This document shows positions 1 to 64,000 of a DNA stretch of 64,000 nucleotides, one piece after another (the first letter of the stretch is position 1; every line of letters starts with the position of its first letter). The notes below the pieces were generated by a model. It did not search any database. It worked only from the letters and a program-made list of their open reading frames with translations, and was not told where the DNA came from. The DNA lies in NCBI GenBank assembly GCA_027491235.1, contig JAIXWO010000011.1:1-64000 (forward strand). The letters are read 5' to 3'. Both the position numbers and the translations under genes were made by a program. The DNA comes from Sphingomonadales bacterium. Lineage in GTDB: Bacteria; Pseudomonadota; Alphaproteobacteria; Sphingomonadales; Sphingomonadaceae.

Positions 1-1277
1 ACAAGCCGTTCTTCAACGAACTCACGCTTGAAGCAGGCGTCCGTCACTCCAAGTACAAGATCAACACGCCAACGGCTCCGGAGTTCTCAGCAACGACCTA
101 CAAGTTCGGTGCAAACTGGGCTCCGGCCGAAGGTATCAAGTTCCGCGGTAACTATCAGCGGGCTGTTCGCGCGCCAAACATCAGCGAACTGTTCGCGCCG
201 GTAACAACGGGCCTGACCAACCTTCAGGTTGATCCCTGCGCGGGTGCGGCACCGGTTGGCAATGCCAACCTGACTGCGGCGTGTCTTGGTCAGGGCGCAC
301 CTGCGGCGTCCATCGGCATTATCCAGAACCCAAGCGCGGGCCAAGCCAACGCAACGGGCGGTGGTAACCCCGCTTTGACGCCGGAAAAGGCAAAGACCTA
401 CTCCTTCGGTACGGTTCTTCAGCCCTCCTTCGTTCCGGGCCTCACGCTCACGGTTGATTACTACAACATCGTCGTGAACACCGCGATCACCTCGGCGACG
501 CCGGGCGATATTCTGGCTGACTGTTTCGGGACCAATCCGGCGGCCATTACAGCAGCACAGGCAGCTTCGGTGGCCTGTACTTCTATCCGTCGTTCCAGCA
601 GCAACGGCCGCCTCAGCGGATCGCCGGCGACGATTGCAGGTTTGCCGCAGCCTTTGACCAACCGTGGTCGACTGGCAACGGATGGCATCGATTTCGCTCT
701 TAACTACAAGAACGATCTCGGTTTTGCTGACCTGAGCCTGAGCTTCGTTGGCAACTACACGATGAAGTCGGAGTTCCGTGCGTCGCCGACATCCTACAAC
801 CGTGATTGCGTCGGTTACTTCAGCGCGAACTGCGGTTCAATCCAGCCGAAGTATCAGTGGAACCAGCGCACGACACTCTCGTTCGACAATATCGACGTGT
901 CGCTGCTGTGGCGCCACATTGCGAGCGTGAAGTATGAAGGCTCTGCCGACGACTTCGCGGCCCGTGGCTTCACCGCTACCAGCCGGGTTCTGTTCAACGG
1001 TACCATCACCAACGGTGGTGCCGCACGTTCGCCGCTCGCGGGCACAAAGGTGAACATGAACAAGATCAACGCCTATGATTACTTCGATCTGGCGACCCGT
1101 TTTGGCCTGTCGGACAATCTGGACCTGACCTTCACGGTCACCAACCTGCTCGACAAAAAGCCACCATTGGTCGGTAACGCTGCAGGCTCGACGTCCTACA
1201 ACAGCGGCAACACTTACCCGTCGACCTACGACGCGGTCGGTCGTCGTTATGGCGTGACGGCCAAGCTGAAGTTCTAA
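1..1277 (+). CDS. TonB-dependent outer-membrane receptor, 3' part
   Basis: The reading frame is already open at the first bases (phase starting at base 3) and runs to TAA at 1275-1277, so the plug domain and N-terminus lie outside the window. The visible ~424 residues are typical late barrel strands: GVRHSKY, FRGNYQRAVRAPNISELFAP (the conserved RAPN...ELF block of this family) and a C-terminal stretch with TVTNLLDKKPP. The protein ends in Phe (KLKF), the BAM recognition signature of outer-membrane barrels. Such receptors take up siderophores, glycans or other large ligands using TonB energy; the ligand cannot be read here. A strong terminator follows. The next genes, on the opposite strand, are sulfotransferase-like. 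Confidence 0.93.
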   Translation, partial: KPFFNELTLEAGVRHSKYKINTPTAPEFSATTYKFGANWAPAEGIKFRGNYQRAVRAPNISELFAPVTTGLTNLQVDPCAGAAPVGNANLTAACLGQGAPAASIGIIQNPSAGQANATGGGNPALTPEKAKTYSFGTVLQPSFVPGLTLTVDYYNIVVNTAITSATPGDILADCFGTNPAAITAAQAASVACTSIRRSSSNGRLSGSPATIAGLPQPLTNRGRLATDGIDFALNYKNDLGFADLSLSFVGNYTMKSEFRASPTSYNRDCVGYFSANCGSIQPKYQWNQRTTLSFDNIDVSLLWRHIASVKYEGSADDFAARGFTATSRVLFNGTITNGGAARSPLAGTKVNMNKINAYDYFDLATRFGLSDNLDLTFTVTNLLDKKPPLVGNAAGSTSYNSGNTYPSTYDAVGRRYGVTAKLKF

Positions 1278-1301
1278 TCGAACGGAAGCGTGAAAAGATT
1301 G

Positions 1302-1334
1302 GGGCGGTTCCTTCGGGAGCCGCCCTTTTCTTTT
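1302..1334 (+). terminator. Rho-independent terminator after the TonB receptor
   Basis: A 10-bp GC-rich stem (1302-1311 pairing with 1316-1325, one G-T wobble) closes a TTCG tetraloop and is followed by TTTTCTTTT. It lies 25 bases after the receptor stop codon and 4 bases from the convergent sulfotransferase stop. Confidence 0.88.
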
Positions 1335-1337
1335 ACG

Positions 1338-2798
1338 CTAGAGCGCGGCGAGCGCCTTCACATCGTCCGGCAAAAATGCTTCATAATTGCGCCAACGTTG
1401 CGACGACGCCGTGTGGATAGGTTGACGCACCTGCCAGTTGCTCAGCGTGCGGACCGGCGCCGCTGATGTCGCGGGGGTGAGGCACGCCTCATTCCAACCG
1501 AGCCCACAATGCGCGACCAAAGAGGTCACCACCTCGCGCGGCGCATGGACCAGCCGATCATAATCGCACTCTAAAATTTGCCCTGCATAGACCTCTGCCC
1601 AATGCCGCCGCAGCCGATCAAATTGACGGGACCAATGGGCAATGTGAGCCAGATCGAACCCATAAGGGACGCCCACATCAAAGTTCCCAAAATAGACCGA
1701 AAGCGCCGTGTCCGCCGGGTTGCGCCGGGTCATTATCAGCGGGGCCTCTGGAAAGAGGGCATGGATGAGCGGCAGATAGAGAACATTGTCCGGCCGCTTA
1801 TCTGTCGTACGTGGCGCCGACAGGCCCGCCGTCGTCAGTTCCCTGAGATAGGCAACCCGTAATGTGTGCGCCGCGTCTCCATCGAGCGCGGCGAGCCTCT
1901 CTGGATAGGGGGAGAACATATCGCGGGCGGTTGCGGGTATGAATTCCAGTTCCCCGCCCACAGCGACATCGGGGTGTCGCCCCAAGATCTGCTCAACCAG
2001 CGTTGACCCGGACCGGAACATCCCGAAGATGAAAATCGGGCCGTCCTTGGCGGTAACGCTTTGTGAAGCTTTTGCCAGGCTTGCGAGCCCAACAAGTTTG
2101 GAGATCAACTGTTCGTGCTGCGCCGGGACATAGGCCGATTGCGGCGGCAGCCGCTGCCGTGCCGCGGAATTGGCCGCCTGAAAGGCTTGGAAGGCGTCCT
2201 GATAAGACCCCAGGCCGTCCAGAAGATGCCCCAAGGCGAATGCAATTTCAGCGCGGTCCTCCGCTGAACGCACCGTGTGTTTCAGCGCGCCTTTCAGGTG
2301 ATCAACCCACTGGCCGGCCTCCGCAGTGCCGACAGCCATCATGGCGCTGCGGCCCAGCGCGCGCCCGTTTTCCGGCTGCCGTCGAAGCACCTCGGCATAT
2401 GTTTCCGTCGCATTTTCTGCTTCGCCCATTTCCTCAAAAACAGTGCCAAGGTTCAGCAGCGCCGGGATAAAATCAGGATCAATATCTAAGGCTTGGCGCA
2501 GCGCGGCAATGGCGCGCTGCGGCTGGTTCAAATAGTCGAATTCAATGACGGCTATGTTGAGCCAGACCTCCTGTGGCCCCCTCACGCCGCGCCGTAAGGC
2601 TTCCTGATAGGCGTCCCTTGCTTCTAAAAACTGGCGGTCGCTTCGCAGCAGGTAGCCCAGATTATACCAGCCATTGGAATTGTCAGGATCAAGAGCAAGG
2701 CCGGTTTGATAGGCGGCTATGCCGTCCTTGGTCCGGCCTTGGCGGATGCAGGCTTCCCCTTCGGTAAAATGCCCGGCCGCCCCTTTCGCATCAGCCAT
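1338..2798 (-). CDS. TPR-repeat sulfotransferase
   Basis: 486 residues from the ATG at 2798. That start is preferred because it overlaps the upstream gene's stop by 8 bases, and longer versions would run deep into that gene. Residues ~10-150 are TPR-like helices (GWYNLGYLLRSD, PALLNLGTVFEEMGE). Residues ~254-272 carry the PAPS-binding 5'-phosphosulfate loop, IFIFGMFRSGSTLVEQIL, followed by the GGELEFI segment common in TPR-sulfotransferases. No signal peptide is visible, so the protein is probably cytoplasmic and transfers sulfate from PAPS to an unknown acceptor. It is translationally coupled to the second sulfotransferase-like gene and convergent with the TonB receptor. The fold is confident; the acceptor is unknown. 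Confidence 0.88.
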   Translation of the reverse strand: MADAKGAAGHFTEGEACIRQGRTKDGIAAYQTGLALDPDNSNGWYNLGYLLRSDRQFLEARDAYQEALRRGVRGPQEVWLNIAVIEFDYLNQPQRAIAALRQALDIDPDFIPALLNLGTVFEEMGEAENATETYAEVLRRQPENGRALGRSAMMAVGTAEAGQWVDHLKGALKHTVRSAEDRAEIAFALGHLLDGLGSYQDAFQAFQAANSAARQRLPPQSAYVPAQHEQLISKLVGLASLAKASQSVTAKDGPIFIFGMFRSGSTLVEQILGRHPDVAVGGELEFIPATARDMFSPYPERLAALDGDAAHTLRVAYLRELTTAGLSAPRTTDKRPDNVLYLPLIHALFPEAPLIMTRRNPADTALSVYFGNFDVGVPYGFDLAHIAHWSRQFDRLRRHWAEVYAGQILECDYDRLVHAPREVVTSLVAHCGLGWNEACLTPATSAAPVRTLSNWQVRQPIHTASSQRWRNYEAFLPDDVKALAAL

Positions 2799-3834
2799 CG
2801 ACAGGGCTCTGGATAGATCCGGGCAGGACGAATGAAACGCCCGCATTGTCTGCAACAGCTTTCGCCCATGCCGACACCTTTTCAATTTCCTCGCCGTGCA
2901 GCCGCATGGCCTCGTCATATTCGGCCTGTCGAGCGTCAGCGCTGAACGCTCCGCCGAACTTGGAATGGCTCTTAAAAGCCGGGCCATTTGCAATGCCCTC
3001 GATCATGTCGACGGGGAGCGGCAAACGGAAGTGCGATGCAATCGCGGCGAGACTGTGATGCGGATCTGCCAAGAGTTGCTCGCTATCAACCGGACGAATT
3101 CTGTCTTGTCCGAACGCGGCGATCAACTTGGCAAACAGGGCGTGTTGCGCCAGCCAACAGGCTGCCGCAACTTGCAGGTCGGTCAGGGCAAGATATTGAT
3201 CTTGTTCAAAGCCAAGATCAATCAGGCCCTCCTTCAGTTGTTTGACATAAAGGTCGCGGATCCAGACGCGCCCCCACATTCCCTTTTTTGCGACTGACTT
3301 CAAAAAAGTGTCGAGTGGTGCATACATGAAAAGCGCTTGAGCCTCGGGCTTTAGCCGCATCATTGCGCCCGCCAGACCATTTAGAAGATTCGACGGCTTT
3401 ACGATCACCGCTTCGCCGTCGGCAAAGGGCCGCGCCATGATAGCAAGCGTGTCATTGAGAACCTTACCAATTGCGGCCGGGTCGCCGCCGCGGAGCCGCC
3501 AGCCGACAAGGTCGTTTAGGACGACCGGCTCCTTAAGGCCCATTGCGTAGCCGGGGCAGTCAAAAGCGCGCGCCAACAAGGTCGAAAGACAGAAGGCGGA
3601 ATGAAAAATGAAATGCAACGGGGCTGGGCGACCTGCACTTGCGACGGCGTCTTTACGCAGAACGACGACAGGCGGAGGGCCCTTTGGCAGATATTCATCT
3701 GTCAGAAACGTGACGCGCCGATGGACTTCTCTTGGAACCTGTATGTAGTGAAACGCGTCATGCTGGGGATCATACCGATGACAAAGCCATTCGGCATCGC
3801 GCAGTTTATCGGAAACGGTCGGGTCCAGCGCCAT
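2791..3834 (-). CDS. Sulfotransferase-like protein of unknown function
   Basis: 347 residues from the ATG at 3834 (MALDPTVSDK), chosen for a GAGAG Shine-Dalgarno about 10 bases upstream; an in-frame start at 3873 is possible. No family is recognised outright. The segment PLHFIFHSAFCLSTLLAR resembles a degenerate sulfotransferase P-loop (FxxSAFCxSTLLAR in place of GxxRSGTTLL), and the later text (VKPSNLLNGL, SEQLLADPHHSLAAI) fits the 3'-phosphate-binding and C-terminal parts of that fold. It lies upstream of and overlaps the TPR-sulfotransferase, and is divergent from the AspH-like hydroxylase 72 bases away. These three genes beside a TonB receptor suggest one functional group; the reaction is not known. 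Confidence 0.7.
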   Translation of the reverse strand: MALDPTVSDKLRDAEWLCHRYDPQHDAFHYIQVPREVHRRVTFLTDEYLPKGPPPVVVLRKDAVASAGRPAPLHFIFHSAFCLSTLLARAFDCPGYAMGLKEPVVLNDLVGWRLRGGDPAAIGKVLNDTLAIMARPFADGEAVIVKPSNLLNGLAGAMMRLKPEAQALFMYAPLDTFLKSVAKKGMWGRVWIRDLYVKQLKEGLIDLGFEQDQYLALTDLQVAAACWLAQHALFAKLIAAFGQDRIRPVDSEQLLADPHHSLAAIASHFRLPLPVDMIEGIANGPAFKSHSKFGGAFSADARQAEYDEAMRLHGEEIEKVSAWAKAVADNAGVSFVLPGSIQSPVDG

Positions 3835-3906
3835 GATGCCGTATTCTCTCGCATGGTTGCCTGACCTGCACAAGAACCTTACTGGATTGATGTTGGGGGA
3901 TAGTCC

Positions 3907-5193
3907 ATGCAGAATTCGACAGTTGAAACCTTGGTTCAGGCAGCATCCCGTGCTCGGATGGCCAGTGATTTTGAAACAGCCCGCAGCAATCTTGATGCCG
4001 CAATCAAACTTTCTCCCAAAGACCCCGCGCTCCGGAATTTGGCCGGTAATCTAGAACTGGATGCGGCATTGCCAGCCGCAGCCGCCGCACGATTTCAGGA
4101 AGCTCTGGAACTCGACCCAAAGGCTGCAATTCTTTGGAACAATTTGGCAAGAGCCTGCCGCGATACGGGAGATGAGGCAGGAGAAAAGCAGGCGCTTGAA
4201 GGCGCATTGAACGTCGATCAGCTAAACATCATTGCGAGGGTCCGGCGCGCTGAATGGTTTGACCGCAACGGCATGCAGACGGATGGTTTTCGCGATTGGA
4301 CGGGTGTTGCGCAAATGCTGGCCGCAGCGGACACTGCACAACCGGGACTTGCAGAACTGCTCGATCGGGCCAACAAGGCAATTCAGGTCTATAGGGCCCG
4401 CTTCGAGGCGCTTGTAGAACCCGTGATACGGGACGAGCTGATTGGTCGCGATGAAGAGTCCACGCGACGGTTCAACGTCTTTTTCAACGCGGCTTTGGGT
4501 CGCAGGAAGGTGTATCGGAACGAGTGCGCTGGCCTGATGTTCCCCATGTTGCCCGCCGACGAATTTTTTCCGCGGTCCCATTTTCCATGGATGGATGCTT
4601 TGGAAAGCCAAGCCGACGCCATTCGCCATGAGTTGGAGCAGTTGCTTGATGCTGGTGGCGACGGCTTCAGCCCTTATGTGTCGATGCCTCCCGGGACGCC
4701 TGAGAACAAATGGACCCCGCTGAATAACTCAAGCAACTGGGATGCGGGTTATCTTTGGAAGTATGGCGAACCTTCGCCCGGCCTGATCGCCCGATGCCCT
4801 GCAACCGTGAAGGCCTTGTCAGCAATTGAGCGTTTTGACCCGATTGGCCGGGGCCCGACCGCGTTCTTTTCCCTCCTGCGGCCTCACGCGCACATCCCGC
4901 CGCATACGGGCGTCAGCAACATGCGAACGATTGTGCACCTCCCCTTGATTGTCCCTGAGGACTGCTGGTTCCGCGTGGGTGGTGAAACGCGCCCCTGGGT
5001 TTCGGGCAAGCCTTTTGCGTTCGACGACACGATCGAACATGAGGCCTTTAACGGGAGCGATCATCTGCGCGCTGTTCTCATCTTTGATGTGTGGAACCCG
5101 CACATGTCGGAACTTGAACGCGATATGATGCGAAAATTTTACGCCACGGCAGACGCCGCCGGCATCCCGCAAGAACGGCAATTTGACGGCTAG
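3907..5193 (+). CDS. TPR-containing aspartyl/asparaginyl beta-hydroxylase family protein
   Basis: 428 residues. The N-terminal third is TPR-like (residues ~5-105, e.g. NLAGNLELDAALPAAAAARF, ALELDPKAAILWNNLARAC). The C-terminal half is an AspH-type double-stranded beta-helix: HTGVSNMR places the first iron His at 333, FDDTIEHEAFN the second at 378, and LRAVLIFDVWNP the 2-oxoglutarate-binding Arg at 388. This matches the two-His iron site of animal AspH, which lacks the usual Asp ligand. It is expected to hydroxylate a peptide or small molecule using 2-oxoglutarate and O2. It is divergent from the sulfotransferase pair, so a shared promoter region at 3835-3906 is plausible. The substrate is unknown. 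Confidence 0.88.
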   Translation: MQNSTVETLVQAASRARMASDFETARSNLDAAIKLSPKDPALRNLAGNLELDAALPAAAAARFQEALELDPKAAILWNNLARACRDTGDEAGEKQALEGALNVDQLNIIARVRRAEWFDRNGMQTDGFRDWTGVAQMLAAADTAQPGLAELLDRANKAIQVYRARFEALVEPVIRDELIGRDEESTRRFNVFFNAALGRRKVYRNECAGLMFPMLPADEFFPRSHFPWMDALESQADAIRHELEQLLDAGGDGFSPYVSMPPGTPENKWTPLNNSSNWDAGYLWKYGEPSPGLIARCPATVKALSAIERFDPIGRGPTAFFSLLRPHAHIPPHTGVSNMRTIVHLPLIVPEDCWFRVGGETRPWVSGKPFAFDDTIEHEAFNGSDHLRAVLIFDVWNPHMSELERDMMRKFYATADAAGIPQERQFDG

Positions 5194-5226
5194 GTTGGCC
5201 TCAAGTTCCGCCTAAGAACCCTCCCC

Positions 5227-7800
5227 TCAACTCAACACAAGCTGCCCGTCGCCCTCATCCACATGGACGGTGGCGCCATCGAGTACCTCACCGCGCAGGA
5301 TTTTGTCGGCGAGTGGATCTTGCAGATAGCGCTGCACCGCGCGCTTCAGTGGCCGAGCGCCATAGATGGGGTCATAGCCGACGCGGCCCAGCCAGGCGCG
5401 GGCGGCATCGGTGAGGTCGAGCGTGACCTTGCGGTCCTTCAACAGCTTGGCGACGCGGGCCACCTGAATGTCGACAATCGGCGCCATATGTTCGACGCCG
5501 AGGCGGTGGAACAGGATGATCTCGTCCAGCCGGTTGAGGAATTCGGGGCGGAAATGACCGCGCACAATCTCCATCACCTGCGGCTCGACTGACTCGACGC
5601 TTTCGCCTTCACCCAAGCCCGCAATGTATTGCGAGCCGAGGTTGGAGGTGAGCACGATGATCGTGTTGGTGAAGTCGACCGTGCGGCCCTGCCCGTCGGT
5701 CAGGCGACCGTCGTCCAGCACCTGCAGCAAGATGTTGAAGACGTCGCTATGCGCCTTTTCCACCTCATCAAACAGGATGACCTGATAGGGCCTGCGCCGG
5801 ACCGCTTCGGTCAGGACGCCGCCTTCCTCATAGCCGACATAGCCTGGAGGGGCGCCGATCAGGCGGGCGACCGAATGCTTTTCCATGAACTCCGACATGT
5901 CGATGCGGACCATCGCATTGTCGTCATCGAACATGAATCCCGCGAGCGCTTTGGTCAGCTCGGTCTTGCCGACACCCGTTGGGCCGAGGAACAGGAAGCT
6001 GCCCAAAGGACGGTTGGGGTCCTGCAGACCGGCGCGCGCGCGGCGGACGGCGGTGGAGACGGCCTTCACCGCATCGGCCTGCCCGATGACGCGCTTGCCG
6101 ATGGTCGCTTCCATCGCGAGCAGCTTTTCGCGCTCGCCCGTCATCATGCGTTCAACGGGGATGCCCGTCCATTTGGCGACGACGGCAGCAATGTCGTCCG
6201 CTGTTACTTCCTCGCGCAGCATCGCGCCTTCGGCGGCACCCGCCGCTTCGGCCAATTGCTTTTCAAGCGTGGGGATGGTGCCATATTGCAGCTCTCCCGC
6301 CTTGGCGAGATCGCCGCCGCGCTGGGCCTGTTCCAGTTCGGAGCGCGCCGCATCGAGCGCGGTCTTGATCTTGGCTTCGCCGGCAATCTTGTCCTTCTCG
6401 CCCATCCAGCGGGTGGTGAGTTCAGCCGATTGCTGCTCAAGGTTCGCCAGATCGCCTTCCAGCGTTTCCAGCCGGTCCTTCGACGCCTGATCCGTCTCGC
6501 GCTTCAGCGCTTCACGCTCGATCTTCAGCTGGATGATCTTGCGGTCGAGCGTTTCAATCTCTTCGGGCTTGGATTCGACCTCCATGCGCAGACGGCTGGC
6601 GGCCTCGTCCATCAGGTCGATGGCTTTGTCCGGCAGGAAGCGGTCGGCAATGTAGCGGTTGGAAAGGGTCGCCGCGGACACGAGCGCGCCATCGGTGATG
6701 CGCACGCCGTGGTGCAGTTCATATTTCTCTTTAAGGCCGCGCAGGATGGAGATGGTGTCCTCCACCGTCGGCTCGCCCACGAACACGGGCTGGAAGCGGC
6801 GTTGGAGCGCGGCGTCCTTTTCGACGTGCTTTTGATATTCGTCGAGCGTGGTCGCACCGATGCAATGCAGCTCGCCGCGGGCCAGCGCGGGCTTCAGCAG
6901 ATTGCCCGCGTCCATCGCGCCTTCGGATTTGCCCGCGCCAATCAGCGTGTGCATTTCATCGATGAAGAGAATGATATGGCCTTCTCCGGCCTTCACTTCA
7001 TCAAGCACACCTTTGAGGCGCTCTTCAAACTCGCCGCGATATTTGGCGCCCGCGATCAGGCTGCCCATGTCGAGTGACATCAGCGTGCGGTCCTTCAGCG
7101 TATCGGGCACGTCACCGTTGACGATGCGCTGGGCAAGGCCTTCCGCGATAGCGGTCTTGCCGACGCCGGGTTCACCGATGAGGACAGGGTTGTTCTTGGT
7201 GCGACGCGCGAGGATCTGGATTGTGCGGCGGATTTCTTCATCGCGGCCAATCACAGGGTCCAGCTTGCCTTCCCGCGCGGCTGCCGTCAGGTCACGCGCG
7301 AACTTCTTGAGCGCATCATAACGGTCTTCGGCCGACGCCGTGTCGGCGGTTTTGCCCTTGCGCAGCTCGTTGATGGCAGTGTTGAGCGCTTCCGGCTTGA
7401 GCCCCGCCTTGGCGAGCGCCTTGCCGGCTTCGGTCGTGGTGGCGAGCGCGAGAGCCAGCAACAGCCGTTCAACGGTGACATAGCTGTCGCCCGCTTTGGT
7501 CGCGACCTGTTCGGCCTGATCGAGCACGCGGACAAGATCATTGTCGAGGCCCGGCGCTTGGTTTGCGCCCGAACCGGAGACGGCGGGAATCTTGGCCAGC
7601 GCCGCATCGGTTTCGCGCACGGCGGCAGCGGCATCGCCGCCCGAGGCCTTGATCAGCCCGGCGCACATGCCTTCATTGTCTTCGAGCAACGCTTTCAGCA
7701 AATGCTCAGGCGCAATCCGCTGATGGTTCACCCGGATCGCGACCGTCTGCGCTGACTGGAGAAAGCCCTTGGCGCGGTCTGTGAATTTTTCGAGGTTCAT
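5227..7800 (-). CDS. clpB: ATP-dependent disaggregase ClpB
   Basis: 857 residues, the usual ClpB length. The N domain ([18 protein letters not shown]) contains the two Clp repeats. AAA-1 has Walker [10 protein letters not shown], then the coiled-coil middle domain (~400-520) that distinguishes ClpB from ClpA/ClpC, then AAA-2 with GPTGVGKTE and the [21 protein letters not shown] block. The IGF/L loop needed for ClpP binding is absent, consistent with a DnaK-cooperating disaggregase rather than a protease subunit. It acts in the cytoplasm after heat stress. The Shine-Dalgarno AAGGAAGGGG lies just upstream of the ATG, and a possible heat-shock promoter precedes it. Confidence 0.98.
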
Positions 7801-7824
7801 ACGTTCCCCTTCCTTTCACAACCG

Positions 7825-7852
7825 ATGTAGTGTTGCATATTCGTCACACAAG
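7825..7852 (-). promoter_or_regulatory. Possible RpoH-type promoter of clpB
   Basis: On the minus strand CCCCTTGTG (core CTTGTG, complement of 7847-7852) is followed after 16 bases by CTACAT (complement of 7825-7830). This is a loose match to the alphaproteobacterial heat-shock promoter (CTTG ... CYTATNT). It is consistent with clpB being a heat-shock gene, but the -10 is imperfect. Confidence 0.3.
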
Positions 7853-7954
7853 GGGCGCGTGTGTAATGTGGATGCTGCCCTACAAGGGGTGGATTGCACA
7901 AGGGGGTCTATCTCACTCCCAAATCGAGCTCGGCCCAATGCATAGCCTATCGGT

Positions 7955-8027
7955 GTCATTCCCGCGAAAGCGGGAATCCAGACGGCGCTTTGAGATGCCC
8001 ATGGATTCCCGCTTTCGCGGGAATGAC
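7955..8027. repeat. REP/BIME-like palindrome pair
   Basis: Two perfect 26-nt inverted arms (7955-7980 and 8002-8027) are separated by 21 bases. Each arm is itself a hairpin (ATTCCCGC-GAAA-GCGGGAAT). The element lies in the only gene-free stretch over 300 bases (7801-8117), between the divergent-in-spacing genes clpB and the M28 peptidase, both on the minus strand. Apart from this element and the clpB promoter region nothing else is seen there; the short open frames crossing it are the usual artefacts of this repeat type. Confidence 0.88.
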
Positions 8028-8117
8028 ATTTAGGACTGAACCCTTTCCTACAAGGCGCCTATTTCAGCGCCTTGAGGCCCTCAACTTCCTCTACTTCCTC
8101 CACTTCCGGAAGCGGTC

Positions 8118-9734
8118 TTAGCGCTTCGCCTTGGCGGCCTCCGGTGCAAAGACCTTCCCAAAGAAACTGTCGGCATACCATTTCGGCGTTTCCGGCGCGT
8201 TGGCGATTTCGGTGGCGATCAGCATATTGATGCGCGAGAATTTGGCCGCCGCATTCCAGTTGAACGGCAAGGCCAGATCATCCGACACGCGGTGATAATG
8301 CGTTTTCAAAAAGTCGCTGAACGCTTTCGCCCCCGGACCCGCATGGCCGGTCACCAGGAAGATGGAAGGCACGCCCTGCTGGACGAAGCGGTAATGGTCA
8401 GACCGGGTGAACAGGCCTTCTTCGGGCATCGGATCAGGTGACAGGGCCACGCCATCCTTGGCCGTCGCGGCAGCAACGATCGGGCCGAGCGTCGAATGCT
8501 CCGCCCCGAAGGCGACCACATCGGTAAAATCATAGGTGAGGATCGGCATGTCGAGATTGACGACCGCAACCACGCGACCACCCGCTGGCACAACGGGGAA
8601 GCGGGAAAGATAGTCCGCGCCGAGCAGGCCTTTCTCTTCGCCGGTCACAGCCACAAACAGCACCGGGCGCTTGGGCCGGTTCGGATTGGCGGCCATAGCG
8701 CGGGCGGCCTCGAGCATGGTCGCGATGCCCGTCGCATTGTCCATCGCGCCGTTATTGATCGCATCGCCGGAGGTCACGCCGGGCTTGATGCCGATGTGAT
8801 CCAGATGGCCCATGACGACCACATATTCATTGGCGAAGGCGGGGTCAGAGCCCGGCAGCATCCCGATGACATTGGGGCTGGTGAAGGGGGTGAGCGCGGT
8901 TGTGCGGCCAATGATGGCAGTCTTGCCGGTATCAAACGGCTTGGGCTTGCCGCCCTTGGTGTCAGCTTCGGCAAGGATGTCCGCAAAGCTGCGTTTGGTG
9001 CCGGCAAACAGCGCGTCGGCGGCGGCCCGGTCCAGCGTGGCGGACGCGCGCAGATTGGGAGAGGTGTCGAACGGGCTGCCATCCGCATTGGCCCAGCGGA
9101 CCGAGCGGTTGTCGGCATATTCCAGAACGCGCGACCAAGGTGTCTGCTTTTCCCGTTCCAGCGACCGGAGCGAGATCAGCCCGATGGCGCCCCGCTGCGA
9201 CAAGATCTTTGCCTTTTCCGCATTAAGATGCGCGCCGATGTCGCTGGGCATCCCCTTAGGAAAGCCCGACAGGCAGGCGACGATCTTGCCCTTCACGTTG
9301 AGCGTCTTGAGATCGTTGAGGCCATATTCGGGCCGGTCGATGCAAAAGCCGCCAAAGACCACGCGGCCTTCAACGCGTGCGCCGCTTGTTCCCGCACTGC
9401 CGGAGACGACGACTTGCTTCAAATGTTCAAAGCTGGTCCCGTTCACGCTGAACTGCGCATCGGCATTGGGCTTGATCTCAACCATCGGGACGCGCTGATA
9501 CCAGTCACCCTTATTGGCAGGCGTCAGGCCCATGCCGGCGAATTGGGTGGCGACATAACGGGCGGCGATCTCATGGCCCTTGGCGCCGGTGTCGCGGCCT
9601 TCCAGCAGGTCATCGGCGAGGAAGGTCACATGGGCCTTCACTGCGTCCGGCGTGATGCTGTCCCCGGGCGCAGCGGATAGGCTGGCGGGGAGGAGGGAGA
9701 GAAAGGCGAGGGCGGTATAGCTATGAAAACGCAT
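8118..9734 (-). CDS. Secreted M28-family zinc aminopeptidase
   Basis: 538 residues with a signal peptide (MRFHSYTALAFLSLLPASLSA). A PA-like insert (residues ~130-290, GGFCIDRPEYGLNDL, GKIVACLSGFPKG) precedes the M28 core. That core has VVVMGHLDHIG (HxD), INNGAMDNATGIA (bridging Asp), TGEEKGLLG (catalytic Glu pair) and VVNLDMP (metal Asp). It is expected to remove N-terminal residues from peptides in the periplasm or on the cell surface, using two Zn ions. It is followed on the opposite strand by an M16 peptidase, also exported, suggesting a peptide-scavenging pair; the two are divergent across 9735-9876. Confidence 0.93.
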   Translation of the reverse strand: MRFHSYTALAFLSLLPASLSAAPGDSITPDAVKAHVTFLADDLLEGRDTGAKGHEIAARYVATQFAGMGLTPANKGDWYQRVPMVEIKPNADAQFSVNGTSFEHLKQVVVSGSAGTSGARVEGRVVFGGFCIDRPEYGLNDLKTLNVKGKIVACLSGFPKGMPSDIGAHLNAEKAKILSQRGAIGLISLRSLEREKQTPWSRVLEYADNRSVRWANADGSPFDTSPNLRASATLDRAAADALFAGTKRSFADILAEADTKGGKPKPFDTGKTAIIGRTTALTPFTSPNVIGMLPGSDPAFANEYVVVMGHLDHIGIKPGVTSGDAINNGAMDNATGIATMLEAARAMAANPNRPKRPVLFVAVTGEEKGLLGADYLSRFPVVPAGGRVVAVVNLDMPILTYDFTDVVAFGAEHSTLGPIVAAATAKDGVALSPDPMPEEGLFTRSDHYRFVQQGVPSIFLVTGHAGPGAKAFSDFLKTHYHRVSDDLALPFNWNAAAKFSRINMLIATEIANAPETPKWYADSFFGKVFAPEAAKAKR

Positions 9735-9876
9735 GGGAACTCCGGTTTGAATACGCTAGAGTTGCAGATGTGACGGGTCTGCGTCAATCGGATGTTCAGC
9801 TCACATTTTCTATCTGGCGTTGCGCCCTTCCCGCCTGCGGGTAGAACAGGGCAACGTCCAAGTTGAAGGAACCCAA

Positions 9877-12690
9877 ATGCGTCTTTTCGCTCTTGCCCTG
9901 ATGGCCTCCACCGTTCTCGCGCCACCCGTGCTGGCGCAAAAGGTGCAAGCTCCGGTGCCGGTCGCCAAGCTGATCAAACAAGTGAACATCCCGCATGAGA
10001 AGTTCACTTTGCCAAATGGCCTGCGCGTTATCGTGCATACGGACCGTAAGGCGCCCGTGGTCGCGGTCTCCATGTGGTACGATGTTGGGTCCAAGCATGA
10101 ACCCAAGGGCAAGACTGGCTTTGCCCATTTGTTTGAGCATTTGATGTTCAACGGGTCAGAAAATGCGCCGGGGGATTATTTCGCGCCGATGCAGGCTTTG
10201 GGTGCGACCGACCTGAACGGCACGACATGGTTTGACCGGACGAACTATTTCCAGACGGTGCCCACAGGCGCGCTGGAACGGGCGCTGTTCCTTGAAAGTG
10301 ACCGGATGGGGCATCTGCTGGGTGCCGTCACCCAAGAGAAGCTGACCAACCAGATCGGCGTCGTCCAGAATGAAAAGCGCCAGCGCGACAACCAGCCTTA
10401 TGGCCTTGTCCAATATGCGCAGCTTAAGGGCACGCTGCCGGAAGATCATCCTTATGGCCATTCCGTCATCGGATCGATGGCAGACCTTGATGCCGCCAGT
10501 CTTGAGGATGTGAAGGACTGGTTTCGCCAGCATTATGGGCCGAACAATGCGGTGCTCGTGCTGGCGGGGGACATTGACGCAAAGACAGCCTGGCCGCTTG
10601 TTGAGAAGTGGTTTGGGGGCATTGCGGCGGGGCCAAAGCAGGCGAAGATTGCGGTGCCGATCCCCACGCTTGATGCCCCTAAGTCGGAAGTGATGAAGGA
10701 CCGTGTCGCGACGACACGGCTTTATCGCTACTGGGCTGTCCCGGGCATCGACAATCCGGATGCGGTTGGCCTGCGCGTCGGCGCGCACGTGCTGGGGGGA
10801 CTGTCCAGCTCCCGCCTCGACAATGCGCTGGTGCGCGATGAGAAACTCGCCGTCGGCGTGTCGGCCTACTATTCGGAAGGCGCCCAGCTCGGCTGGGTCA
10901 CGGTGTCGGCCGATGTTCGCCCGGGCGTGGACCCGGCGGTGCTCGCCAAGCGTCTCGATCAACTGGTGGGCGATTATATCAAGACCGGCCCGACCGAAGA
11001 CGAAGTGCGTCGCGTGGCAACGCAGGCCGTTTCTTCGACCATCGCGGGGCTGGAACAGGTGGGTGATTTCAGCGGCAAGGCGGTGAAGCTGGCTGAAGGC
11101 GAACTCTATCTGGGCGACAGCAACGCCTATAAGAAAGAACTGAACGCGCTTGCCACGATCAAGCCCGCTGAGGTGACGCGCGCGATGCAGACCTGGCTGA
11201 CCCGGCCTGTTTATGCGCTAACGGTCGAACCCGGTGAGCGTGACGCCTATGCCGAGGCCCGCCCGAAATCTGCACCTCTGGTGGAGGGTGAAACGCCTGC
11301 GGCTGCAGAAGCGCTGCCCACGCCGACCATTGCTCCGCCGCCTGTTGGCGCAATTGCGGATCTCGACTTCCCCGATATCCAGCGGTCCAAGCTCTCTAAC
11401 GGCATTCCCATCGTCTATGTCCGCCGCACCGCCGTGCCGATGACGCAGATCGCGATGAGCTTTGACGTGGGCAATGTCGCTGATCCACGCGACAAACAGG
11501 GCACGCAGGCGCTGATGCTATCGCTGCTCGATGAAGGGGCGGCAGGCCGGACGTCCGTCCAGATCGCGGAAGAGCAAGAGCGGCTTGGCGCGGACATCGG
11601 CATCGGCGCTTCGCTCGATCGGACGTCGATCAGCCTCACGGCGCTCTCGGCCAATCTTGCGCCCTCACTCACCTTATTTGGGGATGTGGTTCTGAAACCT
11701 GACTTCGTGCCTGCAGAGGTTGCGCGTCTGCGGGACCAGCAGTTGGCGCGAATCCAGTCTGAACTGAAGAACCCACAAAGCATTGCGCTGCGCACCCTGC
11801 CGCCGCTGCTTTACGGGTCGGCGCATCCTTATGGCGTGTCGTTCACCGGTTCTGGAAATTCTGACAGCGTGCAGAAGCTGACGCGCGAGGATCTGGTGGC
11901 CTTCCACCGCGCCTGGATCCGCCCGGAAAAGGCGACGCTCTTTGTTGTCAGTGATCAGCCGCTCGGCAAAATCACCAAGGCGTTGGACGTGCAGTTTGGC
12001 CATTGGACCGCGCAAGGAACGGCTGGGACGAAACCATCCGGCGGGACGATTGCGCCCGCCACGCCGCGTATTGTCCTCATTGATCGGCCGGGATCACCGC
12101 AGTCTTACATCCTTGGCGGTCAGGTCCTGCCGAAGAAGGGGACGGATGACCTCGAAACGCTCATCACGGCCAATCAGGCGCTGGGCACCGACTTCCTGTC
12201 GCGCATCAACACCAATTTGCGGGAAACCAAGGGCTGGTCTTACGGCGTGCGCGCCTCCATCAATCGCGTGGCAGGCGATGTGCCTTACATTGTTCTGGCG
12301 CCTGTTCAGGCCGACCGAACGGGCGAATCAATTGCCGCGATCAAGGCTGACATGACCGATTTTCTCTCAACCAAGGGGATTACGGAGGAAGAACGCGCGC
12401 GGATCATCAATGGCAACATCCTTGAACTGCCGGGTAGCTATGAAACCTCCGGCGCGGTGCTCAGCGCCCTGCAACGCAATGCGCTCTATGGCCGGGCGGA
12501 TGATTTCTACGATTCCCTAGCGTCACAATATCGCGGAATGACGCGGGAACAACTGGACGCGTCGATCCGCGCGGTTCTGAAACCGGACCAGATGTTGTGG
12601 GTCGTGGTGGGCGATGCGAAAATTGTTCGTCCACAGCTTGAAAAACTTGGTCTTCCAGTCGAACTAATGACTCAGGCGGGCGGAAACTGA
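9877..12690 (+). CDS. Exported M16-family (pitrilysin-type) zinc peptidase
   Basis: 937 residues from ATG 9877. This start is preferred because it is preceded by GAAGGA and begins a clean signal peptide (MRLFALALMASTVLAPPVLA). The N-terminal M16 domain carries the inverted zinc motif HLFEH at 84-88 with the distal Glu at 166 (VVQNEK). A second M16 repeat from ~residue 500 lacks HxxEH, as expected for the inactive clam-shell half. Probably periplasmic, cleaving peptides or partly folded proteins enclosed between the halves. The small beta-rich gene follows after 26 bases in the same direction. Confidence 0.94.
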   Translation: MRLFALALMASTVLAPPVLAQKVQAPVPVAKLIKQVNIPHEKFTLPNGLRVIVHTDRKAPVVAVSMWYDVGSKHEPKGKTGFAHLFEHLMFNGSENAPGDYFAPMQALGATDLNGTTWFDRTNYFQTVPTGALERALFLESDRMGHLLGAVTQEKLTNQIGVVQNEKRQRDNQPYGLVQYAQLKGTLPEDHPYGHSVIGSMADLDAASLEDVKDWFRQHYGPNNAVLVLAGDIDAKTAWPLVEKWFGGIAAGPKQAKIAVPIPTLDAPKSEVMKDRVATTRLYRYWAVPGIDNPDAVGLRVGAHVLGGLSSSRLDNALVRDEKLAVGVSAYYSEGAQLGWVTVSADVRPGVDPAVLAKRLDQLVGDYIKTGPTEDEVRRVATQAVSSTIAGLEQVGDFSGKAVKLAEGELYLGDSNAYKKELNALATIKPAEVTRAMQTWLTRPVYALTVEPGERDAYAEARPKSAPLVEGETPAAAEALPTPTIAPPPVGAIADLDFPDIQRSKLSNGIPIVYVRRTAVPMTQIAMSFDVGNVADPRDKQGTQALMLSLLDEGAAGRTSVQIAEEQERLGADIGIGASLDRTSISLTALSANLAPSLTLFGDVVLKPDFVPAEVARLRDQQLARIQSELKNPQSIALRTLPPLLYGSAHPYGVSFTGSGNSDSVQKLTREDLVAFHRAWIRPEKATLFVVSDQPLGKITKALDVQFGHWTAQGTAGTKPSGGTIAPATPRIVLIDRPGSPQSYILGGQVLPKKGTDDLETLITANQALGTDFLSRINTNLRETKGWSYGVRASINRVAGDVPYIVLAPVQADRTGESIAAIKADMTDFLSTKGITEEERARIINGNILELPGSYETSGAVLSALQRNALYGRADDFYDSLASQYRGMTREQLDASIRAVLKPDQMLWVVVGDAKIVRPQLEKLGLPVELMTQAGGN

Positions 12691-12716
12691 CCTCCCGTGG
12701 CATGAAGGAGAGTAAA

Positions 12717-13022
12717 ATGAGCGTTGCAGGCACCTATGAATGCATTGTGAAGTCACCCCTCGGCGACCAGAAGTCGACGATCGTTGTGAACCCCGGTGCA
12801 GATGGCACCAGCTGGACCGGCACCAATTCCGGCCCGCAGGGTTCGGTCGACATCACCGATGGTAAGATGGACGGCAACACGCTGACCTGGTCGATGAAGA
12901 TGACCGTCCCGATGCCGATGACCCTTGAAGGCTCGGCCACTGTCGATGGCGACACGGTTACCGGTTCGGTCAAGGCCGGCGCCTTCGGTACCTTCCCGCT
13001 TTCTGGCACGCGCGTCAGCTAA
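12717..13022 (+). CDS. Small conserved beta-rich protein of unknown function
   Basis: 101 residues from ATG 12717 (MSVAGTYECIVKSPLG), chosen because AAGGAGAG lies 7 bases upstream. No signal peptide, no cysteine motif, no recognised family. The pattern is alternating short beta strands rich in Gly/Thr/Ser/Asp with repeated GxxxG-D turns (DITDGKMDGNTLTWSMKM, SATVDGDTVTGSVKAG), suggesting a lipocalin-like or up-and-down barrel fold. Codon use is like the neighbours. It lies 26 bases after the M16 peptidase and before a strong terminator, so co-transcription with the peptidase is likely. Confidence 0.75.
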   Translation: MSVAGTYECIVKSPLGDQKSTIVVNPGADGTSWTGTNSGPQGSVDITDGKMDGNTLTWSMKMTVPMPMTLEGSATVDGDTVTGSVKAGAFGTFPLSGTRVS

Positions 13023-13044
13023 GCTGATCGCGGCGTAAAAAACA

Positions 13045-13074
13045 GGCCCCCGCCGGACATGTCCGGCGGGGGCC
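13045..13074. terminator. Bidirectional intrinsic terminator
   Basis: A perfect 30-base palindrome (15 + 15, GC-rich) is preceded by TAAAAAACA and followed by TTATTTTTT, so it can end transcription from both the small beta-rich gene (+) and pal (-), which converge here. Confidence 0.9.
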
Positions 13075-13123
13075 TTATTTTTTGTCAATCCATTTGCGCT
13101 CATCCGGAGCGCATTGGATGGCC

Positions 13124-13639
13124 TTACTGGACCGTCACCGTCACCGCACGGCGGTTGCGGGCCCAATCGGCTTCGGTTGATCCCAGAGCTTCCGGCCGTT
13201 CTTTGCCATAGCTGACGGTGGAGATGCGGGCGGCATCAATGCCCATCGCGGCCAGTGCGTTCTTTGCAGAATTGGCGCGGCGCGCGCCGAGCGCGATGTT
13301 ATAGTCCCGCGTTCCGCGCTCATCACAATGGCCTTCAATCGTCACGCGGGTGTTGGGAAACTTTTTCAGCCATTCGGCCTGGCTTGCCAAAGTGGCCTGA
13401 TCATCAGCGTCGACATCCGATTTATCAGTGTCAAAATAGATGCGGTCGGCGGTGATGCTGGCGACAAAGTCAGCCTGTGATCCCGGTGTTGGTCCGGTTG
13501 GCATTTGCACGACGCCTGTATTGCCCTCGGCGCCAATGGGCGGTGGTGGCAGGTCTTCGGGCTTCTGCTTCTTCGCGCACCCAGCAACAGCGATCAGGCT
13601 GACGGCCAGCAGCAAGGCGGTGGCACTGTTTCTTTTCAT
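13124..13639 (-). CDS. pal: Peptidoglycan-associated lipoprotein Pal
   Basis: 171 residues from ATG 13639, which has an AGGAGA ribosome-binding site and starts a lipoprotein signal; upstream in-frame starts would bury this signal. Lipobox VAGC puts the lipidated Cys at 21. An OmpA-like domain follows, with the peptidoglycan-binding signature VTIEGHCDERGTRDYN and LGARRANSAKNAL. Pal anchors the outer membrane to peptidoglycan and is drawn to the division site by Tol. An 8-bp stem (13664-13671 / 13686-13693) lies in the 118-base gap after tolB; it has no T-run, so it may process or attenuate rather than terminate. Confidence 0.96.
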   Translation of the reverse strand: MKRNSATALLLAVSLIAVAGCAKKQKPEDLPPPPIGAEGNTGVVQMPTGPTPGSQADFVASITADRIYFDTDKSDVDADDQATLASQAEWLKKFPNTRVTIEGHCDERGTRDYNIALGARRANSAKNALAAMGIDAARISTVSYGKERPEALGSTEADWARNRRAVTVTVQ

Positions 13640-13757
13640 TTTAGGTCTCCTGTCATTGTTCCACCTGTTCCCCCACAGAATTGGCGGAACAGGCGTGCAG
13701 GTCAAGTGCTGGAAATACGTCCTGCCACTAAACCTGCACTGATATGGTGCGGTTCGA

Positions 13758-15089
13758 TTAAGGAAGGATGGGCCCCCATGCCGGATCTGACCCATCAACG
13801 GGGGTGTCGATCTTGCGTTCCTTGGCGCCGGTCACATCAACTTGCATCACCGCCGTCTTGCCGGAACCTTGGGCGGTCCGGAAGAATTGGATGACGCGGC
13901 CATTGGGGGACCATGTCGGGGCTTCATCCTGCCAGCTGTTGGTTAGAAGCTTTTCGCCGCTGCCAGACGGGCTCATCACGCCGACGCGGAATGCGCCGCC
14001 GCCGACGCGGGTGAAGGCGATGAGGTTGCCGCGCGGACTCCATTCGGGCGTCGCATAATTGCCGCCGCCAAAGCTGATGCGCTGCTGGCCTGATCCATCC
14101 GCGTTCATCACATAGATCTGCTGGCTGCCCGACCGGTCACTTTCAAACACGATCTTTGACCCGTCGGGGGAATAGCTGCCGCCGGTTTCAATGGCCGGTG
14201 TATTGGTGAGGCGGACAGGGGTTCCGCCGCCTGCTGCCGACACGCGGTAAAGGTCAGTATTGCCGCCGACGCTCATCGAATAGAGGATCGACTTACCATC
14301 GGGTGACCAGCGCGGGCTGAACGTCTGGTTGGGGCTTTCCGTCACCAGCCGCTGACGACCACTGGCAATATCATAGACATAAACCCGCGCCCGCCGTTCA
14401 ATGTACGAGACATAGACGATTGATTTGTAATCCGGCGAAAAACGCGGGGTCAGCGCCAGCGCCTGCCCATTGGTGATGAAGCGGTGATTGGCCCCGTCGG
14501 AATCCATGATAGCGAGCCGCTTTACGCGGTTCCCCTTGGGGCCCGTCTCCGCAATGTACGCGATGCGGCTGTCAAAGAAGGGGTTCTCGCCTGACAGGCG
14601 GGAGTAGATGGAATCAGCGCATTTGTGCGCCGCGCGCCGCCATTCGCGCGGGCCAACGACATAACCCTGACGGACCATTTCGGACTTGAGGCTGACATCA
14701 TAGAGGTAGCAGCCAACCATCAGCGTGCCATCCGTATTGGCGCGGACAAAGCCATGAACAAGGTTTTCGGCGCCAACGCCTTCCCATTCGCCAAAAGCGG
14801 GGGCGGTGACTTCTGGCATGGTAATGCTGCGCAGGCCCGCCGGTCCCTTGGGGGTGAAGACATCGGTTGCGTTCAGGTCGTTCGAGATGATCTCCGCGAC
14901 CTTGCGGCCGAGATCCGCAGTCTGCCCTGCGGGTGTTGCGACATTTTCAGGGGTGGTGAGTGGCGGAATGGCGACCACAAAGGATTGGTTGCCGGTCTCA
15001 TCGGTAACTGTGCCGGTAATCTGGGCAGTGGCCGATGATGACGCGAGCAAAGCGCCTGCGAAAAGGAGGAGGGACGGAAGTTTACGCAT
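13758..15089 (-). CDS. tolB: Tol-Pal translocation protein TolB
   Basis: 443 residues with a signal peptide ending ATAQ. The N-terminal TolB domain is followed by a WD40-like (PD40) beta-propeller of repeated units such as LTPRFSPDYKSIVYVS, FSPRWSPDGKSILY, YSPDGSKIVFESDRSG and ATPEWSPRGNLIAFT. It works in the periplasm, binding Pal and receiving TolA input during outer-membrane constriction. The start lies one base after the tolA stop. Order tolQ-tolR-tolA-tolB-pal is the standard arrangement. Confidence 0.97.
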   Translation of the reverse strand: MRKLPSLLLFAGALLASSSATAQITGTVTDETGNQSFVVAIPPLTTPENVATPAGQTADLGRKVAEIISNDLNATDVFTPKGPAGLRSITMPEVTAPAFGEWEGVGAENLVHGFVRANTDGTLMVGCYLYDVSLKSEMVRQGYVVGPREWRRAAHKCADSIYSRLSGENPFFDSRIAYIAETGPKGNRVKRLAIMDSDGANHRFITNGQALALTPRFSPDYKSIVYVSYIERRARVYVYDIASGRQRLVTESPNQTFSPRWSPDGKSILYSMSVGGNTDLYRVSAAGGGTPVRLTNTPAIETGGSYSPDGSKIVFESDRSGSQQIYVMNADGSGQQRISFGGGNYATPEWSPRGNLIAFTRVGGGAFRVGVMSPSGSGEKLLTNSWQDEAPTWSPNGRVIQFFRTAQGSGKTAVMQVDVTGAKERKIDTPVDGSDPAWGPILP

Positions 15090-15090
15090 C

Positions 15091-15939
15091 TTAGTTCAAC
15101 CTCTTGTCGAAGGTGATGGGTCCGAGCGACTGCCAGATGGCATAATGTTCGGGCGGGAGTTCAAAGGGAGCTGCGCGCCGGACGGCGCTGACTGCGCGTT
15201 CGGCATGGAGCGCCTTCAGGTTTGCATTATTCTCATTTTCGCCGGACTGGCTGACAACGGTAACAGATCCAATCGTTCCATCACGGTTGAGCGTGACGAC
15301 GAGGTTGCTGCGCAGCAGCTCCGCATCCACGCCGGTCGGCGCGCGCCAATATCTCTTAATCTTGACGAACAGCGCCTGAATGAAGCTGGCTTCCAGCTGG
15401 GCCGCCGTCTTGGCAGCGGGTGTGCCGCTGCCCTTTTCGGCGGTCCCTCTGCCGGTGCCGGGACGGTCATTCTCGCGGGTCGCCGCTTGGGAGAGTTCGG
15501 CCCCCATCCCGCCCAAGCGGGACGTTCGCTGCGGGGCGGCAGCGGCTGCTTTCTTCGGTGGCGCAGCACTGGTCTTCTGAGCAGCTACAGGCTTGGGTTT
15601 CGGCGTGGGCTGCAGGGCTGCTTTCACCGGTGCCTTGGCGACAGCCTTTGGCTGCGGAGGTGCCGGGACCGGCTTGGGCGGCGGCGGCGCGGCGATAGGT
15701 TCGGGCGGCGCCATCGGTGCGGCGGGAGCGGCAGCCGCGGCGGGCGGTGCACTTGCGTCTTTCACCGCATCCGGCGCTGCGGTTTGAAGCGACTTGGCAT
15801 CGACCAACGCCACCTCAATCGCGGGGTTCATCGGCGGCAGCTTGGGCGCTGGCCGCAACAGGCTGAGGGACAGCGCGCCGAACAGCAGAACGTGCCCGAT
15901 CAGGGCAACGCCAAGTCCTGCGCGGTCGGCACGATCCAT
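15091..15939 (-). CDS. tolA: TolA-like energy-transducing envelope protein
   Basis: 282 residues: a cytoplasmic tip, one transmembrane segment (VALIGHVLLFGALSLSLL), and a long Ala/Pro/Lys-rich periplasmic stretch (residues ~60-165, repeated KPKPVAAQ/PAPPQPK blocks). The C-terminal domain has the TonB/TolA pattern (FIQALFVKIKRYWRAPTG, LNRDGTIGSVTVV). It is short compared with enteric TolA, as is common in alphaproteobacteria. It lies between tolR and tolB, separated by 3 and 1 bases, so its role follows from both sequence and context. Confidence 0.93.
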   Translation of the reverse strand: MDRADRAGLGVALIGHVLLFGALSLSLLRPAPKLPPMNPAIEVALVDAKSLQTAAPDAVKDASAPPAAAAAPAAPMAPPEPIAAPPPPKPVPAPPQPKAVAKAPVKAALQPTPKPKPVAAQKTSAAPPKKAAAAAPQRTSRLGGMGAELSQAATRENDRPGTGRGTAEKGSGTPAAKTAAQLEASFIQALFVKIKRYWRAPTGVDAELLRSNLVVTLNRDGTIGSVTVVSQSGENENNANLKALHAERAVSAVRRAAPFELPPEHYAIWQSLGPITFDKRLN

Positions 15940-15942
15940 CGG

Positions 15943-16374
15943 CTATTGGCCCTGATCTTCAGTGGTGACGAGGGCGACGCGCGTTAGGCCGGCGCGGTTG
16001 ATCTCCCCCATCACCCGCATCACTTCGCCATAATCAAGCCCACGGTCGGCGCGCAGATAGACCTGTGGGCCTTGCGCGTCGCCGCTGGATTTGATCGCTG
16101 AAAGGCGGGCAGGCAAGTCAGCGGGGCGGACTTCCTTGGTGTCGATGAACAGGCGACCATCGGTGTCGAGCGAGATCTGCACGGGCTTCTCGCCTTGGTC
16201 CAGCGCCTTGGCGCGGCTGTCGGGCAAGTTGATGGGGACACCGGCCACCAGCAGCGGTGCCGTCACCATGAAGATGATGAGGAGGACAAGCATCACATCG
16301 ACAAGCGGTGTGACGTTGATCTCCGACATTGGCGCGCGCCTGCGCCGTCCGCGTGAGGATTGGATAGGCCCCAT
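15943..16374 (-). CDS. tolR: TolR subunit of the Tol proton-driven motor
   Basis: 143 residues, ExbD/TolR family. One transmembrane helix follows a basic N-terminus, with the essential proton-path Asp in NVTPLVDVMLVLLIIF. The periplasmic domain (QISLDTDGRLFIDTKEV, VYLRADRGLDYGEVM) is the dimeric part. It forms the stator-rotor with TolQ, two bases upstream. Confidence 0.96.
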   Translation of the reverse strand: MGPIQSSRGRRRRAPMSEINVTPLVDVMLVLLIIFMVTAPLLVAGVPINLPDSRAKALDQGEKPVQISLDTDGRLFIDTKEVRPADLPARLSAIKSSGDAQGPQVYLRADRGLDYGEVMRVMGEINRAGLTRVALVTTEDQGQ

Positions 16375-16376
16375 GC

Positions 16377-17063
16377 TCAGGCTTCCAGCTCTCGGCTGAG
16401 GGTGGCGTGGAAGGTATCGGCGAAGCGCGTCATCCGTGCCTCAATCCGGTCCAGCCCATGGCCGAAGCGGTTATAGGCGATGACGGCGGGGATAGCCGCA
16501 AACAGGCCGATGGCCGTTGCAAACAAAGCTTCGGCAATGCCCGGCGCCACGACGGCAAGCGAGGTGTTCTGCTGCGCTGCAATGGCCGAGAAGCTGCGCA
16601 TGATGCCCCAGACCGTACCGAACAGCCCTACGAATGGCGCGACGCTGCCGACGGTTGCAAGGATGTTCAATTTCTCACCCAGTCGGTCAACTTCATGGGC
16701 GATGGCAGCGCCCATGGTGGTCGCCAAACGGGCGCGGGTGCCCTCCCGGTCGATATTGGCCTTGCCCGTGGAGCGGCGCCATTCAAACATGCCCGCCTGA
16801 AAAACGCGGGCGATCGGGACTTCGCTGTCCTTGTGCGTGCGGGCAAATTCTTCGGTGTCGCCGGCTTTCCAGAACTCCCGCTCAAAAGTGGCAGATTGCT
16901 GGGATGCTTTGCGCATCTTCATCCAGTGCGACACGATGATCGCCCAGGTCCAGATGCTGGCCGCCAGCAGCCCGAGCATGACGAGCTTTACGACGATGTC
17001 CGCCTGAAGGAACAGGGCGATCGGAGAGAGGCTGGAAGCTTCGGTGGCGAGTGTCATTTTCAT
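16377..17063 (-). CDS. tolQ: TolQ subunit of the Tol proton-driven motor
   Basis: 228 residues, MotA/TolQ/ExbB family. Three transmembrane segments: one near the N-terminus (DIVVKLVMLGLLAASIWTWA) and two in the second half (LATVGSVAPFVGLFGTVWG; GIAEALFATAIGLFAAIPAV), with the conserved TVWGIM and EALFATAIGL motifs. It starts inside the ybgC stop by a 4-base ATGA overlap, giving translational coupling. Confidence 0.97.
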   Translation of the reverse strand: MKMTLATEASSLSPIALFLQADIVVKLVMLGLLAASIWTWAIIVSHWMKMRKASQQSATFEREFWKAGDTEEFARTHKDSEVPIARVFQAGMFEWRRSTGKANIDREGTRARLATTMGAAIAHEVDRLGEKLNILATVGSVAPFVGLFGTVWGIMRSFSAIAAQQNTSLAVVAPGIAEALFATAIGLFAAIPAVIAYNRFGHGLDRIEARMTRFADTFHATLSRELEA

Positions 17064-17527
17064 TTGGCGTTGGTCTCTTCGGGCAATAGGCGTTCAAAAG
17101 CGTCGATCCAGGGGCGGGGCTGGCGGCGCGGGCGACCGTCGGGGGACAGGAAGGCCGCCAGCACTTTTGCCTCGGCCTTTAGTTCATCCCCCAACATGAC
17201 TCTCTGCTGAATCAGGCAACTCGCGGCGCGGACCTGTTCCACCGTGGAGACGATCAGCAAGGCATCATCGAAGCGTGCGGGGCGGTGATATTTGATGGTG
17301 AGTTCGGCCACCGCATAAACACCTTCGCCGCTGTCATGCGCCGTCCGCTGATCAATCCCTGCCACACGCAGCATGTCAGACCGGGCCCGCTCCATGAAGC
17401 GGAGATAGGAGGCGTGATAGACAACGCCCGAAAAATCCGTGTCCTCAAAATAGACGCGCACCGGGAAGCGATGGTCCCGCCCGACGAAGCGGCCTTGCTG
17501 TGGCGCATCTGGATTGAGTATCGTCAT
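17060..17527 (-). CDS. ybgC: Tol-Pal-associated acyl-CoA thioesterase YbgC
   Basis: 155 residues from ATG 17527; a longer in-frame version would start inside ruvB. Hot-dog fold with the 4-hydroxybenzoyl-CoA thioesterase signature RVYFEDTDFSGVVYHASYLRFMER, written here only in part: YFEDTDFSGVVYHASY, with the catalytic Asp and the YH pair. Hydrolyses acyl-CoA or acyl-ACP in the cytoplasm; its link to the Tol system is conserved but not fully explained. First gene of the tol run, 62 bases after ruvB. Confidence 0.93.
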   Translation of the reverse strand: MTILNPDAPQQGRFVGRDHRFPVRVYFEDTDFSGVVYHASYLRFMERARSDMLRVAGIDQRTAHDSGEGVYAVAELTIKYHRPARFDDALLIVSTVEQVRAASCLIQQRVMLGDELKAEAKVLAAFLSPDGRPRRQPRPWIDAFERLLPEETNAK

Positions 17528-17589
17528 CTGACAGGCCTTAGACCATGTGTAACAGGAAATGAATCCCGCCCTGCCGTTTTGGTTGCGGT

Positions 17590-18615
17590 CTATTTGCCGT
17601 CGAACAGCCCGTCCTGCGATCCGGCAGGGGGATTGAGGCCCAGATGCTTCCACCCCGGCGGATTGAGGCAGCGGCCCCGCGCGGTGCGGGCGATGAGGCC
17701 AAGCTGGAGCAGATAGGGCTCCACCACATCTTCAATCGTGTCGCGCGGTTCAGAGAGACCCGCTGCCAGTGCTTCCACGCCAACCGGTCCGCCGCGATAA
17801 ATGTCGGCGATCATGGTCAGGTAGCGGCGGTCCATCGCATCAAGGCCCAGCGCGTCGACCTCTAGACGGTTGAGCGCGGCATCAGCGATCTTAGCCGTGA
17901 CGGTCGGCTCACCTGCGACATTGGCGAAGTCACGCACGCGCCGCAGCAGACGGCCCGCGATGCGCGGGGTGCCGCGTGCCCGCTTGGCAATCTCATGCGC
18001 GCCATCAGCGGCAATACCAAGGTCGAGCAAGCCTGCCGCACGGCGGATGACCTGTTCAAGCTCATCATGCGTGTAGAAGTTGAGGCGCACGGGAATGCCG
18101 AACCGGTCGCGCAGCGGCGTTGTCAGCAGCCCCTGCCGTGTGGTGGCGCCAACGAGCGTGAACTTGGGCAGATCAATCCGTACCGACCGCGCCGATGGGC
18201 CTTCGCCGATCATCAGATCGAGCGCGCGGTCTTCCATGGCCGGGTAGAGCACTTCTTCAACGGCCGGATTGAGCCGGTGAATTTCATCAATGAAGAGGAC
18301 GTCGCCATCTTCCAGATTGGTGAGCAAGGCGGCCAGATCGCCTGACTTGGCGATGACCGGGCCGGATGTGGCGCGAAAACCGACGCCCATTTCCTTGGCG
18401 ACAATCTGCGCCAGTGTCGTCTTGCCCAGCCCCGGCGGGCCGAAGAACAGCACGTGATCCAGCGCATCCCCGCGCGACTTCGCCGCCTCGACAAAGACCC
18501 GCAAATTTTCGCGCGCCGCCTTCTGCCCGACAAATTCGTCGAGCGTCTTGGGGCGCAGCGCTGCGTCTACGTCTTCGGGACGGCGTAAGGGGGTGAGGAG
18601 GGGGCTGTCAGTCAT
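17590..18615 (-). CDS. ruvB: Holliday junction branch-migration helicase RuvB
   Basis: 341 residues from ATG 18615 ([20 protein letters not shown]). Walker [15 protein letters not shown], Walker [10 protein letters not shown], sensor [19 protein letters not shown], and the winged-helix C-terminus with DRRYLTMI and [14 protein letters not shown]. It pumps DNA through RuvA-bound junctions. Its start overlaps the stop of an alpha/beta hydrolase gene by 4 bases (ATGA), so that gene separates it from ruvA. Confidence 0.98.
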
Positions 18616-19562
18616 TTGATGGCTCCCGCCAAAAACGCCCGTACGTCCGCTGCGGACCGGTCCGGCACTTCTTCCATCGGGATATGGCCGACCTTGGGAT
18701 AGATGACCTTCTGCGCGCCCGGAATGGCGCCGGCGAACCAGTCTGCGGCACGGACGGGGATCAGCTTGTCCTCGGCGCCCCACATGATGAGTGTGGGCAT
18801 GGTCAGGCGTTTCATCTGTTCGGCCGTGGCAGGTGACCGCTTCACATCACCCCTGTCGCCGGTTGCTTCGCGGTTGCCGGGATAGCGCAGCAGTTCCCAA
18901 TAGCGGTCAATGGCGGCATTGGTCAGCGGCGCTTTGACGGTCATCGTCTGGTCGAGGCTCTTGGCGATGATGGCACGCGGCGTGAAGACCTTGAGCACCG
19001 GGCGCAGAGCTGGGGAGCGGGCAAGCTTGAACCCAATGGGGATGGCCGTCGGCTCTGAATCCGGCGCGCCTGCCGCGTCTACAAGGATCAGTGCGGAGAC
19101 TTTGTCCGGATGCGCCAGCGCATAGTTCCAGCTGACCCAACCGCCCATGGAATTGCCTGCCAATGCAAAGCTGTTGATGCCAAGCTTGGCCATCACCGCA
19201 TCGACCACTCCGACCGTCGTTGCCACATTGTAATCGCGCTTCGGGTGCGGGCCGGTGAGGCCATGGCCGGTCAGATCCAGGCTGACGATGCGATAGTCCT
19301 TGCCGAGCCGCGCCACCCACGGCTCCCAAGTTTGGAGGGATGCATTGGAGCCGTGGAGCAGAAGGAGCGCGGGTGCAGTCGGGTTGCCTTCGACACGGAC
19401 ATGGACCTTAAGGCCGGGCTCAGCCTCAATAAATTGTGATGCCGCGTTGGCATATTTGGCGCGCATCGCTTGTGGGTCTGTATCCGGCGCATAGCCCCAG
19501 ATGAACAGGCCGATCAGCGCGATGGCGATCAGGCCAAGAAGCGAGAGGAGGATGCGTTTCAT
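18612..19562 (-). CDS. Membrane-anchored alpha/beta hydrolase
   Basis: 316 residues. The N-terminal hydrophobic segment ([20 protein letters not shown]) has no clear cleavage site and is probably a membrane anchor. The alpha/beta-hydrolase core has LLLHGSNAS (oxyanion), the nucleophile elbow GNSMGGW, a late acid region ([10 protein letters not shown]) and the catalytic His in KVGHIPMEE. Substrate unknown; esterase or haloperoxidase-like activity is possible. It lies between ruvA and ruvB with 4-base ATGA overlaps on both sides, so it is translated as part of the recombination operon. Confidence 0.9.
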
Positions 19563-20155
19563 TTTGCGGCCTTCTTAAGCGCCATGCGGACCAGCGCGTC
19601 GAACGTTGCACCGTCGCCCAGTTCGGCTTCGGCGGCAGCGACGGCAGCGTTGGCTTCTGCGGGCTTAAAGCCAAGGCCGGTCAGTGCGGACGCCGCATCT
19701 GCCGCATGGCCTGTGGCGGCCACAGGTGCGGCGGCGGTCGGTCCAAGGGCAACGCCGCCGACCTTGTCTTTCAGTTCGCGCACGATGCGTTCGGCGAGCT
19801 TTGGCCCGACGCCATTGGCGCGGGAGACGGCCACCTTGTCCTGCCGCGCAACCGCCTGCGTCAGTTCATCCGGCCCAAGCGTGGAGAGGATCGACAGCGC
19901 AACTTTGCCGCCGACGCCCTGTACGCCCGTGAGTAGGCGAAACCACTCCCGCTCCCCCGGATTTCCAAACCCGAACAGCGTCATGGAGTCTTCGCGCACC
20001 TGCAATTCGGTCAGCAGCATCACTTGCCCCCCAACGGGGCCAATCGCGGTCAAGGTGCGGCTGGAGGCCAGCACGAGATAGCCGACGCCATTCACGTCGA
20101 GCACGGCGTGGTCAGCAGCGCTTTCGACAAGCGTTCCGGTCAGGCGAGCAATCAT
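19559..20155 (-). CDS. ruvA: Holliday junction-binding protein RuvA
   Basis: 198 residues. N-terminal OB fold ([26 protein letters not shown], in part), central helix-hairpin-helix repeats ([32 protein letters not shown]), a flexible linker rich in Ala, and the C-terminal RuvB-contact domain ([20 protein letters not shown]). It acts as a tetramer on four-way junctions. Confidence 0.97.
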
Positions 20156-20202
20156 GTTTGTTCCTTAACCGTTCTCATACGGCCAAGTCGAGAGGGGAGT
20201 GA

Positions 20203-20688
20203 TCAGCCAAGCCGGCGGGCGCTGGCGACATGATGCGCGTGGGTGATGGCAACCGCCAACGCGTCTGCCGCGTCGCTGCCCGCGATCTTCGCGCCGGGCA
20301 ACAGGCGGCTGACCATGGCATGGACCTGCGCCTTGTCCGCATTGCCGACCCCGACGACAGCCTTTTTGACGAGCCGTGCGGCATATTCGCCGACATCCAT
20401 GCCCGTCCGCGCCGCCGCCAGCAGGATGACGCCGCGCGCTTGGCCCAGCTTGAGCGTCGATTGCGGATTGGAATTGACGAACACTTCCTCCACCGCCGCG
20501 CCATCGGGCCGGTGGGTGAGCATCAGGTCGGTCAGCGCGCGGTCCAGCTCCAGCAGGCGCGCGGGCAGGGCCTGCTTGGGATTGGTCGAAATCTGGCCAT
20601 TTGCCAAATGCGACAGCCTGTTGCCTTCTGCGGAGATCAGCCCCCAGCCGGTCGTGCCGAGGCCGGGGTCAAGGCCAAGAATGATCAC
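20203..20688 (-). CDS. ruvC: Holliday junction resolvase RuvC
   Basis: 161 residues from a GTG start at 20688, confirmed by the universal N-terminus [15 protein letters not shown] with catalytic Asp7. Further acidic residues lie in AAVEEVFVN and [16 protein letters not shown]. The start overlaps the stop of the DUF559 gene by 4 bases (GTGA), so translation of ruvC may now depend on that gene; a GC-rich repeat precedes the start instead of a clear Shine-Dalgarno. Confidence 0.97.
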
Positions 20689-21089
20689 TTAAAGCCCCTC
20701 CCCTTTAGGGGAGGGGTTGGGGTGGGGCCGGGTCCCGGCCAACGGTCGGGGAGGGATTGCAGCCGGGAGAGGATCTGTTCGAGCACGCCTGTAACGTTGG
20801 CACCAACGTCCCTGTTTGTAAAACGAAGCACGTCAAAGCCTTCTGCGCGGAGCGTCATATCCCTTTTATCGTCTTGTGGGATTTTGTGAGTGTCGCCATC
20901 GACCTCAATCACGAGGCCTTTGGTGGGGCAGAAGAAGTCGACAATGAAATTGCCGATCACATGTTGGCGCCGGAACTTGAAGCTGCCGAGCTGAGAACGG
21001 CTGAGATGTTTCCAGAGGATTTTTTCAAAAGGTGTGGGGCTGTTTCTGAGTTCGCTGGCACGCTGCGACATTTCAGAAGGTTGCACCAT
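20685..21089 (-). CDS. DUF559 protein (Vsr-like endonuclease fold)
   Basis: 134 residues from ATG 21089; a GTG at 21098 or ATG at 21071 are alternatives. The DUF559 core is clear: [62 protein letters not shown]. This is the PD-(D/E)xK arrangement of very-short-patch-repair-type nucleases, with Asp and Glu in the FIVDFF and IEVDG strands. The last ~15 residues ([12 protein letters not shown]) are encoded by a GC-rich palindromic repeat, not by a conserved domain. The gene fills the yebC-ruvC gap and is bracketed by that repeat at both ends. Activity is inferred from the fold only. Confidence 0.87.
20691..20728. repeat. GC-rich inverted repeat, left flank of the DUF559 unit
   Basis: About 37 bases beginning AAAGCCCCTCCCC, containing a CCCCTCCCC/GGGGAGGGG-type hairpin and ending GGTTGGGGTGGGG. 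It matches the complement of 21092-21128 at roughly 32 of 37 positions by eye. It also codes for the C-terminus of the DUF559 protein and starts 3 bases from the ruvC start codon. Confidence 0.8.
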
Positions 21090-21091
21090 CG

Positions 21092-21128
21092 TCCCCACCC
21101 CAACCCCTCCCCTAGAGGAGAGGGGCTC
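21092..21128. repeat. GC-rich inverted repeat, right flank of the DUF559 unit
   Basis: Inverted copy of the left repeat (CCCCACCCCAACCCC ... GAGAGGGGCTCT), lying just before the DUF559 start and 7 bases from the yebC stop codon. Confidence 0.8.
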
Positions 21129-21134
21129 TCTTTA

Positions 21135-21878
21135 TCAGCCCAGTTTCTCCATGATCTCGTCCGACACGTCGTAATTGCCCCAGACGGTCTGGACGTCGTC
21201 ATCGTCTTCCAGCGCGTCGATCATCTTCAGGAGCTTGCCGGCATCATCTTCGCTGACGGCGACCATGATGTTGGGCTTCCAGGCGAGCTTAACGCCTTCG
21301 GGATCACCAAGGGCACCTTCGAGCGCCTTCGCGACGGGGTGGAGGTTTTCAATCGAGGTCCAGATCGAGTGGCCATCTTCCGAAGACTCAACATCGTCGG
21401 CACCGGCTTCAAGCGCGGCTTCAAACACCTTGTCGGCATCGCCTGCGCCCGCGCCATATTCAATGAGACCCAGCCGGTCGAACCCGTGGCTCACGGACCC
21501 TGCCGTGCCAAGGTTGCCCCCGTTTTTGGAGAAAGCCGTGCGCACGTTGGTGGCGGTGCGGTTGCGGTTGTCGGTCAAGGCTTCGACGATGATCGCGGTG
21601 CCGCCGGGGCCATAGCCTTCATAGCGAATTTCTTCGTAGTTATCGCCGTCGGTGCCGCTCGCCTTGTCTATGGCTCGCTGGATATTGTCCTTGGGCATGG
21701 ACTGCGCGCGCGCCGCGAGCACGGCGGCACGCAAACGGGCGTTGGCGTCTGGATCAGGCAGGCCCATCTTGGCCGCGACGGTGATTTCGCGGGAGAGCTT
21801 CGAAAAGGCCGCAGACCGCTTTTTGTCCTGCGCGCCCTTGCGGTGCATGATGTTTTTGAATTTGGAATGACCTGCCAT
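21135..21878 (-). CDS. yebC: YebC/PmpR family protein
   Basis: 247 residues, the full family length, with the invariant start [21 protein letters not shown], quoted in part: [18 protein letters not shown]. Further family blocks are [20 protein letters not shown], seen at ~residues 85-105, and the acidic C-terminus ([17 protein letters not shown]). Members act as transcription or translation regulators; some relieve ribosome stalling at proline runs. Usually directly upstream of ruvCAB, as here except for the intervening DUF559 gene. Confidence 0.96.
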
Positions 21879-21887
21879 ATCCGTAAC

Positions 21888-22208
21888 TTATCCCAATTTA
21901 ACTGCCGTGCCAGACGCGGTGACCATCAACATGGTGCCGCCTTGGCCCAGCGTTTCATAATCCAGATCGACACCGATCACGGCGTCTGCACCAAGCGCCT
22001 TGGCCTCGGCCTTCAGTTCGTCCAGCGCTGTGACCCGTGCGTCGCGCAGCGTCGATTCATAAGATCCCGAACGCCCGCCGACGATATCGCGAATCCCGGC
22101 GAACAGATCCTTGAAGATGTTCGCGCCGACAATCACTTCACCGGTCACAACGCCCAGATAGTCCTTCACCGGGCGTCCTTCGATCAACGTCGTGGTAGAA
22201 ACCAGCAT
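21888..22208 (-). CDS. YbjQ-family protein
   Basis: 106 residues; ribosome-binding site AAGGAGACG. The family blocks are visible: [49 protein letters not shown] and [18 protein letters not shown]. YbjQ proteins form small pentameric rings once proposed to bind heavy metals; the cellular role is not established. Same strand as yebC, 10 bases upstream. Confidence 0.92.
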
Positions 22209-22270
22209 CGCACGTCTCCTTATGATGGATGCGTTGAATACCGGCGGGCCGCCCTTTGGTGCAAGACCGA

Positions 22271-22510
22271 TTAGGCGAGGCCGAGTGCTGCCTTGTAAGT
22301 GTCGAGAATCGCTTCCATTTCCGCGCGGTCATGGGCTTCCATCTTCCGCAGGCGGACGATTTGGCGCATGATCTTTGCGTCATAACCGCGGGCTTTGGCT
22401 TCGGAATAGACGTCCCGGATATCGTCCGCGATGCCCTTTTTCTCTTCTTCAAGGCGTTCAATACGCTCAATCAGCAGACGAAGTTCGTCCGCTGCGACAT
22501 TCTCACTCAT
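22271..22510 (-). CDS. DUF2312 (GapR-like) nucleoid protein
   Basis: 79 residues from ATG 22510 with GGAGAAC upstream; a longer version would cross a GC hairpin at 22534-22558. Almost wholly helical and charged: [60 protein letters not shown]. This matches DUF2312, whose Caulobacter member GapR binds AT-rich overtwisted DNA ahead of polymerases. Typical of alphaproteobacteria. Confidence 0.93.
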
Positions 22511-22591
22511 GATGTTCTCCGGTCGGGTGGATGCCCCGCGCCGTAGGCCAGCGCGGGGATTCACTCAAGGGCTGTCATGCCCGATTTCGTG

Positions 22592-24592
22592 TCAGGCCTT
22601 CGCCTTCAGGCTGTCGGCAACTTTCACGCCGTGGCGTTCCAGGGCTTCGACGATTTTGCCGGCACCTTCCAGATCACCCCAGAACATGGGGCCGCCGCGA
22701 TAGACGGGCCAGCCATAGCCATAGATCCAGACGACATCGATGTCCGATGCGCGCTGCGCCTTGCCTTCTTCGAGGATTTTATAGCCCTCATTGACCATGG
22801 GATAGAGTGTGCGTTCGATGATTTCCTGATCGGTAATCTCACGCTTGGCGAGATTGGATGTCGCCCGGAATTCTTCGATGATGGCGAGCGCTTCGGCACT
22901 GGGCGTGGCGTTGCGCTTCTCATCATAGTCGTAAAAGCCCTTGCCGTTCTTCTGGCCGAAGCGACCGGCAGCGCACAGGGCGTCGCGCAGTGTTTCGACG
23001 CGCGCTGGATCGCGGTGCCAGCCAATGTCGAGCCCGGCGAGATCCGCCATCTGGAATGGACCCATGGGCATGCCGAAGTCGGTGTGGACCTTGTCGATCT
23101 GGGCCGGTGTCGCGCCTTCCAGCAGCAGCTGGTTGGCCGGGTTCTGCCGCTGTGACAGCATCCGGTTGCCGATAAAGCCGTGGCAGACGCCCGCGACCAC
23201 AGCGACCTTCCCGATCTTCTTGGACAGCGCCATGACGGTTGCGAGCGCGTCGGGCGCGGTCGCATCGCCGCGGACAACTTCCAGCAGCTTCATTACATTG
23301 GCGGGGGAGAAGAAGTGCATGCCGAGCACATCGGCGGGCCGCTTGGTGGCCGCTGCAATCTCATTCACGTCGAGATAGGATGTGTTTGAGGCGAGGATAG
23401 CGCCCTGCTTCACGATTGCATCAAGTTTGCCGAACACATCCTTCTTGACGTCCATGCTTTCATAGACGGCTTCGATCACGAGGTCGCAATCGGCGAGGTC
23501 ATCAAAGCTCAGGCTGGGCGTGAGCAGGCCCATCATCGCTTCGACCTTGTCTGTCGTGAAGCGGCCCTTGGCAGCCGAGGCTTCGTAATTCTTGCGGATC
23601 ACGCCAACGCCACGGTCGAGCGCGTCCTGCGCCATTTCCACGATGGTGACAGGGATGCCCGCCGCCAAGAAGTTCATGCTGATGCCACCACCCATGGTGC
23701 CCGCGCCAATGACGCCGACCTTCTTGATGGCGCGCAGTTGTGTGTCTTTAGGCAAGCCATCGATCTTGGCGGCCTGACGCTCTGCAAAGAACATGTGGCG
23801 CTGTGCCGCAGACTGGCTGCCGCCCATGAGCTTCATGAACTCGGTGCGTTCAAACATCATGCCTTCTTCAAAGGGCAGGCGCGTGGCAGCTTCGACACAG
23901 GCAAGGTTGGCATAAGGCGCATCAAAGCCCTTCCACTTGCGGGCATTGGCGGCCTTCAGCTTTTCAATGGCGCCGATATCGCCCGTGATCGGGCGGTCGC
24001 GCGTAGGGCGTGGCCCCTTGGCGATGGCGCTCTGGGCAAAGGCGATGGCGTCGGCCGCGAGGCTGTCTTCACCGGCCAGTGCGTCAACCAGTCCCATCTC
24101 CTGAGCTTTGGCGGCGGGAAGCGGATCACCCGATGAGACCATCATGGCCGCCGCATCGATGCCGACAACGCGCGGCAGGCGCTGCGTGCCACCGGCACCC
24201 GGCAACAGGCCAAGCTTGACCTCGGGCACGCCGAGCTTTGCTGACGGGACCGCGACGCGGTAATGGCAAACGAGCGCGGTCTCGAGCCCGCCGCCAAGGG
24301 CTGTGCCATGGATCGCGGCGACAACCGGCTTGGGCGCCAGTTCGATCATGTTGAGGACGGCGTTGAAATCCGGGCCCTGCGGCGGCTTGCCGAATTCGGT
24401 AATGTCGGCGCCGGCGATGAAGGTCGCGCCATCGCAGCGCAGGACAATGGCCTTCACGCCATCATCGGCGATGCCGGCTTCAAAACTGTCCTTCAGGCCC
24501 TGACGGACATGCCAGCTCAGTGCATTGACGGGCGGGTTGTTGACGATGACGACAAGGACGTCGCCATGACGTTCGGTGGTTACGGATTGCAT
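22592..24592 (-). CDS. Bifunctional enoyl-CoA hydratase / 3-hydroxyacyl-CoA dehydrogenase
   Basis: 666 residues, FadB/FadJ architecture. The crotonase domain (1-~190) has the oxyanion segment IAGADITEF and both catalytic Glu residues (E104 in GGGLETAL, E124 in GVPEVKLG). The NAD domain starts at ~290 ([12 protein letters not shown], 294-303), followed by the 3HCDH C-terminal half ([24 protein letters not shown]). It carries out hydration and NAD-dependent oxidation in beta-oxidation. It is the last gene of a seven-gene run that starts at 30939, 15 bases after the beta-lactamase-fold gene. A fadJ or fadB name would be by similarity only. Confidence 0.95.
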
Positions 24593-24607
24593 GTCAGGCT
24601 CCAGTTT

Positions 24608-25810
24608 CTAAGCGGCGAGCGCCGCGTACATCATCGTGCGGATTTCACGCCGGATGGGATAAGTGGTCGACGGCATCAACTGGGTCATGAAGACCATGGT
24701 GATGTGTTCAACCGGGTCGATCGTGAAGGCGGTTGAAAACATGCCGCCCCAGTAAAATTCGCCCTTTGATCCGGCGATTGTGGTCGCGGCCGGATCGATG
24801 TTGCAGGCAAAGCCAAGGCCAAAGCCGATGCCCGCATTTTCCACTTCGCTAAACAGCGATTTGGAATGCTGGGTCAGGTCACCCCCGCCGGGCAGATGGT
24901 TCGCCGTCATCAGGTCCAGCGTCTTGGGGCCGATGATCTGCTGGCCATCAAGCGCACCACCGTTGAGGAGCATCCGGCAAAAGCGGTGATAATCGGAAAC
25001 CGTTGAGGCGAGACCGCCGCCGCCGGAATCGAACTTGCGCGGCCGTGCCCAGCCGCTCTCGGCGCCGGGCTTGTCGAACGGCTTCATCTTTTCCACCGGG
25101 TGCCAGACATAGGCAGGCGGAATGCGATGGGCTTTGTCTGCAGGAACAAGGAACGTTGTATCGTGCATCTCCAATGGGCCGAAGATGTTCTTCTGGAAAT
25201 AGTCGCCGAGTGACATGCCGGAAATGCGCGCGACGATGATGCCGACGAGGTCGGTCGCGAGCGAATAATGCCAGCCTGTCCCGGGATCAAATTCCAGCGG
25301 GATGTTCTTTAGGATGTTGACGACGTCATCATTGTCAAACTTTGACCAGTTTTCGACATCTGACTTGCGGTAAGCCGCGTCGACGTTGCTCATTTCCTGA
25401 AAGCCGTAGGTGAAGCCGGCGGTGTGCCGCAGCAGATCAACAACCCGCAGTGGTGAGGCCAGCGGACGGGTCATGAACGGCGTGTTGCCGCCCCCGCCCA
25501 CGAACACACCCAGATCCTTGAACTCAGGAATGTAGGTCGCCACCGGATCCGACAGCGCGATCAGACCCTGCTCCACGAGTTGCATCAGCGCGATGGAGGT
25601 GACCGGCTTCGTCATGGACGCAATGCGGAAGATTGCATCCTGTTCTACGCCGGAGTTCCAAAGATAGGCAATTTCATCGCCGCGCCCGATCAGGAGCGAC
25701 GCATGGGGCAGCAGACCTGTATCCAGATACTTCTTCTGGATGAACGTGCCGATGCGGTCGAGGCGGTCGGGCAGGAAGCCGAGTTCAGTCGGGTTGATCG
25801 CCTGCAACAT
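24608..25810 (-). CDS. Beta-lactamase-fold serine hydrolase
   Basis: 400 residues from ATG 25810 ([12 protein letters not shown]), one base after the SDR stop; longer versions would run into that gene. Class C-type serine hydrolase fold with nucleophile motif SMTK at 65-68, a Tyr-containing second motif near HTAGFTYGF, and [11 protein letters not shown]. No signal peptide, so it is probably cytoplasmic and an esterase/lactonase-like member rather than an antibiotic beta-lactamase. Its position between an SDR and a beta-oxidation enzyme suggests hydrolysis of an ester or lactone intermediate; substrate unknown. Confidence 0.92.
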
Positions 25811-25811
25811 A

Positions 25812-26615
25812 TCAGACCGCGGTCTGACCGGTGAGCTGACGCGTGACGGGGTGCGAGCTGGAGAGCCCACCATCCACGGCAATCGCCTGCCCGTTGACAT
25901 AGCTCGCCTGATCAGAGGCCAAGAACAGGGCGACATTGGCCAACTCGTCCGGCTGAGCGGCGCGGCGCAGCGGGTTCAGGCGGCCCACTTTGTGCATCAC
26001 ATCCTTGTCGCGCGCATAGTCGAAGGTCGGCTTGGTCATGCCGGTTTCGGTCAGGCCGGGGCAGATCGCGTTCACGCGCACGCCGGTTTCCGACATCTGC
26101 TGGGCTGAGACCATGGCGAGATTGATGACGCCTGCCTTGGACGCGGAATAGGCAGGGCCACCGGCGCCGGAGCGGATGCCCGCGACGCTGGCCGTTAGGA
26201 TGATCGAGCCACCCTTGCCGCCGTCCATCATCGCCTGGCCTGCATGCTTCACCATCAGCCAAGGGCCGATGAGGTTGACGCGCAGGATTTCCGACCATTC
26301 TTCTGGTGTCAGATCAAAGATGCCGGCCATGCCGCCGGAAATGCCGGCATTTGCAAAGGCGACGTGGAGGTCGCCATAGGTTTCAATCGCTGTCTTCACG
26401 ATCTTTTGGACGTCGGCCTCGACGCCAGCGTCGATCTGGAGCGCGGTCGCAGAGCCGCCCGCATCCTTCACCATCTGGGCTGTTTCGTGAACAGCTTCGG
26501 TCTTATCGCCCAGAACGAGCTTTGCGCCTTCGGCTGCAAAACGCAGCGCAGACGCGCGGCCAATGCCTGAACCGGCCCCTGTGATGATGGCAACTTTGCC
26601 TGCAAGTGCGCTCAT
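25812..26615 (-). CDS. Short-chain dehydrogenase/reductase (SDR)
   Basis: 267 residues from ATG 26615 with GGGAG 8 bases upstream. Rossmann motif [11 protein letters not shown] at FANAGISGG, catalytic Ser in [11 protein letters not shown] and Tyr/Lys in YSASKAG, and the C-terminal PG motif ([12 protein letters not shown]). Acts on an unknown hydroxy/keto substrate, probably with NAD(H) given the acidic residue in LVLGDKTE. Part of the 22592-30939 run. Confidence 0.93.
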
Positions 26616-26640
26616 ATCATTTACTCCCATCCGTTTGTGT

Positions 26641-26686
26641 CGAGCGAAGTCGAGACAGCCAGCCAAACATCCCTCGACTTCGCTCG
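26641..26686. repeat. REP-like palindrome (CGAGCGAAGTCGAG family)
   Basis: A perfect 14-base inverted repeat (26641-26654 and 26673-26686) with an 18-base spacer, lying between two SDR genes of the same operon. This CGAGCGAAGTCGAG type recurs in many sphingomonad genomes as I recall. Confidence 0.8.
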
Positions 26687-26705
26687 GGACGAGCGGTGTT
26701 TAGAT

Positions 26706-27479
26706 TTATCCGCCGCTAATCGTCTGGCCGCCGTCGATGACGAAGGTCTGGCCCGTGGTGAATGCCCCGGCGCGCGAGGCGAGGAATACGGCCGCGCCTG
26801 CAATTTCTTCCGGCTCGCCGATGCGGCGCAGCGGGGACCGTGCGGTGGACCGGGCCAAGGTGTCCGGATTTTCCCACAGCGCCTTGGCAAAGTCGGTGCG
26901 GATCAGGCCCGGCGCGATACAGTTCACCCGCACGCCCTTTGGCCCATATTCGTCCGCCATGTTCCGCGCCATTTGCATGTCGGCGGCTTTGGAGATGCAA
27001 TAGGCGCCAATGACGGTCGAGCCCTTGAGCCCGCCGATGGACGACACGATTGTGACGGAGCCTTCGCCGCGCTCCATCATTTCCGGCGCGACCATGTTGA
27101 TCAGCCAGTGGTTGGACAGGATGTTGTTGTCCATGATCTTGCGGAATTGATCATCCGCGATCCCGGCAGCAGGACCATAATAAGGGTTGGACGCGGCGTT
27201 ACAGACAAGCGCTGTCACTTTGCCAAAGACCTTGCGCGTTTCATCGACAAGGTTCTGAAGCGCGTCCTTCGCCGAAATGTTGGCGGCCACGGCAATGGCG
27301 GTGCCTGCACCATGTCGGGCATTGATTTCGGCGGCCACTGCATCGCAGGCATCCTGCTTGCGGCTGGAAATGACCACCTTTGCGCCGTGCACGGCCATTT
27401 CCTCGGCAATGGCCTTGCCAATCCCGCGTGACGAGCCCGTGATGAGCGCGACTTGTCCGGTCATGTCAAACAGCGACAT
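26706..27479 (-). CDS. Short-chain dehydrogenase/reductase (SDR)
   Basis: 257 residues. TGSSRGIG cofactor loop followed by SSRKQD, whose Arg/Lys favour NADP; catalytic Ser in VSSIGGLKG and Tyr/Lys in YCISKAA. The usual NNAG is CNAASN. The C-terminus has DGGQTISGG. Separated from the upstream kinase-like gene by 18 bases; reaction not known, but it is probably a step of the pathway encoded around it. Confidence 0.93.
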   Translation of the reverse strand: MSLFDMTGQVALITGSSRGIGKAIAEEMAVHGAKVVISSRKQDACDAVAAEINARHGAGTAIAVAANISAKDALQNLVDETRKVFGKVTALVCNAASNPYYGPAAGIADDQFRKIMDNNILSNHWLINMVAPEMMERGEGSVTIVSSIGGLKGSTVIGAYCISKAADMQMARNMADEYGPKGVRVNCIAPGLIRTDFAKALWENPDTLARSTARSPLRRIGEPEEIAGAAVFLASRAGAFTTGQTFVIDGGQTISGG

Positions 27480-27497
27480 GGCTCTCTCCTTTTATCG

Positions 27498-28574
27498 TTA
27501 TTTAGCGCCTGCTTTGACAGCGAAATCCCAAGCTGCTTCGGCCAGCGGCAACACACGTTCCGACATGGTTTTGGCATGCGCGGAATTGGCCGTGCCGTCG
27601 ATGACGCGTTTCTTGATGCCCTGAATGATGCCCGCCAGACGGAAGAAGTTATAGGCGAAGTACCAGTTCATATCCGGCACCCCGTCGCGTCCTGTGGCCG
27701 CGCAATAGCGTTCCACCATCTCGTCGAGTTCAGGGATGCCAAGTGCCTTGCGGTCCAGGTCCTGCACACCGGAACGGCCGCCATTGTCCGTCACCCACGC
27801 CATGGCGACATAGGTGAAGTCGGACAAAGGATCGCCCAGCGTCGACAATTCCCAGTCGAGCACCGCAATCACCTTGGCCTCTTCAGGCGCGAAGATCATG
27901 TTGTCGATGCGGTAGTCCCCATGGACCACCGAAGTGCGCGTCTGTTCAGGCAGGGTCGCGGGCAGCCATTCGATGAGGCGTTCCATCACCGGCATATGTT
28001 CGGTTTCGGACAGCCGGTATTGTTTGGTCCACCGGTCAACCTGACGGCCGAAATAATTGCCGGGCTTGCCGAAATCGCTGAGGCTCGCTGACTCGATTCT
28101 GGTGTTGTGCAGCTCGGCCAGCGTATCGATCATCGCATTGTAAGTCGCGCGTCGGAATTCGGGCGTTGCACCTGGCATGGCGCCATCCCAGATCGTTCGA
28201 CCTTCCACCATGCTCATGACATAGAACCAGCTGCCGATTACGCTGTCATCGGTGCACAGGCCATAAGGCTTAGCCACCGGAAATCCGGTGGGGTGAAGCC
28301 CTGCGATCACCTTAAATTCACGGTCCACCGCATGGGCGCTGGGCAGCAACTGGCCAAGCGGCTTGCGGCGCAGCACGTAAGACCCGCTCTTCGCATTGAT
28401 GCGATAGGTCGGGTTGGATTGGCCGCCGGCGAATTTGAAGACCTCTAGCGGACCTTCAAATCCGGCAACGTTCTCCGTCATCCACGCCGTCAGCTTTGCC
28501 TCATCCAGTGCGTCGACGCCCTCTGCCTTGGTCACGCCCGAAAAGGCGGTCTGTGCATCCATCGCTTCGGTCAT
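27498..28574 (-). CDS. APH-fold kinase, ACAD10/11 N-domain-like
   Basis: 358 residues of the phosphotransferase (APH/choline-kinase) fold. ATP-site start GGQSNPTYRI (50-59), Lys region YVLRRKPLGQLLPSAH, catalytic loop HGDYRIDNMIF with H218, D220 and N225, and metal Asp240 in VLDWELSTLGDPL. This subfamily is the stand-alone form of the kinase domain fused to acyl-CoA dehydrogenase in animal ACAD10/ACAD11, and resembles LvaA of levulinate catabolism; both phosphorylate 4-hydroxyacyl-CoA. The start overlaps the Zn-alcohol dehydrogenase stop by 4 bases, and the acyl-CoA dehydrogenase partner is two genes upstream. Substrate assignment is inference. Confidence 0.92.
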   Translation of the reverse strand: MTEAMDAQTAFSGVTKAEGVDALDEAKLTAWMTENVAGFEGPLEVFKFAGGQSNPTYRINAKSGSYVLRRKPLGQLLPSAHAVDREFKVIAGLHPTGFPVAKPYGLCTDDSVIGSWFYVMSMVEGRTIWDGAMPGATPEFRRATYNAMIDTLAELHNTRIESASLSDFGKPGNYFGRQVDRWTKQYRLSETEHMPVMERLIEWLPATLPEQTRTSVVHGDYRIDNMIFAPEEAKVIAVLDWELSTLGDPLSDFTYVAMAWVTDNGGRSGVQDLDRKALGIPELDEMVERYCAATGRDGVPDMNWYFAYNFFRLAGIIQGIKKRVIDGTANSAHAKTMSERVLPLAEAAWDFAVKAGAK

Positions 28575-29659
28575 TGATCAAATACGATCACGCTTCTTGC
28601 GGAATCGCCCTTCTTCATCTTTTCAAAGCCGTCATTGATGCCGGAAAGCGGAATGGTTTCCGCAATGATGCTGTCGAGATCGAGCAGGCCGCGCAGGTAG
28701 AAATCAACCAGACGCGGGATGTCCACGGGGAAGCGGTTGCCGCCCATGATTGCCCCCTGAAGCTTCTTGCCCGACAACAGATCCATCGCGGACAGGCCGA
28801 CCTTTTCAGCCAGCGGCATCATGCCGAGGATGGTGGCCGTACCACCGCGCCGCAGCACGCTGACGGCCAGATTGGCGGAGGCTGGACGCCCAACCGCTTC
28901 AATCGCATGGTCAACGCCGCCCTTGGTCATGTCGATGATCTGAGCAGCGGCGCCTTCGGCCGTCGCGTCGATCACGTCGGTTGCCCCAAGCTTAAGCGCA
29001 AGCGCCCGCTTTTCAGGGATGGGGTCGGCCGCAATGATGCGTCCAGCACCCGCAATCTTCGCGGCGTTGATGGTGGCCAAGCCCACGCCGCCACAGCCGA
29101 CGACTGTCACGGTTTCACCCGGCGTCAGTTTGCAGGCGTTGAAGATGGCGCCCGCACCCGTTGTCACAGCGCAGCCGATGACGGCTGCACGGTCCAGCGG
29201 CATGTCCGGATCAATCTTCACACAGGCATGTTCGTGGATGAGCATCTGTTCGGCAAAGGCCGACAGGTTGAGCATCTGGTTGACCACCGAACCGTCCGCA
29301 CGGCTCAGGCGCGGTGCATCTTTCGGGCTGCGACGCGTTTCCCCGCCAAGGCAGAGCGACATCCGGCCAGTGACGCAATACTCGCAATGTCCGCAGAAGG
29401 CCGACAGGCAGGTGACGACAGCATCGCCGACCTTGACGGTGCGGACTTCGCTGCCGACGGCTTCGACAATCCCTGCGGCTTCATGGCCGGGAACAGCGGG
29501 AAGCGGATGCGGATAAGCGCCGTCGATGAAGTGAAGGTCCGAATGGCACAGCCCGCAGGCGGCCGTCCGGATCAGGACTTCGTGCGGGCCGGGATTGGAG
29601 ATCGAAAGCTCTTCGATCTCCAACGGGCTACCCGGCTGGATGAGGACCGCGGCCTTCAT
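28571..29659 (-). CDS. Zinc-dependent alcohol dehydrogenase (MDR family)
   Basis: 362 residues. Catalytic zinc ligands C38 (CGLCHSD) and H59-E60 (PGHEAAG); structural zinc cysteines at 89, 92, 95 and 103 (FCGHCEYC...SLC). NAD site [18 protein letters not shown] following strand two contains the Asp typical of NAD preference. Full-length class III/Rxyl-type member. 4-base ATGA overlaps on both sides couple it to the acyl-CoA dehydrogenase upstream and the kinase downstream. Probably oxidises an alcohol produced from the operon's substrate. Confidence 0.94.
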
Positions 29660-30939
29660 CGTGTTGCAGCCAGATCGCCCGACGACACTTCGTGCGGACG
29701 TTCCGCGCCATATTTGCCAAGCTCAAGCCGGGCGATGGAGCGGTTGTGGACTTCATCCGGACCGTCAGCGAGACGCAGGGTGCGCTGATGCGCCCAGGCC
29801 GATGCCAGACCATAGTCTTCGGAAACACCACCACCACCATGCGCCTGAATGGCATCGTCGATGATCTTGAGCGCCATATTCGGCGCCTGAACCTTGATCA
29901 TGGCGATTTCGGCGGCAGCGGCCTTGTTACCGACGGTGTCCATCATCTGCGCGGCTTTGAGGCAGAGCAGACGTGTCATTTCCAGATCGATACGGGCGCG
30001 GGCAATGCGCTCATGCCAGACGGTCTGTTCGGCAATGGTCTTGCCAAAGGCGACGCGGCTGGTGAGGCGGCGGCACATCTTTTCAAGCGCTTCTTCGGCG
30101 ACGCCGATGGTGCGCATGCAGTGGTGGATACGGCCCGGTCCAAGGCGGCCCTGCGCGATTTCAAAGCCACGGCCTTCGCCATACAGAATGTTTTCGGCTG
30201 GAACGCGGACGTTCTTCAGTTCGACTTCCATGTGGCCATGCGGTGCATCGTCATATCCAAAGACAGGCAGATGGCGCAGGATGTTCACACCGGGCGTGTC
30301 GATAGGCATCAGGATCTGCGACTGTTGCTGATGGCGCTTGGCGCCGAGATCAGTCTTGCCCATGACAATTGCGATCTTGCAGCGCGGGTCACCCAGACCG
30401 GAAGACCACCATTTGCGCCCGTTGATGACATAATGATCGCCATCGCGCGTGATGCGCGTTTCGATGTTCGTGGCATCGGATGAGGCAACGAATGGCTCGG
30501 TCATCAGGAAGGCAGAGCGGATTTCACCGTTCATCAGCGGGATCAGCCACTGCTTCTTTTGCTCGGCTGTGCCGTAGCGGTTGAGCACTTCCATATTGCC
30601 CGTGTCAGGGGCTGCGCAGTTGAAGATTTCCGACGACATGCCGACGCGGCCCATTTCTTCGGCGCACAGGGCATATTCAACGTTGGTCAGCATCGGGCCG
30701 TCAAATTCGACCGTGGTGTCGACATGCGGGTTCGCGCCGACGGGGGGCATGAAGAGGTTCCAGATGCCGGCAGCCTTGGCGCGCTTCTTTTCCTCTTCAA
30801 TGACTTGGAGGACTTTCCAGCGCTCGCCGGTGGCCTGCTCCGCGTAATAATCCTTCACCCGTGGGCGGATGTACTGATCGATGTGATTTTTAACGCGGTC
30901 ACGCCAATAGCTCTCGCGCTCGGTGAGGGTGAAGTCCAT
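29656..30939 (-). CDS. Acyl-CoA dehydrogenase, ACAD10/11-like
   Basis: 427 residues. Typical FAD acyl-CoA dehydrogenase blocks: [38 protein letters not shown], and the C-terminal [20 protein letters not shown] with [13 protein letters not shown]. The last two are the form seen in the ACAD10/11 subgroup rather than in MCAD types. First gene of the minus-strand operon, coupled to the Zn-dehydrogenase, and preceded at 30958-30974 by a predicted operator. With the APH kinase it probably forms the split version of the 4-hydroxyacyl-CoA-processing pair (inference). Confidence 0.94.
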
Positions 30940-30957
30940 CTGAGTCGTCCTCTTCTA

Positions 30958-30974
30958 TGTTTACGTTTACGTCA
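30958..30974 (-). promoter_or_regulatory. Predicted operator, copy B (acyl-CoA regulon)
   Basis: Minus strand TGACGTAAACGTAAACA. Its 13-base core ACGTAAACGTAAA is identical to the copy at 38973-38985. It lies 19 bases before the acyl-CoA dehydrogenase start. The motif resembles, from memory, the MerR-family LiuR operators of proteobacterial acyl-CoA catabolism. Confidence 0.55.
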
Positions 30975-31006
30975 CTGTCAGCTTTCGGAGTGGTTTTCCA
31001 GCCCCT

Positions 31007-32443
31007 TCAATCGCCTTTTAAACTTGCCGCAGCGGCAAGCTGGCGCACGCGTGCTTCATGGTCATCACGGCGGATGGGAAAGCGTGCAAAAACAAGGGCG
31101 GAAAGCACGGCAAGCACCGCTACCATGATGATGTAGGCCGTGGTCAGCCGGTCAATCACCTCCGGTGCAACGGCGCTGGGGGCTGTCTGTGTTGAGAGCC
31201 CCGCCCAGCTGATGATCATGCCGGAAATGAAGATGCCGACGCCTGTTGCACACTTCTGGATGAAGAAATTGCCGGCGAAGAAAATGCCTTCGGTGCGTCT
31301 GCCGGTCTTGACCTGTGCGTCTTCGACAATGTCAGCAATCATCGATGAGGCGGAGATCATCACCGTCACCCCAAGAGCGTTGGCGAGGAAGAAGAATACA
31401 AACACGCCGAGCGTCGAGGCAGTTGACCCAATCTCCGGCCAGAGATCAACCAACCGCAGCAGAAAAGGGGCGACCCATAAGACCACACCGGCGATCGCTG
31501 CGTAAGCGGCGGTATGTGGCTTGTCCCACCTGCGGTTGAGCGGGATGACGAGGAAGAACGCGGCGACCACACTCAAGAAAAGAACGACAGGATAAAAGCC
31601 GAACGCAGTCTGGTTGAACTGCCAAACATAGAGATAAAGATAGTTGGAGATTGAGAAGGTCGTGCCCTGGCTGATGACGGCAAGGCCCGCTGCCAAGGCA
31701 AATATGAGGAAAGCGCGATTGGACAGTGACTCTTTGATTTCTCCAAAGGCATGGCCGACACTCGTTGAGACCGGGCGGACATCGGGTAGACGCGCCATCC
31801 GCTTGTGTTGCCCCGCCGCCGACAACAGCACAGTCAGCGCAATGAGCAGCCCGCCGAAGAGCCCGTAATTCCAATAGCCTTCCGGGTTGAGCTGGCCAAC
31901 GGCATGTCCCGCATCGGGTTTCAGGAAAACACCATAAGCCAGAAACAGCATCAGCAACCCGCCACCCCAAGCAAAGAGGTAGCGGAACCGCATCAGCCCG
32001 GTCCGCTCATCATAATCGCGGGTGAGTTCAGGCACGAGCGCAACGGAGGGGACCTCACAGCAGGAGACAAGCGCGCGGACCAGAACCGCCGTGGAGACGA
32101 GATAAAGGAAGATGTGCCCGTGCGCGCCTTCCGGCGGGGACCAGAGCAACAGCCAGGCAAAGCCGAGCGGAATGGGCGCGATGTAAAGCCAGGGCAGGCG
32201 TTTGCCCCAGCGCGTATACGTCCGATCGCTCATATGCCCGACAATGGGGTCGATAAACGCATCGATGAACAAAGCGAGCATGAGCGCTGCTGAAACCAAC
32301 GTCGCTTCCAGCCCCAGCACCTGATTGTAAAACAGGAGGAGGAAGGTCGAAAAGCCGTTGTCTTTTACGCCATAGGCAATGCTGCCCATGCCGTGGACAA
32401 GCTTCAGCCGGAGCGGAAGCTTGTCCTCAACTGGGGTGTTCAT
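31007..32443 (-). CDS. MFS transporter, GPH (MelB-like) family
   Basis: 478 residues with about 12 transmembrane segments. GPH hallmarks: the N-terminal GMGSIAYGVKDNGFSTFLLL, the Asp-rich helix FIDAFIDPIVGHMSDRT and the RWGKRLPWLYIAPIP loop. Members import glycosides or organic acids with cations, in the inner membrane. It overlaps the upstream SDR stop by 4 bases, so uptake and first oxidation may be coupled. Substrate not readable; the neighbourhood suggests a carboxylic acid or terpenoid. Confidence 0.92.
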   Translation of the reverse strand: MNTPVEDKLPLRLKLVHGMGSIAYGVKDNGFSTFLLLFYNQVLGLEATLVSAALMLALFIDAFIDPIVGHMSDRTYTRWGKRLPWLYIAPIPLGFAWLLLWSPPEGAHGHIFLYLVSTAVLVRALVSCCEVPSVALVPELTRDYDERTGLMRFRYLFAWGGGLLMLFLAYGVFLKPDAGHAVGQLNPEGYWNYGLFGGLLIALTVLLSAAGQHKRMARLPDVRPVSTSVGHAFGEIKESLSNRAFLIFALAAGLAVISQGTTFSISNYLYLYVWQFNQTAFGFYPVVLFLSVVAAFFLVIPLNRRWDKPHTAAYAAIAGVVLWVAPFLLRLVDLWPEIGSTASTLGVFVFFFLANALGVTVMISASSMIADIVEDAQVKTGRRTEGIFFAGNFFIQKCATGVGIFISGMIISWAGLSTQTAPSAVAPEVIDRLTTAYIIMVAVLAVLSALVFARFPIRRDDHEARVRQLAAAASLKGD

Positions 32444-33285
32444 CCTTGCGGCGCATCCACATAGGCTTGCAAGGCGTCGAACAGGCCGGGCGCTTCTGGG
32501 TTCCAGCTGTGCGGCTGGCCCGTGGTGATGCCGCCATCGACGACGAAGTGTGCGCCTGTGATGAAGCCGGCTTCTTTCGACGCAAGGAAGGCGACCATGT
32601 TCGCAATGTCGTCCGGCCGGCCGCCGCGCTTCACCGGCTGGGTGTGGTTGGCGATTTCAAAGATGATCTTGTTGGCTTCCTCGCGCTTCTCCTCTGGAAC
32701 CTCCATCGACGACGCAAAGATGTTCGTCTGGATGAAGCCGGGGCAAATCGCGTTCATGCGGATGTTGTGCTTGGCCAGGTCAGTCGCGCCGACCTTGGTC
32801 AGGTGGATGACGCCGCACTTCGCAACCGCATAAGCCGTCGGCGAGTAGCCCGCGCCAAGGCCTGCGACACTTGCGGTGTTGACGATGGCAGCGCCTTCGC
32901 GGCCGATCATGTGCGGCACGGCATAGCGCACGCCCATCGCGACGGAGCGCAGGAGCAAGTTCATCGTCCGGTCCCAGCCTTCGGGGTCGATCTCCTCGAT
33001 CGGCGCTTTGTCGCCACCGGCGCCGGCATTGTTGAACACGACGTCGATGCCACCGGTCTTTTCGGCTGCAAAGTCCATCAGCGCCTTGATGTCGGCGGTG
33101 TTGCAGACGTCGGTGCGCTTGAAGAAAATCTTGCCGTTGGAAGTAGCGGCCAATTCCTCACCGCCTGTCGCGTCAATGTCACCCGCGATGACGGTCGCGC
33201 CTTCCGATGCAAAGAGAAGGCAGGTTGCCTTGCCAATGCCGGATGCCGCACCTGTAATGACGACCGTTTTGCCTGCGAATCTCAT
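32440..33285 (-). CDS. Short-chain dehydrogenase/reductase (SDR)
   Basis: 281 residues. TGAASGIG, GDIDA (acidic residue, NAD preference), NNAGAGG, catalytic Ser in NTASVAGLGAG and Tyr/Lys in YAVAKCG; the C-terminus extends about 20 residues beyond the usual VDGG end (GQPHSWNPEAPG). Divergent from the acyl-CoA dehydrogenase pair at 33442 and coupled to the GPH transporter. Confidence 0.93.
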   Translation of the reverse strand: MRFAGKTVVITGAASGIGKATCLLFASEGATVIAGDIDATGGEELAATSNGKIFFKRTDVCNTADIKALMDFAAEKTGGIDVVFNNAGAGGDKAPIEEIDPEGWDRTMNLLLRSVAMGVRYAVPHMIGREGAAIVNTASVAGLGAGYSPTAYAVAKCGVIHLTKVGATDLAKHNIRMNAICPGFIQTNIFASSMEVPEEKREEANKIIFEIANHTQPVKRGGRPDDIANMVAFLASKEAGFITGAHFVVDGGITTGQPHSWNPEAPGLFDALQAYVDAPQG

Positions 33286-33381
33286 GTCTCTCTCCTATGT
33301 CTTTGACCATCATCCTGTCTGGCGGAAGCGGCTTGGTCAACGCGTTCGAAACTTCCGCTACGGAAAGCAGGATGTGGCAGT

Positions 33382-33397
33382 TGACGCTTGCGTAAAG
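33382..33397 (+). promoter_or_regulatory. Predicted operator, copy D (acyl-CoA regulon)
   Basis: TGACGCTTGCGTAAAG, a more divergent copy matching the shared pattern TGACGT(N)3CGTAAAG at most positions. It lies in the divergent gap between the SDR (-) and the acyl-CoA dehydrogenase pair (+). Confidence 0.4.
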
Positions 33398-33441
33398 CCG
33401 CGCTGCCGACTTAGACAGGACACCAGAAATAGGAGACGATG

Positions 33442-34602
33442 ATGACAGATCTCGACACCTTCCGGAAGGAAGCCCGTTCTTGGTTGGAAGCAAATTGCCC
33501 GCCCGAAATGCGTCAGCCCGTTAAGGGGGATGATGATGTGTGCTGGGGCGGCCGCAACTGGGTGTTTTCGTCGCCGGCGCAAAAGCAATGGCTGGATGTC
33601 ATGGCCGCCAAGGGCTGGACTGTCCCTGACTGGCCTGTTGCCTATGGCGGCGGCGGCCTCTCGCCGGAACAGACCAAGGCGCTGCGGCAGGAAATGGCAA
33701 AGCTTAACTGCCGGTCTCCGCTCAACAGCTTCGGCATCTGGATGCTCGGCCCCGCACTTCTGAAGTTCGGAACCGAAGAACAAAAGCTGCATTATCTGCC
33801 GCAGATCGCGCGCGGTGAAATTCGCTGGTGTCAGGGCTATTCAGAGCCCGGCTCCGGCTCCGACCTCGTCTCGCTTCAGACATTCGGCGAAGACAAGGGC
33901 GATCATTGGGTCGTCAACGGCCAGAAAATCTGGACGAGCTATGCCGATAAGGCCGACTGGATCTTCTGCCTTGTCCGCACGAACAAGGAAGACAAGTATC
34001 AGGGCATCAGCTTCCTGTTGTTCGACATGACGACACCGGGCGTGACGACCAAGCCGATTCTCCTGATCTCCGGCGCGTCGCCCTTCTGCGAAACCTTCTT
34101 CGACAATGTCGCCGTGCCCAAGCACCAGATCGTTGGCGAACTCAATCGCGGTTGGGATGTTGCCAAATATCTGCTCGGGCATGAGCGGGAGATGATTTCC
34201 GGCATGGGCGGCGATGGCGGCATGGCCTCGCTCGGCTCCTTCTACGCGGACGTACTCAACGACAACCCCGTGCTGCGGGCCGAAATGGCGATGTTCGAGG
34301 TCGAGAACCTCGCCTTCCGCGCCCATTCCGAACGCTTCATGGATGAATGGAAAACCGGTCGGGCGCACCCTGCTTATTCCAACCTCATGAAATATGTCGG
34401 GACCGAGCTGAACAAAAAGCGTCACGAAATCGTGATGGCGGCCGGCGGTTCGGACGCGCTGGAGTGGGAAAGTGCCCGCACCAATGGCGGCGCCCGTCCG
34501 CGTGCTTGGCTGCGCACCAAGGCCAACAGCATCGAAGGCGGGACGAGCGAAGTCATGCTCAACGTCGTCTCCAAACGCATTCTCGAAATGCCGGGGGCCT
34601 GA
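33442..34602 (+). CDS. Acyl-CoA dehydrogenase, probable catalytic subunit of a heteromeric enzyme
   Basis: 386 residues from the second of two tandem ATGs; AGGAG lies 6 bases before it but only 3 before the first. FAD and substrate blocks: WCQGYSEPGSGSDL, VVNGQKIWTSYADKADW, and the C-terminal SIEGGTSEVMLNVVSKRI. Glu365 in IEGGT occupies the position of the catalytic base of MCAD-type enzymes. The next gene is a second acyl-CoA dehydrogenase lacking this Glu, the arrangement of alpha2beta2 enzymes such as mycobacterial FadE28-FadE29. Divergent from the SDR across a gap with a predicted operator. Confidence 0.94.
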   Translation: MTDLDTFRKEARSWLEANCPPEMRQPVKGDDDVCWGGRNWVFSSPAQKQWLDVMAAKGWTVPDWPVAYGGGGLSPEQTKALRQEMAKLNCRSPLNSFGIWMLGPALLKFGTEEQKLHYLPQIARGEIRWCQGYSEPGSGSDLVSLQTFGEDKGDHWVVNGQKIWTSYADKADWIFCLVRTNKEDKYQGISFLLFDMTTPGVTTKPILLISGASPFCETFFDNVAVPKHQIVGELNRGWDVAKYLLGHEREMISGMGGDGGMASLGSFYADVLNDNPVLRAEMAMFEVENLAFRAHSERFMDEWKTGRAHPAYSNLMKYVGTELNKKRHEIVMAAGGSDALEWESARTNGGARPRAWLRTKANSIEGGTSEVMLNVVSKRILEMPGA

Positions 34603-34605
34603 TCC

Positions 34606-35742
34606 ATGGGACTTTACCACACCGAAGATCAGGCGATGCTGAAAGACAGCGTTGCGCCTTTCCTTGCCGAAAACGGATCGATCAAGCAGCTCCGCTCTTT
34701 GCGGGACAGCAACGACGCCACCGGTTTTGCGCGCGATCTCTGGTCGCAATTTGCAGAGATGGGCCTGAACGGCATCCTCATTCCCGAAGCGGAAGGCGGG
34801 CTTGGCCTTGGCCATGTTGAAGCTGGCATCGTGCTTGAAGAAATTGGCCGCAACCTCACGGCGTCGCCTTTCCTGTCGACCGCAGTTGCCGCCGTTGAAG
34901 CTCTGAAATCCGCAAGTGCCGACATGCGGGCGCAATGGTTCCCTAAGATCGCGGGCGGTGAGGCGGTGATCGGCCTCGCGCTGGAGGAGGGTAAGAAGCA
35001 CAATCCGGCGGCGACCGCCCTTAAGGCGGAACGTTCGGGCAATGGCTTTAAGCTGACCGGTGCCAAGACCTTTGTCGTCCATGGCCATGTGGCGGATCTG
35101 CTGCTCGTCTCCGCGCGCACAGCAGGGGCGGCTGGCGAAGAAGCGGGTATCACCCTGTTTGCCGTTCCGCGCGATGCGGCCGGGCTGACGGCTGAAGCTG
35201 ATCGTCTGGTCGATTCGTCCATGTCGGCGCGCATCACTTTGGACGGCGTGCAGGTGGATGCCGATGCCGTTATCGGTGAAGTCGATGCCGGTTGGGCGCC
35301 TCTTACAGCACTGCTCAATGCCGGGCGACTTGGCGCATCAGCAGAGCTGGTTGGCGTCGGCACGGGTGCCATGGACATGACGTTCGATTACCTCAAACAG
35401 CGCAAGCAGTTTGGGAAAGTCATTGGCGAGTTTCAGGCGCTCCAGCACCGCGCCGCACATCTCTATGGGGAGATGGAAGGCGCACGTTCGATTGTGCTCA
35501 AGGCACAGCAGATGCTCGACGATGGCGATCCGCGCGGTGAGATGTTTGTTTCGGCTGCCAAGGCCAAAGCGGCCAAGTCCACCAACCTTGCGGTGCGTGA
35601 AGGCGTGCAGATGCATGGCGGCATGGGGATGACCGACGCCTATGACATCGGCCTCTACATGAAGCGGGACCGCGCGCTGAACGAAGTGTTTGGCGACCTT
35701 TATTTCCACGCCGACAAGCTGGCGAAGATGAACGGATATTGA
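34606..35742 (+). CDS. Acyl-CoA dehydrogenase, probable non-catalytic partner subunit
   Basis: 378 residues, 3 bases after the previous gene. N-domain MGLYHTEDQAMLKDSVAPFL, middle domain with KLTGAKTFVVHGHVADLLLV, and the C-domain QRKQFGKVIGEFQALQHRAA. At the C-terminus the sequence MHGGMGMTDAYDIGLYMKRD-RALNEVFGD lacks an EGT-type catalytic Glu, so activity probably depends on the paired subunit. Together they fit dehydrogenation of a branched or ring-bearing acyl-CoA. Confidence 0.92.
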   Translation: MGLYHTEDQAMLKDSVAPFLAENGSIKQLRSLRDSNDATGFARDLWSQFAEMGLNGILIPEAEGGLGLGHVEAGIVLEEIGRNLTASPFLSTAVAAVEALKSASADMRAQWFPKIAGGEAVIGLALEEGKKHNPAATALKAERSGNGFKLTGAKTFVVHGHVADLLLVSARTAGAAGEEAGITLFAVPRDAAGLTAEADRLVDSSMSARITLDGVQVDADAVIGEVDAGWAPLTALLNAGRLGASAELVGVGTGAMDMTFDYLKQRKQFGKVIGEFQALQHRAAHLYGEMEGARSIVLKAQQMLDDGDPRGEMFVSAAKAKAAKSTNLAVREGVQMHGGMGMTDAYDIGLYMKRDRALNEVFGDLYFHADKLAKMNGY

Positions 35743-36536
35743 TGATGGATATTACAAATCTGTTTTCGCTTCAGGGCCGTGTGGCGCTGATCACCGGCGG
35801 GTCGAAGAACCTTGGCAAGCACATTGCCGAAGGCTTCATCGCGCAAGGGGCGAAGGTCTACATCACGTCGCGCAAGGCGGACTCGTGCAATGAAACAGCG
35901 GCTGAGCTCGGGCCGAACTGCATCCCGCTGCCGATGGATGTCTCCTCAGTTGAAGGGTGCAAGGCGCTGGCGGCGGCTTTTGCCGAACGCGAAGAGAAGC
36001 TCGACATCCTCGTCAACAATGCGGGCGCTGCTTGGGGTGCGCCGTTTGAGGAGTTTCCCGAAGTGGGCTGGGACAAGGTCATGGACCTCAACGTCAAAGG
36101 CCCGTTCTTCCTCACTCAGGCGCTCTATCCGCAATTGAAGGCCGCCGCCTCCAAGGGGCAGCCGGCCAAGGTCATCAACATCGGGTCGATTGACGGCATC
36201 CGGTTGAACCCTTGGGAAACCTATAGCTACCACGCGTCCAAGGCGGCGATCTTGTATCTCACCAAGCGCATGGCTGCGCGTCTTATTCAGGACCAGATCA
36301 ACGTCACGGCCATCGCGCCGGGCGCCTTTGCGTCGGATATGAACCGCGCCGCGCGCGACCATGCGGATGCGGTGGCAAAGAACATCCCGAACAAGCGGAT
36401 TGGGGTTGCAGAAGATATGGCGGCAGCGGCGATTTTCCTCGCCAGCAACGCCGGCAATTATGTGGTTGGCGATACGATCACCGTCGACGGCGGCGTTGCG
36501 CACGCCAATATCGGTTCGCCGAGCATCGACGCATGA
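35742..36536 (+). CDS. Short-chain dehydrogenase/reductase (SDR)
   Basis: 264 residues; ATG at 35742 shares one base with the previous stop (TGATG), and an ATG three bases on is equally possible. TGGSKNLG loop, TSRKAD with an Arg favouring NADP, NNAGAAWG, catalytic Ser in NIGSIDGI and Tyr/Lys in YSYHASKAA. The C-terminus is VDGGVAHANI. Co-transcribed with the acyl-CoA dehydrogenase pair and the beta-lactamase-fold hydrolase; reaction unknown. Confidence 0.92.
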   Translation: MMDITNLFSLQGRVALITGGSKNLGKHIAEGFIAQGAKVYITSRKADSCNETAAELGPNCIPLPMDVSSVEGCKALAAAFAEREEKLDILVNNAGAAWGAPFEEFPEVGWDKVMDLNVKGPFFLTQALYPQLKAAASKGQPAKVINIGSIDGIRLNPWETYSYHASKAAILYLTKRMAARLIQDQINVTAIAPGAFASDMNRAARDHADAVAKNIPNKRIGVAEDMAAAAIFLASNAGNYVVGDTITVDGGVAHANIGSPSIDA

Positions 36537-37663
36537 GCGTTCAGGGGTTCGCGCAAGACCGCTTCGCAGGTGTGAAGGAGGTTCTTGCCGCGAACCTCGC
36601 CAGCGGCGCCGATATCGGCGCCTCTTTCTGCGCCACGATTGACGGGGAAACCGTTGTCGACATCTGGGGCGGTCATGCGGACCCGGAAAAGACACGGGAC
36701 TGGCAATCCGACACCATCATCAATGTCTATTCGACGACAAAGACGATGACGGCGTTGACCGCGCTGTTGCTGGCAGACCGGGGCGAGATCGATTTCACGA
36801 AGCCGGTCGCGCACTATTGGCCTGAATTTGCCGCAAACGGGAAGGCCGACGTCACCGTTGCGCATCTGATGAGTCACTCGGCTGGCCTTTCCGGCTGGAA
36901 GGAGCCACTTCAGAAATCCGACTTCTATAATTGGGACAAGTGCACGAGCCTGTTGGCCGCGCAGGCCCCGTTTTGGGAACCGGGCACGCAAGCTGGCTAT
37001 CACGCGGTCACGCAGGGCTATCTGGTCGGTGAAGTCGTCCGCCGTGTGACCGGCAAGTCGCTCGGCACCGTATTCCGCGAAGAAATTGCCGAGCCGATGG
37101 GCGCCGATTTCCACATCGGACTTCCAGCGTCCGAAGATCACCGCGTGGCCGATCTTTTGCCGCCGCCTCCGAATGCGGCGATCGGATCGGGGGGCACGTC
37201 CGATCTTGTCACGAACATGGCGACGAACCCCGGCATCGACGTTCTGGAAACCCGGACGCGCGCCTGGCGGGGCGCTGAAATTCCCGCCGCAGGTGGCACC
37301 GGAAATGCGCGCTCAGTGGCAGAAGTTCACACCATTCTCGCCAATGGCGGCATGGCCAAGGGCAAGCGCTTCCTCTCGGAAGCCGGTTGCCGCAAGCTGC
37401 TTGAGTGTCAGGTGGAGGGCACCGACCTCATCCTCGGTATCCCTGTTCGCTTTGGATTGGGTTTTGGCCTATCCGGCGGGATGACGCCGTTGCCCAACGA
37501 TAGCTGCTGCTATTGGGGCGGCTATGGAGGGTCGATCATCATCATCGATATGCAGAACCGCGCGACCTACAGCTACGTCATGAACAAGATGGAAGGCACC
37601 ACGTCAGGCGACGTGCGCGGCTTCGGTCTGGTCATGGCCGTGATGCAGGCGATGGCGGCATAA
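36533..37663 (+). CDS. Beta-lactamase-fold serine hydrolase
   Basis: 376 residues; the start overlaps the SDR stop by 4 bases. Nucleophile motif STTK at 67-70 (NVYSTTKTMTAL), then SHSAGLSGW and the C-terminal CYWGGYGGSIIIID. No signal peptide, so a cytoplasmic esterase-type member is likely. It is a distant paralogue of the hydrolase at 24608-25810, and both sit in acyl-CoA operons next to an SDR. Confidence 0.92.
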   Translation: MSVQGFAQDRFAGVKEVLAANLASGADIGASFCATIDGETVVDIWGGHADPEKTRDWQSDTIINVYSTTKTMTALTALLLADRGEIDFTKPVAHYWPEFAANGKADVTVAHLMSHSAGLSGWKEPLQKSDFYNWDKCTSLLAAQAPFWEPGTQAGYHAVTQGYLVGEVVRRVTGKSLGTVFREEIAEPMGADFHIGLPASEDHRVADLLPPPPNAAIGSGGTSDLVTNMATNPGIDVLETRTRAWRGAEIPAAGGTGNARSVAEVHTILANGGMAKGKRFLSEAGCRKLLECQVEGTDLILGIPVRFGLGFGLSGGMTPLPNDSCCYWGGYGGSIIIIDMQNRATYSYVMNKMEGTTSGDVRGFGLVMAVMQAMAA

Positions 37664-37685
37664 CAATAAAGGGGGGGGAGAAGAC

Positions 37686-38075
37686 ATGACTTTGGCAGCA
37701 CGGATTTTGGTTGGCCTGATGGCACTGTTCTTTGGCGCGATGGGCGTCGGCTTCTGGTTCAGCTTGGAAAGTCAGGCCGCAGGTTTCGGTCTGCAGGCCG
37801 CGGTCGATGCCTCGAACCTTCTCGGACGCGTTAGCGTGCGTGCGGACTTCGGGTCCTTCTTCCTGACCATCGGCATCCTATGTGGCTATGCCGCCTGGAA
37901 GCGGAGCGGCAGCGCGGCGGTTGGCGCGGCGCTCCTCTTTGGCATCGCCCTTCTTGGCCGCCTCGTTTCGATTGCCCTTGATGGCCCCGCACCGGGCGGC
38001 ACGCCGCCGATGGTGATTGAAGCTGTTTGCGTGGCGATCCTGCTCTGGGCGCGCAGTGTCTGGAAGAAGGTCTAA
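37686..38075 (+). CDS. DUF4345-like small membrane protein
   Basis: 129 residues with four predicted transmembrane helices (LVGLMALFFGAMGVGFWF; FGSFFLTIGILCGYAAW; AAVGAALLFGIALLGRLVSI; MVIEAVCVAILLWAR). The pattern ADFGSFFLTIGIL with a following GRLVSIALDG matches DUF4345-type proteins. Function unknown. A strong Shine-Dalgarno (GGGGGGGAG) precedes it; last gene of the plus-strand run from 33442 and convergent by 4 bases with a thioesterase. Confidence 0.8.
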   Translation: MTLAARILVGLMALFFGAMGVGFWFSLESQAAGFGLQAAVDASNLLGRVSVRADFGSFFLTIGILCGYAAWKRSGSAAVGAALLFGIALLGRLVSIALDGPAPGGTPPMVIEAVCVAILLWARSVWKKV

Positions 38076-38467
38076 CCCCGGCTTCGGTCGAGCATCACGT
38101 TGATCTGGGCCATCGCCACCGGCTTGTTGATATCATCCTGCCAGGCGATGGCTTCAATATTTGCAATCCGCTTGCCCAGTCGCTCGATGGTCGCCCGCGC
38201 ATAGGTCGTCATTTCGACGGCGCCGCGCATATAGGTGGCGGTGACATTGACGGGTTTGATGAGGGGGCGGTCATCCTCCCCCAGCGCTTCCGACAAAGTC
38301 GCATAGGCCACGGTTTCCAGAAGACCGGCAAGGGCGCCGCCATGCACAAAGCCGGGGCGACCGCGCACGCCGTCGCTATAGGGCATCGCGATGACCAAGC
38401 GTCCGTCCGTGCCGCGTTGCTCTTCAAAGCCCATGGTCTGGGCGTAGGGTGAAAAAGATGTTTTCAT
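38072..38467 (-). CDS. PaaI-type hot-dog thioesterase
   Basis: 131 residues. Hot-dog domain with RPGFVHGGALAGLLETVAYA (the HGG segment around the helix; catalytic Asp/Asn region LLET), VNVTATYMRGAVEMT and RIANIEAIAWQDD. Hydrolyses acyl-CoA thioesters in the cytoplasm. Overlaps the next thioesterase by 4 bases; the pair may form a heteromer. Confidence 0.88.
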   Translation of the reverse strand: MKTSFSPYAQTMGFEEQRGTDGRLVIAMPYSDGVRGRPGFVHGGALAGLLETVAYATLSEALGEDDRPLIKPVNVTATYMRGAVEMTTYARATIERLGKRIANIEAIAWQDDINKPVAMAQINVMLDRSRG

Positions 38468-38901
38468 GCGCTTGCCGTAAAGAAATAGGTGCCGGCCACA
38501 TGGGCGATCGGCTTTTCAGGGTCGCCATCATGGGCGTGACCCCGGATGAAGGCGATGGATTTGGTCACGTGATAGCATTCGCCATGCCCGATCACGGTGT
38601 TGCCCGGACGCGCCGGACGAAGATAATCGATTCGTAGATCGAGCGTGGCCTGTGGCTGGAAGGTGCCTGTTTTCAGCCAGATCGACAGGCTGGTCGCCAT
38701 ATCCATCAACGTGAAGATCGGTCCCGAGGCAAGGATGCCTGTGGCGGTATCGGTCACCAACGTCTCGCTATAGGGCAAAGCGAGCTCACACCAGCCCTCG
38801 CCATGTCCGTGATAACGCGTTCCAATCAACTTGTTATGGCCATTTTTCGACATAGTCTGGATCAGACGTGCCGGATCAAATTCGGGCGGAAACTCATTCA
38901 T
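38464..38901 (-). CDS. PaaI-type hot-dog thioesterase
   Basis: 145 residues. GILASGPIFTLMDMATSLSIW corresponds to the hot-dog helix (Gly-Pro in place of HGG; catalytic Asp in LMDMA), then LDLRIDYLRPARPG. First gene of the two-thioesterase unit, divergent from the acyl-CoA ligase across 38902-39029, where a predicted operator lies. It could limit free CoA depletion by releasing unproductive acyl-CoAs. Confidence 0.88.
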   Translation of the reverse strand: MNEFPPEFDPARLIQTMSKNGHNKLIGTRYHGHGEGWCELALPYSETLVTDTATGILASGPIFTLMDMATSLSIWLKTGTFQPQATLDLRIDYLRPARPGNTVIGHGECYHVTKSIAFIRGHAHDGDPEKPIAHVAGTYFFTASA

Positions 38902-38970
38902 GCGCCGCGCTTAACTCCGTTTGTTCGGGCTGTCCCTATGAAGGACGCCAGTTGCTTTTCTCTTTGGGCC

Positions 38971-38987
38971 TAACGTAAACGTAAAGC
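38971..38987 (+). promoter_or_regulatory. Predicted operator, copy A (acyl-CoA regulon)
   Basis: TAACGTAAACGTAAAGC, with the core ACGTAAACGTAAA shared exactly with copy B. It sits between TTGGGC (38964-38969) and TAAAGA (38989-38994), spaced 19 bases apart. That is the long spacer typical of MerR-activated promoters, upstream of the acyl-CoA ligase. The promoter reading is tentative. Confidence 0.5.
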
Positions 38988-39029
38988 ATAAAGAATCGAA
39001 CAAAATTCGAGAGAGGACTGTCATCCGTT

Positions 39030-40571
39030 ATGCATCCCTTTGTTCACGCTCAATCCAATCCGGATAAACCGGCCATCATCGTTGCGGAAACCGGCGAAAT
39101 CCGCACCTACCGCCAGCTCAACGACGCGTCGAACCAGGTGGCGCAGTTTTTCCGCCAGCGCGGGCTGGGCCACGAAGATGTGGTCGCCTTCATGCTGGAA
39201 AACACGCCGGATTATTACAGCCTCACTTGGGGCGCCCAGCGCGCGGGGCTGCGCTATGTCTGCATCTCGTCCCGGCTGACGCAGGATGAGACCGACTATA
39301 TCCTCGAAAATTCCGGCGCGAAGATTTTCGTGATCTCGGGCGCGCTTTCAGCTGCGGCCGCGCTGCTGTCCACGAAGGTGGAGCGTTATTCGCTCGGTGG
39401 TCCGGTTGAGGGCTATGGGTCATTCGAGGACGCCGTGGCCACGATGCCGGCAGAGCCTGTGCCGGATGAACGCGCGGGCGTGGACATGCTCTATTCGTCG
39501 GGCACGACAGGTCGACCCAAGGGTGTGCGCATTCCGCTTCCGGAAGACCCCGCCATTGATCAGACCAACAGCCTCGTCGCGCTTGCCATGGGCCTGTTCC
39601 GATTCACGCCGGACAGTGTCTATCTCTCGCCAGCACCGCTCTATCACGCCGCCCCGTTGCGCTGGTCGATGACGGTGCACAAGATTGGCGGCACCGTCGT
39701 CATGATGAAGAAGTTCGATGCCGAAGGCGCGCTCGCCGCGATCGAAAAGTACAAGGCGACGTGCAGCCAGTGGGTGCCGACGCATTTTGTGCGGATGCTG
39801 AAACTGCCCGAGGACGTTCGGAAGAAGTACGACACCTCCTCGCTCAACTGCGCGATCCATGCGGCCGCGCCATGCCCGATGCCGGTCAAACGCGCGATGA
39901 TCGATTGGTGGGGTCCGGTGCTTGAGGAATACTATGCCGGGTCCGAAGGCAATGGCTTCACCTATGTCGGCTCTGCAGAGTGGCTGCGACTGGCCGACAA
40001 GGAAGGTGCCGGGACCGTCGGCAAGGCTGTGACGGGCATCGCCCATATCATGGCCGAGGACAATGAAACCGAATTGCCGCCGCGCAGCGAAGGCACCGTC
40101 TTCTTCGAAAGCGACAGCGTTTTTGAATATCACGGCGATGATGAAAAGACGCAGTCGAGCCGCAATTCCAAGGGCTGGTCAACGCTTGGCGATGTGGGTT
40201 GGATGGATGAGGACGGCTATCTCTTCCTTACCGACCGTAAGAGCTTCATGATCATTTCGGGTGGCGTGAACATCTACCCGCAGGAGATTGAAAACCACCT
40301 CGTCACGCACCCCAAGGTGCAGGACGTGGCGGTCATCGGCGGCCCGCATGAGGAGATGGGCGAGGAGGTGATCGCGGTCATCCAGCCGGTCGACATGGCC
40401 AACGCCAATGACGCGCTGCGCGCCGAACTGACCGACTATGCCCGCGAAAAGCTGTCGGGCGTGAAGATCCCGCGCCGCATCGACTTCCTCGCAGAGCTTC
40501 CGCGCCACGATACGGGCAAGCTCTACAAGCGCCTGCTGCGCGACCAATATTGGGAAAAGGTCAAGAAGTGA
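39030..40571 (+). CDS. AMP-forming acyl-CoA ligase
   Basis: 513 residues of the ANL superfamily. P-loop MLYSSGTTGRPKGV, EEYYAGSEGNGFT (ATP/acyl region), hinge TDRKSFMIISGGVNIYPQE, and the C-terminal catalytic Lys in DTGKLYKRLL. Activates a carboxylic acid to its CoA thioester, the entry step of the catabolic genes around it. First gene of a plus-strand run; a predicted operator lies 43 bases before the start. Acyl specificity unknown. Confidence 0.95.
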   Translation: MHPFVHAQSNPDKPAIIVAETGEIRTYRQLNDASNQVAQFFRQRGLGHEDVVAFMLENTPDYYSLTWGAQRAGLRYVCISSRLTQDETDYILENSGAKIFVISGALSAAAALLSTKVERYSLGGPVEGYGSFEDAVATMPAEPVPDERAGVDMLYSSGTTGRPKGVRIPLPEDPAIDQTNSLVALAMGLFRFTPDSVYLSPAPLYHAAPLRWSMTVHKIGGTVVMMKKFDAEGALAAIEKYKATCSQWVPTHFVRMLKLPEDVRKKYDTSSLNCAIHAAAPCPMPVKRAMIDWWGPVLEEYYAGSEGNGFTYVGSAEWLRLADKEGAGTVGKAVTGIAHIMAEDNETELPPRSEGTVFFESDSVFEYHGDDEKTQSSRNSKGWSTLGDVGWMDEDGYLFLTDRKSFMIISGGVNIYPQEIENHLVTHPKVQDVAVIGGPHEEMGEEVIAVIQPVDMANANDALRAELTDYAREKLSGVKIPRRIDFLAELPRHDTGKLYKRLLRDQYWEKVKK

Positions 40572-41179
40572 GCGGCCCGCGCGTCGAGTTCTTCTTTGAC
40601 CTCTCCAGCCCCTGGACGCGACTGGCGTTCGCCAATCTCTGGCCGCTGCTGGAGCGGACGGGCGAACAGGCGGTGCTGCGGCCGATCCTCGTTGGTGGGG
40701 TGTTCAACGCCGTCAATCCGGCGGTCTATGCCGCGCGCGAAGATTCGGGGAACAGGCGGCTCCAGCACAGCTGGAAGGTGCTGGGCGATTGGGCGCGGCT
40801 GGCGGGTGTCAGCATGAACTTCCCAAGCGTCTATCATCCGGCCAAGAGTGTGAATGCCATGCGGATGGCGTGCGCGCTGGAGGGGAATCAGGCAGTACTG
40901 AGGACGTTCACGGCCGCCGTGTTTGAAAGCTATTTCGGTCGACAGGAGAATCTCGACGATCCCGATGTGCTCGTCGCGGTCGCCACTGCGGCTGGCCTCG
41001 ATGGCGCGGCGATCCGTGCGGCGTCCGTCACCGATGAAAACAAGCTGCGGCTGCGCGGCAACACCGATGAACTGGTTGCACGCGGCGGCTATGGCTCGCC
41101 CACGATCTTCGTCGATGGCACGGATATGTATTTCGGCAATGACCAGCTGCCACTGGTTGAGGCCGCACTGAAAAGATGA
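40568..41179 (+). CDS. DsbA-fold protein of the HCCA-isomerase / GST-kappa group
   Basis: 203 residues from GTG 40568, which overlaps the ligase stop by 4 bases (GTGA). VEFFFDLSSPWTRLA replaces the redox CxxC with SSPW, as in 2-hydroxychromene-2-carboxylate isomerases, so it is a glutathione-using isomerase or transferase, not a disulfide oxidoreductase. The C-terminal GGYGSPTIFVDGTDMYFGND is the family's cis-Pro and end motif. Role in the acyl-CoA pathway is unknown. Confidence 0.9.
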   Translation: MSGPRVEFFFDLSSPWTRLAFANLWPLLERTGEQAVLRPILVGGVFNAVNPAVYAAREDSGNRRLQHSWKVLGDWARLAGVSMNFPSVYHPAKSVNAMRMACALEGNQAVLRTFTAAVFESYFGRQENLDDPDVLVAVATAAGLDGAAIRAASVTDENKLRLRGNTDELVARGGYGSPTIFVDGTDMYFGNDQLPLVEAALKR

Positions 41180-41211
41180 CACCCCAAAAGGGTTGTTGAG
41201 AGGATAGAAAG

Positions 41212-42015
41212 ATGAACGACCGCATTTCGATCACCATGCTGGAAGATGGCATCGCCGATGTCCGCATGACGCGCGTGGACAAAATGAATGCGCTCGATAG
41301 CGCGCAATGGGCCGCATTGGTGGAGGCGGTCGAAACGCTCAAGGCGATGTCGGGACTGCGCGTTGTTGTTCTGTCCGGCGAAGGCCGCGCTTTCTGCGCC
41401 GGGCTAGACCTGTCGAGCATGCAATCGGATCGTGAACCCGGTGGCAGCAGCGCAGGCGGATCGCTGGCCGATCGCACGCATGGCATCGCCAATAACGCCC
41501 AGTACGCTGCATGGGGCTGGCGCGAACTGCCGGTGCCCGTCATCGCCGCTGTGCATGGTGTGGCCTTTGGTGCGGGCAGCCAGATCATGGCCGCCGCCGA
41601 CATCCGCATCGTCCACCCGGACACGCGCATCGCCATAATGGAAATGAAGTGGGGCCTTGTGCCCGACGTCGCGGGCATGCCGCTCTGGCGCACGCAGGTC
41701 GCCGATGATGTGCTGCGCGAGATGATCTATACCAACCGCGAATTCAACGGTGTGGAAGCCAAGGAGATGGGCTTTGCCACGCACGTGTCGGACAATCCGC
41801 ACGCCCATGCGATGGAGCTGGCGCGCGTCATCGCCAACAAGAACCCGCATGCCATTCGCGGTGCCAAGCGGTTGTGCAACCTGATGGGCGATGCAACCGA
41901 CGCCGAACTGCTTCAGGCCGAAAGCGATGAGCAGCTGCTCGTCATCCGCACGCCCAACCAGATGGAAGCGGTGATGGCGGAGATGCAGAAGCGGAAGCCG
42001 AACTTCGCGGAGTAG
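41212..42015 (+). CDS. Enoyl-CoA hydratase/isomerase (crotonase) family protein
   Basis: 267 residues. Oxyanion segment AFCAGLDLSSM, second block GVAFGAGSQIMAAADIRI, and IAIMEMKWGLVPDVAG. Only one of the two classical Glu positions is clear (in IMEMKWGL), so it may be an isomerase or hydrolase rather than a standard hydratase. Ribosome-binding site GAGAGGATAG; third gene of the ligase run. Confidence 0.92.
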   Translation: MNDRISITMLEDGIADVRMTRVDKMNALDSAQWAALVEAVETLKAMSGLRVVVLSGEGRAFCAGLDLSSMQSDREPGGSSAGGSLADRTHGIANNAQYAAWGWRELPVPVIAAVHGVAFGAGSQIMAAADIRIVHPDTRIAIMEMKWGLVPDVAGMPLWRTQVADDVLREMIYTNREFNGVEAKEMGFATHVSDNPHAHAMELARVIANKNPHAIRGAKRLCNLMGDATDAELLQAESDEQLLVIRTPNQMEAVMAEMQKRKPNFAE

Positions 42016-42110
42016 GGGCGCGCGGCCCTTCTTGGGACCTCCAAAACCATTGATGCCGTCGGCAATTGGGTGCGATTGACTTTCAAGATGGGCTGTTGTC
42101 CTCTTGCGAA

Positions 42111-42461
42111 ATGGCAGGCGGGCTAAACTCAAAGCGCAGGAAGCGGACTATCGAAGGCGCCGTCGCTGTAGACGGTGTCGCACTTCATTGGGAGCTTGTC
42201 AGTGAGCCACAATGGAGCAACAGCGGTGACGGATATAAGGGCCTCTGCATTTCAGTGAGAGTAGTCGGAGAAGCGCGACGAGAACTTATTCTCGAGTATC
42301 CGTACCCGAAAGGTCACGACGGCCGACCGCTCCCCGTTCCCCAGCGGCCACCAGTGTCGCCAAAGCGTATAGAAGCTGACATTAGACGGGCGCTGGCTGA
42401 TGGATGGGACCCTGCATCTAGGGGAAAGGCATTTGTTCATTATGCGGGCGTTGGTGACTAA
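42111..42461 (+). CDS. Small conserved protein of unknown function
   Basis: 116 residues from ATG 42111; a TTG 45 bases upstream is an alternative. I recognise the pattern VDGVALHWELVSEPQWS ... YKGLCISVR ... RELILEYPYP ... PQRPPVSPKRIEADIRRAL ... GWDPASRGKAFVH from many alphaproteobacterial genomes, but no function is known to me. A compact alpha/beta protein with no signal or membrane segment. Base composition is somewhat less GC-rich than its neighbours. It stands between two catabolic units, with no evidence of belonging to either. Confidence 0.72.
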   Translation: MAGGLNSKRRKRTIEGAVAVDGVALHWELVSEPQWSNSGDGYKGLCISVRVVGEARRELILEYPYPKGHDGRPLPVPQRPPVSPKRIEADIRRALADGWDPASRGKAFVHYAGVGD

Positions 42462-42473
42462 ACTCAGCGTAAA

Positions 42474-42911
42474 TTAAACGACCCGCACCAACTGCGCCTT
42501 CAATCCCTCGACAATCTCCGCCCGAAGCGGCTTCGCCTCATTGTCCGTGCGGCACACCACCACCGTGTCGCAGGTCGCGATGCACTGGCCGTTCTGGAAC
42601 ATGGCTTGTTCGATGGTCCAGCTTGATGTGCCGATGCGGCCGATGCCGGAACAGACGGTCGCGTCAGCGGGGAAGTTGCCTTCGCGCAAATAGTTGATCT
42701 CAACCGCCGCCACCATCGTCCGCTCATTGTCCGGGCGGTCGGCCCAGGGGCGGACATTGCGGTTCAGTTGCACCCGCGCATTCTCGAACAGTGCCGCAAA
42801 GGCGACGTTGTTGAGATGGCCGTTGATGTCCATGTCCTGAAAGCGCGTTTGCGCGACCATGGTCACGGGGTAGATCGACGGATCGAGGCGGTGCGGGGCT
42901 GGTTTGGGCAT
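42474..42911 (-). CDS. Hot-dog acyl-CoA thioesterase (4HBT-type)
   Basis: 145 residues. RFQDMDINGHLNNVAFAALF is the 4-hydroxybenzoyl-CoA thioesterase signature, with catalytic Asp in FQDMD and the GHLNN turn. The ATG follows directly on the T-run of an intrinsic terminator (42918-42944), with no ordinary Shine-Dalgarno; a start at 42860 (MVAQTRF) is the only close alternative but would remove the N-terminal strand. Confidence 0.88.
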   Translation of the reverse strand: MPKPAPHRLDPSIYPVTMVAQTRFQDMDINGHLNNVAFAALFENARVQLNRNVRPWADRPDNERTMVAAVEINYLREGNFPADATVCSGIGRIGTSSWTIEQAMFQNGQCIATCDTVVVCRTDNEAKPLRAEIVEGLKAQLVRVV

Positions 42912-42944
42912 AAAAAGGCCCCGCCCGCGTGACGCGGGCGGGGC
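42912..42944 (-). terminator. Intrinsic terminator after the SDR gene
   Basis: A 12-bp GC stem (42918-42929 with 42933-42944) with a TGA loop; on the minus strand it is followed by CCTTTTT, whose last T is next to the thioesterase ATG. It ends transcripts from the SDR gene at 42962-43744 and may also mask the thioesterase leader. Confidence 0.85.
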
Positions 42945-42961
42945 GCCTTCTTTCAGTCAGA

Positions 42962-43744
42962 TCAACGCGGCGACATGCGGATGCCGCCGTCAAGGCGGAC
43001 ATCTTCACCGTTGAAATAGCCGTTTTCAATCATGCACAGGGCAAGGTTGGCATATTCCGCCGGGTTGCCGAGGCGCTTCGGATTGAGCACGGTCGCACCC
43101 AGCGCATCGCGCACGTTCTGCGGGGCGCCTGCGAGCAGCGGGGTATCAAAAATGCCCGGCAGGATCGTGTTGACGCGGATGTTCTCGCTCGCAAGGTCAC
43201 GCGCGATGGGGAGCGTCATGCCGACAACGCCGCCCTTAGAGGCGGAGTAAGCGGCCTGGCCCATCTGGCCGTCTTCCGCGGCAACCGATGCGGTGTTGAC
43301 GATGGCGCCACGCTCACCGTCTTCCATGGCGGGCAGCGACATCATGCCGGCAGCCGACTTGGCGATGCAGCGGAAGGTGCCGACGAGGTTGATCTGGACG
43401 AGCCAGTTGAACGCATCGAGCGGGAAGTGCTTGATCGAACCATCTTCCTTGGAACGGCTGGCGGTCTTGATCGCGTTGCCGGTGCCGGCGCAGTTCACAA
43501 GGATGCGCTCCTGACCGATGGCGGCACGCGCCTTGGCAAAGCCTGCGTCGACCGAGGCGTCGTCCGTCACGTTCACTTCGCAGAACACGCCGCCGAGTTC
43601 CTTGGCGATGGCTTCACCCTTTTCGGTCTGAAGATCGAAAATGGCGACCTTGACGCCCTTGGCGGCGAGTGCGCGGGCCGTGGCGGCACCAAGGCCGGAC
43701 GCGCCGCCTGTGACAACGGCAGATACGGAGGAATCGAGTTTCAT
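42962..43744 (-). CDS. SDR, 3-hydroxyacyl-CoA dehydrogenase type
   Basis: 260 residues from ATG 43744 with AAGGAG upstream. TGGASGLG loop, IFDLQ with Asp for NAD, NCAGTGN, catalytic Ser in NTASVAAEDG and Tyr/Lys in YSASKGG, and the C-terminal LDGGIRMSPR. The NTASVAAEDGQMGQAAYSAS pattern is that of type-II (HSD17B10-like) 3-hydroxyacyl-CoA dehydrogenases used in branched-chain acyl-CoA breakdown. Downstream of the thiolase on the same strand. Confidence 0.93.
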   Translation of the reverse strand: MKLDSSVSAVVTGGASGLGAATARALAAKGVKVAIFDLQTEKGEAIAKELGGVFCEVNVTDDASVDAGFAKARAAIGQERILVNCAGTGNAIKTASRSKEDGSIKHFPLDAFNWLVQINLVGTFRCIAKSAAGMMSLPAMEDGERGAIVNTASVAAEDGQMGQAAYSASKGGVVGMTLPIARDLASENIRVNTILPGIFDTPLLAGAPQNVRDALGATVLNPKRLGNPAEYANLALCMIENGYFNGEDVRLDGGIRMSPR

Positions 43745-43758
43745 GGGTTTAGTCTCCT

Positions 43759-43831
43759 TTGTGTTCCGGCGGAGGCCGGAACCCAGCCTCTCACCAATTG
43801 ACTCTGGGCTCCGGCCTTCGCCGGAGCACAA
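43759..43831. repeat. REP-like palindrome pair (TCCGGCG family)
   Basis: Two 28-nt arms (43759-43786 and 43804-43831) are inverted copies with three differences, each containing TTCCGGC...GCCGGAA or TCCGGC...GCCGGA-type hairpins. They occupy the gap between the thiolase stop and the SDR start. Confidence 0.82.
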
Positions 43832-43840
43832 CATTTTTGA

Positions 43841-45013
<1,173 letters not shown>

Positions 45014-45063
45014 GTTCTGATTCCTCTCCAAAGGGGGTGATTCCTAATTTCACTTGCCCAGTT

Positions 45064-45079
45064 TGACGTTTACGGCAAG
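45064..45079. promoter_or_regulatory. Predicted operator, copy C (acyl-CoA regulon)
   Basis: TGACGTTTACGGCAAG on the plus strand, in the divergent gap between the thiolase (-) and the nitroreductase (+). It shares TGACGT and the spaced ACG half-site with copies A, B and D. Confidence 0.45.
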
Positions 45080-45133
45080 GGAAACTTGCAACACCTGACA
45101 GCAGTAATAGGCCCAGATTAGGAGAGCACATCC

Positions 45134-45799
45134 ATGAACGTCTCACAAGCCGTTGACTATCGCCGTTCTGTGCGCGGTTTTCTCGATAAGCCGGTTGATC
45201 CCGCGCTGGTGAAAGACATTGTGGAACGCGCCGCCCGCGCGGCTTCCGGCGGCAATCTTCAGCCCTGGCATGTCGACATTGTTCAGGGCGATTCGATGGC
45301 GAGACTGAAAGGCATCATGGCTGAAAAGATCGCCAACCGCGAAAGCGAGATGCCCGAATATGCCATCTACCCTGTAGGGCTGACAGACCCATGGGAAGGC
45401 CGCCGGGCCGAAGTGGGGGAGATGCTCTACACCTCCCTCAACATCCCGCGTGAGGACAAGAAGGCGCGCGCCATGTGGTTCGCACGCAATTTCCAATTCT
45501 TTGGCGCACCTGTTGGCCTGTTTATCTCGCTCGACCGGCAAATGGGCCTGCCGCAATGGGCGGATGCCGGCGCGCTGCTCAATTCAATCATGCTCCTTTT
45601 GTGCGAAGCGGGCTTGGACAGCTGCCCGCAGGAATGCTGGGCGGTTTACCCCAAGACGATCGGCAGCTTCCTCGGTCTGCCCGACAACCGCATCCTGTGG
45701 ACGGGCATGTCGATCGGCTATAAGGACCCCAATGATCCAGCGAACAGCCTGCGCGCCAACCGCGCATCCTCAGAAGAATGGCTGGCAATCCACGACTGA
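45134..45799 (+). CDS. Nitroreductase-family flavoprotein
   Basis: 221 residues. FMN-binding start YRRSVRGFLDKPVD and ARAASGGNLQPWHVDIV, central QWADAGALLNSIMLLLCEAG, and the C-terminal SIGYKDPNDPANSLR with the conserved Arg/Lys region. An NAD(P)H-dependent FMN reductase; natural substrate unknown. AGGAGAG ribosome-binding site. Shares its upstream region with the thiolase. Confidence 0.93.
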   Translation: MNVSQAVDYRRSVRGFLDKPVDPALVKDIVERAARAASGGNLQPWHVDIVQGDSMARLKGIMAEKIANRESEMPEYAIYPVGLTDPWEGRRAEVGEMLYTSLNIPREDKKARAMWFARNFQFFGAPVGLFISLDRQMGLPQWADAGALLNSIMLLLCEAGLDSCPQECWAVYPKTIGSFLGLPDNRILWTGMSIGYKDPNDPANSLRANRASSEEWLAIHD

Positions 45800-45874
45800 T
45801 GATTGACAGCGCGGCGTCGCTTCGCCATGGGGCTGCCTCTCGCATCGGCGGCCCTGCCGCGATGTGACGCCTGG

Positions 45875-45960
45875 GGACAGGTGGCCGAGTGGTTAAAGGC
45901 AGCAGACTGTAAATCTGCCCGCGCAAGCGTACGCTGGTTCGAATCCAGCCCTGTCCACCA
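45875..45960 (+). tRNA. tRNA-Tyr (anticodon GTA)
   Basis: Acceptor GGACAGG pairs with CCTGTCC, followed by A and encoded CCA (45958-45960). D arm GCCGAGTGGTTAAAGGC, anticodon stem GCAGA/TCTGC with loop CTGTAAA (anticodon GTA at 45909-45911), a long variable arm typical of bacterial tRNA-Tyr, and T arm CTGGTTCGAATCCAG. 86 bases in all. A TTGACA element lies at 45803-45808, but no clear -10 was found. Confidence 0.96.
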
Positions 45961-45962
45961 TC

Positions 45963-45993
45963 AACGGATGCTCAATGGGAGCGCCGTTTTCTT
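45963..45993 (+). terminator. Probable terminator of tRNA-Tyr
   Basis: AACGG and GCTC pair with GAGC and CCGTT around an AATGG loop, with a small internal mismatch, followed by TTTTCTT. It begins 3 bases after the CCA end. Confidence 0.6.
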
Positions 45994-46027
45994 CAGATCC
46001 GCACCAAAGGTCGTTTCGCGCGTTGTT

Positions 46028-46390
46028 CTACCGTGCGGTCAGAAGATACCCGATTACAGCTTTGCGGGCTTTTGCGTCTTGTATGCCGGCAGAGGGCATG
46101 CGCGTGCCAGGCACAAGGCGCTGCGGGCCTTTCAGCCAGCGGTCGAGCGTGGCGGCATTCCAGATGAGGCCAGAGGCTTTGAGCGCCGGGCTATAAGCAT
46201 AGCCGGGGACCGTTCCGGCTTTGCGACCGGCAAGTCCAGCGAGGCTCGGGCCGAACATGGTCTTCCCCGGCTGGGTGGAATGACAGCCCGCACAGACAGC
46301 GAAAGCCATGGGGTAGGGCACCGTCTGCGCATTTGCTGCCGATGTCGCCATGAAGCTGGCCGCAACCAAGCCGAACGCTTTTACACGCAT
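46028..46390 (-). CDS. Periplasmic class I cytochrome c
   Basis: 120 residues from ATG 46390, with signal peptide MRVKAFGLVAASFMATSAANA. Haem motif CAGCH (C33, C36, H37) and the axial Met98 in GTRMPSAG; FGPSLAGLAGRKAGTVPGYA is the usual c552/c556-like loop. Carries electrons in the periplasm. Its nearest neighbour upstream on the same strand is an exported KatG, 73 bases away, so it may supply electrons to the peroxidase activity or detoxify together. Confidence 0.92.
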   Translation of the reverse strand: MRVKAFGLVAASFMATSAANAQTVPYPMAFAVCAGCHSTQPGKTMFGPSLAGLAGRKAGTVPGYAYSPALKASGLIWNAATLDRWLKGPQRLVPGTRMPSAGIQDAKARKAVIGYLLTAR

Positions 46391-46421
46391 GTGTCTTTTC
46401 CGGTTTTTGGGAAAGGGAGTT

Positions 46422-46448
46422 GGGAGGCAGCGACTGGCACTGCCTCCC
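46422..46448 (-). other. Stem-loop between katG and the cytochrome c gene
   Basis: A 9-bp stem (46422-46430 with 46440-46448, GGGAGGCAG/CTGCCTCCC) with a 9-base loop, 15 bases after the katG stop. No long T-run follows, so it may be a 3'-end stabiliser or weak terminator that lowers cytochrome expression. Confidence 0.55.
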
Positions 46449-46463
46449 CGTCTCAACGCTGGC

Positions 46464-48683
<2,220 letters not shown>

Positions 48684-48898
48684 GAGTATGCTCTCCTGTT
48701 GGTTTGGCAAGCGGGGTAGCAAGCAAACGATCGACTAGGGCGCTCGGGCCCATCGATCCAATAACTTTATCGTGTCACAGTGATCGACTTAAGCGATTAA
48801 TTAAGGGCGAAAATTTGGAGCATGCGAGGGGGGATTGCGCCCCGGTGCGGACAACTCGGTCATTGCACCTTACGGGACTTTGCGGCAAAGGCGCCAAC

Positions 48899-49174
48899 AT
48901 GACTGATACGCCTCCCGATCGCCTCTGCATTGACCCGTCCAGCCCGCATTTCGACGTAGAGGTTCTGCGTCGCGGTGTTGGCATCAAGTTTCGTGGCATC
49001 CAGCGCCACGATGTTGAGGAATATTGCATGTCCGAAGGTTGGGTCCGCGTTCAGGCGGGCAAGACCGTGGACCGCCGCGGCAAGCCTTTGCTGTTGAAGC
49101 TCAACGGCCCGGTTGAAGCCTGGTTTGAAAATGCCGATGCGCAATCTGGCGCGGAGTCCACCCCGGAGGCGTGA
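48899..49174 (+). CDS. DUF3297 protein
   Basis: 91 residues from ATG 48899 (MTDTPPDRLCIDPSSPHFDV). The whole family is this size; FDVEVLRRGVGIKFRGIQRH, VEEYCMSEGWVRVQAGKTVD and RRGKPLLLKLNGPVEAWF are its conserved blocks. Function unknown. Overlaps the PdeM gene by one base, so the two are translated together. The preceding 215-base gap is divergent with katG. Confidence 0.9.
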   Translation: MTDTPPDRLCIDPSSPHFDVEVLRRGVGIKFRGIQRHDVEEYCMSEGWVRVQAGKTVDRRGKPLLLKLNGPVEAWFENADAQSGAESTPEA

Positions 49175-49830
49175 TGCCGCCGCTGCACTTTGCAGGGCAT
49201 GACTTTCAGGTGGCTGGCGGCAGGGCGCTGTTCTGGCCCGCCCGTGCCGCGCTGATCGTAGCCGACCTTCATCTTGAAAAGGCCAGTTGGTTCGCTGCGC
49301 GCGGACAGATGCTCCCCCCGCATGACAGCCTTGCCACCCTCTCTGCTGTGGCGGGTCTTGTGGAGGCGACGGGGGCTCGCGAGGTCTGGTGCCTCGGTGA
49401 CAACTTCCACGACAGCGCTGGCGCGACGCGACTCTTGGGCGACGCCCGTGCCACGCTCGCGCGACTGACGGATATGCTCGACTGGGTGTGGATCACCGGC
49501 AATCATGACGAAAAGCTGCCGGATATTGTCGGCGGCCGCATCGTCGAAGAGGCGGATCTCGGCGGGATCGTGCTGCGCCATCACGCAGATCCGGCTGATC
49601 ACCGACCCGAGCTTTCCGGGCATTTTCATCCCAAATATGGCGGTGCGGCGCGCGGCCGTCGGGTGACGCGCCCCTGTTTTGTGGAAGGGGCGACCAAGCT
49701 CATCCTCCCGTCCTTTGGCGCATTAACCGGTGGGATGGCGGCGACGCATCCGGAGATTGTCCGCTGCATCGGGGCGATTGTGGCGATCCATGTTCCCGCT
49801 GGAGACCGGCTTGTCCGCTTTGCGGCCTAG
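49174..49830 (+). CDS. pdeM: PdeM-type ligase-associated metallophosphoesterase
   Basis: 218 residues from ATG 49174 (TGATG junction); a GTG 3 bases upstream is possible. Calcineurin-like motifs are complete: VADLHLEK (DxH), LGDNFHD, TGNHDE, and GHFHPKYG. This matches the ligase-associated DNA-damage-response endonuclease PdeM, usually in an operon with an ATP-dependent DNA ligase, exonuclease and Lhr-like helicase. Here those partners are absent from the window, and DUF3297 is the coupled neighbour. Confidence 0.92.
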   Translation: MPPLHFAGHDFQVAGGRALFWPARAALIVADLHLEKASWFAARGQMLPPHDSLATLSAVAGLVEATGAREVWCLGDNFHDSAGATRLLGDARATLARLTDMLDWVWITGNHDEKLPDIVGGRIVEEADLGGIVLRHHADPADHRPELSGHFHPKYGGAARGRRVTRPCFVEGATKLILPSFGALTGGMAATHPEIVRCIGAIVAIHVPAGDRLVRFAA

Positions 49831-49836
49831 GGTGCC

Positions 49837-51465
49837 TCAGCCTTCCATCAACGCATAAAGCGCAACCGGTGCGTTGCCCCGCATGGGCAGATGTTCGCCT
49901 GCGAATTCCGTGCGATATCCTGATGTGACACGCCCGAATAAGGCGGTCGCAAAATCACCCGACACGAAGATACCGCCCGGCTGGGTGATGGGATCAATCC
50001 ATTCAGGCAGCGCGCTGGCTGTGCCATACAGGCCTGCAGCGCTTTGCAGCACGATGCCGTAATGCCCGCTGATCCGCAGGCTGACAGGGGCGGCATTCCT
50101 GTCCGCATCGCGCAGGCGGAGTGCGGCAAAAGCGGCATCCTCCGGCGTGTCGAAGGCCAGCGCAAAGCCAGCACTTTGGCGGCTGATGTGGAAGGGCGGG
50201 TGCGGCAGGCAAGATAGTGCCGCCTCAATCGGTGCGATGGTACCTTCGACAAACTGGCCGGTGTCTGCATCGCCGACCTGTTCAATCCCCGCAAAGCCCA
50301 CGAACAACAGCGCGGCCACGCGGCGCCCCGGTTCTTCGGGCCCACCCACCCCTGCAGGTGGCGTGGCGATCTGGCGGGGCCAGCGCAGGACGTGCTGGGC
50401 ACGCCCCGCCGCGCGCCAGGTTTCTCCATCGCGCGCGGTTTCCTTGCCCGCACCAAATGGCTCTTTTGCCTCATCCGAGATCAGCAACTGGACCGCGACG
50501 CTCTCCAGCAGTCCCGCGTTGAGCACGGCAGCACCCATAGAGAGTTCGCTTGCCAGCGTGTTGGCGACCGAATCATAGCGTCCGGAGACGTCGCTGGCCT
50601 CCCGCACACTCACCGCGGCATCAAGACAGGCCTCAAAGCGTTCCGCCCAATTCTCCGCCCAAGGCTCAACCGAAGCTGCGCGAAAGGCGCCGCGTGACAT
50701 GGGCAGCATCACATGCAGCTCGGCGCCGCGCGCGATGAGGCGTTCGGCAATCAGAATGTCCGATCCTGCGGCCAATGCGCCAAAGCCAAAGCCGACATTA
50801 TGCGCAGAAAGAACCTCATCAATCTGGGTTGTGAGCGTCGCATGGGCTGCATCATCTGCGGCGACACCAAGGTGCCCGGCAAAATGGAGGCTGGCAGGCG
50901 GGCGGAATTCATCGAGCCAGCCACAGGGTAGGTCGCTCGCCTCACAGATGAGGTTCAACTGGCGCAGCGTGACGGCATGGTCTTGCCAGCTGGAGCCCAG
51001 CGTGATGGCATGGCGCAGAACGGTGGTCGCGGTCTCAATCTGCCGTTGCAAGAGTAGCGCTTCCGCGCGCGTGGCCTCAATGAAATAGGGCGTGTCGGCA
51101 ATCTCACCGCCGATGTCGATCCGGTCGACGACTTGGCCCGCAAGCGCGGCTGCCTCCCTCTGGTCTCCTGCGAGGAAGCGCATCGTGGCGACATTGATCA
51201 GATGATAGGGCGCTGCCGCCAGCGCGTCCGCGCGCGCATAGGCGCGGGCAGCCTCCGCAAAGAGGTGTTTCCGGTCCGGGGCAACCGATGCACGCAGCGC
51301 GCGATCCTTCAGCAGCCGACCCCGCAAGGTGTGAACGGCAGGATCGGGATCATCTTCCCCGAAACCCGCCGCTTCAAATTGCCGCCAGGCATGGTCCAGC
51401 GCGCCCGATCTTGCCGAAGCAAGGATGGCCGTAAGATTTCTGGACGGTGCCTGGCGGGGTGTCAT
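49837..51465 (-). CDS. TPR (DUF4071-like)-SLOG-like protein with degenerate cyclase domain
   Basis: 542 residues, three parts. Residues ~1-185: TPR-like helices with YHLINVATMRFLAGDQ and EAEALLLQ-type repeats, resembling the TRAFs-binding DUF4071 domain. Residues ~192-295: a Rossmann-type segment (SLHFAGHLG, FGFGALAAGSDILIAERLI, GAELHVMLPMS) resembling SLOG nucleotide-sensing domains. Residues ~380-540: cyclase-homology domain (VAALLFVGFAGIEQ, SAGFALAFDTPEDAAFAALR, GGIFVSGDFATALF). The two metal-binding aspartates expected in LFAD and GDG are Gly390 and Ala432, so it is probably a catalytically dead sensor or regulator. Third gene of the TIR operon, 17 bases after the small protein. Confidence 0.85.
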   Translation of the reverse strand: MTPRQAPSRNLTAILASARSGALDHAWRQFEAAGFGEDDPDPAVHTLRGRLLKDRALRASVAPDRKHLFAEAARAYARADALAAAPYHLINVATMRFLAGDQREAAALAGQVVDRIDIGGEIADTPYFIEATRAEALLLQRQIETATTVLRHAITLGSSWQDHAVTLRQLNLICEASDLPCGWLDEFRPPASLHFAGHLGVAADDAAHATLTTQIDEVLSAHNVGFGFGALAAGSDILIAERLIARGAELHVMLPMSRGAFRAASVEPWAENWAERFEACLDAAVSVREASDVSGRYDSVANTLASELSMGAAVLNAGLLESVAVQLLISDEAKEPFGAGKETARDGETWRAAGRAQHVLRWPRQIATPPAGVGGPEEPGRRVAALLFVGFAGIEQVGDADTGQFVEGTIAPIEAALSCLPHPPFHISRQSAGFALAFDTPEDAAFAALRLRDADRNAAPVSLRISGHYGIVLQSAAGLYGTASALPEWIDPITQPGGIFVSGDFATALFGRVTSGYRTEFAGEHLPMRGNAPVALYALMEG

Positions 51466-51482
51466 TCCGTGTGTGTTACCGA

Positions 51483-52025
51483 TCAGCCGCCGCTGCCGCC
51501 GGGATTGCGGATGTCGGGATCGATCAGAAGGCGCAGTGGCGACTTCTTGCCCGGCTTGTTTTCATGGATGACGTCCACGACGAAGTTGAACCGGTCAACA
51601 TAGTTGGCGGTTGGCGCGATGGCTTCAAACGTCACCATCTTGCAAGGCGCGCTGCTGCCATAAGGCTTGCCGAACGGGTAGCTCGTGCCATCGGGCGCGA
51701 CCCTGCAGAAATTGGCATAGCGGTCCTTGTTCGCACCTTCCTTGAACTGGATCGGGTCTGCGTCTGTCGCGAACTGGAAGTTGTCCTTGTCCGACAAGGT
51801 GAAGACGATGTTGGATGGGACCGCACAGTTCAAGCTAAGCGGCTCGACTTCGACATCGCACTGCGCTTCGGTCGGGGCATATTTGCCGCTAACCACCTGG
51901 CTAACAGCCTCGTCTAACGAGATGTCGATTGGTTTCTGCGGATTCTTATATCCCAGCCGGAACTTATTGCCGGTAATGCTGGCTTCTATTTCACGGATGA
52001 TTGTTTTTCCTATCGCACTTGCCAT
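51483..52025 (-). CDS. Small unknown protein of the TIR operon, C-terminal GG
   Basis: 180 residues, no recognised family. The N-terminus is a short helix (SAIGKTIIREIEASI); the rest appears beta-rich with Cys residues at ~60, 70, 119 and 133 and blocks such as NCAVPSNIVFTLSDKDNFQF, CKMVTFEAIAPTANYVDRF and NFVVDVIHENKPGKKS. No signal peptide or membrane helix. The C-terminus is NPGGSGG, ending Gly-Gly. Starts one base inside the TIR gene stop (TAATG), so it is translated with it. May be an adaptor, substrate or conjugatable partner; not established. Confidence 0.78.
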   Translation of the reverse strand: MASAIGKTIIREIEASITGNKFRLGYKNPQKPIDISLDEAVSQVVSGKYAPTEAQCDVEVEPLSLNCAVPSNIVFTLSDKDNFQFATDADPIQFKEGANKDRYANFCRVAPDGTSYPFGKPYGSSAPCKMVTFEAIAPTANYVDRFNFVVDVIHENKPGKKSPLRLLIDPDIRNPGGSGG

Positions 52026-53623
52026 TACGCCTTCTCCTTCTGCACTTTACTAAGCGACGCGAGTTTGCGTTCGATCTGCGCGAGTCTTTCCCGCCACAGC
52101 TGGTTTGCGGGGTCACGACCGATCATGTCGGACACTTTTGCGCGCGCGTCCTGCAGTCGCTGCACCGCCGCTTCGTGCCGCCCATCTTCCCGCTCCATTT
52201 CCGCAAGCGAAAATTGGCGCGTGACCCAGACGTCACGATAATCGAGATTTTGCGGATCGAGCTCGACAGCACTGTTCACGGCATTTGCCGCCGCCAGATA
52301 AGCACGCCGCGCTTTTAATCGGGCACCTGCCGCCACATGCGCATCACCGAGCCACCCATAGCTGTTGGCAAGGTCGGCAAATGCCGACCCGTCCTTGGGC
52401 GAGCGTTTGACAACCGCGGCCTTGGCCGCAACCGCCGCGGCACAAGCGGTGTCCGCCAGCTTCAAGTCCTTGGCATCTGGTGTCAGGGAGAGTGCACACA
52501 GATTCCCCTGCGCATAGCCCTGTTCGCGAATGTACCGCACGGTATCGGGGCGGAGCGCCGTCATCCGGTCGGCCAGCTTCACATAGCCTTGAAAATGTGT
52601 CCGCGCACTGCGGAAATCCTTTTTCCGATACGCCATATAGCCCAGCCAATATTCGCTCTGCGCATGGGCGAAGAGGCTTTCAGCGTCGCCCGGGCGTCGC
52701 GCGGCAATGGCAGATGTGGTCCGATGGGCTTCGGAGAATTTGACGAGGGCCGCAGCCTTCTCGCCGCGCGCCTCATCATCTTCGCCCATGGCATGAAGGA
52801 TACGGGCCCGCCTCTCTAGGCTCTGGTCGGGCAGGGCCGCCAAAGACTGGTCGCTATAATAATCCATTGCGCGTGCGTTGACCGCGTTCATGACATCTAG
52901 CCGTCCAACCCCCTTAAGGCGCCCTCGTAAGTCGGTCAGCATGAACTCGATCAGACCTTCCGCCTCAGCCTGTTGTCGTTCCGCCTCCGCACGTGCGCGG
53001 ACCGCAGCCACCAGCAGGCCAGACAGCACTATAATAGCTATGACGGCGGAGGCTGTGACGGCCATCACGCGGCGCAGTCGGCGCTGTGCATCCCGCTGCA
53101 CCAGATCGTCCACACCAATGCCGGTTAACCCGGCGATCAGCTTGATCCGGCCCAAACGTTCCTGTTCACCGCGCAAGTCACTGGCAATGGGCTCTCGCGC
53201 GTTGCCATCAGGGCCGGGTGCAAAAAGTGCGGGCGGGCAGGCGGTGTTGAGATCCCCGCGCACCAAAGCGGGCAGAATCGGCCGGTCCGGATGCATTTCC
53301 CGGAACAATTCAATCTCGCGATTGACCCAGCGGGAGGCTTTCGCGTCAGGGGAGCACAATACAATGAGCGCGGCGGAATCGGCCAGTGCCGCCTTGATTT
53401 CGGTGCTCAGGTCATCTGCGGCCGGAAGCTCATCAATATCCCGGAAAATTGGCGTTAATCGCGCGGGGACGGGGCCGCGTGATGTGGGCGTTCCGACGAG
53501 CCTAGGGGGCAGGCGATAGCTTTCCAGCCGCCGGTGCAGACGGACGGCAACGGTCGTGTCGCAATGGCTGTAGCTGATGAACGCCTTATACCGTCCGGTC
53601 GTTCCGGCGTCTTCCACCGTCAT
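52025..53623 (-). CDS. Membrane-anchored TIR-TPR protein
   Basis: 532 residues. TIR domain ~11-140: YKAFISYSHCD (box 1), IFRDIDELPA, ALIVLCSPDA and WVNREIELF, with Glu103 at the position of the NAD-cleaving Glu of active TIR enzymes. One transmembrane helix at ~187-208 (VMAVTASAVIAIIVLSGLLV) preceded by arginines, placing the TIR in the cytoplasm. The following ~300 residues are TPR-like (ILHAMGEDDEARGEKAAALV, ANSYGWLGDAHVAAGARLKA), and topology would put them in the periplasm. First gene of the three-gene operon. Whether it hydrolyses NAD is inference from the retained Glu. Confidence 0.9.
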   Translation of the reverse strand: MTVEDAGTTGRYKAFISYSHCDTTVAVRLHRRLESYRLPPRLVGTPTSRGPVPARLTPIFRDIDELPAADDLSTEIKAALADSAALIVLCSPDAKASRWVNREIELFREMHPDRPILPALVRGDLNTACPPALFAPGPDGNAREPIASDLRGEQERLGRIKLIAGLTGIGVDDLVQRDAQRRLRRVMAVTASAVIAIIVLSGLLVAAVRARAEAERQQAEAEGLIEFMLTDLRGRLKGVGRLDVMNAVNARAMDYYSDQSLAALPDQSLERRARILHAMGEDDEARGEKAAALVKFSEAHRTTSAIAARRPGDAESLFAHAQSEYWLGYMAYRKKDFRSARTHFQGYVKLADRMTALRPDTVRYIREQGYAQGNLCALSLTPDAKDLKLADTACAAAVAAKAAVVKRSPKDGSAFADLANSYGWLGDAHVAAGARLKARRAYLAAANAVNSAVELDPQNLDYRDVWVTRQFSLAEMEREDGRHEAAVQRLQDARAKVSDMIGRDPANQLWRERLAQIERKLASLSKVQKEKA

Positions 53624-53698
53624 TGGCTTCCCCGTGTCGCACCAATATGGATATATTGATCCTTCGCACGAAGCCCGGGTATCGCCAAGGGGGGATGG

Positions 53699-54889
53699 TC
53701 AGCGGTAGCGTAAGTTTTCCCGTCCCAGATCGGCCACGGAGCGCGCGCCCATCAAGCGCATCCCCCGTTCAATCTCCGCATGAAGCTTGCCAATTGCCCG
53801 CTCCACCCCGGGCTGTCCGGCAGCCGCAAGGGCATAGAGATAGAGCCGCCCGCCCGAGCAGGCTTTGGCGCCCACAGATAGCGCCTTCAGCACATGGCTG
53901 CCCCGCGTGATGCCGCCATCGCAGATGACGTCAAGCTTGTCGCCCACGGCATCCACGATTTCGGCCAGCTGATCGAACGGCGCACGGCCCCCGTCCAGCT
54001 GGCGGCCGCCGTGATTGGACACCATGATCGCCGTCGCGCCGATATCAACCGCACGCTTGGCATCGTCGACCGACATGATGCCCTTCAGGCAGAATTCTCC
54101 ACCCCAATCGGCGCGGACCTTTTCAGCCGTCTTCCAGTCCATCGACGTGTCGAGCATCGTGTTGAAATAGTCTTGGATCGAAATCGCCTGCTGTGATCCT
54201 TCGCGGACATGGTCCTTCAGGTTTGAGAGTTCGAACTTTTCGCGCAGCAGGTAATTGAGGGTCCAGCGCGGGTGCATGGCAAAGTCGAAGGCTGAGGATA
54301 CCGTCAGCTTGGGTGGCGAGGTAAAGCCTGTCTGCATGCACCGTTCCCGGTTGCCGCTGACGATGGTGTCGACGGTGAGCGCAATGGCATCAAACTTCGC
54401 CGCCTTGCACGCCTCCACCATCGCGGTGTTCAGCCCTTTGTCCTTATGGATATAGAGTTGGAACAGCTTGGGGGTGGAAATGGTCTCGCCGATCTCTTCG
54501 ATGCTGACAGTTGCAAGGCTCGAGATGCCGAAATAGGTCCCGAACTTTTCGGCGGCGCGCGCCACAGCCCGTTCCCCCTGCCAGTGGAACACGCGCTGAA
54601 GGGCGGTGGGGGAGAGGAACAGCGGCATCGCAATCTTGCGACCCATGACGGTGGTCGACATGTCGATGTCCGCCACGCCGGCCAGCACATTGGGCACAAG
54701 GTCGCACGCTTCATAGCTTTCGGTGTTGCGCCTGCGCGTCACCTCATCATCGGCGGCACCATCGATATAGTGAAAGACCGGTCCCGGCAGGCGCCTGCGC
54801 GCAAGCTCCCGGAAATCGCTGGTGTTGTTGCAGTCTTCAAGCTTCAACCGCCACTTTGCGGCTGCCAGCCGCGACGCTTCATTCGTCAT
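53699..54889 (-). CDS. FMN-dependent alpha-hydroxy-acid oxidase/dehydrogenase
   Basis: 396 residues from ATG 54889. LldD/glycolate-oxidase family: GPVFHYIDGAADDE, LSPTALQRVFHWQGE, SLATVSIEEI, FQLYIHKDKG, LTVDTIVSGNRERC, FCLKGIMSVDDAKRA (catalytic Lys), VSNHGGRQLDGG (catalytic His and Arg), and VICDGGITRGSHVLKAL. Oxidises L-lactate or a related 2-hydroxy acid. Overlaps the next gene upstream by 11 bases. Just upstream of the TIR operon on the same strand (75-base gap), so weak co-transcription cannot be excluded. Confidence 0.95.
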   Translation of the reverse strand: MTNEASRLAAAKWRLKLEDCNNTSDFRELARRRLPGPVFHYIDGAADDEVTRRRNTESYEACDLVPNVLAGVADIDMSTTVMGRKIAMPLFLSPTALQRVFHWQGERAVARAAEKFGTYFGISSLATVSIEEIGETISTPKLFQLYIHKDKGLNTAMVEACKAAKFDAIALTVDTIVSGNRERCMQTGFTSPPKLTVSSAFDFAMHPRWTLNYLLREKFELSNLKDHVREGSQQAISIQDYFNTMLDTSMDWKTAEKVRADWGGEFCLKGIMSVDDAKRAVDIGATAIMVSNHGGRQLDGGRAPFDQLAEIVDAVGDKLDVICDGGITRGSHVLKALSVGAKACSGGRLYLYALAAAGQPGVERAIGKLHAEIERGMRLMGARSVADLGRENLRYR

Positions 54890-55451
54890 CCTTGCCCCTG
54901 ATTGCCTGCCCTGCTGCCTGTGCCGCGCCCTCCAGAGGGTGGAGCGGGCGGGCAGGGGCCGGACAGTTTCGTGCCTCACCCAATCCCTTCAGATAGCCGC
55001 GCCGCACGACGCCTGCATAGAGGGCTTCGCGATAATCCCGGTCGGCGCGCCCCGCGCCCGAAATTTCGCGGACGAGTGAGCGGAAGGGAATGAGGCTGGA
55101 GACAAGGCCGCCGGCCGCATTGGCGACGCCTTCCTTGCGCTTGCGCGCACCTTCATCGACTTCCACCTCATCAAAGTCTGGCCCCAGCACGGCATTTAGT
55201 TTTTCGATTTCGGAGATGAGGCCTGCGCAAGTTCTGACTGTGGTCGAGGCGTAAGGGTTGTCCTGAATGGCCAGAAGCTCGGCCGGCACATCTTTGCGTT
55301 TCAAATTCACATCCGCCAGCGGCCGAGTGACGACATCCTCAACCGTTGGAGCGGGTTGCGGGTTGCCTTGTGCGACGACGGCAGTGGGGAGAGCGATGGA
55401 CCACAGGATAGCATAGCCCAGTGACATTGAACGCAAGATAAGACGCGGCAT
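54879..55451 (-). CDS. Exported protein of unknown function
   Basis: 190 residues; GGGAGG lies 7 bases before this ATG. Signal peptide (SLGYAILWSIALPTAVVAQ). The mature part has DVVTRPLADVNLKRKDVP, IEKLNAVLGPDFDEVEVDE and SLIPFRSLVREISGA, a pattern I recall only from sphingomonad hypothetical proteins. It is rich in charged residues, with a possible amphipathic helix at ~115-135. Overlaps the hydroxy-acid oxidase gene by 11 bases, suggesting translational coupling, though no functional link is obvious. Confidence 0.82.
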   Translation of the reverse strand: MPRLILRSMSLGYAILWSIALPTAVVAQGNPQPAPTVEDVVTRPLADVNLKRKDVPAELLAIQDNPYASTTVRTCAGLISEIEKLNAVLGPDFDEVEVDEGARKRKEGVANAAGGLVSSLIPFRSLVREISGAGRADRDYREALYAGVVRRGYLKGLGEARNCPAPARPLHPLEGAAQAAGQAIRGKDDE

Positions 55452-55537
55452 GGCGGGCCTCCCAAAAAAGGGGGATTATTCCCGCAATTGCAAGACGCGC
55501 CAACCTGCTTCTCGATAACTCTGGTTTTAAAGACCGG

Positions 55538-56695
55538 CTATTTGAGCAGCGCCCTAATTTCTTCGGCGCACCGCCGCGATGCGGACATTTCGGCAAAGGA
55601 AAATGTCTGGGAACAGGCCAGCTTTTGACGGTCAAGCATAGGAGCGACCTCGCCTTCATCGAGGCTGAGTGCAGCCTCCAGCTGCTTTGGATCGTCAATG
55701 ACCCGCCCCAAATGCCAATGCGCGTAATTCGGATCGTCCTGCCACTTTGCTTCATGCGCATTCAGGAAAATGGCCGGGCGCGGCCGGATGATCCATTCGT
55801 AAATCTGGCTGCTGGCGTCGCCAAGGTAGATGTCACCGGCCAAAGTGTACGTCATGTCAACCGACCGCGCGCTGCCTGTGTCGATCAACATGTGTGGCAT
55901 GTTGTAAAAGCGCTGCGGCACTTTCCTCCGAATATGCAGCCGGCGATGCTCCAGCGACCCATGGATCAGCTTTCGAAACAGCATCACATGCGGGGCAAAG
56001 ACGAAGTTATAGCGGCTCTGCCCGGCGAAATAGTCCAGAATCTGAGGCCCAAAACGATACCATGACGACAAGAGCGGATCGAAGTGCGGGTTGTAGACGA
56101 CGACAGGTTTGTCATCTTCAAACAGACGCGGCTTGCGCGTGAGGTCCATCGCATCGAACTTGGGGTAGCCGCAGACCTTGATCTTATCTGCCATCATTGG
56201 GTGGCGTTCCAGCATCCGTCCGCGCGTCTTTTCCCCTGCGACCAGCACCCGATCAAAGAAACGAAGCTCATCGGAAAAGCCAACAGACCTATCGCCGCTG
56301 CCGTGCGGAATGCAGACCAAGAGCGGCCGTGTCAGCTTCCAGTGCGACCGCAGCAGGGTAGTGGTAAACTCTGGGACGACCAGCACGTCGAACGACTGGA
56401 AATAGTCGAGATGGTGGCGCAACATTGCGATCCGGCGGGCCGGGACGATCCGGCTGAGCGCAGACGTCGCCACCTCCATTAAGGGGCTGAGTTTCAAAAG
56501 GCGGACAATAGGTGTGTTGGCGATTGGACGCGCTTGGATAAGGCTTTCGACAGCTGTCGCTTGCTCAACTGTGGAAACGGCAATCTCCACTTCAACATCG
56601 GCGTTCAGGCCGGCAAGTTCCAGCGCCACCGGAAGCGTGTGGGCAACCTGATGCACATCTTCATGATTGAAGAGAAAACAGACACGCTTGGTCAT
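55538..56695 (-). CDS. CDP-glycerol glycerophosphotransferase-like protein
   Basis: 385 residues from ATG 56695, 4-base overlap with the HAD gene upstream. No signal peptide. GT-B-like fold: VCIPHGSGDRSVGFSDELRF, DRVLVAGEKTRGRM, VVVYNPHFDPLLSSW, APHVMLFRKLI, and GDIYLGDASSQIYEWIIRPR, the equivalent of the TDYSS segment of TagF/TagB-type polymerases. Likely transfers a phosphopolyol or sugar phosphate to a lipid-linked acceptor at the inner membrane. Product unknown. Confidence 0.85.
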   Translation of the reverse strand: MTKRVCFLFNHEDVHQVAHTLPVALELAGLNADVEVEIAVSTVEQATAVESLIQARPIANTPIVRLLKLSPLMEVATSALSRIVPARRIAMLRHHLDYFQSFDVLVVPEFTTTLLRSHWKLTRPLLVCIPHGSGDRSVGFSDELRFFDRVLVAGEKTRGRMLERHPMMADKIKVCGYPKFDAMDLTRKPRLFEDDKPVVVYNPHFDPLLSSWYRFGPQILDYFAGQSRYNFVFAPHVMLFRKLIHGSLEHRRLHIRRKVPQRFYNMPHMLIDTGSARSVDMTYTLAGDIYLGDASSQIYEWIIRPRPAIFLNAHEAKWQDDPNYAHWHLGRVIDDPKQLEAALSLDEGEVAPMLDRQKLACSQTFSFAEMSASRRCAEEIRALLK

Positions 56696-57360
56696 GCGAA
56701 AGTGACAACGTCCCATCCATGTTTGGACGCGAGTTTCCGCAGCGCGCTGCCGGGATTGACGGCAATTGCGGCGCTTGCCCAGAAGAGGGTGGGGGCATCC
56801 GATGCGCTGTCGCTATAAAACCGAAAGGCCTTCGCCTGACCGAGGCGATCATCGACCGCGCAGGCCGCTTCAACCATCTCGCGCTTGGCCTCGCCGTAAC
56901 AATTATCGCCATTGATCCGAAAGCTGACGTGACCGTCAGGCAGGTGGGCCTGCTTGGTCGCCACGACACAATCAAAGCCCAGCAGAAGAGCAATTTCGCG
57001 GGCGTAGAAATCGGGCGAGGCCGTGGCCAGCATCAAAAGTGCACCCTTTGATCTTTCTGCCTCCACACGCGCCACAGCATCGGTGAGAAGATTATGGCGG
57101 ACAATGCGTTTGGCAAATTCTGCGGAGATGTGCTGCAACTCCACCGCCTTGATGCGCCGACCGACCATCAGCCGAAAGCCAATTTCTTTCAGATCTTTGC
57201 GCTTGTAGATGCCGAGCACATAGCCCGCCATGGCCAAAATCCAGATTGGAAACAGCATCAAACGCCAAGGCGCGCGATGAAAGGCTGCAAAAAGGAGAAA
57301 TGGCGTGTAGGTCGAAAACCTCGTCACTGTCCGGTCAAGGTCGAAAATCGCAACATCCAT
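56692..57360 (-). CDS. HAD-IB family phosphatase
   Basis: 222 residues. VAIFDLDRTVTRFSTY (nucleophile Asp7, acid Asp9), LMLATASPDFYA (motif II), and FYSDSASDAPTLFWA (motif IV). A hydrophobic stretch at ~30-50 (APWRLMLFPIWILAMAGYVL) is typical of the SerB-like subgroup that acts near the membrane. Removes phosphate from a small molecule such as a polyol phosphate. Coupled to the glycerophosphotransferase-like gene; divergent from the nucleotidyltransferase 33 bases away. Confidence 0.92.
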   Translation of the reverse strand: MDVAIFDLDRTVTRFSTYTPFLLFAAFHRAPWRLMLFPIWILAMAGYVLGIYKRKDLKEIGFRLMVGRRIKAVELQHISAEFAKRIVRHNLLTDAVARVEAERSKGALLMLATASPDFYAREIALLLGFDCVVATKQAHLPDGHVSFRINGDNCYGEAKREMVEAACAVDDRLGQAKAFRFYSDSASDAPTLFWASAAIAVNPGSALRKLASKHGWDVVTFA

Positions 57361-57393
57361 GACTATTTGTTACACCTGCTTTGAGGCGAAAAC

Positions 57394-58203
57394 GTGACCT
57401 CGCCCCAGCGTCGATGGACCGCAATCGTTTTGGCAGGGCAGCGCCCCGGCGTCGACCCGTTGGCCGCGCATTTTGGCGTGGCGTGGAAGGCGCTCGTCCC
57501 GGTTGGCGACGAACCGATGGTCACACATGTGGTCCGCACGCTCAGCCAGGTGGCCGAAATAGGCAAGATCGTTGTTCTCTCCCAAGACACAGAGGCGCTT
57601 TCCGCCGCCGTCGCTGTGGGTGGGTCGGCGGACATCGTGGCCAGCAGTGATGGCATTTCGGTGAGCATCCTGCGTCATGCGGGAACGCCCACAGCGCCTT
57701 GGCCAGTGTTGGTGACGACAGCGGACCACCCCCTTCTGACGCCGGATATGGTGCGTCATTTTATCGCGCAGGCCGAAGCCAGCGGCGGTGATGTTGCTGT
57801 GGCAATGGTTGAACGGGCAACGATGCTCACCGCATACCCCGGGAACAAGCGGACCTGGTTGCGCTTTTCCGACGGGGCTTGGTCGGGTGCCAATCTCTTT
57901 GCGCTCCGCAGTGATCGGGCGAAAGGCGCGTTGGAGCTTTGGGCAGAGGCGGAACAGGACCGTAAAAAGGCTTGGAAGCTCTTTTTGCATTTTGGCCCCT
58001 TGCTCGCGCTTCGGGCCATGACGCGGACCATCGGCTTGGCGGCGGCGCTTGGCAAGGCGGGGAAAAGGCTTGGCCTCTCCGCAAATCTCGTGCCCATGCC
58101 GATGGCGGAAGCGGCGATTGATGTCGACAAAGTCAGCGACCATGCGCTCGCTGAACGGATACTTCAGGCGCGGTTAGATCAACCGCATCCGGACGGCCAC
58201 TGA
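57394..58203 (+). CDS. Nucleotidyltransferase (MobA-like NTP transferase)
   Basis: 269 residues from a GTG start with GAGG upstream. GT-A nucleotide site WTAIVLAGQRPGVDPLA, Lys in AWKALVPVGDEPMVTH, metal Asp in VLVTTADHPLLTPD. The long C-terminal helix (KKAWKLFLHFGPLLALRAMT) is more than a plain MobA has. Probably makes an activated (CDP- or GDP-linked) precursor for the neighbouring polymer genes rather than molybdopterin. Its 3' end overlaps the flippase gene by 30 bases, tail to tail. Confidence 0.88.
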   Translation: MTSPQRRWTAIVLAGQRPGVDPLAAHFGVAWKALVPVGDEPMVTHVVRTLSQVAEIGKIVVLSQDTEALSAAVAVGGSADIVASSDGISVSILRHAGTPTAPWPVLVTTADHPLLTPDMVRHFIAQAEASGGDVAVAMVERATMLTAYPGNKRTWLRFSDGAWSGANLFALRSDRAKGALELWAEAEQDRKKAWKLFLHFGPLLALRAMTRTIGLAAALGKAGKRLGLSANLVPMPMAEAAIDVDKVSDHALAERILQARLDQPHPDGH

Positions 58204-59724
58204 TCCCAGCGCTTCGCGGTCCGGCAACGGGAGGGCCCAGCGGCACGCTGTCCACAATGTCGCCACCAGCACCCCGCATATTAGCATTAAGGCGAGCCCC
58301 ATCGGCAAAAGGTTCACCCACAGCGCTGCCAGGAAGCCTGCCAGTGAGACGATCATGGCGCGCAGAGCGACCTGCGCAAAGGGTTTCCCAAAGGGCAACA
58401 GCCCATGCTGCTGGTAAACTTGCCAAGCTGGTATCGCAGATGTCGCAACAAGGCCGAGAGCCACGGCCAAAGACATGCCCGTCAATCCGCCCTCCGGCAT
58501 CACCGCTAAGCCAATAAGCACCGACACAGCGAGGCCCGCCGCGCTGCCGATATACTGGCTGGAATAGCGTGACATGACCTGCTGGATGGGGGCGGCGGCG
58601 CCGCTCACTGTTTCTGCAAGTCGGGCCAACAGCAGCAAGGCCAACGCAAACAGGGCGCCTTCCATCCCGCTGCCAATGGCCCGCAACAGGGTGGGCCCGC
58701 CGGCAATCAGAACGCAGCAGACAGGCAAAGCGACAGTCAGCGAGATGCGCGTTGAGAAGGCATAGATGTTTTCAACGGCGGCCTTACCGCCTGTTGAGGC
58801 GGCAGACGCCAATGGGGCCAGCACATAGGCAAAGGCGATCCGGATTGTCTGCACCAGCGAACTGACCTTGCGGACCAGTGCAAATTGCCCACCGGCAACG
58901 GCACCTTGCGCGCCCGGCAGCAGGGCATTGAGCAGAAGCGTCGGCGCATCGCTGAACAGCCGTGCGGTCAAAATAGTGGGCATGACGGAGATGCCGGCCA
59001 TCCACGTCCCATGCCAGACGCGATCTTCCGCAGGTCCGGCGGCGAGAAGGCGGAGATCATAATTCCGGCTCAGGAGCCGGATGCACAGTGCGCAAATGAC
59101 AACCAGCGACGCCAGATGCGCGTAAAAGAGTGACATTGTTCCGAAGCCCATGGCCCAAAACCCGATGGTGCAAATAAGCCTTACGATCTGTTCCCAAAAA
59201 AGGCGGAGCCGGATTTCCGCACCGAACACCCGGCGTGCGCGCAAGGCAGACGTTGCCACTTCAACAAAGGCCCAAAGTGGCAAGGCCCAAACGAAGATCG
59301 CGATGAAATGGCTCAACTGTTCTGCATCGCCCTGCGCTGCGTTAAAGATGTGCGCGAGATCAGCTGCAAAGACCGAGGCCGTGGCAGCCAAGGCAATGCA
59401 TGGCAGCACACCCATAATCAGTGCCGCGCGCAATGTAGCCACGGCCTTTTGTTCGGTTTCGGCTTGTGGAACGGTGCGCTGCAAGGCCGCCGTCATGCCA
59501 AGATCGGCGATGGTTTCAACCAGCGTTATGGCGGCCCAGAGTGCCGTATAAATGCCAAAGCTGGCCAGCCCGAACAGCCAGACATAGACCGGTTGGGCCA
59601 CCACTTCCACGACAGCGCCCAGCCGCGCCAACAGCGTCGTGCCCGCACCTTTTGCCACATCGTGGCTGGTAATTGCTTGGGCGCGGATTTCTGGTTCGTC
59701 TGTCAAAGCCCGCCCTCTTCGCAC
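58174..59724 (-). CDS. Lipid-linked polysaccharide flippase-like membrane protein
   Basis: 516 residues from a GTG at 59724; a TTG at 59706 with AGAGGGCGGG before it is equally plausible. About 13-14 hydrophobic segments (GLASFGIYTALWAAITLVET, ALIMGVLPCIALAATASVF, FVWALPLWAFVEVATSAL) and the MOP-superfamily (Wzx/RfbX-like) N-terminal pattern GTTLLARLGAVVEVVAQPVYVW. It would move undecaprenyl-linked units across the inner membrane. With the glycerophosphotransferase-like, HAD and NTP-transferase genes it forms a small surface-polymer cluster. Confidence 0.9.
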   Translation of the reverse strand: MRRGRALTDEPEIRAQAITSHDVAKGAGTTLLARLGAVVEVVAQPVYVWLFGLASFGIYTALWAAITLVETIADLGMTAALQRTVPQAETEQKAVATLRAALIMGVLPCIALAATASVFAADLAHIFNAAQGDAEQLSHFIAIFVWALPLWAFVEVATSALRARRVFGAEIRLRLFWEQIVRLICTIGFWAMGFGTMSLFYAHLASLVVICALCIRLLSRNYDLRLLAAGPAEDRVWHGTWMAGISVMPTILTARLFSDAPTLLLNALLPGAQGAVAGGQFALVRKVSSLVQTIRIAFAYVLAPLASAASTGGKAAVENIYAFSTRISLTVALPVCCVLIAGGPTLLRAIGSGMEGALFALALLLLARLAETVSGAAAPIQQVMSRYSSQYIGSAAGLAVSVLIGLAVMPEGGLTGMSLAVALGLVATSAIPAWQVYQQHGLLPFGKPFAQVALRAMIVSLAGFLAALWVNLLPMGLALMLICGVLVATLWTACRWALPLPDREALGSVAVRMRLI

Positions 59725-59790
59725 AAGGGCGGCGCGCTGTCATCCACAGGTACGTTTCGCGTCTAGCAATCCTGTTGATGGACGGACGTG

Positions 59791-60195
59791 TTACTCCATG
59801 CCGGGATACCGTTCGAACCGGGTTAGAGCATCCAGACTGTCCATCCAGTGCAGCCGTTCGGCGACCTGAATATGTGCGCCGGGGGGCAGAGCCTGTGCTT
59901 CGTCCAGCGTCACTGACTGGATATCGACAATACCGGGCAGAAATTCTGCGTTCCGATAAAAGAGGCCGGTGCCGCATGTGCCGCAAAAGCTGCGCATCGC
60001 AGAGCCCGACGAATTGAAGTTCACAGGTTCCCCCTGTGTCAGTTTCAGTTCGTCCTCGGCAAAGGCTGCCCAACTGACCATCGGTGCCCCCGCGCTGCGC
60101 CTGCAATCGCTGCAATGGCACAGGGCCACATGCTGGGGTTCCCCTTCAACGTCATACCGCACTGCGCCGCAATGGCATCCGCCTGATCGTCCCAT
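59791..60195 (-). CDS. GFA-fold zinc protein
   Basis: 134 residues. GGCHCGAVRYDV, ALCHCSDCRRSAGAPMVSW and SFCGTCGTGLFYRN supply the zinc cysteines of the GFA (glutathione-dependent formaldehyde-activating) family. Most members are not true formaldehyde enzymes; the substrate here is unknown. It stands alone between the flippase and hslU. Confidence 0.93.
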   Translation of the reverse strand: MGRSGGCHCGAVRYDVEGEPQHVALCHCSDCRRSAGAPMVSWAAFAEDELKLTQGEPVNFNSSGSAMRSFCGTCGTGLFYRNAEFLPGIVDIQSVTLDEAQALPPGAHIQVAERLHWMDSLDALTRFERYPGME

Positions 60196-60247
60196 ATTGT
60201 CCTCCTTCGAGTCGCCGTATATGGAACATATAAAGAACGAATTTGCC

Positions 60248-61546
60248 CTACAAGACGTATTTGCTCAGATCAACATTCTTGGCGACGTCGGCCAATTGCG
60301 CCTCAACAAAAGGTCCATCGATGAGGACGGTCGTGCCGGTCCGGTCCTCTGCCTCAAAGCTCACTTCCTCCAGCAGCTTTTCGAGCACGGTCGATAAGCG
60401 CCGTGCGCCGATATTCTCGACGGTTTCGTTCACTTCAGCCGCGATCCGGGCGATGGCGCGGATACCGTCATCGGTGAAGTCGACCGTGACGCCTTCGGTC
60501 CGCAGCAGCGCCGAATATTGCGTCGTCAGGCTGGCCCGCGTGTCGGACAGGATGTTGACAAAGTCTGCCTCTGTCAGCGCCTTCAATTCCACGCGGATGG
60601 GCAGGCGGCCCTGCAATTCGGGCAACAGATCGCTTGGCTTGGCTACATGGAAGGCGCCCGATGCGATGAAGAGGATATGGTCGGTTTTCATCGGGCCATA
60701 TTTGGTTGAAACGGTCGTGCCCTCAATCAGCGGCAGCAGGTCGCGCTGCACGCCTTCGCGGCTGACAGAGCCGCCACGCACGTCCGACACGGCGATCTTG
60801 TCGATCTCATCAAGGAAAACGATGCCATTGGCTTCGGCATCATTGAGCGCGACGCGCGCGACATCGTCCTGATCCAGCCGGGCATCGGCCTCTTCTTCGA
60901 CCAGCTTGGCCCAGGCGGCTGGCACGGTCATTTTGCGCCGCTTCTTGGGGGCGCCGCCCAAGGCCTTGCCCATCATCTCGGACAGATTGATCATCCCGAC
61001 ATTGGGCGCGCCGGGAATTTCGAACGGCATGTTGGGCGCGTTTTCAACCTCGATCTCGATCTCGGTCGCATCAAGATGGCCTTCCTGAAAGCGCAGGCGG
61101 AAAGCATCGCGCGTGGCGGTCGAGGCGTCCTTGCCGGTCAGCGCGTCCAGCAGACGTGCCATCGCCGCGTCCTCGGCCTTGTCCTTTACAGCCGCACGGC
61201 GGCGTTCCTTCTCGAGCCTGATCGCCTCTTCGACCAGATCGCGGGCGATCTGTTCGACGTCGCGGCCGACATAGCCAACCTCAGTGAACTTGGTCGCCTC
61301 AACCTTCACGAACGGCGCATCGGCAAGCTTCGCCAGACGGCGGCTGATCTCGGTCTTGCCGCAGCCCGTGGGGCCGATCATCAGAATGTTCTTGGGCGTC
61401 ACTTCCTCGCGCAATTCGGGTGAAAGCTGCTGCCGCCGCCAGCGGTTGCGCAGGGCGACAGCAACCGCGCGCTTGGCATCGGCTTGTCCGATAATGTGTT
61501 CGTCGAGGGCGGCCACAATGGCCTTGGGGGTAAGGGTGGTGTTCAT
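60248..61546 (-). CDS. hslU: HslUV protease ATPase subunit HslU
   Basis: 432 residues. [17 protein letters not shown] with Walker A at 58-65, [11 protein letters not shown], Walker [30 protein letters not shown], and the C-terminal LSKYVL tail that docks into HslV. The I-domain (~110-240) is present. Unfolds substrates for HslV in the cytoplasm. Separated from hslV by a 128-base GC-rich repeat pair rather than the usual few bases. Confidence 0.98.
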
Positions 61547-61555
61547 CTTGTGTCC

Positions 61556-61593
61556 TAAAGCCCCTCCCCTTCAGGGGAGGGGTTGGGGTGGGG
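61556..61593. repeat. GC-rich repeat of the DUF559 family, hslU side
   Basis: AAAGCCCCTCCCC start and GGTTGGGGTGGGG end as in the copy at 20691-20728, with the centre TTCA instead of TTTA. It lies 10 bases upstream of the hslU start. Confidence 0.82.
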
Positions 61594-61639
61594 CAGTCGG
61601 GGCGGAGCAAGTCTGGGGAGGGCACGTCTCAGCTTCGCC

Positions 61640-61678
61640 ATCCCCACCCCCTGCCCTCCCCTGAAGGGGAGGGGTTAA
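61640..61678. repeat. GC-rich repeat of the DUF559 family, hslV side
   Basis: Inverted, slightly altered copy (CCCCACCCCCTGCCCTCCCC ... GGGGAGGGG-TTAA); its TTAA end supplies the hslV stop codon on the minus strand. Forms an inverted pair with 61556-61593 with no gene between. Confidence 0.8.
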
Positions 61679-62226
61679 GTTGAGCTCTCCAGCGTCTCCA
61701 CAGTCAGCTGGTCGTTGGTGTACACACAAATCTCTGCCGCGACGGCCATCGCCTTGCGGGCCAAGGCTTCGGCATCGGGTTCATAGTCCTTGAGCGCGCG
61801 TGCGGCTGCTAGGGCGAAGTTGCCCCCGGAGCCGATGGCGGCCACGCCGTCCACGGGTTCCAGCACATCGCCATTGCCGGTCAGGATCAGCGTCACGTCC
61901 TTGTCGGCGACGATCATCATCGCTTCCAGATTGCGCAGATATTTGTCGGTCCGCCAGTCCTTGGCGAGTTCAACGGCGGCGCGCAGCAGCTGTCCGTTGA
62001 ACTGCTCCAGCTTGCGCTCGAGACGTTCGAAAAGCGTAAAGGCGTCAGCGGTCGCCCCTGCGAACCCGGCAATCACCTTGCCATCGCCCAAGGGGCGGAC
62101 TTTCTTCGCATTGGGCTTCATGACGGTCTGGCCCATGGAGACCTGCCCGTCACCTGCGATAACGACCTTGCCGGATTTGCGGACGGAGACGATGGTCGTG
62201 CCGTGCCATTTGATTGTGTCACTCAT
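61675..62226 (-). CDS. hslV: HslUV protease peptidase subunit HslV
   Basis: 183 residues from ATG 62226. The alphaproteobacterial propeptide MSDTIKWHG precedes the nucleophile Thr10 of [20 protein letters not shown], quoted in part: [23 protein letters not shown] and [15 protein letters not shown] complete the family pattern. Forms a double ring capped by HslU. Divergent from the PDZ-M48 gene 57 bases away. Confidence 0.97.
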
Positions 62227-62283
62227 GGTCGGGATATGGGGCGGGCGGTTGCCGCTTTTCAAGGGCAGGCCTATCTGGGGGGC

Positions 62284-63261
62284 ATGCGTCGCCTGATCCT
62301 CTTGCTTATCGGCCTTCTCGTTCTGCCCATGCCGGCGGTGGCGGGAGAGCTCATCAAATTGCGGGATATGGACGCGCGCATTGCCGCTATCTCGCACCGG
62401 CTGGCGACAGCGAACCTCGCTCTTTGTCCGTTCCCCTCGCCCCTTCAGGGGATGTTAGTGCAGGATATCGGCCAATATGCGCCGGAATGGCGGGCCGAAG
62501 CGCAGGCCGACCTTGGCTTGTCCGATGTCCCGACCGTCACTGTCGTTGTGCCGGGGAGTTCAGCCGCGCGGGCCGGGGTGCGTGTGGGAGACCATATCCT
62601 CGCGGTGGATGGCACCCCGACACCGCGCAGCACCCTGAAGGCCCTTGCCAGCTATCAGGTGGTTGAGGCGACGCTCGCGCAGCTTGCCGCCGCCCTTCAG
62701 GATAGATCGGTCCGCCTGTTGATTGATCGGGGCGGTGTGCAGCAGACACTGTCCATGGACGCCGACCTTGCCTGCCCCGCCAATGTCGAACTCGTCCCCG
62801 GCAAGAAGCTGTCGGCCAGTGCCGATGGTAAGACCGTCCATGTCTCTTCGGCGCTGGCGACCTTTGCGGGCAGCGATGATGCGGTCGCCGTGCCGATTGC
62901 GCATGAAATGGCGCACAACATTTTACGGCATCCCGAACGGCTCGACAGGCAAGGCGTGAAGCGCGGGTTGCTGGCGCCGCTCGGCAAGAACCGCACGGCC
63001 ATTCGCGCGACGGAGGAGGAGGCCGACTATTTCGCCGCTTATATGCTGGCACGCGCCGGTTACAGTTTAGATGCCGCGCTCGATTTCTGGCGGCGCTACG
63101 GGGCGAAGACCGATCTGGGGCCATTCAACGACGGCACTCATCCGGGTAAGAAGGCTAGGCTCGAACTCGCCCGTCGGACGGTTGCGGAAATCCGGGCCAA
63201 ACAGGCGGCAGGTCAGCCGCTCTTTCCCGCTTCCGGCCAGACGCTCGTCGAACAGAATTGA
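62284..63261 (+). CDS. Exported PDZ-M48 family metalloprotease
   Basis: 325 residues from ATG 62284 with GGGGGG upstream and a signal peptide ([18 protein letters not shown]). PDZ-like region ~85-150 ([20 protein letters not shown]). Zinc motif HEMAH at 207-211 and the third ligand in [17 protein letters not shown] (~244-247), as in M48 proteases. Probably a periplasmic quality-control protease whose PDZ domain selects substrates. The window has no other obvious member of its pathway. Confidence 0.93.
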
Positions 63262-63435
63262 CCGGTCGTCGGTTGCGGACTGCTCCGGCGGCTCCGTCCC
63301 ACCATGGACGCGGCCAGATATGATGTCATCATCGCGCAACATTGTTCTTCACAGCCGCAATTTTTCCGTTAGCGTGCCGGTCTAACAGCTCGAAGAGAGC
63401 ACAACCCGTTTTAACCGATACATGGTGAGGTTCGC

Positions 63436-64000
63436 GTGACAGAGATGAAAGCAATGCAGCTGTGGACAGAAGGCGACTGGATCGCTGCGATTGCTGTCAT
63501 CGTCCTCGGCGTTTTTCTGGCAATTGGCGCCAAGATTGCCATCCAGAAAGAGCCCGAATTCGCAGGCCACCCCAAGGGCCTGTACATGCTGTTTTTCGCC
63601 GAGATGTGGGAACGTTTCTCCTATTACGGCATGCGCGCGCTGCTCATTTTCTATCTGACACAGCACTGGCTGTTCAACGATTCCAAATCGAGCCTGATCT
63701 ACGGCGCCTATACAAGCCTTGTGTATATCACACCCGTGCTTGGCGGCTATCTGGCGGACCGCTATCTCGGGCAGCGTAAGGCGGTTCTGTTCGGTGGCGC
63801 TCTGCTGGCGGCCGGACACAGCCTGATGGCCGTCGAAGGCGTGGGCGGGCAGAGCGACCCGACGATCAACGTCTTTTGGGCGGCCCTTGCCTTCATCATC
63901 GTCGGTTCCGGCTTTTTGAAGGCCAACATCTCGGTAATGGTCGGCCAGCTCTACAAAATGACCGATATTCGCCGCGACGGCGCTTACACAGTCTTTTACA
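63436..64000 (+). CDS. POT-family proton-peptide transporter, 5' part
   Basis: Starts at GTG 63436 (GGTGAGG upstream; ATG at 63445 is the alternative) and is open to the window end, so it has no stop here. The 188 visible residues carry the PTR2 signature FFAEMWERFSYYGMRALLIF, GGYLADRYLGQRKAVL, and FLKANISVMVGQLY. The first helix is an N-terminal extra segment (WIAAIAVIVLGVFLAIGAKI). Imports di- and tripeptides with protons across the inner membrane, which fits the exported peptidases elsewhere in the window. Confidence 0.94.
   Translation, partial: MTEMKAMQLWTEGDWIAAIAVIVLGVFLAIGAKIAIQKEPEFAGHPKGLYMLFFAEMWERFSYYGMRALLIFYLTQHWLFNDSKSSLIYGAYTSLVYITPVLGGYLADRYLGQRKAVLFGGALLAAGHSLMAVEGVGGQSDPTINVFWAALAFIIVGSGFLKANISVMVGQLYKMTDIRRDGAYTVFY

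Follow-up and report, generated by a model that had tools for sequence, protein, structure and literature searches.

Organization of the Operon

The window considered here is a 64,000-nt stretch of contig JAIXWO010000011.1 (assembly GCA_027491235.1), from a Sphingomonadales bacterium of the family Sphingomonadaceae. According to its list of open reading frames (ORFs), the minus strand carries three genes in the order A, B, C, at 53623-52025, 52025-51483, and 51465-49837. A and B overlap by 1 base (TAATG), and a gap of 17 bases separates B from C, as described in the initial annotation. The features are listed below, with their basis in brackets.

52025..53623, minus strand: gene A, 532 aa, with a TIR domain, a membrane helix, a conserved linker, and a TPR half (ORF; Pfam TIR_2 and ThsB_TIR matches over cut-off; a single BLAST cluster shared with relatives in 49 of 81 loci)
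53228..53587, minus strand: TIR domain of A, spanning residues about 13-132 and including Glu103 (Pfam match 15-132; Glu present in 49 of the 51 aligned A proteins)
53000..53068, minus strand: membrane helix of A, spanning residues about 186-208 (hydropathy of 2.5; more positive charge on the N-side in 40 of 47 A proteins)
51466..52771, minus strand: exchangeable variable segment, from A residues about 285-532 through the whole of gene B up to where C starts (identity profile over 44 pairs, DNA mosaics, tree tests)
51483..52025, minus strand: gene B, 180 aa, middle protein of the IDP type, with the C-terminal motif IDPDIRNPGG (PF20301 pNTSase1; D169-P170 in 38 of 38 IDP-type proteins)
49837..51465, minus strand: gene C, 542 aa, with TPR-S, SLOG-like, and degenerate class III cyclase parts (Pfam and profile matches, comparison with relatives)
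51181..51429, minus strand: TPR-S match of C, residues 13-95 (PF20308; wider homologues match the ASK1, or MAP3K5, region)
50458..50904, minus strand: SLOG-like segment of C, residues 188-336, with a GALAAGSD motif (conserved; no supporting database match)
49840..50340, minus strand: cyclase remnant of C, residues 376-542, with Gly390 and Ala432 at the metal Asp positions (profile match, comparison with relatives)
49171..49830, plus strand: calcineurin-like phosphoesterase, convergent, downstream of C and outside the unit (Pfam, 21.0 bits against a cut-off of 21.5)

The phosphoesterase, which we take to be PdeM-like, occupies the slot of a Crp-like gene found in 34 of 48 related cassettes. PdeM was rejected as a frequent convergent neighbor, since it adjoins C in 4 of 82 loci (L041 duplicating L007); the frequent gene is the Crp-like one. 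The flanking genes of the window scanned with Pfam are housekeeping-like, and PADLOC, run on the operon, matched A alone, and weakly.

The TIR Protein

The TIR domain and retained Glu initially annotated in A are well founded. The TIR_2 match lies over the Pfam cut-off (E 3e-12), TIR profile matches among the aligned A proteins have E values up to 1e-20, and Glu103, within WVNREIELF, is lacking only from the two of 51 proteins (L028 and L107) that have a gap at this column, where A is cut. With a catalytic-type Glu in its TIR domain, A is a candidate TIR NADase-type protein.

The proposed single membrane helix also stands, the next-best stretch of the window's A having a hydropathy of 1.42. 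Of 47 A proteins, 21 have a second hydrophobic stretch that reaches 1.6; in 20 of them it precedes the helix, in or near the TIR core. The charge pattern around the helix suggests that the TIR domain sits in the cytoplasm, and the TPR half is predicted from it to lie outside. The TPRs annotated in A are only partly upheld: their Pfam matches are weak and all under cut-off, whereas a PDB search with the family profile finds a designed TPR protein (E 5e-5). A PHROGs search with A, B, C, and two other middle proteins yielded one match, to A (E 0.033).

Domains of Gene C

The DUF4071-like TPRs read in C are confirmed. The window's C matches PF20308 (TPR-S) with 33 bits against a cut-off of 27.6, and all 22 members of the C set match it at E up to 1. 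MAP3K_TRAF_bd, which we take to be DUF4071, is under cut-off in the window's C (E 0.13); 19 of the 22 match it at E up to 1. When 15 wider C homologues are combined into a profile, it hits the solved ASK1 region (5ulm, E 0.003; 8qgy, E 0.012).

The SLOG segment claimed for C did not find such confirmation, as Pfam scans of C homologues gave no SLOG family at E up to 1. A PDB search with the segment returned only an unrelated lyase (E 0.24). Its GALAAGSD stretch presumably resembles the SLOG motif, and this SLOG-like part and TPR-S are the conserved portions of C.

The third part matches the Ma1120 cyclase by profile (E 1e-4). Active class III nucleotide cyclases keep two metal Asp, and the window's C has Gly390 and Ala432 in their place, as initially noted, against relatives that keep both. 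This dead cyclase is common to one clade, comprising 43 of 81 C proteins and including that of the window, and in many of its members the cyclase part is eroded or shortened, beyond the loss of the metal Asp.

The Middle Slot

The middle protein, at first described as unrecognized, matches PF20301 (pNTSase1, labelled in Pfam as a predicted nucleotide synthetase) with 29.4 bits against a cut-off of 25, over profile positions 62-161 of 161 only. Each of the 22 proteins in the set collected with PF20301 likewise matches this family (E up to 1). B does end in Gly-Gly, within IDPDIRNPGG, but this ending is not conserved among relatives. A ubiquitin-like tail was ruled out on these grounds, the relatives' ends differing and the conserved part being the IDP..N motif; Asp169 and Pro170 are the only invariant residues over 38 IDP-type proteins.

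The slot holds two families, termed IDP and HPP types, whose labels were assigned by eye from the C-terminal motif before tree building; in 10 of 49 loci, the gene belongs to the family other than that of B. Own-family profiles built without the member find 37 of 38 IDP and 10 of 10 HPP proteins at E under 1e-3, and no cross-family match reaches this level. The nearest cross-match is that of L118 to the HPP profile (E 0.0018), and the one IDP protein missed is L103 (0.0018). By hhalign, the probability of kinship between the two families is about 1%.

All 49 compared cassettes have a middle ORF, 132-303 aa long. No toxin family was found in the 30 of 49 middle proteins scanned with Pfam, and hydropathy, the only measure applied here, reveals no strong hydrophobic N-terminal stretch in any of the 49 (top 12-mer in the first 35 residues, 1.71). 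A PDB search with the B profile gave no match at E up to 10, nor did the window's B match plasmid and phage sequences. The B of another locus (L029) and the window's C match one Novosphingobium plasmid record, which has no annotated gene at that place.

Distribution of the Cassette

Among 396 Sphingomonadales genomes, A, a middle gene, and C occur together in all 20 that are PF20301-positive, and the same arrangement is found in 27 of 40 further loci collected for C alone (locus reading covered 39 of the 66 C-positive, PF20301-negative genomes). Outside the order, C homologues stand without A or B in all 20 loci read (20 of 24 C-positive genomes covered); the families are, therefore, not tied together everywhere, and it is within Sphingomonadales that the conserved three-gene unit is supported. 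In G331, of the same genus, C lies next to an A-like protein of 676 aa and there is no middle gene (L131), and L107 (A cut), L126, and L130 likewise lack a gene between A and C. For the comparisons, L041 and L006 were removed before the 49-locus set, and L028 and L125 (A cut) before the 47-locus set; L096, whose middle gene has no type label, was removed from type counts and L133 from the tree. Where two middle ORFs lie between A and C (L095, L110, L118), the longer one was taken.

Exchange of a Variable Block

As judged by sequence comparison, the TIR-membrane part of A and C stay constant, while the stretch between them, comprising the second half of A and the middle gene, is swapped as a single block. 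Over 47 loci, 46 of them typed, the middle type changes 6 times on the TIR tree, 5 times on the TPR-S tree, and 6 times on the SLOG tree, against once on the A-TPR tree. In a second build of 46 loci, the HPP type forms one side of an A-TPR tree branch with a support of 98, and its unity is rejected on TIR plus membrane helix (p-AU 4e-73) and on TPR-S plus SLOG (p-AU 1e-4). Long branches meet in the A-TPR tree. Partial Mantel tests associate the middle protein with A-TPR (r 0.50, p 0.001), the values with TPR-S and with TIR being about 0.

The exchange is also visible in DNA. The congeneric loci L042 and L044 share 79-100% identity per 100 columns outside the block and 31-73% inside it, the low-identity stretch running sharply from about residue 265 of A to the start of C. 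Seven further pairs, chosen by hand, include five with the same borders, and L106/L116 form a reverse mosaic. Pair counts share loci and are non-independent. Compared with the constant parts, GC3 is lower for 39 of 47 middle genes and for 35 of 47 A-TPR halves.

Several observations qualify this picture. The borders given for the window (51466..52771) were transferred from relatives, and comparison of the window's own four close relatives revealed no swap. Identities among the window, L005, L007, and L008 are 69-96% for B, 68-90% for A, and 71-95% for C, so B evolves no faster than its flanks, and A-TPR identity is lower than that of TIR; the window's B does not show low GC3. The middle protein is low and A-TPR not low in 10 of 66 close pairs. 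The HPP type is clustered on the constant trees as well, where 1 to 4 of 500 shuffles are as low, and descent, therefore, accounts for part of the pattern. Because A-TPR and the middle gene adjoin on the DNA, linkage alone could give joint exchange without physical contact of the products. Such contact is itself left unexplained, because the TPR half is predicted outside and the middle proteins have no strong N-terminal stretch.

The Crp-Like Neighbor

In the 34 related cassettes with a Crp-like regulator, its gene faces C. All 11 loci outside the dead clade that have both genes retain the two metal Asp in C together with Glu and Arg in the paired Crp. Altogether, 40 loci were scored as 29 dead/dead, 11 live/live, and 0 mixed, by a rule fixed after the residue table had been viewed (intact cyclase, both Asp plus Arg or Lys; intact Crp, Glu plus Arg). 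L040 and L096, with D at both Asp columns and no Arg, were scored as dead, as were the Crp pockets of L100, L114, and L124, which keep Glu and not Arg; the set left out L083 (inspected) and L093 (uninspected). The Crp nucleotide pocket and the cyclase were lost on the same tree branch, in one event. The window has no Crp gene beside C, the nearest such regulator in the genome lying ~50 kb away. This partner in relatives, like the division into constant and variable parts, is visible only by comparison and not from a single sequence.

Interpretation of the Operon

The reading we favor, with confidence evenly divided for and against, is that the operon encodes a TIR signalling unit anchored in the membrane, whose recognition module can be exchanged. 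Comparison shows which parts are constant (in A the TIR-membrane part, in C TPR-S and the SLOG-like part) and that A-TPR and the middle protein vary jointly. The latter two would form the recognition element; on meeting its ligand, the TIR domains, which keep Glu103, may cluster and cleave NAD. C, through TPR-S and perhaps its SLOG-like part, would read or restrain the TIR product, and the Crp-like regulator beside it in relatives could carry the output, which in the dead clade would proceed without a normal cyclic-nucleotide pocket. As a guess, the biological role would be phage defence or self/non-self recognition.

A rather doubtful alternative is a self/non-self or toxin-immunity system, in which the middle protein is exported or toxic and is matched to the TPR half of the A from the same cassette, selection keeping cognate pairs together. 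The co-exchange of the two adjacent parts, the lack of detectable kinship between the middle families, the lower GC3 of the block, and the predicted outward TPR half all agree with this, whereas the Pfam scan of 30 of the 49 middle proteins found no toxin family, hydropathy gives no clear export signal, and C with its Crp-like regulator suggests signalling over simple immunity.

The circuit proposed in the initial annotation, where C would gate the TIR by sensing a nucleotide with its dead cyclase and SLOG part, appears distinctly unlikely. In its favor, each of the 19 other PF20301 genomes has A together with C, conservation within C falls on its TPR-S and SLOG-like parts, and the Pfam name of TPR-S contains "sensor". 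Nevertheless, nucleotide sensing by the dead cyclase is disfavored because the Crp pocket, gone in the 29 scored dead-clade loci, was lost on the cyclase's own branch; the cyclase part is, moreover, eroded in many members of that clade, SLOG has no profile support, and the variable module is left unexplained.

An ordinary stress-signalling operon with no recognition role, whose weakly constrained middle part recombines by chance, would fit the four loci without a middle gene (L131, L107, L126, L130) and the housekeeping-like scanned flanks; it is very unlikely, given the middle ORF in all 49 compared cassettes and the fact that drift would not tie the middle type to A-TPR rather than to TIR or C. 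Finally, it is highly improbable that B acts as a small nucleotide synthetase and that TPR-S in C reads what it makes, despite the PF20301 matches in the window and in all 22 set members, as an enzyme would be expected to keep more than two invariant residues, another family fills its slot in 10 of 49 loci, and the pNTSase1 label is itself a prediction.

Relation to Known Systems and Significance

The operon is close to the TPR-S/pNTSase1 conflict families (PF20308, PF20301), both over cut-off here with a TIR gene adjoining. These families reportedly go back to Burroughs and Aravind in 2020, where TPR-S is said to be predicted to read NAD-derived signals. It resembles Thoeris in the ThsB_TIR Pfam match of A, over cut-off, and in weak PADLOC ThsB matches (E 0.012 and 0.021), but differs in that B and C match no SIR2 or other Thoeris effector, so that A, B, and C include no TIR gene beside a ThsA-type effector; the NCBIfam ThcB4 match attains 21.7 bits against a cut-off of 220. 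Class III cyclase and Crp receptor circuits have their likeness in the live C/Crp pairs outside the dead clade, whereas both partners are degenerate in the window's clade. The profile match of the wider C homologues likens them to the TRAF-binding/TPR region of animal ASK1 (MAP3K5), although here it belongs to a bacterial operon with no kinase. Bacterial TIR systems are held to be ancestral to animal and plant immune signalling.

What appears new here, from comparison of related loci, is the joint exchange of the second half of A and the middle gene between constant parts. This exchange, the second middle family, and the joint loss of cyclase and Crp pocket were not found in the literature searched, a body of work that leaves aside Burroughs and Aravind 2020. 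The joint loss would mean a messenger circuit seemingly surviving without its messenger, and the "nucleotide synthetase" label of the middle protein merits re-examination. On a wider and more tentative view, which we consider possible though short of probable, the operon would encode an innate receptor of bacteria, in which the TIR half and the relay in C stay constant while recognition modules (a TPR half and its matched partner) are recombined across species into a modular repertoire. By comparison alone, the exchanged block between constant parts points to the likely recognition part, so that ligand hunting and module swaps would become direct.

The Cassette and Its Genomic Setting

The window (C9:1-64000, in a genome of 3.39 Mb and 29 contigs) contains the following cassette:

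53623-52025, minus strand: A, TIR domain, membrane helix, and TPR half (Pfam TIR_2)
52025-51483, minus strand: B, the middle gene (Pfam pNTSase1, PF20301)
51465-49837, minus strand: C, TPR-S, SLOG-like segment, and cyclase remnant (Pfam TPR-S)

This three-gene placement, proposed in the initial annotation, is borne out: TAATG couples A to B, and 17 bases separate B from C. But the middle protein, described there as unrecognised, is assigned by Pfam to pNTSase1. Among the four relatives of B in named records, two come from uncultured Sphingomonadales bins (96% identity), and the closest with a species name is that of Chakrabartia godavariana (86%). The flanking genes encode, according to Pfam, a phosphoesterase, a DUF3297 protein, and an FMN-dependent dehydrogenase, which also surround the cassette in L005, L007, and L008. 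The same genome carries two more TIR domains on a 26-kb contig (G000:C28:7368-7727, L002, and 19666-19995, L001), within ORFs of 1361 and 341 aa, with TIR_2 scores exceeding that of the window's A. A solved 824-aa 'Tetratricopeptide repeat protein' (PDB 9m0n, 9umd) matches part of the family A TIR region (E 0.003).

Distribution

PF20301 was matched in 20 of 396 Sphingomonadales genomes, the window's own included (19 above the cut-off). A sample of 385 genomes from across the class gave 2 matches, both in the window's family. In all 19 other PF20301-bearing Sphingomonadales genomes, A and C flank the middle gene with order and strand unchanged, A being truncated by a contig end in one (L028). 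The C profile matches 86 of the 396 genomes, including all 20 PF20301-positive ones. From the 66 C-positive, PF20301-negative genomes, 39 were examined, giving 40 loci with a second one in G230: the order A, middle gene, C was found in 27, A was absent in 8, and 5 were arranged otherwise, among them L131, from the window's own genus, where an A-like protein directly adjoins C. Outside Sphingomonadales, profile searches (E up to 1e-3) found A or B in none of the 20 genomes examined out of 24 C-positive ones; the co-occurrence that the initial annotation had proposed to survey is supported within the order but was not seen in those 20 beyond it.

Other neighbours accompany C homologues outside the order. 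In L085 (4351-7909), a C homologue whose cyclase is intact overlaps at its start with a 573-aa protein that has cNMP-binding and Crp helix-turn-helix domains at its end, and the two look like a messenger-receptor pair. In L076 (1-6161), the homologue adjoins an nSTAND1 NTPase of 1450 aa that carries WD40 repeats, and in L077 a different TIR protein lies nearby, with two ORFs in between. A RyR domain was detected in 1 of 15 C homologues (E 1.7e-29).

Constant and Variable Parts

Among 66 close pairs of loci (identity of 65% or more in the TIR and of 55% or more in TPR-S), the second half of A (A-TPR) fell under 45% identity in 44, and the middle protein did so too in 43 of these; only A-TPR was low in 1 pair, only the middle protein in 10, and neither in 12. 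Identity drops along A at residues about 245 to 285. In two species of one genus (L042/L044), DNA identity is 79-100% per 100 columns (mostly over 90) outside the variable block, that is, in the 2 kb preceding A, across the TIR region, and from the start of C on, with 31-73% in between. Seven further DNA pairs were chosen by the analyst, five of them for low A-TPR. In L101/L106, L101/L110, L096/L099, L034/L112, and L118/L112, identity drops at about nucleotide 700-1070 of A and recovers at the start of C, while the sole change in L109/L111 is lower identity in the middle gene. L106/L116 form a reversed mosaic, the second half of A (81-92%) exceeding the TIR (62-81%) and C (39-72%), as if that half had been recently shared. 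GC3 is reduced in the middle gene and A-TPR, with p values that are indicative only, the loci being related, and partial Mantel tests agree with the constant/variable pattern of identity and trees. No exchange was seen among the window and its three close relatives.

No description of such block exchange was found in the portions consulted of PMC7159879, PMC8195603 (which cites Burroughs and Aravind 2020), PMC13092281, and PMC7824862, or in literature listings, and it may have been published earlier.

Middle Proteins and Their Trees

The middle slot was compared in 49 loci (the window, three named relatives, 18 PF20301 loci, and 27 others). Of these proteins, 38, including the window's B, end in an IDP..N motif ('IDP'), 10 end in HxGxHPP or HFTS ('HPP'), and one (L096) is unassigned. 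Left-out profile tests (E under 1e-3) recovered the own family for 37/38 IDP and 10/10 HPP proteins, with no cross-family match. Only D169 and P170 are invariant across the IDP set, which argues against a conserved catalytic centre in the middle protein and hence against the label 'nucleotide synthetase' for B, without disproving it. In L110 (4734-6242), two unlike middle genes stand in tandem between A and C; the B profile finds one, and the second shares the IDP ending. This may be a case of an added or left-over module.

Middle type requires 6 changes on the TIR tree, 5 on TPR-S, 6 on SLOG, 6 on the tree of C residues 1-330 (49 loci), and 1 on A-TPR, the deep order of which is uncertain because long branches meet there. 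A second build gave 5 (TIR plus membrane part), 5 (TPR-S plus SLOG), and 1 (A-TPR), and AU tests gave rejections for the constant parts. Clustering of the label on the constant trees still exceeds that of shuffled labels, which indicates that descent accounts for part of the pattern. Beyond its three close relatives, the window's nearest kin is L095 for the constant parts and L033 for A-TPR, a mismatch that hints at an older exchange.

Cyclase and Crp Pocket

Of the 81 loci compared, 37 have a Crp/Fnr-like gene immediately next to C and convergent with it, 34 of them among 48 related cassettes; all three such neighbours tested carry a cNMP-binding domain (Pfam). In 40 loci with a Crp-like gene within three places of C, the cyclase was scored as intact when it had both metal Asp and an Arg or Lys, and the Crp pocket when it had Glu and Arg: both were intact in 11, neither set was present in 29, and none was mixed. 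The tree of C residues 1-330 places the dead set on one side of a single branch (43/81, support 100), which indicates that cyclase and pocket were lost together in one event, not many times. In the window, no Crp-like neighbour stands beside C; its genome has a Crp of the same type about 50 kb off on the same contig (Glu kept, Arg lost). Three class III cyclases can be recognised elsewhere in that genome.

Proposed Mechanism

As judged from sequence, these comparisons establish a three-gene unit with constant and variable parts and a joint loss of cyclase and pocket; they likewise bear out the conservation of the TIR Glu that had been noted as retained. The charge rule supports an orientation of A with the TIR in the cytoplasm in 40 of 47 A proteins, by which the TIR would be intracellular and the TPR half outside the cell. 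The middle protein, which has no evident export signal, would have to meet this outward half, a difficulty that the mechanism leaves unexplained. Recognition would proceed via the TPR half of A and the middle protein, and would be followed by an NAD signal, which TPR-S may then read.
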